From positions 1 to 42,145 of the forward strand of contig SKTZ01000031.1 in assembly GCA_007122335.1 (NCBI GenBank): a DNA stretch of 42,145 nt, written 5' to 3'. The notes beneath the pieces are model-generated. The model made no database searches. It worked only from the letters and a program-made list of their open reading frames with translations, and was not told the origin of the DNA. The translations under genes were made by a program, and so were the position numbers. The DNA comes from Bacillota bacterium. GTDB lineage: Bacteria > Bacillota > Halanaerobiia > B1SED10-174. Below are positions 1 to 42,145 of this stretch, one piece after another. Positions within the stretch are counted from its first letter, which is position 1. Every line of letters begins with the position of its first letter.

Positions 1-1
1 G

Positions 2-196
2 AAATGCGGAGATTTTGAAATAATTCAATCAATGGCGGAGGATGCTCTTACCGAATGCCCTGAATGCGGGAACACGGTTAAGAGGTTAATCAGTAAACCC
101 GCCGTTATTTTTAATGGTTCCGGCTTTTATTCAACAGATTACTCCGGGAGCAATAATGGTGAAAAAAAAGGAAAAGCAAAAGATAAATCAGCCTAG
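2..196 (+). CDS. FmdB-like zinc ribbon protein, C-terminal part (partial)
   Basis: Open from base 2 to a TAG at 194-196, giving 64 residues; the N-terminus lies outside the window. The visible part starts KCGDFEIIQSM, then ECPECG, then KRLISKPAVIFNGSGFYSTDY, and ends in a Lys/Ser/Gly-rich tail. Known family pattern: FmdB/CxxC zinc ribbon proteins have two Cys pairs binding one zinc, followed by a conserved phrase ending GSGFY. Only the last Cys of the first pair is in view; the second pair (CPEC) is complete. The family is named after a putative regulator beside formamidase and its function is poorly defined. It lies directly upstream of fdhD, separated by a terminator hairpin. Confidence 0.85.
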   Translation, partial: KCGDFEIIQSMAEDALTECPECGNTVKRLISKPAVIFNGSGFYSTDYSGSNNGEKKGKAKDKSA

Positions 197-224
197 TTCC
201 TGCCCTGCAGGGACTATTTTTTTT
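195..224 (+). terminator. Rho-independent terminator after the FmdB-like gene
   Basis: AGTTCCTGC (195-203) pairs with GCAGGGACT (207-215) through a 3-base loop with one G-U pair, and eight T follow (217-224). The stem begins inside the TAG stop codon. It separates the zinc ribbon gene from fdhD. Confidence 0.8.
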
Positions 225-240
225 AATTGGAGGGAGAAAA

Positions 241-1032
241 ATGGAAGGATCTCTCTGGAAACATTTTAACATTAAAAAATTTAAAAAAGGTTCCCTGCAT
301 CCTGAAGAGGATAGTGTGGTTATTGAAAATCCTTTAACCATAATGCTTAACGGCTTCGAAATTCTAACCCTGCAAATAACACCACAGTACCAGGAGGAAC
401 TGGCTACGGGATTTTTGTTTGGAGAGGGTTTTATTGAATCTGCAAAGGAAATTACCCATTTTAAATTTAACTCTGACCTGAGTGTTATTGATGTAGAAAC
501 GAAAAATGAAAAAAAACCCGACCTTTCCCGGATGGGAAAACGAGTAATGTCAAGCGGTTGTGGCCGGGGTTTTTCTTTCAGCAGTAAAAGGCAGCGGGAA
601 AAAATAAATACCCTCCCTCCGGGACCAATTTTCCCCGCAAAAATATTTTTTGAGTTAATGGGTTTAATGGAAAAGGAAGGTGAGGTTTTTTCCAAAACAG
701 GAGGAACTCATTCTGCAGCCCTGGGAGATAAAAGCGGAAATTTATTATTTGCCTGTGAAGATATCGGGCGGCACAATGCTGTGGATAAGGTTTTTGGATG
801 GGCGGGGAAAAATGGTTTTCCACTGGAGGACAAAGTGTTGGTTTGTAGCGGTAGAATTTCTTCGGAAATGGTTACAAAAGCCCTGGTTAATAAGGTGCGG
901 GTTGTGGTTTCCCGTTCTGCTCCTACCAGCCAGGGAGTGGAAAGGGCCCGGGAGTTTAACTTAACCTTAATAGGATTCTGCCGGGGCCCCCGCTTCAATC
1001 TTTATACCGGAGAAGAAAGGGTTAAACCCTGA
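241..1032 (+). CDS. fdhD: Formate dehydrogenase accessory sulfurtransferase FdhD
   Basis: 263 residues, the usual family length. FdhD passes sulfur from a cysteine desulfurase to the Mo/W-bis-PGD cofactor and is needed for active formate dehydrogenase; it acts in the cytoplasm. Visible family motifs in order: GFLFGEGFI (57-65), the loop SSGCGRG with its single Cys at 107, GGTHSAAL (154-161), CEDIGRHNAVDKV (172-184), SGRISSEMV (203-211) and SRSAPTS (224-230). The loop has one Cys rather than the CxxC of E. coli; I believe many clostridial and archaeal homologues do too, so I do not call it defective. ATG at 241 follows GGAGGGAG. No formate dehydrogenase is in the window. FdhD partners are often selenoproteins, which fits the selenocysteine msrA nearby. 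Confidence 0.95.
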   Translation: MEGSLWKHFNIKKFKKGSLHPEEDSVVIENPLTIMLNGFEILTLQITPQYQEELATGFLFGEGFIESAKEITHFKFNSDLSVIDVETKNEKKPDLSRMGKRVMSSGCGRGFSFSSKRQREKINTLPPGPIFPAKIFFELMGLMEKEGEVFSKTGGTHSAALGDKSGNLLFACEDIGRHNAVDKVFGWAGKNGFPLEDKVLVCSGRISSEMVTKALVNKVRVVVSRSAPTSQGVERAREFNLTLIGFCRGPRFNLYTGEERVKP

Positions 1033-2737
1033 CCTGCAGGGTTCTAAGCCTGTTTAAAGCAGCGGCTATTTCCAGAGGCCGCGGCCGGGCATAATTCCCC
1101 TGGGGTTGATTGGGAAAGGGAGATGCTATTTCCAGGCCCTTTTCCTCGAGTTCTTTTTCAATTATTTTTAAGATTTCTGCAAGAGGTTTTTTACCGTCAA
1201 TAATATTTTCTTTCAGGGCAAAGAATATCAGATCTCCGATGGCTCTGGTCTGGCTGGGATCGACTATCTGTTCAACATTTTGCAGGTTAATATTTTCCCT
1301 GCCAAATTGAATAGCTTCATCCGAGCGAGACTTAATTTTTACCTTTTTCCCTTTGCGGGGGTTTAAACTTTGCGGCTGGGGTTTTCTCTGTAAAATCTCA
1401 CCGAAGTTTTTACCCCCTTCTATTTTCCTGAGGGTTTTATTATCGCTGGCAATTGACCTGGCTTCCTGGGAAACATCCCGGGCCCTGTATTCATCCATCA
1501 TAATTACCGTATCTGCAACGTCAAAATAGTCGCCAGAACCACCGATAACCAGTATTGTTGATACTCCAAGCTCAGAATAAAGCTGCGAGATTTTATCAAT
1601 AAAAGGGGTTATCGGTTCTTTATCTTTCGCAACGAGCTTTTGCATCCGCATATCCCGGATCATGAAATTGGTGGCCGAGGTATCCTCGTCCATAAGCAGA
1701 ACCTTAGCCCCCGCCTCCAGGCCTTCAAGAATATTGGCGGCCTGGGAAGTGCTTCCGCTGGCTTCATCTGAACAGAAAGCGCCTGTGTCCTGGCCATAGG
1801 GCAGGTTACTGATAAAGGGTGTAATATTAACTTTTTCAACCCGGCGGCCGTCTTCGGCCCGGATTTTTAAAGCCTCTGGGTTGGTAACGACATGTTCCCT
1901 GCCGTCCCCGGGGATGTGGTTGTAGACGCTTCTCTCCAGGGCCCGCAAGAGGGTTGACTTTCCGTGATATCCTCCCCCTACAATAATGGTGATGCCCCTG
2001 GGGATGCCCATACCCTTGACTTTTCCGGTATGGGGAGTGTTGAGTTCAACTTCCAGGGAAGGAGGAGAATAAAAAGGTACTGCTTCCCTGCGAGAAAGTG
2101 GTCTCTGGTCAATACCGCTGCGGCGTGGAAGAATGGAACCGTTGGCAATAAAGGCAACTAAACCCTTTTCCTGCAGTTCATCTCGCATAAAATCCTGATC
2201 TTCAGCCGTTTGAATGTGGTTTACGAGGGGATTTCTTTCCAAAGAGGTGAAAAACAGGGCGGATTTAACCAGGCGGGGAATTTCTTCCAGGAGCATTTCT
2301 TCGGCCTGTCTTCCCAATATTTTGCGGCCCCGGGCGGGAAGCCCAATAAAAAGCCTTGCTTCTACCTGGCCCGAAGTAACCCGGACACTGCTTCTTTCCA
2401 GAATTTCCTGTCCCGGGGCATCAACTGCAACCAGCCCACTTTTGCCCGTGCCTCTTCTGCCCCGGCAAATTATCTTTATTTTCTGGTCCAGGATTCGAGT
2501 TAGATAGTCATTCAGGGCAATGTTTCTTACCCCTGTGTTAAAGGTTGCCTCGGGGAAACGTGCTATTTTTTGGTCTATTTTAATTGCTACCTGGGAAGGC
2601 CCGGCAAAGGGATCCCCCTGGACGTAATAAAAATCAAGGTCAAAATCCGGAAAAATGAAGGTTTGGCCCTGCAAATCCTTGTAAGCCTTGTAGCCCTTAT
2701 TGTCTATTTGATTTAAGAATTTTTTTAGTTTTTCCAT
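1022..2737 (-). CDS. ABC-class P-loop ATPase, COG3044 type
   Basis: 571 residues, soluble, with no membrane segments. A stand-alone ABC-class ATPase: Walker A GGGYHGKST (254-262), a signature-like ASGSTSQ (326-332) in place of LSGGQ, and Walker B AKVLLMDED (344-352), followed by SATNFM. The N-terminal 240 residues carry a second Gly/Lys-rich loop, CRGRRGTGKSG (91-101). This matches the predicted ABC-class ATPase family COG3044, which is widespread but has no firm function; some of its long relatives have been linked to RNA metabolism (weak). ATG at 2737 is preceded by AGGAGAG. It converges on fdhD with an 11-bp overlap and diverges from the GNAT fusion gene. Confidence 0.88.
   Translation of the reverse strand: MEKLKKFLNQIDNKGYKAYKDLQGQTFIFPDFDLDFYYVQGDPFAGPSQVAIKIDQKIARFPEATFNTGVRNIALNDYLTRILDQKIKIICRGRRGTGKSGLVAVDAPGQEILERSSVRVTSGQVEARLFIGLPARGRKILGRQAEEMLLEEIPRLVKSALFFTSLERNPLVNHIQTAEDQDFMRDELQEKGLVAFIANGSILPRRSGIDQRPLSRREAVPFYSPPSLEVELNTPHTGKVKGMGIPRGITIIVGGGYHGKSTLLRALERSVYNHIPGDGREHVVTNPEALKIRAEDGRRVEKVNITPFISNLPYGQDTGAFCSDEASGSTSQAANILEGLEAGAKVLLMDEDTSATNFMIRDMRMQKLVAKDKEPITPFIDKISQLYSELGVSTILVIGGSGDYFDVADTVIMMDEYRARDVSQEARSIASDNKTLRKIEGGKNFGEILQRKPQPQSLNPRKGKKVKIKSRSDEAIQFGRENINLQNVEQIVDPSQTRAIGDLIFFALKENIIDGKKPLAEILKIIEKELEEKGLEIASPFPNQPQGNYARPRPLEIAAALNRLRTLQVRV
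1024..1042. terminator. Hairpin at the convergent fdhD / COG3044 gene ends
   Basis: AACCCTG (1024-1030) and CAGGGTT (1036-1042) form a perfect 7-bp stem with a 5-base loop, spanning the two overlapping stop codons. No T tract follows on either strand, so it may slow or protect transcript ends without being a classical terminator. Confidence 0.35.
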
Positions 2738-2773
2738 TTTGATAACTCTCCTTTCCGGTTGGTGCTACTTAAA

Positions 2774-2803
2774 AATATACCATAAAGGTTTGTGTTGATG
2801 CAA
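2774..2803 (-). promoter_or_regulatory. Candidate sigma-A promoter for the COG3044 ATPase
   Basis: On the minus strand TTGCAT (2803-2798) is followed, after 18 bases, by TATATT (2779-2774), about 37 bases upstream of the ATG at 2737. Spacing and hexamers fit a housekeeping promoter. Called from sequence only. Confidence 0.5.
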
Positions 2804-2876
2804 AGTTCATAAAAGGATTCCTTGATTGTTTCGGCGAAAACATTTTTACTGTACCATTGGAAGGAGGGCTTGAATT

Positions 2877-5800
2877 TTGGAAATAAAAAAGTACCAACAG
2901 GAAGATGCCCAGAAAATGGCTGCGCATATTAATGGAAGCGATCTGGCCTGGCCGGGCAGCGGATTGACCCACGGGGTTCCCTTTACGGCTGAGTTTGTTA
3001 AAAATTGGATGGAAGAAGTCGACTGGGAAATTTTCCTGGCCTGGGATCAGGATGATATTGCGGGGTTTTCTTCCCTGACCTGTATTGATGGAAAAAAGAA
3101 AACTGCCTACATACCGCTTTTAAATGTTCATCCCGATTTCCACGGTCGAGGAATTGGGCGGAGCTTACTTTTTAAATGTGTCCAGAGGGCTATTGAGGAA
3201 AAATACCACAGGCTGGACCTACACACCTGGCCTTCTAACAGGAAGGCTATCCCGTTGTATAAAAAAATGGGTTTCTTCTGGAATCCGGAAACTTCCGTCC
3301 ATATGGTTAATTATCTCCCCCTGATTTTACAGAATCCCCTTGTCCGGGAATATATTGATTCCCGGGAATGGTATGGGTTTCTCCAGCGGTCTTTCAACCT
3401 TTCCGAAGATGAAGAAACCTGGGAAGGGATTGAAGTATTTAATTACCGCTGGACCTGGGATGACGAATATCTGCTGGTTCGGGTGGACCGCAAATCAGAA
3501 AAAATTGCTAATATAGAAACTCCTGACTTTTCCATCAGTCTTTTTCTTGAACGGCAGATAAATCCGTTAAATCAAGAGAACTCCTTGTTCTGGAAAATTT
3601 CCAAAGATCGAGAAGAAACTCCTGTTTTTATCAGCTTCAGCGGAGATGATCCTTTCTGGCCCTCCGGTAAAATGCCTATACGGGCAAAGGAATGGAAGGA
3701 AGAAGAGGAGTTTAAGCCAGCGCCAGAGTTCGACATGCCCGCAGAGGGAAGTAAAACTTCAATCCTGAATGCTCAGGTTCTCTGGCACAACCATCAGCTG
3801 GATATGGGAATTGGTCTTGACCTTAATCAGGTTTTAAAGGTTTCGCCTCCTGAAGAATTAATCGAGGTCAAACCCGGGGAAAAAACTGAAATTTGGTTCA
3901 ACCTGGAAAATAAGCTTGACCGGGATTTAATCGGAGAAGCGCATTTTATAAGTTCTTCCCACCTGGAAATTACTGTACCTGAAACGGGTATTGAAATTTC
4001 TCCAGGAGGTAAGGCGGGAATAAGGGTATTTTTGCAGGGCAAAAAAAAGGGAGTAGCCCATCTGGATATGGTTCTTACCTACCGCTTCGAAGAGGAATAT
4101 TTTCAGGCAATTCCCTGGAAGGGAGATGTCCTGGTAAGATCCGGCGGTGAACTGGTTGCCAGAGAAATCAATAATAAAACCTGGCTGGTAAATGATTACC
4201 TTGCTTTGAAAATAAATGGGGGAAAGGTAGAGGTTTTTGATAAAGCAAGAAAAGGTTCGGTAGTGAATATAGAAATGATGCAGTGGGGCCCGCCCTATAA
4301 CTCGTCGCTCTTTTTCCAGCAAAATTTCCAGCACAGGATCGAGGGACAGCAGGTTTCTATTTCCCTGGAAAGGTTTCAGCCATCTCGAATGCGCTTGACC
4401 AAGAAAATTTCTCTGGCCGGATCAGAAATTTATACGGAATATGAACTAGAAAATCTTTCCGATTCCCGGGAAACTATTATCCTTTCCCCGCAAAACAGTA
4501 TTGCCGGGGCTGATCATGAAAGGGTGGTAATTCCACTGCGGGAGGGATTATTGCGGGAAGATTATGATCAGCAGGTTTTTCCTGGTTTTGCTGATTTTTC
4601 CGGACCAGCAGAGCTTTTTGATGCTCTCTGGCAGGCTTTTGAGACAGGGAACCGGGTTGTTGGGATCTGCTTACCTTCGGGGGAAGGTGAAGTTGAAGTA
4701 TGGGCGAATGATTTTCTTCAACAGAAACAAACCCAGGAAATCGAGGGCTTTTCCAAAAAGATTTTTCCTGGACCAGCTTTTTATGTTGGAGGTGGGAACT
4801 GGCAAAAAGTTGCCCAACTGTCTGAGAAACTGGAATGGCCAAATGTAGGAGGGCCAGTTAAGAATATCGGTGAACCGGAGTGGGACGGGAAAATCCCTGT
4901 AATTCAAGATGGTAAAGGTTCGGGTATTATAAAGGTTGCCTATCCAGGACGAAGAAAATCCCTTTTAAACCTGGATCTAAAGGCGCCAGAAGGGCTTGAG
5001 CCCCAGCAGGACTCTGCAAAGGTTTTCCTCGAGGAACGCCGGGGTTACGGGTTGCAACTGGATTGGAAGGATGTCCAGGTAAAATCAGGAATTTACTGCC
5101 TGCAAACTTCTTACCGCCTGCGGGGGTGGCAAAAAGAAAAATTTCTTCCGGTTGTTGTAACTTCTTCTGAGGACAATCTGACTTCCAGACAGGATGGTTC
5201 CTGCTGGGAGATTCAAAATGGAGATCTCCAGTTTAAAATTGATCCCGAATTTGGCGGAACCCTCTATTCCTTGCAGTACAGGGGCCAGGAAGTTTTGAAT
5301 TCCCCGCACCCTGAAGTTGACGTCATGGAATGGATGTACCCCTGGTTCGGAGGTATCGGGCCCACCCTGGCCTTACAAGAAAGAAGTAGATACCCCGGGT
5401 ATTTGTGCAAGGAAAAATTCAATCCTCGCTGGGTTGAAAGAAAAACTCCCAGTGGTCTCAACTGGCAGGGGTTGGTGCTGGATATTGAACCCGAAAGAAA
5501 AGAATTCAAGGGCCTGGAACTCTCCCTTAGTTATTTAACTCTGCCCCAGATTCCTGTTTTGGCAATAAAATTTACTCTGAAGAATAAAACCCGTTTTAGC
5601 TTTGGAGTAAATCCCCGCATTATATTATTCCCCCGGACCGATTTTATCCCAGAGGGTTCGGTTTTGAAAACAGGCAGAAAAGATGTAACCCGAACCCGGG
5701 TTTTAGGGGAAATGGAGGGGGCTGCAGGGAAACTTGATTGGTGCAGCCTTCAGGCTAAAGAAAGGATGGTTCTTGCTACAGGCTGTGAACAGGGAATTAA

Positions 5801-5981
5801 TTTTAGTGAAATACCTCACCCCTACCAGTACATTTTTAACGTTGCATACCCGGGATTGAAAACCCTGGGACCCAGGGAAGAGTTATCCTTGAAGTTATTT
5901 GGGTTCTGGGGGGATGGTTTTAAACCGGGTAATTTTTGCCATTCCCTGGCAGATGAGTTTAATATTTTGGAGGATAACTGA
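2877..5981 (+). CDS. Giant GNAT acetyltransferase fused to beta-sandwich and mutarotase-like domains
   Basis: 1034 residues from a TTG nine bases after AAGGAGG. Residues 1-150 are a GNAT N-acetyltransferase domain: acetyl-CoA loop VHPDFHGRGIGRSLL (84-98), then PSNRKAIPLYKKMGF (119-133), typical of the family. About 160-300 is a mixed segment I do not recognise. About 320-430 resembles a NEW3-like beta sandwich. The last ~280 residues, starting near CWEIQNGDLQFKI and EFGGTLYSL, resemble a galactose-mutarotase-like sugar-binding sandwich. There is no signal peptide, so it should be cytoplasmic. Most GNAT proteins are 150-300 residues long, so the fusion is striking. An acetyltransferase acting on a sugar or cell-wall precursor is a reasonable guess, not shown. 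It is transcribed alone, with a 47-bp gap before the barrel gene. Confidence 0.85.
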   Translation: MEIKKYQQEDAQKMAAHINGSDLAWPGSGLTHGVPFTAEFVKNWMEEVDWEIFLAWDQDDIAGFSSLTCIDGKKKTAYIPLLNVHPDFHGRGIGRSLLFKCVQRAIEEKYHRLDLHTWPSNRKAIPLYKKMGFFWNPETSVHMVNYLPLILQNPLVREYIDSREWYGFLQRSFNLSEDEETWEGIEVFNYRWTWDDEYLLVRVDRKSEKIANIETPDFSISLFLERQINPLNQENSLFWKISKDREETPVFISFSGDDPFWPSGKMPIRAKEWKEEEEFKPAPEFDMPAEGSKTSILNAQVLWHNHQLDMGIGLDLNQVLKVSPPEELIEVKPGEKTEIWFNLENKLDRDLIGEAHFISSSHLEITVPETGIEISPGGKAGIRVFLQGKKKGVAHLDMVLTYRFEEEYFQAIPWKGDVLVRSGGELVAREINNKTWLVNDYLALKINGGKVEVFDKARKGSVVNIEMMQWGPPYNSSLFFQQNFQHRIEGQQVSISLERFQPSRMRLTKKISLAGSEIYTEYELENLSDSRETIILSPQNSIAGADHERVVIPLREGLLREDYDQQVFPGFADFSGPAELFDALWQAFETGNRVVGICLPSGEGEVEVWANDFLQQKQTQEIEGFSKKIFPGPAFYVGGGNWQKVAQLSEKLEWPNVGGPVKNIGEPEWDGKIPVIQDGKGSGIIKVAYPGRRKSLLNLDLKAPEGLEPQQDSAKVFLEERRGYGLQLDWKDVQVKSGIYCLQTSYRLRGWQKEKFLPVVVTSSEDNLTSRQDGSCWEIQNGDLQFKIDPEFGGTLYSLQYRGQEVLNSPHPEVDVMEWMYPWFGGIGPTLALQERSRYPGYLCKEKFNPRWVERKTPSGLNWQGLVLDIEPERKEFKGLELSLSYLTLPQIPVLAIKFTLKNKTRFSFGVNPRIILFPRTDFIPEGSVLKTGRKDVTRTRVLGEMEGAAGKLDWCSLQAKERMVLATGCEQGINFSEIPHPYQYIFNVAYPGLKTLGPREELSLKLFGFWGDGFKPGNFCHSLADEFNILEDN

Positions 5982-6028
5982 TTTTGTTCGCGAATCTGAA
6001 TAAATAAAAGCTGAAAAAGGGTGAAAAT

Positions 6029-6520
6029 ATGAAAAAAGCAGGATTGATTTTAACAACCTTCCTTTTATTTTTGATTTGTAGTTCAGGCCCGGTTCTGGCC
6101 CTGCAACCACCCTGGGTAACAACTCATGGTGGAGAAGTTAGTTTGATGGTAGTTGGTGATCGGGGACTTGTTCTTGGCGGTGAATACGGGTTTACAGATA
6201 ATCTGGCAATTTCGGGCCGGATAGGAGGTCCTTTCGGTAGACTGGGCGTAAAAGTCCAGGCCAGGCCTGCGTTCGCAGTTATTGGAGGAGTTACCCGCGG
6301 CCAGAAGTTTTATTTTGGGTTTACTGCTGCTCGCTCCTTAAATACTGACTTTCTGGGAATAGCTGAAGCAGCCCTGGTTACCGATGGAAGGAATTTTGGG
6401 TTGGCATATCAAGTGGGAATCAGGTACAGGGTAAATCCCAATTGGGATCTTAGAGGCGGAGTAATCAGCAGAGATCTTGATTTCCCGAGACTTCAGGTGG
6501 GTGGAGGATACAGTTTTTAA
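6029..6520 (+). CDS. Secreted small beta-barrel-like protein (outer-membrane candidate)
   Basis: 163 residues. A clear Sec signal peptide (residues 1-25: two Lys, a long Leu/Ile/Phe core, end VLALQ) precedes about 138 residues of alternating polar and apolar short strands rich in Gly: GEVSLMVVG, GLVLGGEYGF, LAISGRIGG, FGLAYQVGIRYRV, LRGGVIS, LQVGGGYSF. The chain ends in an aromatic residue (Tyr-Ser-Phe), as outer-membrane barrels recognised by BamA do. Six to eight strands would fit this length. The family is not recognised by name. If the reading is right the host has an outer membrane, as diderm Bacillota do. A periplasmic beta protein is the alternative. It is followed 30 bp downstream by the DUF503 gene. 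Confidence 0.75.
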   Translation: MKKAGLILTTFLLFLICSSGPVLALQPPWVTTHGGEVSLMVVGDRGLVLGGEYGFTDNLAISGRIGGPFGRLGVKVQARPAFAVIGGVTRGQKFYFGFTAARSLNTDFLGIAEAALVTDGRNFGLAYQVGIRYRVNPNWDLRGGVISRDLDFPRLQVGGGYSF

Positions 6521-6550
6521 ACTGAAGTTGAAAAATGGAGGCGAAAACTG

Positions 6551-6826
6551 ATGACCGGAATTTGCACCTGGAATTTACGTTTTTTGGGAGTGAATTCCCT
6601 GAAAGAAAAAAGGAAAATAATGCGCAGCTTCCTGGACCGGGTCCGCTGCCGCTATAATGTTTCTATCGCCGAGGTAGGAGCTCAGGATACCTGGCAGAGC
6701 GCAATTATAGTTGCTGCCCATGTCTCCAATGACCGCCGCCACATTGAACGGACCATTCAGCAGGTTACTTCGATAATCGAACGTGAATGTGAAATTGTTA
6801 ACCTTGAACTTGAGTTCATTTCATAG
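6551..6826 (+). CDS. DUF503 family protein (YlxP-like)
   Basis: 91 residues, full length for DUF503. Visible: the start region CTWNLRFLGVNSLKEKRKI, then FLDRVRCRYNVSIAEVG, DTWQSAIIVAAHVSND and IERTIQQV, all hallmarks of the family. These small alpha/beta proteins often sit in the nusA-infB-rbfA cluster in Bacillota and have no settled function; here the gene is elsewhere. ATG at 6551 follows GGAGGCGAAAACTG. It is 12 bp upstream of the aldo-keto reductase and probably co-transcribed with it. Confidence 0.88.
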   Translation: MTGICTWNLRFLGVNSLKEKRKIMRSFLDRVRCRYNVSIAEVGAQDTWQSAIIVAAHVSNDRRHIERTIQQVTSIIERECEIVNLELEFIS

Positions 6827-6838
6827 AGGAGGATAAAT

Positions 6839-7948
6839 ATGCAAAAGCGCAGTTTTGGTTCCAACGGAGCAAAGATAACTCCCATATCTTTTGGGGCAAT
6901 GAGAATCCCCCACCAAGCAGATAAAGCAACTCCAATTATTCGGAGAGCCATTGACATGGGGATCAATTATATTGATACCGCTCCCTTTTACTGCGACAGT
7001 AAAAGCGAGGACCTGGTTGGTGAGGCTCTTCAGGATGGTTACAGGGAAAAAGTTTATATTTCTACCAAGTGTCCGGTGGGCACGAAAGATGAATATGACC
7101 TGGACGAATTTTTGCATCAGTCGCTAAAAAGACTTAAAACCGATTATATCGACTTTTACCACCTCTGGAGTTTAAATGGGGAGAATTACCGGGAAAAAGT
7201 ACTGGCCCCAGGAGGTTTCTTAGAAAAAGCGGTAAAAGCCCAGGAAAAGGGGTTTATCAAAAATATCAGCTTTTCTTTCCACGGGGAAGTTGAAGACCTC
7301 ATAGAGATTATCCAGGATGGCCATTTTACAACTATGCTGGTTCAGTACAACATCCTTAACCGGGAGAACGAAGAAGCGATTGCCCTGGCCCGGGAAAAAG
7401 GCCTGGGTGTTGCAATAATGGGGCCGGTTGCAGGTGGTCGCCTGGCCAGACCTTCAAAAGTCATTGAAAAGATGCTCCCTAAAGGAGTCAGTACCTCTGC
7501 AGAACTTGCCCTGCGCTTTGTCCTTGCCAATTCTGATGTGAGTACTGCTGTTTCGGGAATGGAGAACATAGAAATGGTGGAAGAAAACATAGCCACGGCT
7601 TCCCGGCCAGAACCTTTAAGCAAAGAAGAACACGAAAAAATCAAGTCCACTACAGAGGAACTCAAAGCCCTGGCTGAGCTGTACTGCACGAGCTGCGGGT
7701 ACTGCATGCCCTGTCCACATGACGTTAATATTCCTGCTAACTTCCAGTTGATGAATTATTACCGGGTTTATGACCTTAAGGATTATGCCCGCGAGGTATA
7801 TCAAAAAATGGAAGCTGGAGAAAAATTTGTTCCCCAGGGGAAAACCGCGCAACACTGTATCGAATGTGGAGAATGTATGGATAAATGTCCGCAGAATATT
7901 GATATAATTAAACAGTTGCAAGAGGTTAAGGAAGCATTAAAAAAATAG
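6839..7948 (+). CDS. Aldo-keto reductase with C-terminal ferredoxin domain
   Basis: 369 residues. The N-terminal ~270 form an aldo-keto reductase barrel with the catalytic tetrad in view: Asp46 and Tyr51 in YIDTAPFYCDS, Lys77 in ISTKCP, and His108 in FYHLWS. The C-terminal ~90 residues carry two Cys clusters, CTSCGYCMPCP and CIECGECMDKCP, each able to bind a [4Fe-4S] cluster. This two-domain form (COG1453) is common in anaerobes; substrate and electron partner are unknown. ATG at 6839 follows GAGGAGG. It ends at a strong bidirectional terminator and faces msrA. Confidence 0.93.
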   Translation: MQKRSFGSNGAKITPISFGAMRIPHQADKATPIIRRAIDMGINYIDTAPFYCDSKSEDLVGEALQDGYREKVYISTKCPVGTKDEYDLDEFLHQSLKRLKTDYIDFYHLWSLNGENYREKVLAPGGFLEKAVKAQEKGFIKNISFSFHGEVEDLIEIIQDGHFTTMLVQYNILNRENEEAIALAREKGLGVAIMGPVAGGRLARPSKVIEKMLPKGVSTSAELALRFVLANSDVSTAVSGMENIEMVEENIATASRPEPLSKEEHEKIKSTTEELKALAELYCTSCGYCMPCPHDVNIPANFQLMNYYRVYDLKDYAREVYQKMEAGEKFVPQGKTAQHCIECGECMDKCPQNIDIIKQLQEVKEALKK

Positions 7949-7969
7949 GCCCGGGGGGCCTATTTTTTT
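7942..7969. terminator. Bidirectional terminator between aldo-keto reductase and msrA
   Basis: ATAGGCC and GGCCTAT form a GC-rich stem flanked by an A tract on the left and seven T on the right, so it can stop transcription on both strands. It lies between two convergent genes. Confidence 0.85.
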
Positions 7970-7973
7970 GCTA

Positions 7974-8705
7974 TTAATTCCGCCGCTGGAAAGCGGAGAT
8001 TAAATCTGATTGAGCTCTCTCGCTCAATCCCAGTTCCGGGAGATCTCTTTCCAGTTCTTCTGAGGTCCCGTAACCCATGATATAGCCGTTTATTCTTGCT
8101 GCAGCTGTAGAATAAACCAGGTCAGTAAAGTCAGGATAAATTTCTTTCAATTCTCCGATTAATCTTCGATTGGCCTGCAGGTAATATTTTTGGTGGTAAT
8201 CTTCAGCAGAATAAAAATTGGTGTAGGGTTCAATGGCAGTATAAACGTTTCTTCCTGTTTTTTCAGCAAGTTCTTCCCGTGTTTTTTCAGCAAGTTCTTT
8301 TTGTTCAGGGTTGTGATAAAATACTACAGCCCTGTACTGCCGGGAATAGGGGTAAGAGGAAGGGTTGTGGTCACTCCAGAATATTTCCAGGAGAGCGGAA
8401 TAAGAAATCTGGTCGGGATTAAATTTAATCTGTAAGGTTTCCGTGTGATCTCCCATATTTCGGTAGGTGGGGTCGGGAGTTGTCCCGCCAGCATAACCCA
8501 CTACAGTACTGATGACACCATCTAATTGCCCGAACCGGGCATCCGGTCCCCAGAATCAGCCCAGAGCAAATGTGGCAAGTTCATAATTTTCAGGAGAGTT
8601 GTCGTCGATAGGTGGTATTTCGGCCTGCACTTCATTCACCTCCAGGGGAAAAGCCAGGAAAAGCAGAGCAATAATAAAAGCACCAAAAAGGGTAATTTTT
8701 AACAT
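7974..8705 (-). CDS. msrA: Exported selenocysteine-type peptide methionine sulfoxide reductase MsrA (in-frame UGA read as Sec)
   Basis: Reading from ATG at 8705 (after AGGGGGGA) to the stop at 7974 gives 243 residues with a single in-frame TGA at 8558-8556. Around it the protein reads ELATFALG-U-FWGPDARFG, where U is the TGA. In MsrA this position is the catalytic Cys of the GCFWG motif. Downstream, VGYAGGTTPDPTYRNMGDHTE and the YHQKYY region are intact MsrA. Residues 1-28 (hydrophobic core, end VQA-E) form a Sec signal peptide, so the enzyme should work outside the cytoplasm, reducing methionine-S-sulfoxide in envelope proteins. No Cys occurs elsewhere in the chain. A hairpin with a GUU loop lies at the right distance for a bacterial SECIS. 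Selenocysteine MsrA is known from some bacteria and algae. A start at the ATG at 8501 would lack the catalytic residue and is not favoured. Confidence 0.87.
8527..8541 (-). promoter_or_regulatory. Candidate bacterial SECIS hairpin in msrA
   Basis: On the coding (minus) strand TGCCCG-GTT-CGGGCA forms a perfect 6-bp stem with a 3-base loop beginning GU. Twenty bases separate the TGA (8558-8556) from the loop, within the range seen for bacterial SECIS elements, where an apical G and U contact SelB. Basis: sequence plus known SECIS rules; folding was not computed. Confidence 0.7.
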
Positions 8706-8773
8706 CACTATTCCCCCCTAAATTATTCGTGCTTATATTATAACTCTTTTTAATAATAATTACCATTATTATT

Positions 8774-10015
8774 TTAACTTTTTTTAGCTGAGAGCGGGAG
8801 CAGGATAGCAAAAATAGCGGAAAGCAGGAATGAGAAAAGAGCAAACAGGATTGAAAATAAGTAGGTCCCTGAGAAATCGTATAAGAACCCCCCCATAAAA
8901 GTACCCAGGGCAGGACCCAAACCCATACAGATAAGGGTTGAGAGTCCCCAGATTTTTCCCAGAGAAGCCCTACCAAATATTGAACCGGCATATCCAGCCA
9001 CTCCCCCCGGCTCAATTGCCCAGTAAATTGTGAAAAGAATTGCAGAGATGGCTCCTCCGATAAGGGAAACCCGGGTGGAAAAAAGGAGTAAACAGGCCAG
9101 AACCCCTGAAAGCGGGGCAATTATCAGCATTATTTTCCGGCCCCGCGCTTCTTTGTCCTGGCGGGCGACAATTCGGTCTGCGAAAATACCCATCAGGGGC
9201 ATGAGCACTATCCCGCTTAATCCTATAAGGACATAAAGGCCGGTTGCAGTCCTTAAGGGAAGACCGATTTCCCGGACCCAGAACATAATCACCTGGGTCC
9301 AGATTAAAAATTCTCCGACCAGGCTGAAGAAGAAAGCCAGGATTGCTCCCCAGATTGCAAAGGAAGAGAAGGCCTGCTTTATGGTCCAGGTGGTAGCAGA
9401 GGCCGCTTTTGGCTGTCCTCCCGGTTGAATACCATAATTTTCGGGGTCTTTTTTACTGAGCAGGGTTGCCAGGATAAGAGCTCCGAGAATAACCAGACTG
9501 AGAACCTGCATTGCTGCCCGCCAGTCTACAGTAGAAAGAATATTTTCTACCCCCAGGCTTAATATTACCTGGGAAACGGGGGCTCCCATGAACGCCCATC
9601 CCCACATTCTGGCGTAGTTGGGTCCAACAAACCATTTTCGAACTGACACTGTTGAGGATACCCAGAGCATTCCAGTGCCAATGCCAGCAAATATGGCATA
9701 TGAAGCCAGGTAGGCGGGATAAGTCTGGACCTGACTGGTCAGAAAAAAACCGAGAGCTCCGAATACTGCTCCAATTGCATAAGCTGGCCGGGGCCCCCAG
9801 CGGTCGATAATTACCCCGCTGCCAAAGGCGGTTAGAGCATAAATGGTCATCATAAGGGAGTAACCAAGGGAAACCTGACCGACTGTCCAGCCCAGGTCCT
9901 CCTGCATGGGGTCCAGGAGAACTGAAAAGGTTGCCCGGTAGCCAAAAAGGCAAAAAACAGCCAGCCAGGCTGAGGCTATTACCTGAATTCCTAACTTCTG
10001 GTCTGGTTTTAACAT
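8774..10015 (-). CDS. MFS transporter, oxalate/formate antiporter-like
   Basis: 413 residues with about 12 hydrophobic segments in two halves, an inner-membrane secondary carrier. It opens with IASAWLAVFCLFGYRATFSVLLDPMQEDLGW and has the loop GSGVIIDRWGPRPAYAIGA (the MFS motif between TM2 and TM3) and a related one, MGIFADRI, in the second half. These look like the OFA / monocarboxylate branch, suggesting export or uptake of an organic acid, but the substrate cannot be read from sequence. ATG at 10015 follows GGAGGGAAGGCA. It diverges from the DUF6485 operon. The A/T-rich gap to msrA (8706-8773) shows no clear hairpin. Confidence 0.88.
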   Translation of the reverse strand: MLKPDQKLGIQVIASAWLAVFCLFGYRATFSVLLDPMQEDLGWTVGQVSLGYSLMMTIYALTAFGSGVIIDRWGPRPAYAIGAVFGALGFFLTSQVQTYPAYLASYAIFAGIGTGMLWVSSTVSVRKWFVGPNYARMWGWAFMGAPVSQVILSLGVENILSTVDWRAAMQVLSLVILGALILATLLSKKDPENYGIQPGGQPKAASATTWTIKQAFSSFAIWGAILAFFFSLVGEFLIWTQVIMFWVREIGLPLRTATGLYVLIGLSGIVLMPLMGIFADRIVARQDKEARGRKIMLIIAPLSGVLACLLLFSTRVSLIGGAISAILFTIYWAIEPGGVAGYAGSIFGRASLGKIWGLSTLICMGLGPALGTFMGGFLYDFSGTYLFSILFALFSFLLSAIFAILLPLSAKKS

Positions 10016-10048
10016 TGCCTTCCCTCCAATTTTTTTTGTTTATTGGTT

Positions 10049-10077
10049 TTGCCATAAAGGCCGGTTTTCGTTATAAT
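10049..10077 (+). promoter_or_regulatory. Sigma-A promoter for the DUF6485 / QueG-like pair
   Basis: TTGCCA (10049-10054), a 17-base spacer, and a perfect TATAAT (10072-10077), 33 bases before the ATG at 10110. It lies in the divergent gap with the MFS gene. Confidence 0.75.
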
Positions 10078-10109
10078 GTTAATAGCCTGTAAAAAGGAGT
10101 GAATGGTTA

Positions 10110-10304
10110 ATGCAATGTCCGCAAATTGAAAAAAATATGGAAGACTGCAACTGTACCTATGAACCCTGTCCCCGCAAGGGAAAATGCTGTGAATGTATTG
10201 CCTTCCACCGCAGGAGTAATCAACTTCCGGCTTGCTTTTTCTCTGCAGAAACTGAAAAAACCTATGACCGTTCTTTCGCCGCTTTCATCAGGGAGAACTC
10301 CTGA
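10110..10304 (+). CDS. Small Cys-rich protein, DUF6485 type
   Basis: 64 residues with eight Cys: MQCP, CNCTYEPCPRKGKCCECI and PACFF. The pattern CNCTYxPCxRKGxCCEC and the end TYDRSFAAFI match what I recall as DUF6485, a small cytoplasmic family of anaerobes that probably binds metal or an Fe-S cluster; no function is established. ATG at 10110 follows AAAAAGGAGTGAATGGTTA. A TGA at 10302-10304 is followed two bases later by the next ATG, so the two genes are translationally coupled. The frame at 10126 on the same strand is a shadow. Confidence 0.75.
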   Translation: MQCPQIEKNMEDCNCTYEPCPRKGKCCECIAFHRRSNQLPACFFSAETEKTYDRSFAAFIRENS

Positions 10305-10306
10305 AA

Positions 10307-11056
10307 ATGACGCAAAAAGCTTTGGAAAGCATTGAATTATTAACCCGGGGAACCGGATGTTTTGCAAAAACTGCATGTCTTTCACCTGAGGAGCTTGCTG
10401 ATGCAAAATCCCGGGGAGGAATTGACTTTTCCGGGCTTCCCTATGTTGTTTCAATAATTGCTCCCTTTCCTGCCGTGCTAATCAACCAGTTGCGGGAAGG
10501 ACCTTCTTTAACCTACCTTTACCAGTACCGGGTGGTAAATACCCAGCTTGATCGTTTGATGCTCGAGATTAGCACCTTCCTGGAACAAGCCGGAGGGCAG
10601 GCCTTCCCCATACCTGCTTCCCAACGCATTGGCAATAAATTTCAGAGTATTTTTCCTCATAGGACTGCCGCTCGAGCAGCAGGGCTGGGGTGGATTGGCC
10701 GGAGCAGCCACCTTATAACAAAAGCCAGAGGGCCGAGGGTAAGGCTGGGAACGGTTTTAACGGATCTACCCCTGCCCCAGGGAGAACCATTAAAAAATGG
10801 TTGCGGTGATTGTCGAGCCTGTGTAGAGGCCTGTCCACCCGGGGCAATTAAAGGTCCGGAATTTAATCCCGAAGATTCCCAGGAGAAACGCTTTGATCCG
10901 CAGGCCTGCCACGATTATAAAAACCTGGTTCGGGACCATTTTGGGAAGAGGGTTTGCGGCATCTGTCTGGCAGTTTGTCCTCACGGACCATTTCAACTGC
11001 CCGTTAACGGTCGGGATAATGATCATCCCCTGGTGCCTCCAAGGCAAAAAGGATAG
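10307..11056 (+). CDS. QueG-like 4Fe-4S reductase (epoxyqueuosine reductase family)
   Basis: 249 residues. The C-terminal half has the double-cluster ferredoxin fold: Cys166, 169, 172 and 176 (CGDCRACVEAC), then Cys217, 220 and 224 (CGICLAVCP). The stretch HRTAARAAGLGWIGRSSHLITKARGP (119-144) is typical of the family that includes epoxyqueuosine reductase QueG, which makes queuosine at tRNA position 34. QueG is usually about 310-380 residues and carries a cobalamin domain; this protein is shorter, so a paralogue of unknown substrate is likelier than QueG itself. Its 3' end overlaps mnmM by 53 bp on the opposite strand. Confidence 0.85.
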   Translation: MTQKALESIELLTRGTGCFAKTACLSPEELADAKSRGGIDFSGLPYVVSIIAPFPAVLINQLREGPSLTYLYQYRVVNTQLDRLMLEISTFLEQAGGQAFPIPASQRIGNKFQSIFPHRTAARAAGLGWIGRSSHLITKARGPRVRLGTVLTDLPLPQGEPLKNGCGDCRACVEACPPGAIKGPEFNPEDSQEKRFDPQACHDYKNLVRDHFGKRVCGICLAVCPHGPFQLPVNGRDNDHPLVPPRQKG

Positions 11057-11588
11057 GGGGATTGTTGGCCTGGTTGATAAAACTGTACTGGAGGACAATA
11101 ACTTCTTCCTGGTTGAGGGTGGGTAAGAATTTTTCCAGAGCAGCCAGTTCTCCCTTGCCCTCAGTATGTCCGTGATAGGCTACGATGGTAATTATACCTC
11201 CCGGGGCCAGCATTGGCAAAGCTTTGCGGATAGCTGTTATGGTACTATCGGGATTTGTCGAAATTTCGTGGTCACTTCCCGGCAGGTAACCCAGGTTAAA
11301 AACAATTACCCTGAAGGGTCCCCGGGTTAACTCGTCCAGGTTGCGGTGATCTCCATTAATTAGCTCTACTCGTTCGGAATGGCCTTCGTCTTCCAAAAGC
11401 TTGGCGGTCTTTTTTACCGCTTCCTCCTGGATATCGATGGCTACAACCTGGCCCTGAGGGCCAACGAGGTTGGCTAAATGCCGGGTATCCTTTCCGTTGC
11501 CGGCGGTGGCGTCCAGAGCCCTGTCTCCAGGCTGGAGAGCCCGCTCCATTAATTCGTGGCTGAATTTAAGAGCATTAGATAAAAGCAT
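11004..11588 (-). CDS. mnmM: tRNA 5-aminomethyl-2-thiouridine-methyltransferase MnmM (YtqB)
   Basis: 194 residues, a class I SAM methyltransferase. SAM loop DATAGNGKDTRHLA (25-38), acidic strand VVAIDIQ, then VFNLGYLPGSDHE, the family signature. MnmM (YtqB in Bacillus, PF06962) methylates nm5s2U to mnm5s2U at the wobble position of several tRNAs in Bacillota and plants. ATG at 11588 sits after GGAAAGG. It is divergent from the phosphoesterase gene and convergent with the QueG-like gene. Usual length is 190-200, so it is complete. Confidence 0.9.
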   Translation of the reverse strand: MLLSNALKFSHELMERALQPGDRALDATAGNGKDTRHLANLVGPQGQVVAIDIQEEAVKKTAKLLEDEGHSERVELINGDHRNLDELTRGPFRVIVFNLGYLPGSDHEISTNPDSTITAIRKALPMLAPGGIITIVAYHGHTEGKGELAALEKFLPTLNQEEVIVLQYSFINQANNPPILFALEAPGDDHYPDR

Positions 11589-11619
11589 TTTAACCTTCCT
11601 TTCCTTTGAGGTGATAGAT

Positions 11620-12108
11620 TTGAAAATTGGTGTGCTTTCCGATACCCATATTCCCCACCGGGCGTGCCGTTTGCCTGAAAACCTGGTTAAGGATTTTGCT
11701 GGAGTTGATATGATCCTGCATGCTGGGGATCTTGTTACAGAAGACGTATTAAAAAAATTAGAGGAATTGGCTCCCTGCCATGCTGTGCGAGGAAATATGG
11801 ATGGGCCCGCCCTGCAACAAAAGTTGCCGGAAAAAAAAGAAATTAAAGCAGGAAATATTCGGATCGGACTTTTACACGGTCACGGGATGGGGGGCAATGC
11901 TCTGCAGAAAGCCCAGGTTGAATTTGGTTCCCGCAACCTTGATGTGGTTGTTTTTGGCCATTCCCATCATCCCTACAATGAAATCCACCGGAGCTGTCTT
12001 TTTTTTAACCCGGGTTCTCCTACTGATAAAAGATGGGTTCCCTATTTTTCTTATGGGTTCCTATACATTGAAAAAGATCGAGTTAAGGGGAAAATAATAA
12101 GTTTTTGA
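11620..12108 (+). CDS. YfcE-type metallophosphoesterase
   Basis: 162 residues from TTG at 11620, chosen because GAGG lies eight bases upstream and the family begins KIGVLSDTH; a longer frame reaches back to 11470 but runs through the mnmM start. Motifs: SDTHIPHRA (metal ligands Asp and His), HAGDLV, RGNMD, LHGHGMG and FGHSHHPY, the two-metal centre of the MJ0936/YfcE phosphodiesterase family. Cytoplasmic; the natural substrate is uncertain. Its stop overlaps the first bases of the YlbF gene's extended frame, and it heads a run of four genes in the same direction. Confidence 0.92.
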   Translation: MKIGVLSDTHIPHRACRLPENLVKDFAGVDMILHAGDLVTEDVLKKLEELAPCHAVRGNMDGPALQQKLPEKKEIKAGNIRIGLLHGHGMGGNALQKAQVEFGSRNLDVVVFGHSHHPYNEIHRSCLFFNPGSPTDKRWVPYFSYGFLYIEKDRVKGKIISF

Positions 12109-12128
12109 GTTCAAAAGGGGGTTTTAAA

Positions 12129-12488
12129 GTGGCAGTTTACGATCTTGCCCATAAGCTAGGCGAACAACTAAAAAAATCAGAAGAATACCAGGAATATCAA
12201 AACTATCGGCAGGAATTACTAAAAGATGAGGAAACAAAAAAAATGGTTGATGATTACCAGAATATTAGTTTCCGGGTAAATTCAGCGAAAGCCTGGGGCC
12301 AGGAAGTTAAAGAAGAGGATCAAAAGAAACTGGAAAAACTGGAAGAACTGGTTCAACTAAATATCAGGGCCAGGAAATATCTTGAAGCTGAAACCAGGAT
12401 GAGTATAATCCTTCAGGATATCCAGAAAATAATCTTTGAAGATCTGGAACTTGGTTTGTTTCAGGAAAAAGAGGAGGAAGACGGGTAA
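12129..12488 (+). CDS. YlbF/YmcA-family protein
   Basis: 119 residues from GTG at 12129, after AGGGGG (12115-12120). The start upstream at 12105 (TTG) overlaps the previous stop and lacks a site. The protein is almost all helix and highly charged: AVYDLAHKLGEQLKKSEEYQEY, KDEETKKMVDDYQ, QVKEEDQKKLEKL-like turns, then AETRMSIILQDIQKIIFEDL. This matches the YlbF/YmcA family (COG3679), of which Bacillus members with YaaT affect RNase Y and mRNA processing. Only one member is seen here. The stop is directly followed by the HAD gene's ATG. Confidence 0.85.
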   Translation: MAVYDLAHKLGEQLKKSEEYQEYQNYRQELLKDEETKKMVDDYQNISFRVNSAKAWGQEVKEEDQKKLEKLEELVQLNIRARKYLEAETRMSIILQDIQKIIFEDLELGLFQEKEEEDG

Positions 12489-13304
12489 ATGAAGAAAAAA
12501 ATGGTGGCCCTGGATATTGATGGGACCCTTGTTGATAAAGAAGGAAAACTTACTCCCCGAACTGCAAAAGCGATTAGTGGAATAAAGGATATGGGGGTAA
12601 ATGTTGTTCTGGCAACGGGGAGGAGATATTTTTCCTGCCGGGAATTAATTAACGAGCTCGCAATTACCCTCCCGGTAGTAACCCATAACGGGGCTTTGGT
12701 TTTAAGTTCCTGTGGGCAGGAGGTTTTCCAAAGCCGTCCTCTCGATGCAGGCTGGCTTCCGGGAGTGCTTGCGGAAATGGAGGAGCAACAAATTGATCAT
12801 TACTTACACTCTCTGGATAATATTTGGCTTTACCGGGAACCCCGAATGGAGTGGGGGGCAAAACACCTGGAAAAAAACAAGGATTTTGTTGAGTGGTTTG
12901 AATTTTCCAGTTTTCCCAATCGTCCCTTTCACCGAGTAATGGCTGTGGGCTCAAAAGAACAGATAAGTGGTTTTCTGCAGGAAAGCAGGAAAAGCATAAA
13001 TGGTTCCTGCCGCTATATCCACTTTACATCTGAGTATCATGAAATGGATATCCTTGAGTTTCTGCATCCACAGGCTAACAAGGCCAGCGGACTGAAATTT
13101 ATCGCCGAAAACCTTGGAGTTAAACCTGATGAAATTTTAGCTGTTGGCGATGAAACCAATGATATCGAAATGATTAAGTGGGCGGGGCTTGGAGTGGCCA
13201 TGGGTAATGCTCTTCCCGGATTGAAAGAGGAAGCAGACCTGGTTTGCGGGAATAATGATGAAGATGGCCTGGCAGAATTACTGGAAAAAATATATCTTCT
13301 TTGA
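12489..13304 (+). CDS. Cof-type HAD phosphatase
   Basis: 271 residues, the length of the Cof/YidA group (HAD IIB). Motif I is ALDIDGTLVD (Asp9, Asp11); motif II is VLATGRRY; the cap is alpha/beta in the middle; motif III/IV is KASGLKFIAENLGV with AVGDETNDIEMIKWAGLGVAMGNA. These are soluble sugar-phosphate or FMN/pyridoxal-phosphate phosphatases with broad activity. ATG starts immediately after the YlbF TAA, with GAGGAGG in the preceding gene as ribosome site. Next gene follows 12 bp on. Confidence 0.95.
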   Translation: MKKKMVALDIDGTLVDKEGKLTPRTAKAISGIKDMGVNVVLATGRRYFSCRELINELAITLPVVTHNGALVLSSCGQEVFQSRPLDAGWLPGVLAEMEEQQIDHYLHSLDNIWLYREPRMEWGAKHLEKNKDFVEWFEFSSFPNRPFHRVMAVGSKEQISGFLQESRKSINGSCRYIHFTSEYHEMDILEFLHPQANKASGLKFIAENLGVKPDEILAVGDETNDIEMIKWAGLGVAMGNALPGLKEEADLVCGNNDEDGLAELLEKIYLL

Positions 13305-13316
13305 GGAGGTTTTCCA

Positions 13317-13997
13317 ATGGAAATTCGGTTTCTTGGTCATTCCGGTTTCTGGATTGATGAGGGGGATTATAAACTGCTTATTGACCCTTTTATTACAGGT
13401 AATCCCCAGGCTGAGGACGAGTATCTGGAATTGAAACCTGACTGGATTCTCCTGACCCACGGTCATGGTGACCACCTGGGTGACGCTATTACAATGGCCA
13501 AGGAAAGCGGGGCAACTATAATTGCGCCCTTTGAGCTGGCAACTTATTGTGAGAAAAAAGGGTGCCAGGTTCATCCGATGCATATTGGAGGGGCTCATGT
13601 TTTCCCCTTTGGCCGGGTAAAAATGACTCCTGCGTTACATGGTTCGGCAGTTATAGAAGATGATCAGATCATTTATACTGGAAGCCCCTGTGGTTTTCTC
13701 ATCCAGATAGAAGGGCGTTCCATCTACCACGCTGGTGATACAGGTCTTTTTTCAGATATGCGATTGATTGTTCCTGAAGGGGGACTGGACCTGGCGATTC
13801 TTCCCATTGGAGATAACTTTGTCATGGGGCCTGATGATGCTGCCCGGGCAGTTGATTTCTTAGCTCCAAGGCGGGTAATTCCCATGCACTACGATACTTT
13901 TCCTCTTATTTTCCAGGATCCTGATCATTTTAAAAAACAGGTTGAGGATAAGACCGAAGTTATAATTTTGAAACCGGGTGAAGTTTTAAGGATTTAG
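13317..13997 (+). CDS. UPF0173 metal-dependent hydrolase (YtkL-like)
   Basis: 226 residues of metallo-beta-lactamase fold. Metal motif LTHGHGDHLGDA (His48, His50, Asp52, His53), then HGSAV, HAGDTGLFSDM and IPMHYDTFP. The opening EIRFLGHSGFWI is typical of UPF0173, widespread hydrolases without a firm substrate. In Bacillus subtilis ytkL lies near ytoI and dnaE, as here. ATG at 13317 follows GAGGAGG. It ends at a strong terminator facing the NifU-like gene. Confidence 0.93.
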   Translation: MEIRFLGHSGFWIDEGDYKLLIDPFITGNPQAEDEYLELKPDWILLTHGHGDHLGDAITMAKESGATIIAPFELATYCEKKGCQVHPMHIGGAHVFPFGRVKMTPALHGSAVIEDDQIIYTGSPCGFLIQIEGRSIYHAGDTGLFSDMRLIVPEGGLDLAILPIGDNFVMGPDDAARAVDFLAPRRVIPMHYDTFPLIFQDPDHFKKQVEDKTEVIILKPGEVLRI

Positions 13998-14001
13998 TAA
14001 T

Positions 14002-14036
14002 AAAAAAGGGGGGAGTCTAGGCCCCCCCCTTTTTAT
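14002..14036. terminator. Bidirectional terminator between the UPF0173 and NifU-like genes
   Basis: A run of A and six G (14003-14013) pairs with the C run and T tract at 14022-14035 around a short AGTCTAGG-type loop. It works for both convergent genes. Confidence 0.85.
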
Positions 14037-14255
14037 CTATGCTTCTTCAACTTTCTTAACTTCAGGAATTTCTTCCTTTAAAATTCTTTCAATACCATTG
14101 GCTAGAGTCATGGAGGCCATTGGGCAGCCCTTGCAGGCTCCGGTAAGGCGAACCCTTACAACGCCATCCTTAACTTCAACCAGTTCCACATCCCCGCCAT
14201 CAGCCTGGAGAGCGGGGCGGATTTTTTCCAACGCAGTTTTTACTTTTTCTTCCAT
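14037..14255 (-). CDS. NifU-like Fe-S scaffold (Nfu domain)
   Basis: 72 residues, a stand-alone Nfu domain. ALEKIRPALQADGGDVELVEV, then VRLTGACKGCPMASMTLANGIE with Cys41 and Cys44 that bridge a [4Fe-4S] cluster between two subunits. It delivers clusters to target proteins in the cytoplasm. ATG at 14255 follows GGAGGTGGAAAC. The size is normal for minimal Nfu proteins of anaerobes. It diverges from the YtoI-like gene, with about 100 bp between the two starts. Confidence 0.95.
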   Translation of the reverse strand: MEEKVKTALEKIRPALQADGGDVELVEVKDGVVRVRLTGACKGCPMASMTLANGIERILKEEIPEVKKVEEA

Positions 14256-14363
14256 GTTTCCACCTCCTTGAACCTCAAATACCTGTTCCTGATTTTCCTT
14301 CGCGATAAAAACGTTATTTCCTCTAGTTTATTTTACCCGGATTTAAAAAAGAAGGTGATTTGC

Positions 14364-15674
14364 TTGGCTCCAAAATACCTGGAATTGATAAGATTTATTG
14401 AATCCCTGGAAGAAGGGGAAAAAATTTCGGTGCGCAAACTTGCCAAAGAACATGGAGTAAGCCAGGGTACTGCTTACCGGGCTATTAAAGAAGCTGAAAA
14501 TCAGGGTATCGTGAACACAATTGAAAGAGTTGGAACCATCAGAGTTCACGGAGATCCCCGCCAAAATACCCAGGAACTCACCTACAGGGAAGTAGCAAGA
14601 ATAGTTGAAGGGGAGCTTCTTGCCGGAGAAGCAGGGAGTCAGGAAAAACTGAAAAAATTTCTGATTGCTGCCATGGAACTTCCCGCTGCAGCCTCATACA
14701 TTGCGGAAGGAAACCTTGTTATTGTGGGAAATCGCCATGATATCCAGGAATATGCTTTAAACCACGGGGCCCCGGTTCTGGTTACCGGGGGTTTCGGGGT
14801 GGAAAAAGATATCCTAAAACTGGCTGAAAAAAAGGGATTGCCGGTAATTTCATCCTCTTACGATACCTTTTCCACTGGGGCCCTGATTAACCGGGCTTTA
14901 TTCGAGAGAAGTGTTCAGAAAAGGATTCTCCTGGTCGAGGATATAATGGTTACTGATGTGTTTTCCCTTAGCCCTGATTCAACAGTTTCGGACTGGTACC
15001 AGCTCCTGAAAAATACTCACCATACCCGGTTTCCCGTTATTAACAAGAGCGGCAGGGTGGTAGGGGTTGTCACGGGAAAGGATGTAGCGGAGGCTCCGGA
15101 AAAAAGGAGTGTTTCCCGGGTTATGACTCCCGACCCCATAACGGTGAGCCCCAAGACTTCCGTGGCCACGGTCTCCCATATTATGGTCTGGAGGGGAATT
15201 GAACTGTTGCCGGTTGTAGGAGAGAATCAAAAACTCCTTGGAATTGCCACCCGTCAGGACGTGATGCAGGCTCTGCATCAACTGGAAAAACAGCCCCACA
15301 TGGGGGAGGGGCTTGAGGATAATGTTTTAAGATCTGTTAGTGTCTACCGCCAGGATAAGCGGTTTATCCTCTCGGGGAGAGTTACAGGTTATATGCTGAA
15401 CAGGCTGGGAGTAATGAGCACTGGAATTATGAACCTGCTTTTTTCCAACCTGGCTGCCGAAATAATGCAGTCTGAAAATAAAGAGCGGGGCGAAATGGAA
15501 AATTATAATTTTTATTCAATAAAACCCCTGCCCCTGGGGAGTAGTTTCCTTATTGAAGGCGAATTACTGGAAGCCGGTCGTCATGGGGGGCTTGTTGAAA
15601 TGAGGGCCTATAATCAACCCGGGGAAGAGCTTGTTGCCAAAGCGACGGCCTGGGTAAAAGTCCTGGGGGGTTAG
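14364..15674 (+). CDS. ytoI: YtoI-like regulator: HTH, DRTGG, two CBS domains, thioesterase fold
   Basis: 436 residues from TTG at 14364, eight bases after GAAGG; the frame stays open upstream to 14268 but that extension lacks a ribosome site. In order: winged helix of the GntR sort (KISVRKLAKEHGVSQGTAYRAIKEAE, about 22-50), DRTGG domain (about 75-185), CBS pair with VEDIMVTDVFSL and SRVMTPDPITV (about 190-310), and a hotdog thioesterase-like end (about 320-436). This is the COG4109 layout of Bacillus YtoI, also about 439 residues. CBS domains usually bind adenosine nucleotides; the regulated genes are unknown. The neighbouring dnaE matches Bacillus gene order. Confidence 0.9.
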   Translation: MAPKYLELIRFIESLEEGEKISVRKLAKEHGVSQGTAYRAIKEAENQGIVNTIERVGTIRVHGDPRQNTQELTYREVARIVEGELLAGEAGSQEKLKKFLIAAMELPAAASYIAEGNLVIVGNRHDIQEYALNHGAPVLVTGGFGVEKDILKLAEKKGLPVISSSYDTFSTGALINRALFERSVQKRILLVEDIMVTDVFSLSPDSTVSDWYQLLKNTHHTRFPVINKSGRVVGVVTGKDVAEAPEKRSVSRVMTPDPITVSPKTSVATVSHIMVWRGIELLPVVGENQKLLGIATRQDVMQALHQLEKQPHMGEGLEDNVLRSVSVYRQDKRFILSGRVTGYMLNRLGVMSTGIMNLLFSNLAAEIMQSENKERGEMENYNFYSIKPLPLGSSFLIEGELLEAGRHGGLVEMRAYNQPGEELVAKATAWVKVLGG

Positions 15675-15685
15675 GAAGTTAAAGA

Positions 15686-15724
15686 GCCTGCGGGAGAAAA
15701 AATCCTGCAGGCATTTCTTTTTGT
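15686..15724 (+). terminator. Terminator after the YtoI-like gene
   Basis: GCCTGCGGGA (15686-15695) pairs with TCCTGCAGGC (15703-15712), one G-U pair, around AGAAAAAA; a T-rich run (15714-15724) follows. It sets off the dnaE transcription unit. Confidence 0.75.
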
Positions 15725-15801
15725 TAGAACGAATAAAACTGGGGATTGGAAGGAATAAGAGGGGGAAAAAAGAAATAATTAAGGAGAAGGAGGGGTTGGG
15801 A

Positions 15802-18800
15802 ATGTCGGAATTTGTTCACCTCCACCTGCATACTCAGTACAGCCTGTTGGATGGAGCTGTAAGTCTGAAGGGGCTTTTTAAAGCCCTGACCGAAAAAAAT
15901 ATGTCCGCAGTGGCTATTACTGATCACGGGGTTCTTTACGCTGCTATTCCTTTTTATCAACAGGCCAAGCAGGCAGGTATTCACCCTATAATAGGGTGTG
16001 AGGTTTACCTGACCCCTGGGTCCTATAAAGATAAAAGTCGCAAGGAAGAAAACCTTTATCACCTGGTTTTACTTGCGGAAAACCTGGAAGGTTACCGCAA
16101 CCTGATGGAACTGGTCAGTATTTCCAATACAGAAGGCTTTTATTATAAACCCCGAATTGACAAAGATATTCTTTATCGCTACAGGCGAGGCTTAATTGGC
16201 CTAACCGCCTGTTTAAGCGGTGAGCTGCCCACTCTTGTAATTCAGGGGCAGGAAGAAAAGGCTGATCAGGCCCTGGAGGAATATCTGCAGATTTTTGGCA
16301 GAGACAATTTCTTTTTAGAATTACAGGAACACGATTTAAAAGACCAGGTTCAGGTTAATAAATTTTTACGGGAAAGGGCCAGGGCCAAAGATCTGGGACT
16401 TGTTGTAAGCAATGATGTCCATTACCTTTCTCGGGATGACGCCGAAGCGCACGATGTGCTTTTGTGCATCCAAACGGGGAAAACCCTTGATGAAGAAGAA
16501 AGGATGCGTTTTCCCAATAGCAATTTTTACCTCCGCTCACCAGAGGAAATGGCCGAGCTTTTTCCCGATGAAAAAGACGCTCTTGCCAATACGGTTAAAA
16601 TTGCTCAGCGTTGCAATGTAGAATTATCCTTTGATAAATTCTTCCTGCCGGAATATCCGGGTTCTTCGGAGAAAACCCCCGAAATGGAACTGGAAGAAAA
16701 ATGTCTAGAGGGTCTAAAAAGGTTGCAAATGGATACCCCTGAGATTAGTCAACGAATGGATTATGAACTGGAAATAATAAAGAAAATGGGCTTTGCCTCA
16801 TATTTTTTGATCGTCAACGATTTTATTGAATTTGCCCGAAGGGAAGAAATCGCTGTTGGCCCGGGGCGGGGTTCTGTGGCGGGGAGCCTGGTAGCCTATC
16901 TCTTAGGAATTACGGGGATAAACCCCCTGAAATATGGCTTGATTTTTGAACGCTTCCTTAACCCGGAAAGGGTTACCATGCCGGATATTGACATTGATTT
17001 TTGTTTTGAACGGCGGGAAGAAGTAGTGGAATATGTAACGGGAAAATATGGGCAGGACCGTGTAGCCCAGATAATTACCTTCGGAACAATGGCCGCCCGG
17101 GGAGTTATCAGGGATGTAGGAAGGGTTCTCGGTTTTCCTTACGGGGACGTGGACCGGGTGGCCAAGGAAATCCCCGCTTCTCCCGGGATCCACCTCAAAG
17201 AAGCCATAGAGTATTCTCCAACCCTGAAAAAACGCTACGAGGAAGAACCTGCAATAAGGAGGCTTTTGGATCTTGCCCTAAAAGTTGAAGGTTCCCCCAG
17301 GCACCCCTCTGTCCATGCCGCAGGGGTGGTTATTGCGCCGGACAGGATCACGAAATTTACTCCGCTGCAGAAAAATAAAGAGGATATTACAACCCAGTAT
17401 GACATGGGTTCGATTGAAGATATAGGGCTGTTGAAAGTTGATTTTCTGGGCTTGAGGACCCTAACTGTAATTGACCATGCGACCAGAATGATTAAAGAAC
17501 AGTTGAAAGTGGAGGTGGACCTGGAAGGGGTTGGGCTGGACGATAAAAAAACCTATGAATTATTGCAAACCGGGCGAACCCTGGGTGTTTTCCAGATGGA
17601 ATCCGCCCTCTATCAAAGGCTGGCCCGGGATTATCAACCCGATTCTTTTGAAGATATAATTGCTATAATTGCCCTGGGTAGGCCGGGGCCAATGGGAAGT
17701 GATCGTTTTCAGGACTTTATCCAATCAAGACATGGCCGCCAGGAAATCAACTATCCCCACCCCCTGTTAAAAGAAATCCTGGAAGAAACGTACGGGGTGA
17801 TTCTCTATCAGGAACAGGTAATGCAGATTGCAAGTCACCTGGGTGATTTGACCATGGGGGAAGCAGATAATCTGCGCAGGGGAATGGGCAAGAAGAAGGA
17901 GGATTTAATTCAGCAGTACAAGGAGAAGTTTATTGAAAATTCAATGACCAAGGGGTTGAGCAGAGAAAAGGCCGAGGAAATTTTTGAGCTTATGGAATAT
18001 TTCGGGGGTTACGGGTTTAATAAATCCCATTCGGCTGCTTACGCTCTTTTATCCTACAGAACGGCATACCTGAAAGCCAATTATCCCCTGCAATTCATGG
18101 TTGCCCTCCTGAATTCCGTTAAAGATAATACTGATAAAGTGGCCCTGTATCTCCAGGAATGCCGGGAGATGGATATCGAGGTTTTACCTCCGGATATTAA
18201 CGAGAGTGGCTATGATTTTACTCCTGCCGGTCCTTCTTTGCGATTCGGCCTGGGGGCGATAAAAAATGTTGGGCAGAGCGCAATCGAAACCATTGTCGAA
18301 GCCCGTAAGGAAGGTGACTTCACTTCTCTATACGATTTCTGCCGGCGGACTGACCTGGGCAGGGTTAACCATCGGGTTTTGGAAAGCCTGATTAAAGCAG
18401 GAACCTTTGCTTCCCTGGGTTTCAAGCGCTCCCAGTTAATGGGGATCATGGAACAGACCTTTCAGAGGGCATTGAGCCAGAGAAAGGCCCGGGATCAAGG
18501 GCAAAAATCACTTTTTGGTGGGATGGAAGAAAAGATTTTTTCTGGAGATATTGAAGTCCCGGACATCGAAGAATTTTCTTCCCAGGAATTAATGAGAATG
18601 GAAAGAGAAACCCTTGGTTTTTATATCTCCGGCCATCCCCTGGATCCCTATCAAAAACTTTTGGCAAGAGAAGGTGTAACTCCCCTGGAGCATCTGGGCG
18701 AAAAAACTGACCAGAGCAGGGTAAGGATTGGAGGATTAATTTCCAGGATAACACCTCATCAAACCAAAAGAGGTCAACAAATGGCATTCATTTTGTTAGA

Positions 18801-19227
18801 AGATAGAGTTGCCCAGGTAGAGATTATTGTTTTCCCGGATATTTTTAGCAATAACCGGGAACTTATTGAAGTGGGGCAGGCTGTATTAATTGAGGGAAAA
18901 ATTGATCAGCAGGAAGAAGAGGGTCCCAAAATTCTTGCTGAAGAAATAAAAAAATTAGAGGTTCCTTTCCGGGTGGAGATGGATTTTGAAAAGATCCCCC
19001 CTGGTTTTTGGAAAGAACTCAAGGAAATTTTATATTCATATTCCGGCTCCTGCCCTATTTATCTTGAACTGAAAAGGGGAAATGAGAAAATTACTATTGC
19101 CCTAGGCAATGCCTTCAGGGCACCTGCTGATGAAGGGGAAAGAAATAAGTTGAAGGCTGACATTAAAAAACTTCTCGGCAGGAATAAAGGAAAGGAAGCA
19201 GGTAAAAATGAAAGAAAAAATAATTGA
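15802..19227 (+). CDS. dnaE: DNA polymerase III subunit alpha, DnaE
   Basis: 1141 residues from ATG at 15802, after GGAGAAGGAGGGG; an in-frame TTG at 15721 gives a basic 27-residue extension that is unlikely. Domains in order: PHP domain beginning FVHLHLHTQYSLLDG with ITDHG; palm with GPGRGSVAGSLVAYLLGI and the catalytic MPDIDIDF triad; thumb and fingers with VFQMES, GRPGP, GVILYQEQ and YGFNKSHSAAYALLSYRTAYLK; helix-hairpin-helix (GAIKNVG); OB fold near the end (VRIGGLIS). Length and the single PHP arrangement mark it as DnaE, not PolC. It opens a dense run of same-strand genes; its last 20 bases overlap the next start. Confidence 0.98.
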   Translation: MSEFVHLHLHTQYSLLDGAVSLKGLFKALTEKNMSAVAITDHGVLYAAIPFYQQAKQAGIHPIIGCEVYLTPGSYKDKSRKEENLYHLVLLAENLEGYRNLMELVSISNTEGFYYKPRIDKDILYRYRRGLIGLTACLSGELPTLVIQGQEEKADQALEEYLQIFGRDNFFLELQEHDLKDQVQVNKFLRERARAKDLGLVVSNDVHYLSRDDAEAHDVLLCIQTGKTLDEEERMRFPNSNFYLRSPEEMAELFPDEKDALANTVKIAQRCNVELSFDKFFLPEYPGSSEKTPEMELEEKCLEGLKRLQMDTPEISQRMDYELEIIKKMGFASYFLIVNDFIEFARREEIAVGPGRGSVAGSLVAYLLGITGINPLKYGLIFERFLNPERVTMPDIDIDFCFERREEVVEYVTGKYGQDRVAQIITFGTMAARGVIRDVGRVLGFPYGDVDRVAKEIPASPGIHLKEAIEYSPTLKKRYEEEPAIRRLLDLALKVEGSPRHPSVHAAGVVIAPDRITKFTPLQKNKEDITTQYDMGSIEDIGLLKVDFLGLRTLTVIDHATRMIKEQLKVEVDLEGVGLDDKKTYELLQTGRTLGVFQMESALYQRLARDYQPDSFEDIIAIIALGRPGPMGSDRFQDFIQSRHGRQEINYPHPLLKEILEETYGVILYQEQVMQIASHLGDLTMGEADNLRRGMGKKKEDLIQQYKEKFIENSMTKGLSREKAEEIFELMEYFGGYGFNKSHSAAYALLSYRTAYLKANYPLQFMVALLNSVKDNTDKVALYLQECREMDIEVLPPDINESGYDFTPAGPSLRFGLGAIKNVGQSAIETIVEARKEGDFTSLYDFCRRTDLGRVNHRVLESLIKAGTFASLGFKRSQLMGIMEQTFQRALSQRKARDQGQKSLFGGMEEKIFSGDIEVPDIEEFSSQELMRMERETLGFYISGHPLDPYQKLLAREGVTPLEHLGEKTDQSRVRIGGLISRITPHQTKRGQQMAFILLEDRVAQVEIIVFPDIFSNNRELIEVGQAVLIEGKIDQQEEEGPKILAEEIKKLEVPFRVEMDFEKIPPGFWKELKEILYSYSGSCPIYLELKRGNEKITIALGNAFRAPADEGERNKLKADIKKLLGRNKGKEAGKNERKNN

Positions 19228-19699
19228 TATGCTTAAAGAAAGAGGGGTTACTCTGGAGGAAATAGCAGAGATTGTTCTGAATATGCAGGCCCCCTATAAC
19301 GAAGGTTTGAGTTTTGATGAATGCCTCTGGAGTGTCCAGATGGTTTTTGAAAAAAGAGAAGTCCAGCATGTGATCCTGACCGGGCTGACCCTTGATAAGT
19401 TAACAGAGGAGGGGAAGATTCAAGAACCCCTGCAAAGCATTATTGCCAGTGATGAGCCGCTTTACGGGGTCGATGAAACGTTGGCAATGGGAATTGCCAC
19501 AATTTATGGGACTATTGGGATAACCTCTTTTGGTTATTTAGATAAAGCTAAACCAGGAATAATGGAGAGGCTTGATAACAAGGAAAGTAAAAAAGTCCAT
19601 ACATTTATGGATGATATTGTAGCAGGTGTTGCCGCAGCTGCAGCTGCAAGAATTGCTCATACAAGGGAAGTTGGCGAAATCGAAGACGATATTTCCTGA
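19208..19699 (+). CDS. Phosphatidylglycerophosphatase A family protein (YutG-like)
   Basis: 163 residues; overlaps dnaE by 20 bases. Family words: LTGLTLDKLTEEGK, IYGTIGITSFGYLDKAKPGI and TFMDDIVAGVAAAAAARI. This fits the soluble Bacillota branch of the PgpA family (YutG-like), related to the lipid phosphatase that makes phosphatidylglycerol; the actual reaction of this branch is less certain. The N-terminus is a charged helix (KEKIIDMLKERGVTLEEIAEIV). No clear membrane span is visible. Next gene aspA starts 17 bp later. Confidence 0.85.
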   Translation: MKEKIIDMLKERGVTLEEIAEIVLNMQAPYNEGLSFDECLWSVQMVFEKREVQHVILTGLTLDKLTEEGKIQEPLQSIIASDEPLYGVDETLAMGIATIYGTIGITSFGYLDKAKPGIMERLDNKESKKVHTFMDDIVAGVAAAAAARIAHTREVGEIEDDIS

Positions 19700-19716
19700 A
19701 AAGGAGCGAAGTAATT

Positions 19717-21156
19717 ATGCAGGAAAGAACAGAGTTCGATGCCCTGGGGGAATTAAAAATCCCCGCAGATGCTTATTACGGAGTTCAAACCAAGAGAGCT
19801 GCCGAGAATTTCCCGATAACCGGTTACCCGGTTCACGGAGCCTTGATTAAGGCCCTGGGAGTGGTAAAAAAAGCAGCGTTATCTGTTAACATGGAACTGG
19901 GCATGATTGAGGAAAAGAAGGGGCAGGCATTACTTCAGGCTGCCCAGGAAGTCGTTGATGGGAAATTCCAGGATCAGTTTATTGTAGATACCATCCAGGG
20001 AGGCGCTGGAACTTCATTCAATATGAATATGAATGAGGTTTTAGCCAACCGGGCTTTGGAAATACTTGAAGAACCCCGTGGAAATTACCGGGTTATTCAT
20101 CCCAATAATCATGTAAATATGGGACAATCCACAAATGATGTTGTGCCAACTGCTATCCGACTTGGGGCAATCAAGCTCCTGGATAAATTGATGGACGAGT
20201 TCAGAGGTTTAATTCACACCCTGAAAGAAAAAAGCGAGGAATTCGATTCGGTGATAAAGATGGGGAGGACTCATCTCCAGGATGCAATTCCCATCCGTCT
20301 GGGGCAGGGGTTAAAAGCTTATTCAGCTGCTCTGGAAAGAGACGTTGAAAGGATGACCGATGCCCGGCGAGATTTAATGACCGTTAATTTAGGAGCTACT
20401 GCAATTGGGACAGGGTTGAATGCCCACCAGGAATATGTGAAAATTGTAACCAGAAAATTAAGGGAGCTGACCGAACTTGAAATGAAACAGGCCCCTGATC
20501 TTGTTGATGCAACTCAAAACCAGGACGAACTGGTTCAGCTTTCGGGTTGTCTCAGGACAGCAGCCGTTAATCTCTGCAAAATGGCCAATGATTTACGCCT
20601 GCTGGCTTCAGGACCCCGGGCCGGTTTAGGGGAAATAAATTTGCCGGCGGTGCAACCGGGATCATCGATAATGCCGGGGAAAGTAAACCCGGTGATCCCA
20701 GAAGTAATTAACCAGATTTCTTTCCAGGTCCAGGGTAACGATCACACGGTAGCCCTGGCCGGGCAGGCAGGCCAGCTTGAATTAAATGTAATGATGCCGG
20801 TCCTGGTCTTTAACCTGTATCAATCCCTTGATATAATGGTGTATGGTGCGAAAATATTTAACGAAAAATGTCTGCAGGGAATAACCCCCAATCGGGAGCG
20901 GTGCCAGAAAATGGTTGAAGATAGTTTGGGTATTATCACCGCAATCAGCCCCCATATTGGTTATGAAGCAGCTTCCAGGGTGGCCAAAAAGGCCCTTGAT
21001 ACTGGAAAAGCACTACGACAGATTTTGCTGGAGGAAGGAATGTTAACCAGCGAAGAGCTTGACATAATCCTCGATCCCAGGGAAATGACAGAACCGGGAA
21101 TAGCAGGAGGAGAATTGCTGAGAAGGCTTAGTGATGAACAGGGAAGTGATAAATAA
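19717..21156 (+). CDS. aspA: Aspartate ammonia-lyase AspA
   Basis: 479 residues, the length of E. coli AspA (478). It splits L-aspartate to fumarate and ammonia. The superfamily signature GSSIMPGKVNPVIPEVINQ is present, and the form PVIPEV is typical of aspartase rather than fumarase (PTQCEA). Other words: DTIQGGAGTSFNMNMNEV, HPNNHVNMGQSTND and GRTHLQDAIP. Cytoplasmic homotetramer. ATG at 19717 follows AAGGAGCG. In Bacillus the place between dnaE and pfkA holds malic enzyme and accDA, so this locus has been remodelled. The last base of its TAA is the first base of the next ATG. Confidence 0.92.
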   Translation: MQERTEFDALGELKIPADAYYGVQTKRAAENFPITGYPVHGALIKALGVVKKAALSVNMELGMIEEKKGQALLQAAQEVVDGKFQDQFIVDTIQGGAGTSFNMNMNEVLANRALEILEEPRGNYRVIHPNNHVNMGQSTNDVVPTAIRLGAIKLLDKLMDEFRGLIHTLKEKSEEFDSVIKMGRTHLQDAIPIRLGQGLKAYSAALERDVERMTDARRDLMTVNLGATAIGTGLNAHQEYVKIVTRKLRELTELEMKQAPDLVDATQNQDELVQLSGCLRTAAVNLCKMANDLRLLASGPRAGLGEINLPAVQPGSSIMPGKVNPVIPEVINQISFQVQGNDHTVALAGQAGQLELNVMMPVLVFNLYQSLDIMVYGAKIFNEKCLQGITPNRERCQKMVEDSLGIITAISPHIGYEAASRVAKKALDTGKALRQILLEEGMLTSEELDIILDPREMTEPGIAGGELLRRLSDEQGSDK

Positions 21157-21638
21157 TGGGGTTTCTATCTGAAATCCCCCCGGCTATCTGGGTTGTCATA
21201 ACTGGAGCGGCTCCTATTTTTGAGTTGCGGGGAGCCATTCCCCTGGCCTGGAGGCTTGGCTTTGATCCGGGGCCAGCATTTTTGCTTGCGGTACTGGGAA
21301 ATCTCCTTCCAATAATTCCCCTGCTATTGTTTTTAAGGATTGTCCGGGAATTTCTGGAGGCAAATGTTCCGGTCTTTGAAACTTTTTTCAACTGGCTGGA
21401 CAGAAGGACCTACAGGCGCAGCGAGCGGGTTGAAAAATATGGGATTATTGGCCTGATTATTTTAACTGCTATTCCCCTGCCAACAACTGGGGCATGGACT
21501 GCTTCTCTCGCCGCAGTTTTATTCAAGCTTCCTTTCTGGCCTTCCTTTTTTGCGATTCTTACCGGGGTGTTTTTAGCGGGTATTTTGGTTATGTTGATTA
21601 CTTTTGGTTTTATTTCCAATTTTTTTCTGGTAGGTTAA
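21156..21638 (+). CDS. Small multidrug export protein family (COG2426)
   Basis: 160 residues, four to five hydrophobic segments. TGAAPIFELRGAIPLAW (17-33) and TAIPLPTTGAWTASLAAV are characteristic of PF06695 (small multi-drug export), a DedA-like inner-membrane family. The transported substrate is not established and the name is historical. The one-base overlap with aspA (TAATG) shows translational coupling. The gene ends about 75 bp before pfkA. Confidence 0.88.
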   Translation: MGFLSEIPPAIWVVITGAAPIFELRGAIPLAWRLGFDPGPAFLLAVLGNLLPIIPLLLFLRIVREFLEANVPVFETFFNWLDRRTYRRSERVEKYGIIGLIILTAIPLPTTGAWTASLAAVLFKLPFWPSFFAILTGVFLAGILVMLITFGFISNFFLVG

Positions 21639-21713
21639 GGTAAATAAAAAAATTAGCAGGCAAAATTTGGGCAGGGCGCGGGTTGATAATGTGGATGAAG
21701 GAGGACAAGAACA

Positions 21714-22712
21714 ATGAAAAAGATCGGGGTAATAACAAGTGGGGGAGATGCGCCTGGAATGAACGCCGCCCTGCGGGCGGTTGTAAGAAATGGAATATAC
21801 AAAGGTATCGGCATCTATGCTTTCCAGCATGGTTTCCAGGGTTTGATTAATAAAAAATTCAGCCCCATGCAGAGAGGCAGTGTTGCTGATATTATCCAGC
21901 GGGGAGGCACAATATTGCAAACCGCCCGTTGCGAGGAATTTAAAACTAAAGAAGGAAGAACAAAAGCCGCAGAAAACTTGAAAGAACTCGGTATTTCGGG
22001 TCTGGTAATAATTGGAGGAGACGGTTCTTTTCGAGGCGGCGAATTAATACAAAAAGAACACGGAATTGAAGTTGTGGGAGTTCCTGCGACTATTGATAAT
22101 GATATCGGGGGGACAGATTTCTGTATTGGTTTTGATACAGCAGTGAATACAGTTATTGATGCTGTGAATAAGATCCGGGATACGGCAACTTCCCATGAAA
22201 GGATTTTTGTAGTGGAAATAATGGGGAGAGAACGAGGTTTTCTTGCTCTTTATGCGGGTCTTGCCGCCGGGGCAGAATCAATTCTTATCCCCGAAAGACC
22301 TACTTCTCTTAAAGATATTTGCGATAAACTGGAACACGGCTTCAAAAGGGGCAAGAAACACAGCATAATCATGGTCGCCGAGGGAGTAGGCGGTGATTTT
22401 TATACCAACCGTGACCTAAGAAAAACTCCTGCTTTTGCTCTGAGTGAGGCAATAAGCGATAAACTTGGCCACGAAACCAGGGTTATTGTTCTCGGGCATC
22501 TGCAAAGGGGAGGTGCTCCTTCTGCCCGGGATCGAATTCTGGCCAGCAGGATGGGAGCTTCTGCAGTTGATTTATTATGCGAGGGAAAGTCTGGTTTAAT
22601 GATTGGGATGGTTCATGAAGAAATGAAGGCAACACCACTGGGAGAAGCCCTGGCTCAGGAGCCTCAAATCAACGAAGAAATCCTGCAGCTTTCTCATATT
22701 CTATCCCTTTAA
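21714..22712 (+). CDS. pfkA: 6-phosphofructokinase PfkA
   Basis: 332 residues. Catalyses the committed step of glycolysis. Motifs: GVITSGGDAPGMNAALRAVVR (ATP loop), IGGDGSFRGG, PATIDNDIGGTD with the catalytic Asp, FDTAVNTVIDAV, and MGRERGFLA. Gly in GGDGS favours ATP over pyrophosphate as phosphoryl donor. ATG at 21714 follows AAGGAGGAC. Bacillus pfkA is followed directly by pyk; here three CoA-transferase/thiolase genes stand between. It ends just ahead of atoD. Confidence 0.96.
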   Translation: MKKIGVITSGGDAPGMNAALRAVVRNGIYKGIGIYAFQHGFQGLINKKFSPMQRGSVADIIQRGGTILQTARCEEFKTKEGRTKAAENLKELGISGLVIIGGDGSFRGGELIQKEHGIEVVGVPATIDNDIGGTDFCIGFDTAVNTVIDAVNKIRDTATSHERIFVVEIMGRERGFLALYAGLAAGAESILIPERPTSLKDICDKLEHGFKRGKKHSIIMVAEGVGGDFYTNRDLRKTPAFALSEAISDKLGHETRVIVLGHLQRGGAPSARDRILASRMGASAVDLLCEGKSGLMIGMVHEEMKATPLGEALAQEPQINEEILQLSHILSL

Positions 22713-22730
22713 ATACTGGAGGTGCGTAGA

Positions 22731-23390
22731 TTGAAGAAGATTTTAAGTCCCAAGGAAGCAGCAAAAAAAGTTAAAAACGGCATGTCAGTTATGGTCGGGG
22801 GGTTTATGGTTGTCGGTAGTCCGAACACATTAATTGATGCTCTAGTGGAGGAAGGAACTAATGATCTGACCCTGATTGTAAATGATACCGGTTTCCCGGA
22901 TAGTGGTGTGGGTAAACTGGTTGCAGCAGATCAGCTCAAAAAAGTTATTGTCTCTCATATTGGAACCAACAAAATAACCGGGGAAAAAATGAATAATAAA
23001 GAAATTGAAGTTGAACTTGTTCCCCAGGGAACCCTTGCTGAACAGATCAGGGCCGGGGGAGCTGGATTGGGTGGAGTTCTTACCCCTACTGGAGTTGGAA
23101 CTGTAGTCCAGGAAGGGAAAAGGGTAATAAACGTTGACGGTCAGGATTATATTCTAGCCACGCCCCTAAGAGCTGATGTTGCCCTGCTTAAGGCCCATAA
23201 GGCAGACTTGGCGGGAAACCTTGTTTTCCGGCGTTCAGCCCGCAATTTTAACCCGCTTATGGCTACTGCCGCCGACCTGGTTATTGTAGAAGTTGAAGAG
23301 ATTCTGGAAATAGGGGAAATTGATCCCGACGAAGTTGTAACTCCCGGGATTTTCGTAGATTATCTGGTTAAAAAGGGAGGTGCAGCATAG
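22731..23390 (+). CDS. atoD: Acetoacetate CoA-transferase-type, alpha subunit
   Basis: 219 residues from TTG at 22731, seven bases after GGAGGT; a GTG at 22722 sits inside the ribosome site. Motifs: SVMVGGFMVVGSPNTLIDAL (CoA-binding Gly-rich loop), GVGTVVQEGK, and HKADLAGNLVFRRSARNFNP, typical of AtoD/ScoA. With AtoA it forms a heteromeric enzyme moving CoA between acyl-CoA and acetoacetate or a short fatty acid. Its TAG overlaps the GTG start of atoA by one base. Confidence 0.93.
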   Translation: MKKILSPKEAAKKVKNGMSVMVGGFMVVGSPNTLIDALVEEGTNDLTLIVNDTGFPDSGVGKLVAADQLKKVIVSHIGTNKITGEKMNNKEIEVELVPQGTLAEQIRAGGAGLGGVLTPTGVGTVVQEGKRVINVDGQDYILATPLRADVALLKAHKADLAGNLVFRRSARNFNPLMATAADLVIVEVEEILEIGEIDPDEVVTPGIFVDYLVKKGGAA

Positions 23391-24049
23391 TGGATAAACA
23401 GCAAAAAAGAAACATGATTGCCCGCCGGGTAGCCAGGGAATTTAAAGATGGTGATGTTGTTAACCTGGGAATTGGAATGCCAACTCTTGTAGCCAATTTC
23501 ATTGATGGTGATAAAAAAGTAATACTGCAGTCGGAAAATGGTTTTCTGGGAGTAGGGCCTGCTCCAGAACCGGGACAAGAAGACCCGGATGTGGTAAATG
23601 CAGGTGGGCAGCCAGTTTCCATACTTACCGGTGGAGCATGTTTTGATAGTGCTACCTCTTTTGGGATTATCAGGGGAGGTCATGTGGATGCAACGGTTCT
23701 GGGGGCCCTGGAGGTTGATGAAGAGGGGAATCTTGCTAACTGGATGATCCCAGGCAAGCTTGTTCCGGGAATGGGTGGAGCCATGGACCTGGTTGTTGGC
23801 GCCCAAAAAGTAATTATCGCAACGGAACACTGTAATAAAAAAGGCGAACCCAAAATACTCCGGAAGTGCAAACTACCCCTGACTGCAACCAAAGAGGTGG
23901 ACCTGATTGTTACCGAACTGGCAGTTATTGAAGTCACTCTTTCTGGACTATTGCTCAGGGAAGTTGCGGAAGATTCTTCAATTGCAGAAGTTCAGGAAAA
24001 AACAGAAGCAGAACTAATTATTCCCGATGATGTGGGAGTTTTAAAGTAA
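23390..24049 (+). CDS. atoA: Acetoacetate CoA-transferase-type, beta subunit
   Basis: 219 residues from GTG at 23390 after AGGGAGGT. Motifs: [26 protein letters not shown], the catalytic glutamate in LQSENGFLG, and [12 protein letters not shown] near the end, all of AtoA/ScoB. The exact acid partner (acetoacetate, butyrate, succinate) cannot be told from sequence. Coupled to atoD by overlapping stop and start; the thiolase follows 22 bp on, so the three genes probably act together on acetoacetyl-CoA. Confidence 0.93.
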
Positions 24050-24071
24050 ATTATTAAAAGGAGGGTCAATT

Positions 24072-25253
24072 TTGGAGCGAGTAGTTATTGTTGAAGGTGT
24101 AAGAACTGCTATTGGTGGATACGGGGGGACATTAAAGGATTTTGCTGCCTGGCAGCTCGGGAAAATAGTAATTGAGGAAGCTTTAAAACGTAGCAAAATT
24201 GAGGGGGATCAGGTTGATGAAGTTTTAATGGGGAATATTTTGCAGGCTGGCCAGGGAATGCACCCCACCAGGCAGGCTTCTCTTGCTGCCAATGTTCCCA
24301 ACGAGGTTCCGGTTATGACAGTTAACAAGGTTTGCGGTTCCGGCTTGAAAACCGTAGCCCTGGCTGCTCAATCTATTAAGCTTGGTGAAGGGAATATTAT
24401 TGTGGCCGGGGGAATGGAGAGCATGAGCCAGGCCACCTATTACCTACCCCAGGCCCGCTGGGGATATAAAATGGGGCACGGGAAAGTTGAAGATGCAATG
24501 ATAAAAGACGGCCTCTGGTGTTCCCTCACTGACCAGCACATGGGTAATACTGCAGAGGCTATTGCAGAGAAATATAATATTTCTCGGGAAGAACAGGATG
24601 AGTTTGCTGCTGGAAGCCAGGCCAAAGCGCAAAAAGCTCTGGAAGAAGGCTGGTTCAAGGAGGAAATTGTCCCAGTTGAAATACCCCAGCGGAAAAAAGA
24701 CCCGATAATTTTTACCCAGGACGAGCATCCCCGCCCAGGAGTAACAGCGGATAAATTAGCCAAAATGAGGCCTGCTTTTAAAAAGGACGGAAGTGTAACT
24801 GCGGGGAACGCTTCAGGAATAAATGATGGAGCAGCAGGCCTGGTTATTATGAGTGAATCCAAAGCCAAAGAACTCGGACTTGAGCCCATTGCTTATCTAG
24901 AAAGTTATGCCTCTGCTGGAGTCGATCCTCTCTACATGGGAATGGGTCCGGTTCCTGCAGTGAAAAAAGCTTTAGATAAGGTCAACTTAACAATTAATGA
25001 TATTGACCTGATCGAGGCCAATGAAGCTTTTGCAGTTCAGGCTCTCGCAGTAGGCAAAGAACTTGGTTTTAAAGAGAATCGGGTGAATGTAGGCGGAGGA
25101 GCAATAGCTCTGGGTCATCCCATAGGAGCAAGTGGAGCAAGGATCCTTGTTACCCTGCTCGGACACATGAAGCGCCTGGATAAAGAGACAGGGCTGGCGA
25201 CTCTATGTATTGGTGGAGGTATGGGTATAGCGGCAGTTGTAAGAAGAGCATAG
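24072..25253 (+). CDS. Acetyl-CoA acetyltransferase (thiolase)
   Basis: 393 residues from TTG at 24072 after AAAAGGAGGGTCAAT. Active sites in view: the nucleophile Cys in [10 protein letters not shown], His in [18 protein letters not shown], and Cys in [10 protein letters not shown]; also NGGIND-like [10 protein letters not shown]. It condenses two acetyl-CoA or splits acetoacetyl-CoA. With AtoDA this gives a two-step route between acetoacetate and acetyl-CoA; direction cannot be told. A terminator follows directly, closing the operon before pyk. Confidence 0.96.
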
Positions 25254-25261
25254 AAAAAATT

Positions 25262-25287
25262 CAGGCCCCGTAAGGGGCCTGGTTTTT
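25262..25287 (+). terminator. Terminator between the thiolase and pyk
   Basis: CAGGCCCC (25262-25269), GTAA loop, GGGGCCTG (25274-25281), then G and five T. A perfect 8-bp GC-rich stem. It separates the AtoDA-thiolase unit from pyk. Confidence 0.88.
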
Positions 25288-25318
25288 CCAGAGTCTGGCT
25301 AGCAAAGGAGGTGGGAAA

Positions 25319-27058
25319 TTGAGAAAGACCAAAATTGTAGCAACTCTTGGGCCCGCTTCAAAAGGGCCGGAAATGATTAAAAAACTCTGCAAGGCTGGTG
25401 TTAACGTTTTTCGTTTGAATTTTTCCCATGGCACCCAAGAAGAACATTTTGAGCACATCGAAAGTATCAAGAAAACAGAAGTCCCGGCTGCAATAATGCT
25501 CGATACCCAGGGGCCCGAGGTAAGAACAGGGCTTGTTGAGGGTGAGGTTGAACTGAAAAAGGGTGAAGAAGTTATTCTAACCGGAGAAGAAATTCCCGGC
25601 ACATCTGAAAAAATTTCAGTATCCTATCCCGATTTAGCCCAGGAAGTTGAAAAGGGAAGTACAATTCTTCTTGCCGATGGGTTGATTGAACTTAAGGTAA
25701 TTGAAACTTCGGGAAAAGAGATCAGGTGCAAAATCCTTAATGGAGGGAAAATTAGTTCCCGCAAGGGGGTAAATTTACCGGGAACTAAGCTCAACCTGCC
25801 CCCCATGACAGCGAAAGACGAAAAGGACATTAAGTTTGGTATCGCCCAGGAAATTGATTTTATCGCAGCCTCCTTTATCCGCAAGGCAGAAGATGTTATC
25901 GCAATCAGGCGGGTTCTGGAGGAGAATAACTCCCAGGCCCAGATTATTGCCAAGATTGAAAATCAAGAAGGGGTTAATAATATTGATGAAATCATAGAAG
26001 TTGCGGATGGGATTATGGTTGCCCGAGGAGATATGGGAGTTGAATTACCCGCTGAAAAAGTTCCCATGATTCAGAAACAGATAATCCACAGCTGTAATCG
26101 GGCCGGCAAACCTGTAATAACAGCAACCCAGATGCTGGAATCCATGGTAAATAATCCCCGGCCAACTCGCGCTGAAGCAAGTGATGTTGCTAATGCCATC
26201 CTTGATGGTACTGACGCTACTATGCTTTCCGGGGAAACGGCAATGGGGAAATATCCTTTAGAGGCAGTTGAAACAATGGCCCGGATTGCCAGGGAAACAG
26301 AAAACTCACTGTCCTACCAGCTCAATGTCTTTGAAAGCCAAAAAGAAAAGATGCCTTCAACGGTTACAGACGCTGTCAGTTATGCTACATGTGCTACAGC
26401 AACTGATTTAAAGGCTTCGGCTATAATAACTTCAACTCGTTCGGGGCATACTGCGCGTATGGTATCAAAATACCGCCCCCAGGCCCAGATTATCGCTGCT
26501 ACGCCCAATCATCAGGTCCGCCGGCAGTTAATGCTATCCTGGGGAGTCTATCCTCTTTTCGTAGAGGGAACTGGAGACACCGACGCTATAATTGAAAGTT
26601 CAGTTCAGGGAGCCCTGAGGGCAGGTCTAATTAATTCGGGAGATCTGGTTGTTATTACTACTGGCGCTCCCGCAGGAATTCAGGGAACAACAAACCTGAT
26701 GAAAGTGCACACAGCAGGCGAAGTATGGGCCCGGGGAACTGGGATAGGCCGGACTTCTGCAGTTGGGAAGTTAAAGCTCGCCCAGACTGCTGAAGAGGCC
26801 ATTGAAAAAGTTGAACAGGGGGATATCCTGGTAGCTTTTGAAACTGACAGGGATTATATGCCTGCCCTTGAGAAGGTTTCGGGATTAATTACTGAGGCCG
26901 CAGGCCTGACTTCCCACGGAGCGATTGTGGGTTTGAGCATGGGTATCCCAGTTATTGTTGCAGTTGAAGATGCTCTAAATCGTCTCGAAGATGGTGAAAT
27001 AGCAACAATTGATGGCCTGCGAGGTTTAATCTACAGGGGTGAAGCCAAAGTACTTTAA
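25319..27058 (+). CDS. pyk: Pyruvate kinase with C-terminal PEP-utiliser-like domain
   Basis: 579 residues from TTG at 25319 after AAAGGAGGT. Makes pyruvate and ATP from phosphoenolpyruvate and ADP. Motifs: KIVATLGPAS, VFRLNFSHG, LDTQGPEVRTG, AKIENQEGVNNIDEI (catalytic Lys), VARGDMGVELP and TATQMLESM. The last ~100 residues form an extra domain like the PEP-utilising mobile domain (LTSHGAIVGLSMGIPVIV), seen in Bacillus and Geobacillus enzymes (585-587 residues), but lacking the Cys-containing loop there. Its end overlaps the first bases of the next gene's possible extended frame. Confidence 0.96.
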   Translation: MRKTKIVATLGPASKGPEMIKKLCKAGVNVFRLNFSHGTQEEHFEHIESIKKTEVPAAIMLDTQGPEVRTGLVEGEVELKKGEEVILTGEEIPGTSEKISVSYPDLAQEVEKGSTILLADGLIELKVIETSGKEIRCKILNGGKISSRKGVNLPGTKLNLPPMTAKDEKDIKFGIAQEIDFIAASFIRKAEDVIAIRRVLEENNSQAQIIAKIENQEGVNNIDEIIEVADGIMVARGDMGVELPAEKVPMIQKQIIHSCNRAGKPVITATQMLESMVNNPRPTRAEASDVANAILDGTDATMLSGETAMGKYPLEAVETMARIARETENSLSYQLNVFESQKEKMPSTVTDAVSYATCATATDLKASAIITSTRSGHTARMVSKYRPQAQIIAATPNHQVRRQLMLSWGVYPLFVEGTGDTDAIIESSVQGALRAGLINSGDLVVITTGAPAGIQGTTNLMKVHTAGEVWARGTGIGRTSAVGKLKLAQTAEEAIEKVEQGDILVAFETDRDYMPALEKVSGLITEAAGLTSHGAIVGLSMGIPVIVAVEDALNRLEDGEIATIDGLRGLIYRGEAKVL

Positions 27059-27074
27059 AAAGGGGTTGATAGTT

Positions 27075-27863
27075 GTGGAAAGAGCTCTGATAACCCTTGA
27101 TGTTGCTGAAAGCAAGCGGCTCATTGCAAGGTCAGTTATTCAACTGCCTGAGGTTCGGGAAGCTTTGCGCAAAGGAAAAGTAATTATAGCTGGTGGTACG
27201 ACCAATGCTTATATCTATGAAGAAATTACGGGCAAGGAAATTCCCAAAGAACGCTATACTGCGGGAATAACCTGTGGGGGAAGAATGTGCGTATCACCTG
27301 CTGAAGGTAGAATTTCCCCTGCAGTATTTATTGAAGGAGAAGAAGTGGAGAAAGACTGGCTTGAGGTTTTGGAAGAATTTACAGCAGGGGATATCTTTTT
27401 TAAAGGTGGAAATGCCTTTGACCTGGAAGGAAACGTCGGTGTAATGATTGGTAATCCTGTGGGGGGGACAATTGGAAAAGCCCTTCCCATTGTTAACGCT
27501 AGGGGAGCCGAACTGATTTTCCCCATTGGTTTAGAAAAGTTGATACCCTCAGTACCTGAAGCAGCATCCCTAATGGGGATAGATGTTTTGCGGAAGGGAA
27601 TGGGAATGAAAGTTGGAATGAACTCTGTTAATTATGGAGAAATATTTACTGAAATAGATGCCCTGGAAAGCCTCTTTTATATTGAAGCCTTTCCTGCAGG
27701 GGCGGGAGGCATTGGAGGTAGTGAGGGAAGCCAGACAATTCTACTTATAGGTGACGAGGAAGAACTTGAAAATGCATTGCAGTTTGCCAGGAGTGTAAAG
27801 GGTGAACATCCTTTACCAGGGAACAAAAGACCATGTCCCTGCGACGATGAGTGTATTTTATAG
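27075..27863 (+). CDS. Unrecognised conserved-looking protein downstream of pyk
   Basis: 262 residues from GTG at 27075, after AAAGGGG; the frame runs back to 27039 inside pyk. I do not recognise the family. Visible: an N-terminal helix with ALITLDVAESKRLIARSV, a Gly-rich turn KVIIAGGTTNAYIYEEI (looks like a nucleotide or phosphate loop, unproven), TCGGRMCVSP, a stretch AGDIFFKGGNAFDLEGNVGVMIGNP, GGTIGKALPIV, AGAGGIGGSEGSQT, and a Cys-rich tail PCPCDDECIL at the very end that could bind a metal. Soluble, no signal. It is 16 bp downstream of pyk, probably co-transcribed, and the last gene before tRNA-Leu. Confidence 0.8.
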   Translation: MERALITLDVAESKRLIARSVIQLPEVREALRKGKVIIAGGTTNAYIYEEITGKEIPKERYTAGITCGGRMCVSPAEGRISPAVFIEGEEVEKDWLEVLEEFTAGDIFFKGGNAFDLEGNVGVMIGNPVGGTIGKALPIVNARGAELIFPIGLEKLIPSVPEAASLMGIDVLRKGMGMKVGMNSVNYGEIFTEIDALESLFYIEAFPAGAGGIGGSEGSQTILLIGDEEELENALQFARSVKGEHPLPGNKRPCPCDDECIL

Positions 27864-27893
27864 TTGACCATCTCTCAATATTTGTGTTAAGAT
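27864..27893 (+). promoter_or_regulatory. Candidate promoter for tRNA-Leu
   Basis: TTGACC (27864-27869), an 18-base spacer and TAAGAT (27888-27893), ending eight bases before the tRNA. The -10 is only a partial match. Confidence 0.45.
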
Positions 27894-27901
27894 ATTGGTG
27901 A

Positions 27902-27989
<88 letters not shown>

Positions 27990-28014
27990 GTTTAAAACAA
28001 TATTTTTGGTTTTT

Positions 28015-28043
28015 CCCGGTGGGATTAATTCCGCCGGGTTTTA
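28015..28043 (+). terminator. Terminator after tRNA-Leu
   Basis: CCCGGTGG (28015-28022) pairs with CCGCCGGG (28031-28038) with one G-U pair, loop GATTAATT, followed by TTTTAT. Confidence 0.75.
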
Positions 28044-28296
28044 TATTTTGGTAAAGATAATTTAATTCATGGGAATAAAGTGGTGAAGGGAAAAGCAAAA
28101 AAAGACAGAATATTAAAAAAATAGAAGTTAAAAAGTTTATTTAAAAATTAACAACCCCCAGTTTTTTTAGAGATTGTTGTTTTTCTTGAGTCGGAGGTGG
28201 TTCACTATGCTTATTTTTGGTGTTTTTATTAGGAAAACAAACCTAAAGATATTAAACAATAAAAGAAAAGGTTAAACCGAAAGGAGGGGATATTAA

Positions 28297-29682
28297 TTGG
28301 CTTTAAGTTCCTGTAACAAGAAAAATAGGATTACCTTAAAATATTTTTTTATTGTTTCCCTTGCTGTTATCCTTTTTTTCTCAATAGGGTCGGGCTGGGT
28401 AGTTTCCGGAAGTGATGATTGTCCTATACCGGATATATTTGTTTTGCTGGAAGGGATTGACGAGGGACTCCAAGATCTTTTTTTGAGAAAAATAGTTCAA
28501 GAAAATCAGGATGAGGTCAAATTTTCTATACCCCTAGGGGAGGAGCTAATAGCGAACGATTCAAGGTACATTATGAAAGTATCCTCCAGTAGTTTTGATG
28601 ATTCCCCTCGCTGGATAGAAGTAACGCTTCAAGATCCCAAAGGAAGGGTTGTATTTGGTCAAAATGTTTTAACTCCGGTAAATGGTCGCGACGAAACTTC
28701 CATTAATAACTTCTTAGTTGACCAGCAGGTTGCTTATTGTTCTCCCTTATTAAACAAAGTAAGGGAACATCAAAAGAGAATTAGAGAAATCGAAAATTCA
28801 GCAATTGAAGCCAGTATTGGAGGTTTATATGACTTTATCGAAGTTAATCCGGGAACCGAAATTTCCTTTGATTTCTGGCTCAGGGATTGTGATGGCTATT
28901 ATCTTGGTAACAGGGAAGTTTCAATTGAATTTAGGGGGGTTGGGGATGTTTTTCCCGGGGAATTAACAACTGATGATGCCGGTAGGGGATCTTTTACTTT
29001 TGAAAGTGAAGAGGAAGGATTGGCAGAGGTTCTTATAAAATATTTATTCGAAACCCCCGAAGGAAAATCTCGTGAAGCATTGGGAACTAACAAGATGGTA
29101 ATAAAAGTTGGGAGAAATTCAGAATTTTTCTTTCAAAGCTGGTTTAACTGGAAATTAACCAGAAGTCGTTCGGATAATGTGGCCTGGGTTACCGGGAATT
29201 TTTTAGCAAAGGTTCCTTTAAAAGAAGTGGAAGGAGAATCAGGGGTTTTTGAAGGAAGGGGGAAATTTTATTTATCTGATGTAATTTATTCAAGTGGAGA
29301 GGGTACATTTGAACCTATGCTCAAGGATGGGAGAATGGATGTAATTATTCGAACCGGAGAAAAAGGAGAGCCAATGGTTGAAATTAATGTTAAGGATCGC
29401 CCGGGAGAATATATTGAAATAAGTTCAGAAGGGGCAGCCTGGATTGAATATCTATGGTTTGCGTGGGCTCATTATTTCCTTTCAGAAGCTGAAGGTCAAA
29501 CAACAGCACCCAATATTTATTGGGGCCCTTTTTATTTATATTTTGACTGGATGGATGATCCTTCAAGAACAGGCAAGCTGGGTTATGGAGAGTACGAGCT
29601 GGTTTGTCCCTTTCATCGAGCCCATTGGGGTATAGATTTTCAGGGAACCCTGAAAATATATTTTGAAGTATTTATAGAATAA
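28297..29682 (+). CDS. Secreted protein with Ig-like domain, in the tRNA-bounded segment
   Basis: 461 residues from TTG at 28297 after AAGGAGGGG. A basic start and a long hydrophobic core (residues 15-37, FFIVSLAVILFFSIGSG) form a signal peptide or membrane anchor. A C-terminal-half segment is beta-rich and repeats sandwich-like strands. One part, REVSIEFRGVGDVFPGELTTDDAGRGSFTF, looks like a bacterial Ig-like (invasin type) domain; the rest is Trp/Tyr-rich beta sheet with no known match to me. Catalytic motifs are not visible. It is the only gene between tRNA-Leu and the partial tRNA copy. An adhesion or substrate-binding role is a guess. Confidence 0.8.
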   Translation: MALSSCNKKNRITLKYFFIVSLAVILFFSIGSGWVVSGSDDCPIPDIFVLLEGIDEGLQDLFLRKIVQENQDEVKFSIPLGEELIANDSRYIMKVSSSSFDDSPRWIEVTLQDPKGRVVFGQNVLTPVNGRDETSINNFLVDQQVAYCSPLLNKVREHQKRIREIENSAIEASIGGLYDFIEVNPGTEISFDFWLRDCDGYYLGNREVSIEFRGVGDVFPGELTTDDAGRGSFTFESEEEGLAEVLIKYLFETPEGKSREALGTNKMVIKVGRNSEFFFQSWFNWKLTRSRSDNVAWVTGNFLAKVPLKEVEGESGVFEGRGKFYLSDVIYSSGEGTFEPMLKDGRMDVIIRTGEKGEPMVEINVKDRPGEYIEISSEGAAWIEYLWFAWAHYFLSEAEGQTTAPNIYWGPFYLYFDWMDDPSRTGKLGYGEYELVCPFHRAHWGIDFQGTLKIYFEVFIE

Positions 29683-29847
29683 CTTTTAAAATTTTCTTTT
29701 AATTAGGGTAAGCAAATAGCAGGAATTGTGAAGCAAGATACCCTTGAGCCCAAAGGGGTTTAAGCGGGATTACCTTAAGCTTTCAGACCCAGAATCCGCT
29801 TGAATATCGAGGTTTTAAAGGTTTTCGGGACGTTGATTCTGCCCCAT

Positions 29848-29906
29848 GGACTCAAAATCCGTTGGGCCCAAAGCCCGTGTAAGTTCGAGTCCCACCTTCG
29901 GCAACA
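29848..29906 (+). repeat. Partial duplicate of tRNA-Leu 3' part (candidate attachment site)
   Basis: Bases 29848-29906 repeat 27931-27989 of tRNA-Leu in direct orientation, from the anticodon stem to the CCA end: 33 identical bases, two changed (GG to AA), 21 identical, then one change in the CCA (ACA). The acceptor 5' half and D arm are missing, so it cannot be a functional tRNA. Repeats of the tRNA 3' end on both sides of a segment are the usual footprint of integrase-mediated insertion. Confidence 0.9.
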
Positions 29907-29932
29907 ATTAAAAAAGTAAGGAAATTTTGTAT

Positions 29933-29964
29933 AGCCAACGCGAGGAATCGCGCTGGTTTTTTTT
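29933..29964 (+). terminator. Terminator after the partial tRNA copy
   Basis: CCA-A-CGCGA (29935-29943) pairs with TCGCG-C-TGG (29948-29956) around GGAA, with one mismatch, followed by eight T. It may be the original tRNA-Leu terminator, separated from the gene by the insertion, while the intact tRNA now has its own at 28015-28043. Confidence 0.82.
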
Positions 29965-30259
29965 GAAAACCTGGCAACCCTTTTACCTTAAATAAAAAAA
30001 CGGTGGTTTTGCAAGTTTTATTACTGCTCTGGTCATAAGGGTAAATCAAATGGAGAAGCCTTAAAATTTTTTCAGGTAAAGAGGGAAAAACCTTTTGGAG
30101 AATAATTATTTTAAAAAGGAGTTTACAGGATTTTGGGGTCCTTAAATAAGGAGATTGGACCATGGAAAAAGAAGGAGAAGTAACTCGGGAAATGAATTAA
30201 ATGTTATTAACGAGATAACCATTTGAAGGGAAAAATGTTTTTCGAAGGGAGATGTTCTA

Positions 30260-31105
30260 TTGGATAAAAAAGACAAAAGTGCACTTTATTTATTTATTTT
30301 GCTAGCATTCGGAATTTCCTGGGGGTTTTGGTTGATTGCTTTCTTGTTCGGGTATAGAGATATTTCCTTCGTTGATATCATCAACTGGGAATTTGCCAAG
30401 GCTGAGGGAAAAAATGCTTTTCTCCTTTTTAGAATAGGTATTTATGGCCCGCTTCTGGCTTCCCTGGTAGCCACTTATTTTTTGTCTGGAACCCGGGGTT
30501 TAAGGGATTTATTCACCCGAATTTTCAAGTGGAATGTTGGGTGGAAATGGTATTTATTTATGGTTCTTATTCCCCTGGGAATTAGTTTGCTTTCCGTCCT
30601 GGTAGGTGTAATTTTGGGAGTTCCTTTTGGTGAATTTTTTAGTGGAGGGATTCCTTTATCCCTGATTTTTATCTTTTTTTTATACCAGGTTTTTACCAGT
30701 GGGTTGGAAGAACCAGGCTGGCGTGGCTTTGCACTGGATCTTTTGCAAAAAAAATATAACGCAGAAAAAACCAGCTGGATTCTAGGACTGATCTGGGCAA
30801 TATGGCACTATCCCTACGTTGTTTTTATTTATTCTGATACTGGTTTTTTTGCTATAGTTATGTCTCTGGTTGGTTTTTCCATGGCAATAATCGGACAGAC
30901 GTTTATCTTTACCTGGTTTTATAATAATACCAGGAGTGTTTTTATTTCAATATTATTTCATGCAATGCTTAACACATCAACAACCTTTATCCTGGGGGAA
31001 ATTACTCTTGTCCATCCTGTGATGGGAATAATCCCGGCCCTGATTACCTGGGGGATTGTAGTAATCCTGTTAAAAAGATTTGGGGGAGAAAAATTAATGA
31101 CCTAA
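30260..31105 (+). CDS. CPBP family intramembrane glutamic protease
   Basis: 281 residues from TTG at 30260, after AAGGGAGA. Seven or so hydrophobic segments; the conserved catalytic words are EEPGWRG (Glu150, Glu151, Arg155; EExxxR), IWHYP and FHAMLNTS. This is the CPBP/Rce1-type family (ABI) of membrane proteases, often involved in peptide maturation or self-immunity; here no bacteriocin-like gene is adjacent. Sited just after the tRNA fragment, it might belong to the accessory region. A second, unrelated-looking CPBP gene is at 37124-37888. Confidence 0.88.
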   Translation: MDKKDKSALYLFILLAFGISWGFWLIAFLFGYRDISFVDIINWEFAKAEGKNAFLLFRIGIYGPLLASLVATYFLSGTRGLRDLFTRIFKWNVGWKWYLFMVLIPLGISLLSVLVGVILGVPFGEFFSGGIPLSLIFIFFLYQVFTSGLEEPGWRGFALDLLQKKYNAEKTSWILGLIWAIWHYPYVVFIYSDTGFFAIVMSLVGFSMAIIGQTFIFTWFYNNTRSVFISILFHAMLNTSTTFILGEITLVHPVMGIIPALITWGIVVILLKRFGGEKLMT

Positions 31106-32063
31106 GCTCTGGTTTTAACCCGGGAAAACATTGATAACTTATGAGGTTTTGGATGTACCGGAGTTAATTATCGGTAACCCTCCTCGAAAAAAGCAAATCC
31201 GCAAGGAAAAGCCTTTTTATAAGGAGAAGGTGGATGTTTCTCTGGAGATTCTGTTTAAAATTAAACAGGTGATTTTGGTAAAAATGATTTAATTATTTTT
31301 AGTTTTGGGTTAAACCCCAAAAAATTCTTATTCAAACTATATTTAAAAAAATCAGCAGAGGATAAAAAAGATTAAGGGGTTTATTCCCGGTACAACCGGG
31401 TTTGGACCGCTTAATCATTATTTTTAGTTGGGTTTATCTTTCTTTAATTCTTTAGCCCCGGTCCGGTTGTTTTTGAGCGTGTTTATCATTCCCGATAGAA
31501 TTTCCATTTTTAATCAGAACACCTGCGAAACCCATTATGGTTGCATAACCAGGAAAATAGTTATTGGGGGTGGAAAAGGTCCCCTTTTCCGGAGTGGGTT
31601 TTTCTAAAAACTCCATAACCCAATACCATGTTATTTCTTTGCCGATTGTAATTGCCCACAGTTCATAGTTTGTACCTGGCATATGTTGATAAAGGGGCTT
31701 AAAGTATGCAGTAAAACCTTAACAGGTTTTATTTTTCAATAGTTTCAGCCTGACAGGAAAAAGAGGCTCCCTCATGGAGGAAATGCCTATACCCAGACCA
31801 ACCATGATCTTTTCAGCAACTTCTCTGGTTTTCAATCCTTATTTTTTTGCAATTAGAAAATAATTTTTGTTCTCCATAGTAAATTTAAGGTTGTGCCAAT
31901 AAAAGGGAAAAAGAAAGGATTAAAGAGATAACTTTTTAACCTGAATTATAGTTTTCTTAAAAATTTTTGTTGCCTTCCTGGTATGGGCAGGTAGTTTTTG
32001 GATCTTTTTTGGTTGGTATTTCCAGCCCCGCCCTACTTTTTTGAAAGGAAACAAAACTTTTTA
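31106..32063. other. Gene-poor ~1-kb AT-rich stretch
   Basis: No gene I can defend. Three short frames were seen: 31131-31292 (+, 53 residues, charged, no ribosome site); 31452-31682 (-, 76 residues, MPGTNYELWAITIGKE then a hydrophobic patch YATIMGFAGVL); and a 38-residue minus frame around 31840-31727 containing KTREVAEKIMVGLGIG. The last resembles the start of the NTF2-like protein (STKEVAEKFF) only weakly. Decay of an older gene is possible. A CCCGGT/ACCGGG hairpin lies at 31386-31400. Confidence 0.5.
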
Positions 32064-32092
32064 TTGACAATGAGTTAATTATTTAATACAAT
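32064..32092 (+). promoter_or_regulatory. Strong sigma-A promoter for the liv operon
   Basis: A consensus TTGACA (32064-32069), exactly 17 bases of AT-rich spacer, and TACAAT (32087-32092), 33 bases before the livJ GTG at 32125. Confidence 0.85.
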
Positions 32093-32124
32093 AAAGAAAT
32101 AATTAATTTTTGGAGGTGAGGTTA

Positions 32125-33267
32125 GTGAAAAAGGGTTTTTTATTAGCGTTTTTACTAGTCGTTATTCTGGTGGTTTCTTCTATTATGGCGAGTTCAAGTG
32201 AACCAATTAAACTAGGTTTGGTTGGACCCATGACCGGCCCACTAGCCCCCTACGGAGAAGGTGTTCGTGATGGTGCCTTGCTTGCAGTTGAACAGATAAA
32301 TTCCCAGGGTGGGATTAATGGCCGACAGGTGGAATTAATCGTTCTGGACAATCAAGCTAATCCGCAAGAAACAATCACTTTGGTAAACCGCCTGATCCAG
32401 CGGGAAGGAATAGTTGGTTTAATCGGCCCAGTTATTAGTTCTACTTCAATGGTTGCGGGACCAGTTGTTCAACGTCAGGGGATCCCCATGATTTCCCCTA
32501 CTGCAACTGCAGTAGATGTTACATTACAGGGTGATTTTGTTTTTCGGGTATGTTATCTGGATGATTATCAGGGTCTTGCTGCAGTAAATTATGCTGTTGA
32601 TGACCTTGGGGCAAAAAAGGCCGGTATTCTATTTAAAGTTGGGGATGCCTACAGTGAAGGATTGAGAGTAGTTTTTCGGGACAATTTCCAGGCGGCAGGG
32701 GGCGAGGTTGTTGAGCTTGCTTATAATCTGGGAGATACCGATTTTAGTGCCCAATTAACCCGGATGAAGGATCAGGGAGTAGAGGTAGTTTATTCGCCCT
32801 TCTACTATGAAGATGCAGTTCTGGCCCTAACCCAGGCAGAATCAATTGGCCTGGATGCTATCTTTATTGGCGGAGATGGCTGGGATGCCCAGGAGTTGCT
32901 TGACCAGGCAGGTCTTGCTGCAGTCAACTCAGTTTTCACAACACATTACTCCACAAGCGATAGTCGCTCTGTTGTCCAGGGATTTTTGAGTAATTTCCAG
33001 GGCAAGTTTGGGCGACCTCCCATTGTCCTTGCAGCACTTGGTTATGATGCGGCAGCACTCATGATGGACGCTGTTGAAAGGGCCGGTTCTGACAATCCAA
33101 GAGAAATCAGGGATGCAATAGCTGCTACCCAGGGTTTTGAGGGAATTACCGGGCAGAGCATTTCCCTTGATGAGGACGGAAATCCGGTTAAAGATATTAC
33201 TATTATCCGGGTAGTAAATGTTGAAGATAATCCCCAGTTTGAATTTGTTACTCAAGTGGGGTATTGA
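32125..33267 (+). CDS. livJ: Branched-chain amino acid ABC transporter, substrate-binding protein LivJ
   Basis: 380 residues from GTG at 32125, seven bases after GGAGGT; the frame runs up to 32110 but that start lies on the ribosome site. Signal peptide: KKGFLLAFLLVVILVVSSIMASS. The mature part begins EPIKLGLVGPMTGPLAPYGEGVRDG, with the family words INSQGGINGRQVELIVLDNQ and GPVISSTSM. No Cys follows the hydrophobic core, so it is not a lipoprotein; free binding proteins of this kind need an outer membrane to retain them (inference). Heads the five-component liv set livJ-livH-livMG-livF. A hairpin follows it. Confidence 0.94.
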   Translation: MKKGFLLAFLLVVILVVSSIMASSSEPIKLGLVGPMTGPLAPYGEGVRDGALLAVEQINSQGGINGRQVELIVLDNQANPQETITLVNRLIQREGIVGLIGPVISSTSMVAGPVVQRQGIPMISPTATAVDVTLQGDFVFRVCYLDDYQGLAAVNYAVDDLGAKKAGILFKVGDAYSEGLRVVFRDNFQAAGGEVVELAYNLGDTDFSAQLTRMKDQGVEVVYSPFYYEDAVLALTQAESIGLDAIFIGGDGWDAQELLDQAGLAAVNSVFTTHYSTSDSRSVVQGFLSNFQGKFGRPPIVLAALGYDAAALMMDAVERAGSDNPREIRDAIAATQGFEGITGQSISLDEDGNPVKDITIIRVVNVEDNPQFEFVTQVGY

Positions 33268-33313
33268 TAAGTCTTATTTGTTTTTAAGGGGTTAAAATCT
33301 CTGGAATGTTTCT

Positions 33314-33355
33314 TTGGTGGGATAAATGGGATTACCCCTTTATCCCACCAATTTT
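33314..33355 (+). terminator. Intercistronic hairpin between livJ and livH
   Basis: TTGGTGGGATAAA (33314-33326) pairs perfectly with TTTATCCCACCAA (33339-33351), with three inner G-C pairs, followed by TTTTA. It could end some transcripts or stabilise the livJ mRNA, giving more binding protein than membrane components. Confidence 0.8.
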
Positions 33356-33393
33356 AGTTTTGAGTTTGGTAATAAGAGGAAGGTGGTAAAGCA

Positions 33394-34446
33394 ATGCAGC
33401 CAGTATTCGGTTTTGCTTTGTTTGCAGTATTTGTTGCTTTAATTGTCGTTTTAGCCAGGAATAAAAAAAGATTTCCTGCGAATCCAATCAGCAGTTTTTT
33501 CTTTGGTTTTATAATAGTCCTCCTAGCAATTGGAGCTGCAAATTATTTTATGGTTGCTATTAGTGCAAACCGCCTTTATTTCTGGCAGCAGACTATCTAC
33601 GGAGTTTCCCTGGGCAGTGTTTATGCCCTGATTGCCCTTGGGTATACCATGGTTTATGGGATAGTCCGGTTGATTAATTTTGCCCACGGTGAAATCTACA
33701 TGATTGGAGCTTATGCAGGTTTTTTCGGCGTTACATCGCTGGGTTTTCCTTTTTACTTTGCGTTGATATTTGCAATGTTGACCGCAGCTTTAGCGGGAGT
33801 CATAGTAGAGAGAATTGCCTATAAACCTTTACGCAAGGCTCCAAGATTGGCAGTTTTGATCACCGCTATTGGGATGTCTTTACTTCTTCAGAATGTAGGC
33901 CAAAAAATTTTTGGTTCTATTCCCCGTTCTTTTCCCAGACAGTTTACCGGATTGTATCGTATTGGAGAAATTAACCTGGATCAATCCCGGGTAATTGTGT
34001 TTGCAGTCACCTTTTTATTAATGGTTGCCCTGCAGTACTTCGTTACTTTTACCAAACCCGGCAAGGCGATGCGGGCTGTCTCCCAGGATAGGGATGCCGC
34101 ACAAATGGTTGGGGTAAATGTTGATCGGACAATATCCCTGACTTTTTTTGTTGGGTCTCTACTTGCAGGGGCTGCGGGGATCCTCGTGGCAATAGTTTTC
34201 CCCCAGATACGCCCAACAATGGGCTTAATGCCTGGCCTCAAAGCTTTTGTTGCTGCAGTAATCGGAGGGATAGGGATAATTCCAGGGGCTGTGCTGGGGG
34301 GATTAATAATTGGTGTATCGGAAAACCTTGTTACTGCTTACATTTCTTCGAGCTGGCGGGATGCAATAGCATTCGGGCTTTTAATCCTAATCTTACTGGT
34401 AAAACCTTCAGGAATCCTCGGGCGTAATACAAGAGAAAAGGTATAG
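33394..34446 (+). CDS. livH: Branched-chain amino acid ABC transporter permease LivH
   Basis: 350 residues from ATG at 33394 after GGAAGGTGGTAAAGCA. The core begins WQQTIYGVSLGSVYALIALGYTMVYGIVRLINFAHGEIYMIGAYAG, the standard LivH opening; the end PSGILGRNTREKV is also normal. Before the core there are about 65 extra residues with two hydrophobic segments (4-21 and 33-52) absent from E. coli LivH (308 residues). Inner-membrane channel half, partner of LivM. Its stop is five bases before the next start. Confidence 0.95.
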   Translation: MQPVFGFALFAVFVALIVVLARNKKRFPANPISSFFFGFIIVLLAIGAANYFMVAISANRLYFWQQTIYGVSLGSVYALIALGYTMVYGIVRLINFAHGEIYMIGAYAGFFGVTSLGFPFYFALIFAMLTAALAGVIVERIAYKPLRKAPRLAVLITAIGMSLLLQNVGQKIFGSIPRSFPRQFTGLYRIGEINLDQSRVIVFAVTFLLMVALQYFVTFTKPGKAMRAVSQDRDAAQMVGVNVDRTISLTFFVGSLLAGAAGILVAIVFPQIRPTMGLMPGLKAFVAAVIGGIGIIPGAVLGGLIIGVSENLVTAYISSSWRDAIAFGLLILILLVKPSGILGRNTREKV

Positions 34447-34450
34447 GCTG

Positions 34451-36259
34451 GTGAAAACAATGAATAAACATCCCAACAAAATTTATGCTTCTCCCATTTT
34501 AATCTTTCTGGGCTTTGCAGCCTTAATATATATTAACCTTCAGGTTAGCCTGGACAGGGTTAATTTTTATGTTATTGGTGTCTTGAGTGTAGTGGCGATT
34601 AATATAATCCTTACCGTGAGTTTAAATTTAATCAACGGGATTACCGGACAGCTATCCATTGGGCATGCGGGCTTCATGGCAATAGGTGCTTACACCACCG
34701 CCCTTTTTTCTATTCATCTGGGAACCCCGATTTATTTCAACCTCCTCGTTTCAGGTATAGCAGCAGGGTTTGTTGGTTTTCTTATTGGCCTTCCTACCCT
34801 TCGCCTGAGGGGGGATTATTTAGCAATTGCCACCCTGGGGTTCGGGGAAATTATCAGAGTAATTTTGCAAAACCTCCGCTTTACTGGCGGAGCAGCAGGG
34901 CTTGGAGGGATAGATTGGGTAGACAATTTTTATTTAACCCAGTTCATGGCCATTGTAGTAGTAATTGTGGTCTGGCGGATTGGGGCTTCGGCTCCAGGAA
35001 GGGCCATGGTGGCGATCCGGGAGGATGAGACAGCTGCAGAAACAGTAGGAATTAATACAACAAAGTTTAAGGTAATGGCTTTTGCCCTGGGGTCCTTTGG
35101 GGCCGGGATTGCAGGCTCGCTTTTTGCCCACCGGATGACCTATATTGCCCCCGATGGATTTACCTTTATGAAATCAATTGAAGTCCTTGTTATGCTGGTT
35201 CTTGGAGGACTGGGAAGTATTACAGGGGCTATTTTTTCGGCAACCCTGCTTACCGTTTTACCAGAATTTTTAAGATTTATTGACGAATGGCGGATGATTA
35301 TTTACCCGGCCCTTTTAGTTACTGTTATGATTTTCCGTTCCCAGGGTTTATTTGGGACGATGGAATTGGATTTTGCAAGAGTAAAAAGTATCTTGAAAAA
35401 AGTAGCACCAGAAAACCTGGGCCCGGAAAAGGGAAAATCCAATCCCCCTATGCAGAAAATAAAAGCTTTAGGATTTGACTCCCAGGAACAAAAGCCAATC
35501 CTGGAAACAAAAGACCTTTCTATTTCTTTTGGAGGCTTAAAGGCTGTTAAAAACCTGGATATGCAGATTACCCAGGGTTCTCTGCATGGCCTTATTGGCC
35601 CCAACGGTGCGGGAAAAACAACGGTATTTAATATGCTTACGGGTGTTCACCTGCCAAGTAGTGGGGAAATCCTTTTTAACGGGCAGCGGATTGATGGGAA
35701 CAGCCCCTATTCCGTTGCTCAGGCAGGAATAGCAAGAACCTTTCAAAATATCCGCCTGTTTAAGGACCTAACTGTTTTGGATAATGTCAAGGTTGCTTTT
35801 CATTTGCATGCAGATTATGGTCTGGGAACAGCGGTAGCCCGCCCTCCAAAATTCGGAGCCGCTGAAAGGCGGATAACAAGTGAAGCAAAAGAGCTTTTGG
35901 AGATATTTAAACTTGGGGACCATTGCATGACTATAGCCAGGAATTTACCGTATGGAGCCCAAAGACGCCTGGAGATTGTCCGGGCTTTAGCAGTTTCCCC
36001 GAAACTTCTTCTACTTGATGAACCTGCGGCAGGGATGAATGTTCTGGAAACGGAGAAATTAATGGAACTAATCCACTGGGTTCGTGATGAATTCGACCTA
36101 ACAATTTTTTTGATAGAACATGATATGAGCCTGGTTATGAAACTATGCCAGACAATTAGCGTTTTGGATTATGGAATGAAAATTTTTGAGGGAACTCCGG
36201 AACAGGTCCGAAAGGACCCCCGGGTTATCGAGGCTTATCTCGGCGAGGAGGTGAGCTGA
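34451..36259 (+). CDS. LivM permease-LivG ATPase fusion
   Basis: 602 residues from GTG at 34451. Residues 1-305 are LivM: ITGQLSIGHAGFMAIGAYTTAL, LPTLRLRGDYLAIATLGFGEI, VLGGLGSITGAI. A linker (306-348, charged and Pro-rich) leads to LivG (349-602): Walker A GPNGAGKTT (383-391), ARTFQNIRLF, signature LPYGAQRRLE (499-508), Walker B LLLLDEP (519-525), and H-loop LIEHDM. Both halves are intact, with no internal stop. It couples the membrane channel and its ATPase in one chain. Fused LivMG proteins are known in other bacteria. livF follows three bases on. Confidence 0.95.
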   Translation: MKTMNKHPNKIYASPILIFLGFAALIYINLQVSLDRVNFYVIGVLSVVAINIILTVSLNLINGITGQLSIGHAGFMAIGAYTTALFSIHLGTPIYFNLLVSGIAAGFVGFLIGLPTLRLRGDYLAIATLGFGEIIRVILQNLRFTGGAAGLGGIDWVDNFYLTQFMAIVVVIVVWRIGASAPGRAMVAIREDETAAETVGINTTKFKVMAFALGSFGAGIAGSLFAHRMTYIAPDGFTFMKSIEVLVMLVLGGLGSITGAIFSATLLTVLPEFLRFIDEWRMIIYPALLVTVMIFRSQGLFGTMELDFARVKSILKKVAPENLGPEKGKSNPPMQKIKALGFDSQEQKPILETKDLSISFGGLKAVKNLDMQITQGSLHGLIGPNGAGKTTVFNMLTGVHLPSSGEILFNGQRIDGNSPYSVAQAGIARTFQNIRLFKDLTVLDNVKVAFHLHADYGLGTAVARPPKFGAAERRITSEAKELLEIFKLGDHCMTIARNLPYGAQRRLEIVRALAVSPKLLLLDEPAAGMNVLETEKLMELIHWVRDEFDLTIFLIEHDMSLVMKLCQTISVLDYGMKIFEGTPEQVRKDPRVIEAYLGEEVS

Positions 36260-36261
36260 CC

Positions 36262-36966
36262 ATGTTAAAAGTAACCGATCTACACGTATATTATGGGGGA
36301 ATTCATGCCATAAAGGGTATTAGCTTGAGTGTAAAAGAAGGACAAATAGTGTCTTTAATTGGGGCCAATGGTGCCGGCAAAAGCACCTGTCTCAATACTA
36401 TTTGCAATTTGGTTAATAACTCCAAGGGGAAAATTAGCTTTCTAGACAGGGACATTACCAGTGCTCCTCCACATAAAATTGTTAAACTCGGAGTTGCTCA
36501 GGTTCCCGAGGGAAGGAAGGTTTTTCCCCAAATGACTGTCGCGGAAAACCTGGATATGGGCGCTTATGTTCGCAAGGATAAATCCGGGGTCAGACATGAC
36601 ATGGGAAAGGTTTACAAACTATTTCCTCGTCTACTGGAAAGGAAAAATCAGTTAGCGGGAACTCTTAGCGGTGGTGAACAGCAAATGCTGGCTATTGGAA
36701 GAGGCCTAATGGCTAAACCGCGTATCCTTCTCCTTGACGAGCCATCCATGGGTTTAGCACCTCTTTTAGTTCGAGAAATTTTTTCCATTATTCGGGAGAT
36801 CAATTCCCTGGGAACAACTATTTTGCTGGTTGAACAAAATGCCAACATGGCGCTGTCAATAGCTAATTATGCTTATGTCTTAGAAACCGGCCGAATAGTT
36901 CTGGAAGGAGAAGCTAAAGTTTTGGCGGCTGATGAAAAGGTAAAGGCAGCTTACCTGGGTGGTTAA
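36262..36966 (+). CDS. livF: Branched-chain amino acid ABC transporter ATPase LivF
   Basis: 234 residues, full length. Walker A GANGAGKST, Q loop VPEGRKVFPQMTVAENLDMG, signature LSGGEQQMLAIGRGLM, Walker B ILLLDEPSMGLAP, H-loop LVEQN. It pairs with the LivG half of the preceding fusion to power uptake. ATG at 36262 follows GAGGAGGTGAGCTGACC. It ends the operon, ahead of a long hairpin. Confidence 0.96.
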   Translation: MLKVTDLHVYYGGIHAIKGISLSVKEGQIVSLIGANGAGKSTCLNTICNLVNNSKGKISFLDRDITSAPPHKIVKLGVAQVPEGRKVFPQMTVAENLDMGAYVRKDKSGVRHDMGKVYKLFPRLLERKNQLAGTLSGGEQQMLAIGRGLMAKPRILLLDEPSMGLAPLLVREIFSIIREINSLGTTILLVEQNANMALSIANYAYVLETGRIVLEGEAKVLAADEKVKAAYLGG

Positions 36967-37051
36967 AGGAGATGAATTCCTTACTTGGTTTTTGTTTTCA
37001 GGTTAAGTAATCCAAGGGGAGAAATGGAGAAAAATTGGTGAAAAAACAAAG

Positions 37052-37126
37052 AAAAAAGGTCCCCCTTTTCAGGAAACCTTGAGGTTCTTAGTTTGGCTAA
37101 AAGCCTGGGGTCAGGGGACCTTTTTA
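37052..37126. terminator. Bidirectional terminator between livF and the CPBP gene
   Basis: GGTCCCC (37058-37065 region) pairs with GGGGACC (37114-37120) with an A-run before and five T after. The intervening ~48 bases may form an inner arm (AGG.. CTT). It closes livF on the right and the CPBP gene on the left. Riboswitch-like or T-box sequence motifs are absent. Confidence 0.8.
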
Positions 37127-37888
37127 TGTTCCCAGAATAATGGGAAAGAGAATAACGTGCAGGACAATATCAGCAGAAAAGTGGGATGTTATTGCGCTTT
37201 CTAACCCGTATTTCCAGAACAACCAGCCAAAAATTGTTCCGGGAATTGCATTCAAAAGGAGGGTTCGGAAAACAGTAAGGGGAGTTAAACCAATAGATAA
37301 TTCCAGGGCAGGCAGGTGAGAAACTGCAAAGAAAAGAGCTGCCATTATGATCCCGATCCAGTAATAGTTTTGAGGGGCTTCTTTTTTATTTCGGGAAAAA
37401 ATAATTTTTAAAACCCAGATAATAAGGGTGGCAAAAAAGAGGCGCGATAGGACTTCTTCAATTATTCCACCGTAAAAAGATGCCAAGAAACCCTGCCAGG
37501 GAGCGGGAACCGTTAGTTGTTGTAATTGGGGGCTGAAAGGGTGAAAGAACAGTATGTCCACAATGGTAATTCCTATTCCAAGGCCTACCCCGATAAAAAT
37601 AGATTTTTTAATTAATTGAACGAACCCGGCCCGATCGAAATTTCCATTCAGGAAGCCTTCCAACCACGGTAAACCCAACCCCAGGGACCTGCCCAGTAAC
37701 AAACCCACAAGGGCCGAGAAAGAACCTAACACAAAAATTGTCAGGACCTGCAAAATGGGGTTGAACTCGTCTTCTTCCAGAATTATATCCCCAATTGTGG
37801 ACGTAATGTAGGGCATAGCAAGAATTGAACTGATCAGAACGGCGAAAGCAAGGATTAAAAAAATTCGCCAATCAAGCTTATTTTTCAT
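37124..37888 (-). CDS. CPBP family intramembrane protease
   Basis: 254 residues, about seven hydrophobic segments. Catalytic words: GGIIEEVLSRLFF (Glu144, Glu145, Arg149), FAVSHLPAL and ITSHFSADIVLHV. A long polar loop (EEDEFNP) sits near the N-terminus. ATG at 37888 follows AGAGGTG. It follows an HTH gene in the same direction with a gap of only 21 bp, so the two are probably an operon. Different sequence from the CPBP protein at 30260. Target peptide unknown. Confidence 0.87.
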   Translation of the reverse strand: MKNKLDWRIFLILAFAVLISSILAMPYITSTIGDIILEEDEFNPILQVLTIFVLGSFSALVGLLLGRSLGLGLPWLEGFLNGNFDRAGFVQLIKKSIFIGVGLGIGITIVDILFFHPFSPQLQQLTVPAPWQGFLASFYGGIIEEVLSRLFFATLIIWVLKIIFSRNKKEAPQNYYWIGIIMAALFFAVSHLPALELSIGLTPLTVFRTLLLNAIPGTIFGWLFWKYGLESAITSHFSADIVLHVILFPIILGT

Positions 37889-37909
37889 TAATTCACCTCT
37901 TTAAATTAA

Positions 37910-38458
37910 TTAAGATTTGGAATCTCCAGAACTTTCTGGTTTGGGAAGAATAATAGAAGTTATGGTTCTTAATTTGCGTCCTGGAATTGGTTTATTTGTT
38001 GTTTTTTCCAGAAGGATTTCCTGGATTTTTCCTGCTAGTTCCATTAACTCTTCATCACTTAAAAAGACATTGCTCTGGCGGTACATAACTCCTTTTTCTT
38101 TTAGACCCGTGGAACTTTCTTTTAGAATTTCCTGGAAGTCTCCAAGAAGCATCATTAGAAAAGAGAAGAAGGCTTCAAAATGCTCCTGAGGAGTTTCAAT
38201 GTTCGCAAGTGGCTTTATTTGTCCTTTTTCAATATTCAAAGAAAATACTTTTTCCAATGTTCCCCGAATTTGATTTTCCCGTGTCACTTTTATGGCTTCT
38301 GCCTCCAGCAGTTTATTGATATGTCGGTAGAGGGTTGCCTGAGGGATATCGGGTAAAGCACTGGAAATTTCAGCTGTAGTACTTTCTTGCTGGGTTAAAA
38401 TCCACTGGATAATCCGCATCCGGATAGGGTGTAGAAGTAAATTAATCCTTGATCTCAT
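37910..38458 (-). CDS. Winged-helix transcription regulator (ArsR-like)
   Basis: 182 residues. N-terminal winged helix: NLLLHPIRMRIIQWILTQQESTTAEISSALPDIPQATLYRHINKLLEAEAI (6-56), the ArsR/HTH_20 type. The C-terminal 120 residues are helical (EHFEAFFSFLMMLLGDFQEIL) with a possible ligand pocket, then a basic end. No metal Cys cluster is present, so metal sensing is unlikely. ATG at 38458 follows GGGGAGGGAATTTTTA. It lies upstream of and in line with the CPBP gene, which it probably controls. Confidence 0.85.
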   Translation of the reverse strand: MRSRINLLLHPIRMRIIQWILTQQESTTAEISSALPDIPQATLYRHINKLLEAEAIKVTRENQIRGTLEKVFSLNIEKGQIKPLANIETPQEHFEAFFSFLMMLLGDFQEILKESSTGLKEKGVMYRQSNVFLSDEELMELAGKIQEILLEKTTNKPIPGRKLRTITSIILPKPESSGDSKS

Positions 38459-38491
38459 TAAAAATTCCCTCCCCTAACGTTATCTGAAATG

Positions 38492-38520
38492 ATAATATTA
38501 TAAAAAATGAAAATAGTCAA
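38492..38520 (-). promoter_or_regulatory. Promoter of the HTH-CPBP operon
   Basis: On the minus strand TTGACT (38520-38515), 17 bases, TATTAT (38497-38492), 34 bases above the ATG at 38458. The -10 overlaps an ATAATATTAT palindrome, a possible operator for self-control (inference). Confidence 0.7.
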
Positions 38521-38567
38521 GATATTTTTTCCAAAAAAAGAAAAACTCAAATAAAGTTTTGCCCCAA

Positions 38568-38589
38568 TAAAAAAACCGGGTTTCCCCGG
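38568..38589 (-). terminator. Terminator of the NTF2-like gene
   Basis: On the minus strand CCGGG-GAAA-CCCGG is followed by a run of T (38575-38568), 24 bases after the stop at 38613. Confidence 0.8.
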
Positions 38590-38612
38590 CGATTATGTTT
38601 TTCTTTTTTGTT

Positions 38613-39038
38613 TTATGTTTTTTCAGCCCAGCCCAATTGTTTCATGGTAAAACTATCATTCCATATTTTGGTCATGTGTTTGATTTTATCTCCCTCAAAA
38701 TCCATTACATAAACATACTCAGCTTCAGCTTTATTCCCCGTAGGGGGGACCGGGCCGCCTTCCCCAGTATTAGTGCCCCGGAAAACACCAAAACCGATTA
38801 CATTATTACGCTCTTCATCAACGGCAAATGAACGAATTTCATAGTTTCCATCAGGAACAGGTTTAAACAGGTTCTTCATAAACTCTGTATAGCCTTCAAG
38901 CGTATTAACCCCCTCAAGGGTACCGGTCTGGCTGGAAAAAGTGGCTTCAGGGTGACAATAATCCTTGCATCCTTCCCATCCCTTTCCTGTTTCACAGGCA
39001 TCAAAAAACTTTTCTGCAACTTCTTTCGTTGAACCCAT
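38613..39038 (-). CDS. NTF2/SnoaL-like protein
   Basis: 141 residues. Opening STKEVAEKFFDACETGKGWEGCKDYCHPEATFSSQTGTLEG, then EGYTEFMKNLFKPVPDGNYEIRSF, VIGFGVFRGTN, AEAEYVYVMDFEGDKIKHMTKIWND, a curved beta-sheet pattern of the SnoaL-like / nuclear-transport-factor-2 fold. Soluble. Members are enzymes or binding proteins of very different functions, so none is assigned. ATG at 39038 follows AAGGAGAT. It has its own promoter and terminator, an isolated unit. Confidence 0.8.
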   Translation of the reverse strand: MGSTKEVAEKFFDACETGKGWEGCKDYCHPEATFSSQTGTLEGVNTLEGYTEFMKNLFKPVPDGNYEIRSFAVDEERNNVIGFGVFRGTNTGEGGPVPPTGNKAEAEYVYVMDFEGDKIKHMTKIWNDSFTMKQLGWAEKT

Positions 39039-39451
39039 TTTTTTATCTCCTTTCTTTTTTAATGGTAAGCTTGATGGCCCTGGCCACTCGACCTACAGGA
39101 GTTTAAATCGGGTTCAAAAAGATTGAAGAAAAGCTATTTAGGAGTTTAGCGTAATAAAATCATACTACCTTGGATGGATAATGTCAATTTAAAAGGGAAA
39201 ATATGGAAATGAAAAGTTTTGTTTTCTCCTAATAATTAGCAGGGGAAGACCGAGTACAAGAAGAAAAAGGAAAGTTTGTTATCGAAGGAAAAAATTTAAC
39301 AGGTTAATACTCGGAAATAGTGAAGGAAAAAGTCTAAAAAAGGGGAAATAGGAGGGTAAAATTAGATTTTTTCCAAAAGATTGAATTATTTAAGGCTGGG
39401 TGGAAAAATGCAGGGGAAAGAAAACAAAGGGGAAGGGAGAAGATAAAAAAA
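39039..39451. other. 413-bp gap
   Basis: Between the two divergent genes. Contains the minus promoter at 39159-39187; the right part (39220-39450) is purine-rich with GGGGAA and AGGAGG runs and no frame over about 40 codons that looks coding. Ends in the ribosome site of the next gene (GGGAAGGGAGAAG). Confidence 0.6.
39159..39187 (-). promoter_or_regulatory. Sigma-A promoter upstream of the NTF2-like gene
   Basis: On the minus strand a perfect TTGACA (39187-39182), 17 bases, TATGAT (39164-39159), about 120 bases above the ATG, leaving a long leader. Confidence 0.75.
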
Positions 39452-40294
39452 GTGAAAAAGAAACCAAAAAAAATAAGGGGGGCTATGTTCCAGTCTGGTT
39501 TTAAAGTTATTTTTATCCTTTCCGTAATAATTGTAATTTTAATGTTTATTGCCTCAATTGGCGGGCTTTTGGCCGGGGGATTGTATCAGGATAACCTGCA
39601 GGTGAGGTCAGCCTGGCTGGGTAATGACTTAATAACACTGTTTTTAGCATTGCCTCTGTTAATTGCTTCCCTGGTTTATTCCAGGAAGGGTTCTCAGCGC
39701 TGGCAGCTGGTCTGGTTTGGAATGTTACTATATACCTTATATAATTATGCTTTTTATTTGTTTGGAGCTGCTTTCAACAGCTTTTTCCTGATTTATGTTG
39801 CTCTCTTTACACTTGCTCTATTTGCGTTATTATTGGGCCTACCTTACCTTGATGTTAGAGGTGTTGCTGCAGAATTTAAGGCAAGTACCCCGGTTATCTG
39901 GCTTTCCGGTTATATGGGCCTGGTTTCAATAATACTGGGAGTTTTCCATGTTGTTATTTCCCTAGATTATGTTTTTACTGGACAGATTCCGGAAATTGTT
40001 ATAAATGTTGGCCATCCCACAAATTTAATTGCTGCCCTGGACCTTTCCCTTGTGGTTTCATTCGGTTTTCTTGGGGCAATTTGGCTGTGGCTCAAACAAC
40101 CCTGGGGCTATGTTCTCGCCCTTATCTGGAATGTTAAGGGAGGGGTTTATACCACTGCGCTAACTTCTTCTACTTTATGGGCCTTTTTTGCCGGAGCTTC
40201 AGATAGCTTTGTCCAAATAGGGCTCTGGCTTCCTATTGCAGCAGGGTGTTTTATTTCATCCTATGTTTTGTTGAAAAACATGAAAAGCTCCTGA
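39452..40294 (+). CDS. Unknown multi-pass membrane protein
   Basis: 280 residues from GTG at 39452. A very basic start (KKKPKKIRG) and about eight hydrophobic segments: FKVIFILSVIIVILMFIASIGGLLAGG, LITLFLALPLLIASLVY, WFGMLLYTLYNYAFYLFGAAF, FFLIYVALFTLALFALLLGL, WLSGYMGLVSIILGVFHVV, LSLVVSFGFLGAIWLWL, GYVLALIWNVKGGVYTTAL, WLPIAAGCFISSYVLL. No charged catalytic cluster, ABC or transporter signature is seen. I do not recognise the family by name. Inner membrane; function unknown. Confidence 0.75.
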   Translation: MKKKPKKIRGAMFQSGFKVIFILSVIIVILMFIASIGGLLAGGLYQDNLQVRSAWLGNDLITLFLALPLLIASLVYSRKGSQRWQLVWFGMLLYTLYNYAFYLFGAAFNSFFLIYVALFTLALFALLLGLPYLDVRGVAAEFKASTPVIWLSGYMGLVSIILGVFHVVISLDYVFTGQIPEIVINVGHPTNLIAALDLSLVVSFGFLGAIWLWLKQPWGYVLALIWNVKGGVYTTALTSSTLWAFFAGASDSFVQIGLWLPIAAGCFISSYVLLKNMKSS

Positions 40295-40356
40295 TAAAGT
40301 AAAGACTTGGTTGACCAAAATTAATTTAGTTTTTTTTCTAGAGTTGCATAAATTCG

Positions 40357-40391
40357 AAAGCTCACCTGTTTTAGAGAGGTGAGCTTTTTTT
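40357..40391. terminator. Terminator after the membrane protein gene
   Basis: AAAGCTCACCT (40357-40367) pairs with AGGTGAGCTTT (40377-40387) and T runs on. Perfect 11-bp stem; the A-run on the left makes it usable from both strands. Confidence 0.88.
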
Positions 40392-41044
40392 GTTGTGATA
40401 TAAAAATCTCGAGGATAATCGAACCAGAAGTTAATTTTTTCTTTCCTGATTTCTGGGTTATTCTTAGCTTGATCCCCGGCTTTAAAAATACCCAAAAATG
40501 ACTAAATCAAATTGCAAAAAAAACAAGTTGGTCCAGAACCAAAAACTCTATTTTTGTTGAAAATGCTTTTTTTGGGATGGGTATTTTGGTAATAACTTAT
40601 CTAAAAAGGGTTCCGGGGACAGAACCAATTGGAAAGATTATTTTCCGTTTTATTTTCCAGGAAAAAATTCTTAATAACATGGAAAGCAAGGTTTTAAAAA
40701 AATTAAGTTGGAGGGTGGTTAATTCAGCCTTCTTTATTAGTAATAGTTATTAATAAAGATTAGGAGTTTATCCCAAAAAATCCCGGAAAAACAGCCCAGA
40801 AAAGTTTATACGGGGTTAAATGCTCCTTTACAAATAAAATAAAATCCTGTAAAATTCGTCCATAATTTAATTTTTTAAAGAACAATTAATTCCTTTGGTA
40901 AAATTTTTATTTCAAGTAAATTCGGATCGTCCAAGATAATAAACTTCGTTTTATATACTTGAAAAGAGTTTTTCCAGCAGCTTTACTCCAGATCTTTAAC
41001 TCTGGTTGAAAAATAGAATGGAAGTTAAAAAAGGAGGAAAAGAA
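40392..41044. other. About 650 bp of AT-rich DNA before the repeat peptide gene
   Basis: No gene is supported. A small hairpin GGTTC-CGGGGACA-GAACC lies at 40609-40626; related GGTTC/GGGGACA motifs occur near REP-type elements elsewhere, but one copy is not evidence. The final 100 bp should hold the promoter of the peptide gene, for example TTGAAA near 40960. Confidence 0.6.
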
Positions 41045-41347
41045 ATGAAAAAGGTAATGGTTTTGGTGGTTCTGGCGGTTATGGTTATGGGATTAGCTCT
41101 CCCCGTTTTTGGTCAGGGTATGCCTGCAGCACATGGTGTGGATGGTCGTACTTTTGGTGGAGCTGTTTCCGGACTTGCCCAAACTGATCCAGGTGCGCTT
41201 GTTGCTCACGTTAGTGGGTGTGGTCTTGAAAATCAAGGTGGTATGCCTGCATTGCATGGAGTTGATGGTCGTACTTTTGGTGGAGCTGTTTCCGGACTTG
41301 CCCAAACGAACCCAGCTGCCCTTGCTGCTCATGTAAGTGGCAAATAG
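41045..41347 (+). CDS. Small secreted protein of two near-identical 34-residue repeats
   Basis: 100 residues from ATG at 41045, after AGGAGGAAAAGAA; the open frame begins at 41006 but the site favours 41045. Signal peptide: MKKVMVLVVLAVMVMGLALPVFG (1-23). Then two tandem repeats, residues 25-58 and 66-99, each beginning GMPA-HGVDGRTFGG and ending AHVSG, joined by CGLENQG with the only Cys. The copies differ at five residues. Family not recognised; short secreted repeat proteins can be structural, signalling or toxin-like, and none is shown here. Monocistronic, with its own terminator. Confidence 0.8.
   Translation: MKKVMVLVVLAVMVMGLALPVFGQGMPAAHGVDGRTFGGAVSGLAQTDPGALVAHVSGCGLENQGGMPALHGVDGRTFGGAVSGLAQTNPAALAAHVSGK
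41117..41341 (+). repeat. Two 102-bp tandem repeat units inside the peptide gene
   Basis: Units 41117-41218 and 41240-41341, period 123 bp, keep reading frame and are nearly identical over long runs, notably GTCGTACTTTTGGTGGAGC. High base identity, beyond what the protein needs, suggests recent duplication or gene conversion. Confidence 0.9.
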
Positions 41348-41410
41348 TAGAGAGTCAAAACAAAAACCAGGAAGATAATTAAAAATAACATAACTCTTTG
41401 GCAAAAGAAT

Positions 41411-41448
41411 AGCCAGGAAAATCCAATAGGATTTATCCTGGCTTTTTT
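41411..41448 (+). terminator. Terminator after the repeat peptide gene
   Basis: AGCCAGGA-AAATCC (41411-41424), loop AATA, GGATTT-A-TCCTGGCT (41429-41443), then six T. A 14-bp stem with one bulged A. Confidence 0.9.
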
Positions 41449-41570
41449 CTTTACCTTTTCCGGAACTTTTTTTTAGGGTTTTCAATTGAAATATTTCTTA
41501 AAGGCTTTTCCCTTCTTTTGGTGTTAGTTTTTTGCGGAAATGGTGGGAATGATACTGGAGATTTAGAGAG

Positions 41571-41867
41571 TTATTCATCAATATCAGGGATTTCATATAT
41601 ATTTTCCGGACTTATACTTGTAGTAATTTTTACCCGGCGATTTCCAAGAAATTCCCAGACCATGTTAAAGTCAAGCAGGGTATCGGTAATGAATATGTCA
41701 TCTCGGTTATTCTGAAATTCTTTTATTTCTTCTGGGGAAAACTGAGCCATGGTAGCCGATAGAGATTTTTTGGTTGGTACCGGAGAAGTATTATTTTTAA
41801 CCGACTTATTTGCCAGGAAAAATTGCCAGATCTCATTTCTGTCCGGACTAATAACCGAATATCTCAT
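41571..41867 (-). CDS. Small unknown soluble protein
   Basis: 98 residues from ATG at 41867, with GGGGGATAAGG just before it. Reads MRYSVISPDRNEIWQFFLANKS, then ATMAQFSPEEIKEFQNNRDDIFITD, WEFLGNRRVKITTSISPENIYEIPDIDE. Acidic end, no signal peptide, no membrane span, no Cys. No family recognised. Flanked by a terminator region and an IS end, so it may be mobile cargo or an orphan; confidence that it is coding is moderate. Confidence 0.5.
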   Translation of the reverse strand: MRYSVISPDRNEIWQFFLANKSVKNNTSPVPTKKSLSATMAQFSPEEIKEFQNNRDDIFITDTLLDFNMVWEFLGNRRVKITTSISPENIYEIPDIDE

Positions 41868-41949
41868 CCTTATCCCCCATTTCTCATTTTTTTTGGGACC
41901 CCATATTAAATAAAAAGTTTTGGAACCACTTTACCACTAGATGAGCTTA

Positions 41950-42145
41950 ATTTTCCGGTTCTCCTCCAAATGAGTACAGTTGACATTCAATAATTTTTCT
42001 TAAGATTTATTGCCTGAAAAATTTTGATTTTAAAATACTCCTCATCATGGAACCCCCTGGCCTTCCTTTTTACTACTCCGATTGTGTTATTGTAAGCTTC
42101 AATTATCCCGGTATGTATTGGGTAGAAACAATAATTCAAAAGACC
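41950..42145 (-). mobile_element. End of an ISL3-type insertion sequence (cut by the window)
   Basis: The transposase 3' end lies at 41987. Outside it, near 41958, a GGTTCTCCTCCAAATG stretch looks like the terminal inverted repeat; ISL3-family ends often begin GGCTCT or GGTTCT. The other end and any 8-bp target duplication are outside the window. Confidence 0.55.
41987..42145 (-). CDS. ISL3-type transposase, C-terminal part (partial)
   Basis: Open from the window edge to TGA at 41989-41987, 52 residues. It reads HTGIIEAYNNTIGVVKRKARGFHDEEYFKIKIFQAIN. The words IIEAYNNTIGVVKRKARGF match the last catalytic segment of ISL3-type (DDE_Tnp_ISL3) transposases, where Glu in xxEgxNNxIKVxKRxAyGF is the third acidic residue. 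The rest lies outside the window, so integrity cannot be judged. Confidence 0.8.
   Translation of the reverse strand, partial: GLLNYCFYPIHTGIIEAYNNTIGVVKRKARGFHDEEYFKIKIFQAINLKKNY

Follow-up and report, generated by a model that had tools for sequence, protein, structure and literature searches.

A selenocysteine MsrA gene of a Halanaerobiia bacterium with a signal peptide and a probable second translation start

The DNA analysed here (the window) is a stretch of 42,145 nucleotides, contig SKTZ01000031.1 of a Bacillota bacterium of the Halanaerobiia. Its minus strand carries msrA (8705-7974), with an ATG start at 8705-8703, a TAA stop at 7976-7974 and an in-frame TGA at 8558-8556. Translation of the locus with table 11 yielded only a 175-aa ORF with a GTG start at 8501, from which the active site is absent. 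When the TGA was read as selenocysteine (Sec), an uninterrupted frame of 243 aa was obtained, in which ATFALG-U-FWGPDARFG is intact and the TGA occupies the catalytic position. The initial annotation had described an apparent 175-residue gene from 8501 without the catalytic N-terminus, a full MsrA with signal peptide on reading through the TGA, and a TGA in place of the Cys of GCFWG (LG-U-FWG) between intact flanks; all of this was borne out, as was its placement of FdhD in the same window (241-1032). An MFS transporter gene (8774..10015, minus strand) is located upstream of msrA, and a gene for an aldo-keto reductase with a 4Fe-4S domain (6839..7948, plus strand) converges on it, the two being separated by an intrinsic-terminator-like hairpin at 7938..7970 (no strand assigned). 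The transporter and reductase genes are neighbours of msrA in three congeners too; a function shared with msrA was considered for them and rejected, only the gene order being conserved in the genus. Halobacteroidaceae MAGs with isolate names suggestive of sediment are close to the host, a salt-loving anaerobe.

The encoded protein matched the Pfam family PMSR (PF01625) at 5.6e-44 with the catalytic residues present, and the MsrA proteins of the named relatives L047-L049 are 80-93% identical to it. Residue 50 is its sole Cys or Sec and a resolving Cys is absent, in agreement with the earlier statement that it contains no further Cys. Alignment to known Sec-MsrA, proposed in the initial annotation, led to CoMsrA of Clostridium (Alkaliphilus) oremlandii (PDB 4lwj-4lwm, 4u66, 7c13) as the best PDB match (E 7e-57), with 191 residues aligned gaplessly and reaching CoMsrA residue 195. 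CoMsrA likewise has Sec in a GUFWG motif and no resolving Cys; a Sec-MsrA of this kind is already known and not new. All seven CoMsrA active-site residues named in PMC4333827, among them Y47, E55, Q89, Y90, H137 and Y140, are kept in the window protein. A C-terminal helical domain as in CoMsrA is indicated at 8019..8120 (minus strand) by a profile match and the CoMsrA alignment, the match to PF20939 (helical domain of selenoprotein MsrA) being weak at 19.8 bits against a family cut-off of 23.7. A single-sequence AlphaFold model of the window protein reached a pLDDT of 43; solved homologues exist. The catalytic residue of CoMsrA is at position 16, which leaves no room for a signal peptide, whereas the window MsrA carries some 28 residues of signal peptide and has a probable second start.

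Genome-wide gene presence was assessed by family searches. The genes for Sec insertion, which had been named as a check on the host genome, were all found: selB (383 bits), tRNA-Sec with a UCA anticodon (77 bits), and selA adjoining selD on one contig. The selD gene is itself a TGA gene, with the TGA at its GUGCK motif. Two peroxiredoxin-type genes of the same genome (L143, G000:C139:19640-20035; L144, G000:C20:6005-6358) also have a catalytic TGA (FVUPTEL and GGUTKEA, respectively) and hairpins 3′ of it. The TGA of msrA is conserved in 4/4 genus genomes having the gene; it aligns with the redox Cys of homologues, and 77 distinct homologues, drawn from many phyla, have TGA at this codon. Downstream of the TGA, dN/dS was 0.06-0.08 where dS was measurable, which indicates strongly purifying selection. 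In the congener L018 the stop codon of msrA is TGA, so that TGA has not been reassigned to sense across the board.

A bacterial SECIS hairpin was located at 8527..8541 (minus strand), with the 6-bp stem UGCCCG/CGGGCA and the apical loop GUU at 8535-8533. It is the hairpin of the initial annotation, which had placed a 6-bp stem with a GUU loop 20 bases after the TGA; it is the loop, with its G first, that starts 20 nt past the TGA. Folding had also been suggested as a check, and the MFE of the window hairpin alone was unremarkable (z -1.2), yet the stem covaries across Sec relatives. This was determined by fixed-register pair counting in 104 distinct homologues, with bases numbered after the TGA and the stem at 14-20/24-30, against a null model of 500 synonymous-codon shuffles. 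In the 77 Sec relatives the seven stem positions were paired in 425/539 cells compared to 278±9 after shuffling, a value reached by 0/500 shuffles (z=16), and in the 27 Cys relatives the same positions were paired at chance (z 1.0). The significance of the hairpin thus derives from the cross-homologue comparison and not from the MFE. Compensating exchanges were observed in the Sec genes at 16-28 (G-C to U-A), 15-29 (U-A to C-G) and 20-24 (G-C to A-U), a Ser at codon 10 is encoded by AGY in those having Ser at codon 6, and the loop is GUU in most Sec relatives. The Halanaerobiaceae-type Sec relatives (L021-L028, L032) fall outside the common register and presumably use another hairpin. No match to the SECIS family was obtained in an Rfam search. 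Taken with the decoding genes, the comparison of homologues makes it very well supported that residue 50 of the window MsrA is selenocysteine.

In a quick tree, in which 26/101 inner branches were strongly supported, a minimum of eight changes is needed between the Sec and Cys forms, and the genus of the window forms its own clade, separate from the Halanaerobium-type fusions. The Syntrophobacterales locus L082 (msrA match 574-1200) has a Cys codon followed by a full SECIS-type hairpin, GCCCGGTTCGGGC, which is probably a fossil SECIS left by a recent Sec-to-Cys conversion. Within the class, Sec-MsrA is also fused to MsrB, in the order MsrA-MsrB in L021, L028 and L032 and MsrB-MsrA in L022, L023, L041 and L042, all with hairpins outside the common register. 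The exported MsrA-MsrB fusions of Halanaerobium and relatives resemble the window protein in having a signal peptide and an MsrA type with helical extension; they differ by the fused MsrB, by Cys in Halanaerobium (Sec in some relatives) and by a linker Cys pair. Such pairs were seen in L024, L027, L028, L032 and similar exported fusions (ECSPC, ECVTFC, GCEATC, DCSTSC) and possibly act as a resolving relay that is absent from the stand-alone enzyme. Regarding gene neighbourhood, a SelO gene lies upstream of Sec-MsrA in the Desulfuromonadales loci L110 and L115. In Syntrophomonadaceae MAGs, the gene before Sec-MsrA encodes a large Wzy_C/O-antigen-ligase-like protein at the scanned loci L066 and L070, and probably, by similar size and place, at L080, L083 and L092.

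The first 28 residues of the window MsrA (MLKITLFGAFIIALLFLAFPLEVNEVQA, followed by E; 8622..8705, minus strand) were assigned as signal peptide by hydrophobicity, with a likely cleavage between VQA and E. Three congeners retain an N-terminal hydrophobic segment. Among relatives, signal peptides were assigned with rules for hydrophobicity and lipoboxes and not with SignalP; the relatives comprised the nearest 80 of 467 together with genomes of the class. The hydrophobicity rule gave a hydrophobic segment at the N-terminus of 64/77 Sec relatives, and a lipobox was present in 36 of the 62 having a called start (2.2 expected from shuffles), frequencies that are valid for this clade only and come from sequences that are not independent. 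Most of the non-lipobox members of those 62 have a type I-like cleavage site, as does the window protein. Export therefore appears to be common among Sec-MsrA of this clade. A description of Sec-MsrA export was not found in the open-access full-text literature searched, where absence is not proof; three papers on prokaryotic selenoproteins (PMC13188914, PMC9312934, PMC1794560) mention Sec-MsrA, with nothing on export in the relevant passages. What goes beyond the known Sec-MsrA is thus the apparently common export, and a putative second start after the signal peptide.

The first start of msrA is preceded by a Shine-Dalgarno (SD) sequence (AGGGGGGA, 8712..8719, minus strand) with a duplex energy of -10.9. 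An internal SD, GGAGGTGA, is embedded in the signal-peptide codons (8643-8636, minus strand), five bases upstream of an in-frame GTG at codon 26 (8628..8630, minus strand), the proposed start of a 218-aa cytoplasmic form. Codons 22-27 read GAG GTG AAT GAA GTG CAG, of which GAG, GTG, GAA, GTG and CAG are invariant in the four genus genomes, although just 25% of codons are identical among them. In these genomes the SD duplex energies for codon 26 were -10.6, -10.6, -10.6 and -11.6 compared to -10.9 to -12.1 for codon 1; the remaining in-frame ATG, GTG and TTG codons of msrA gave +2.6 to -3.5, except -8.9 once in L020. The internal start is GTG and not ATG in the genus of the window, which counts against the two-start reading. 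In the 62 exported Sec relatives, an ATG is present after the signal and ahead of the catalytic domain in 48 (17.7 expected). The SD energy of these ATGs averaged -7.3 compared to -2.5 at other internal ATGs (p 5e-14) and was stronger than in synonymous shuffles (p 2e-10). Without choice of the best ATG, the mean was -5.6 (all 68), against -2.6 in other lipoprotein-like ORFs of the same loci (p 5e-4). In 29/62 exported relatives an in-frame start follows a GGAGG-type core at 3-10 nt, against 3.8±1.9 in codon-order shuffles, with spacings of mostly 6-9. Anoxynatronum buryatiense (L101) shows the layout with two starts, and Malonomonas rubra (L110) lacks an internal one. From internal start to Sec the median distance is 31 residues, and cytoplasmic relatives start at about the same place. 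Most Cys MsrAB fusions differ from the window msrA in having no internal SD site, and other lipoprotein-like ORFs have one less often. These patterns suggest that the one msrA gene probably gives rise to two products, an exported and a cytoplasmic one. It is likely, moreover, that a widespread clade of Sec-MsrA, spanning Bacillota, Chloroflexota, Myxococcota, Planctomycetota, Thermodesulfobacteriota and others, makes two selenoenzymes per gene, one exported and often a lipoprotein, the other cytoplasmic, by means of two translation starts, the second ribosome binding site lying inside signal-peptide or linker codons.

Several other readings of the locus were weighed against this one. Were msrA a pseudogene, the product of a sequencing error, or a gene in which UGA is decoded as another amino acid, the 175-aa fragment lacking the active site, which is all that is made without recoding, would be accounted for. 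The recurrence of TGA at this codon in 77 homologues, purifying selection downstream of it, conservation of the SECIS, a complete Sec machinery and the TGA that terminates the same gene in L018 all oppose this, and it can be regarded as refuted for practical purposes. It is very unlikely that the enzyme is cytoplasmic only, with the internal codon as the true start and the in-frame stretch upstream untranslated. The cytoplasmic relatives L050, L054 and L057 do start at the corresponding position, but the SD of the first start is equally strong, the upstream stretch is open with a hydrophobic core in all congeners and a dN/dS below 1, and lipoboxes occur in relatives far more often than expected.

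A stronger competitor, to which we nevertheless give a low probability, is a Sec-MsrA that is only exported, with ATG 8705 as its sole start and its action outside the membrane. The internal SD and GTG would then be incidental or a pausing site; internal SD-like sequences could serve ribosome pausing during membrane targeting. The signal peptide and the first SD are both strong and conserved. The single MsrB that the genome yielded has an N-terminal anchor, like those of the genus, so that repair outside the cytoplasm would have a complete A and B pair; the genome also encodes a TlpA-like WCPSC protein that is exported, and a CcdA-like protein. However, start codons in frame and at canonical distance from the internal SD occur far above chance, and pausing needs no start; within the genus, neither the genes for anchored MsrB nor those for exported TlpA-like proteins have a post-signal SD/start site. 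The earlier description of the protein as secreted therefore holds as far as the signal peptide is concerned, and a protein that is secreted only is probably wrong in view of the second start past it.

Initiation of this kind has a precedent in Neisseria pilB, where an internal AUG gives a cytoplasmic form beside the exported one (PMC6210582); in a later gonococcus study the short PilB form was not seen (PMC6372556). Neisseria PilB/PilBAB is like the proposed window msrA in that a single gene would supply an exported and an internally initiated cytoplasmic form, and differs in being a Cys enzyme, a Trx-MsrA-MsrB fusion with resolving Cys and another export architecture.

The initial annotation had also raised the question how the enzyme is re-reduced outside the cytoplasm without a resolving Cys. 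In part the answer was already known, as the reductant of CoMsrA, itself devoid of a resolving Cys, is glutaredoxin and not thioredoxin (PMC4479559); for the exported form a candidate can be named. Two glutaredoxin-like ORFs are present in the genome, the complete one without signal peptide. A TlpA-like protein with signal peptide and WCPSC is encoded on contig C101 and was matched at least partly in all four MsrA-bearing genomes. The protein has a long extra C-terminal stretch, and its gene (L150 5109-7083, minus strand) directly follows a membrane polyferredoxin (Fer4_5) gene and overlaps the end of it. A CcdA-like membrane protein is encoded on contig C107; of the MsrA-bearing genus genomes searched for its gene, G002 and G003 gave none. 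In this genome msrA has no reductant gene linked to it, and none recurs among the scanned neighbours of relatives; 20 of these (Wzy_C, FtsX, ETF, SelO, rubrerythrin and others) were examined for a conserved operon partner pointing to the reductant, and none emerged. In Streptococcus pneumoniae, CcdA and TlpA-like lipoproteins feed an exported Msr (CcdA-Etrx-MsrAB2; PMC3914529), and this system is proposed as model for the exported form in the window. As an operon link is absent, the pairing of TlpA and CcdA with msrA is drawn by analogy to it, and the TlpA-like WCPSC protein is the candidate reductant. MsrAB2 differs in being a Cys enzyme with an intramolecular disulphide, whereas the window MsrA has neither a resolving Cys nor linkage to a reductant.

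Taken as a whole, the following account is considered quite likely on the comparative evidence. The locus is a functional msrA gene in which SelA, SelB, SelD and tRNA-Sec insert Sec at the UGA, aided by the SECIS hairpin directly downstream. From the ATG at codon 1 a precursor would be made and exported via the signal peptide, and from the GTG at codon 26, with its own embedded SD, a cytoplasmic enzyme with the whole catalytic domain. Judged by homology and the conserved active-site residues, methionine-S-sulfoxide would be reduced by selenol/selenenic-acid chemistry as in CoMsrA, without a resolving Cys. A glutaredoxin-like protein may re-reduce the cytoplasmic form, as for CoMsrA, and the exported TlpA-like WCPSC thioredoxin, fed by the CcdA-like membrane protein, may re-reduce the exported one.

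An exported selenoprotein without a resolving thiol raises the question how its selenenic acid is reduced outside the cytoplasm, for which this genome offers candidates that can be named. If the reading with two starts is true, one overlapping stretch of DNA serves as export signal and as second ribosome binding site, and both compartments would share a single UGA and a single SECIS, since that site lies in the signal-peptide or linker codons. Bacteria would thus have a compact way of placing one enzyme in two compartments, which annotation pipelines miss, as UGA recoding likewise can escape them, and many Sec-MsrA genes would serve two compartments simultaneously.
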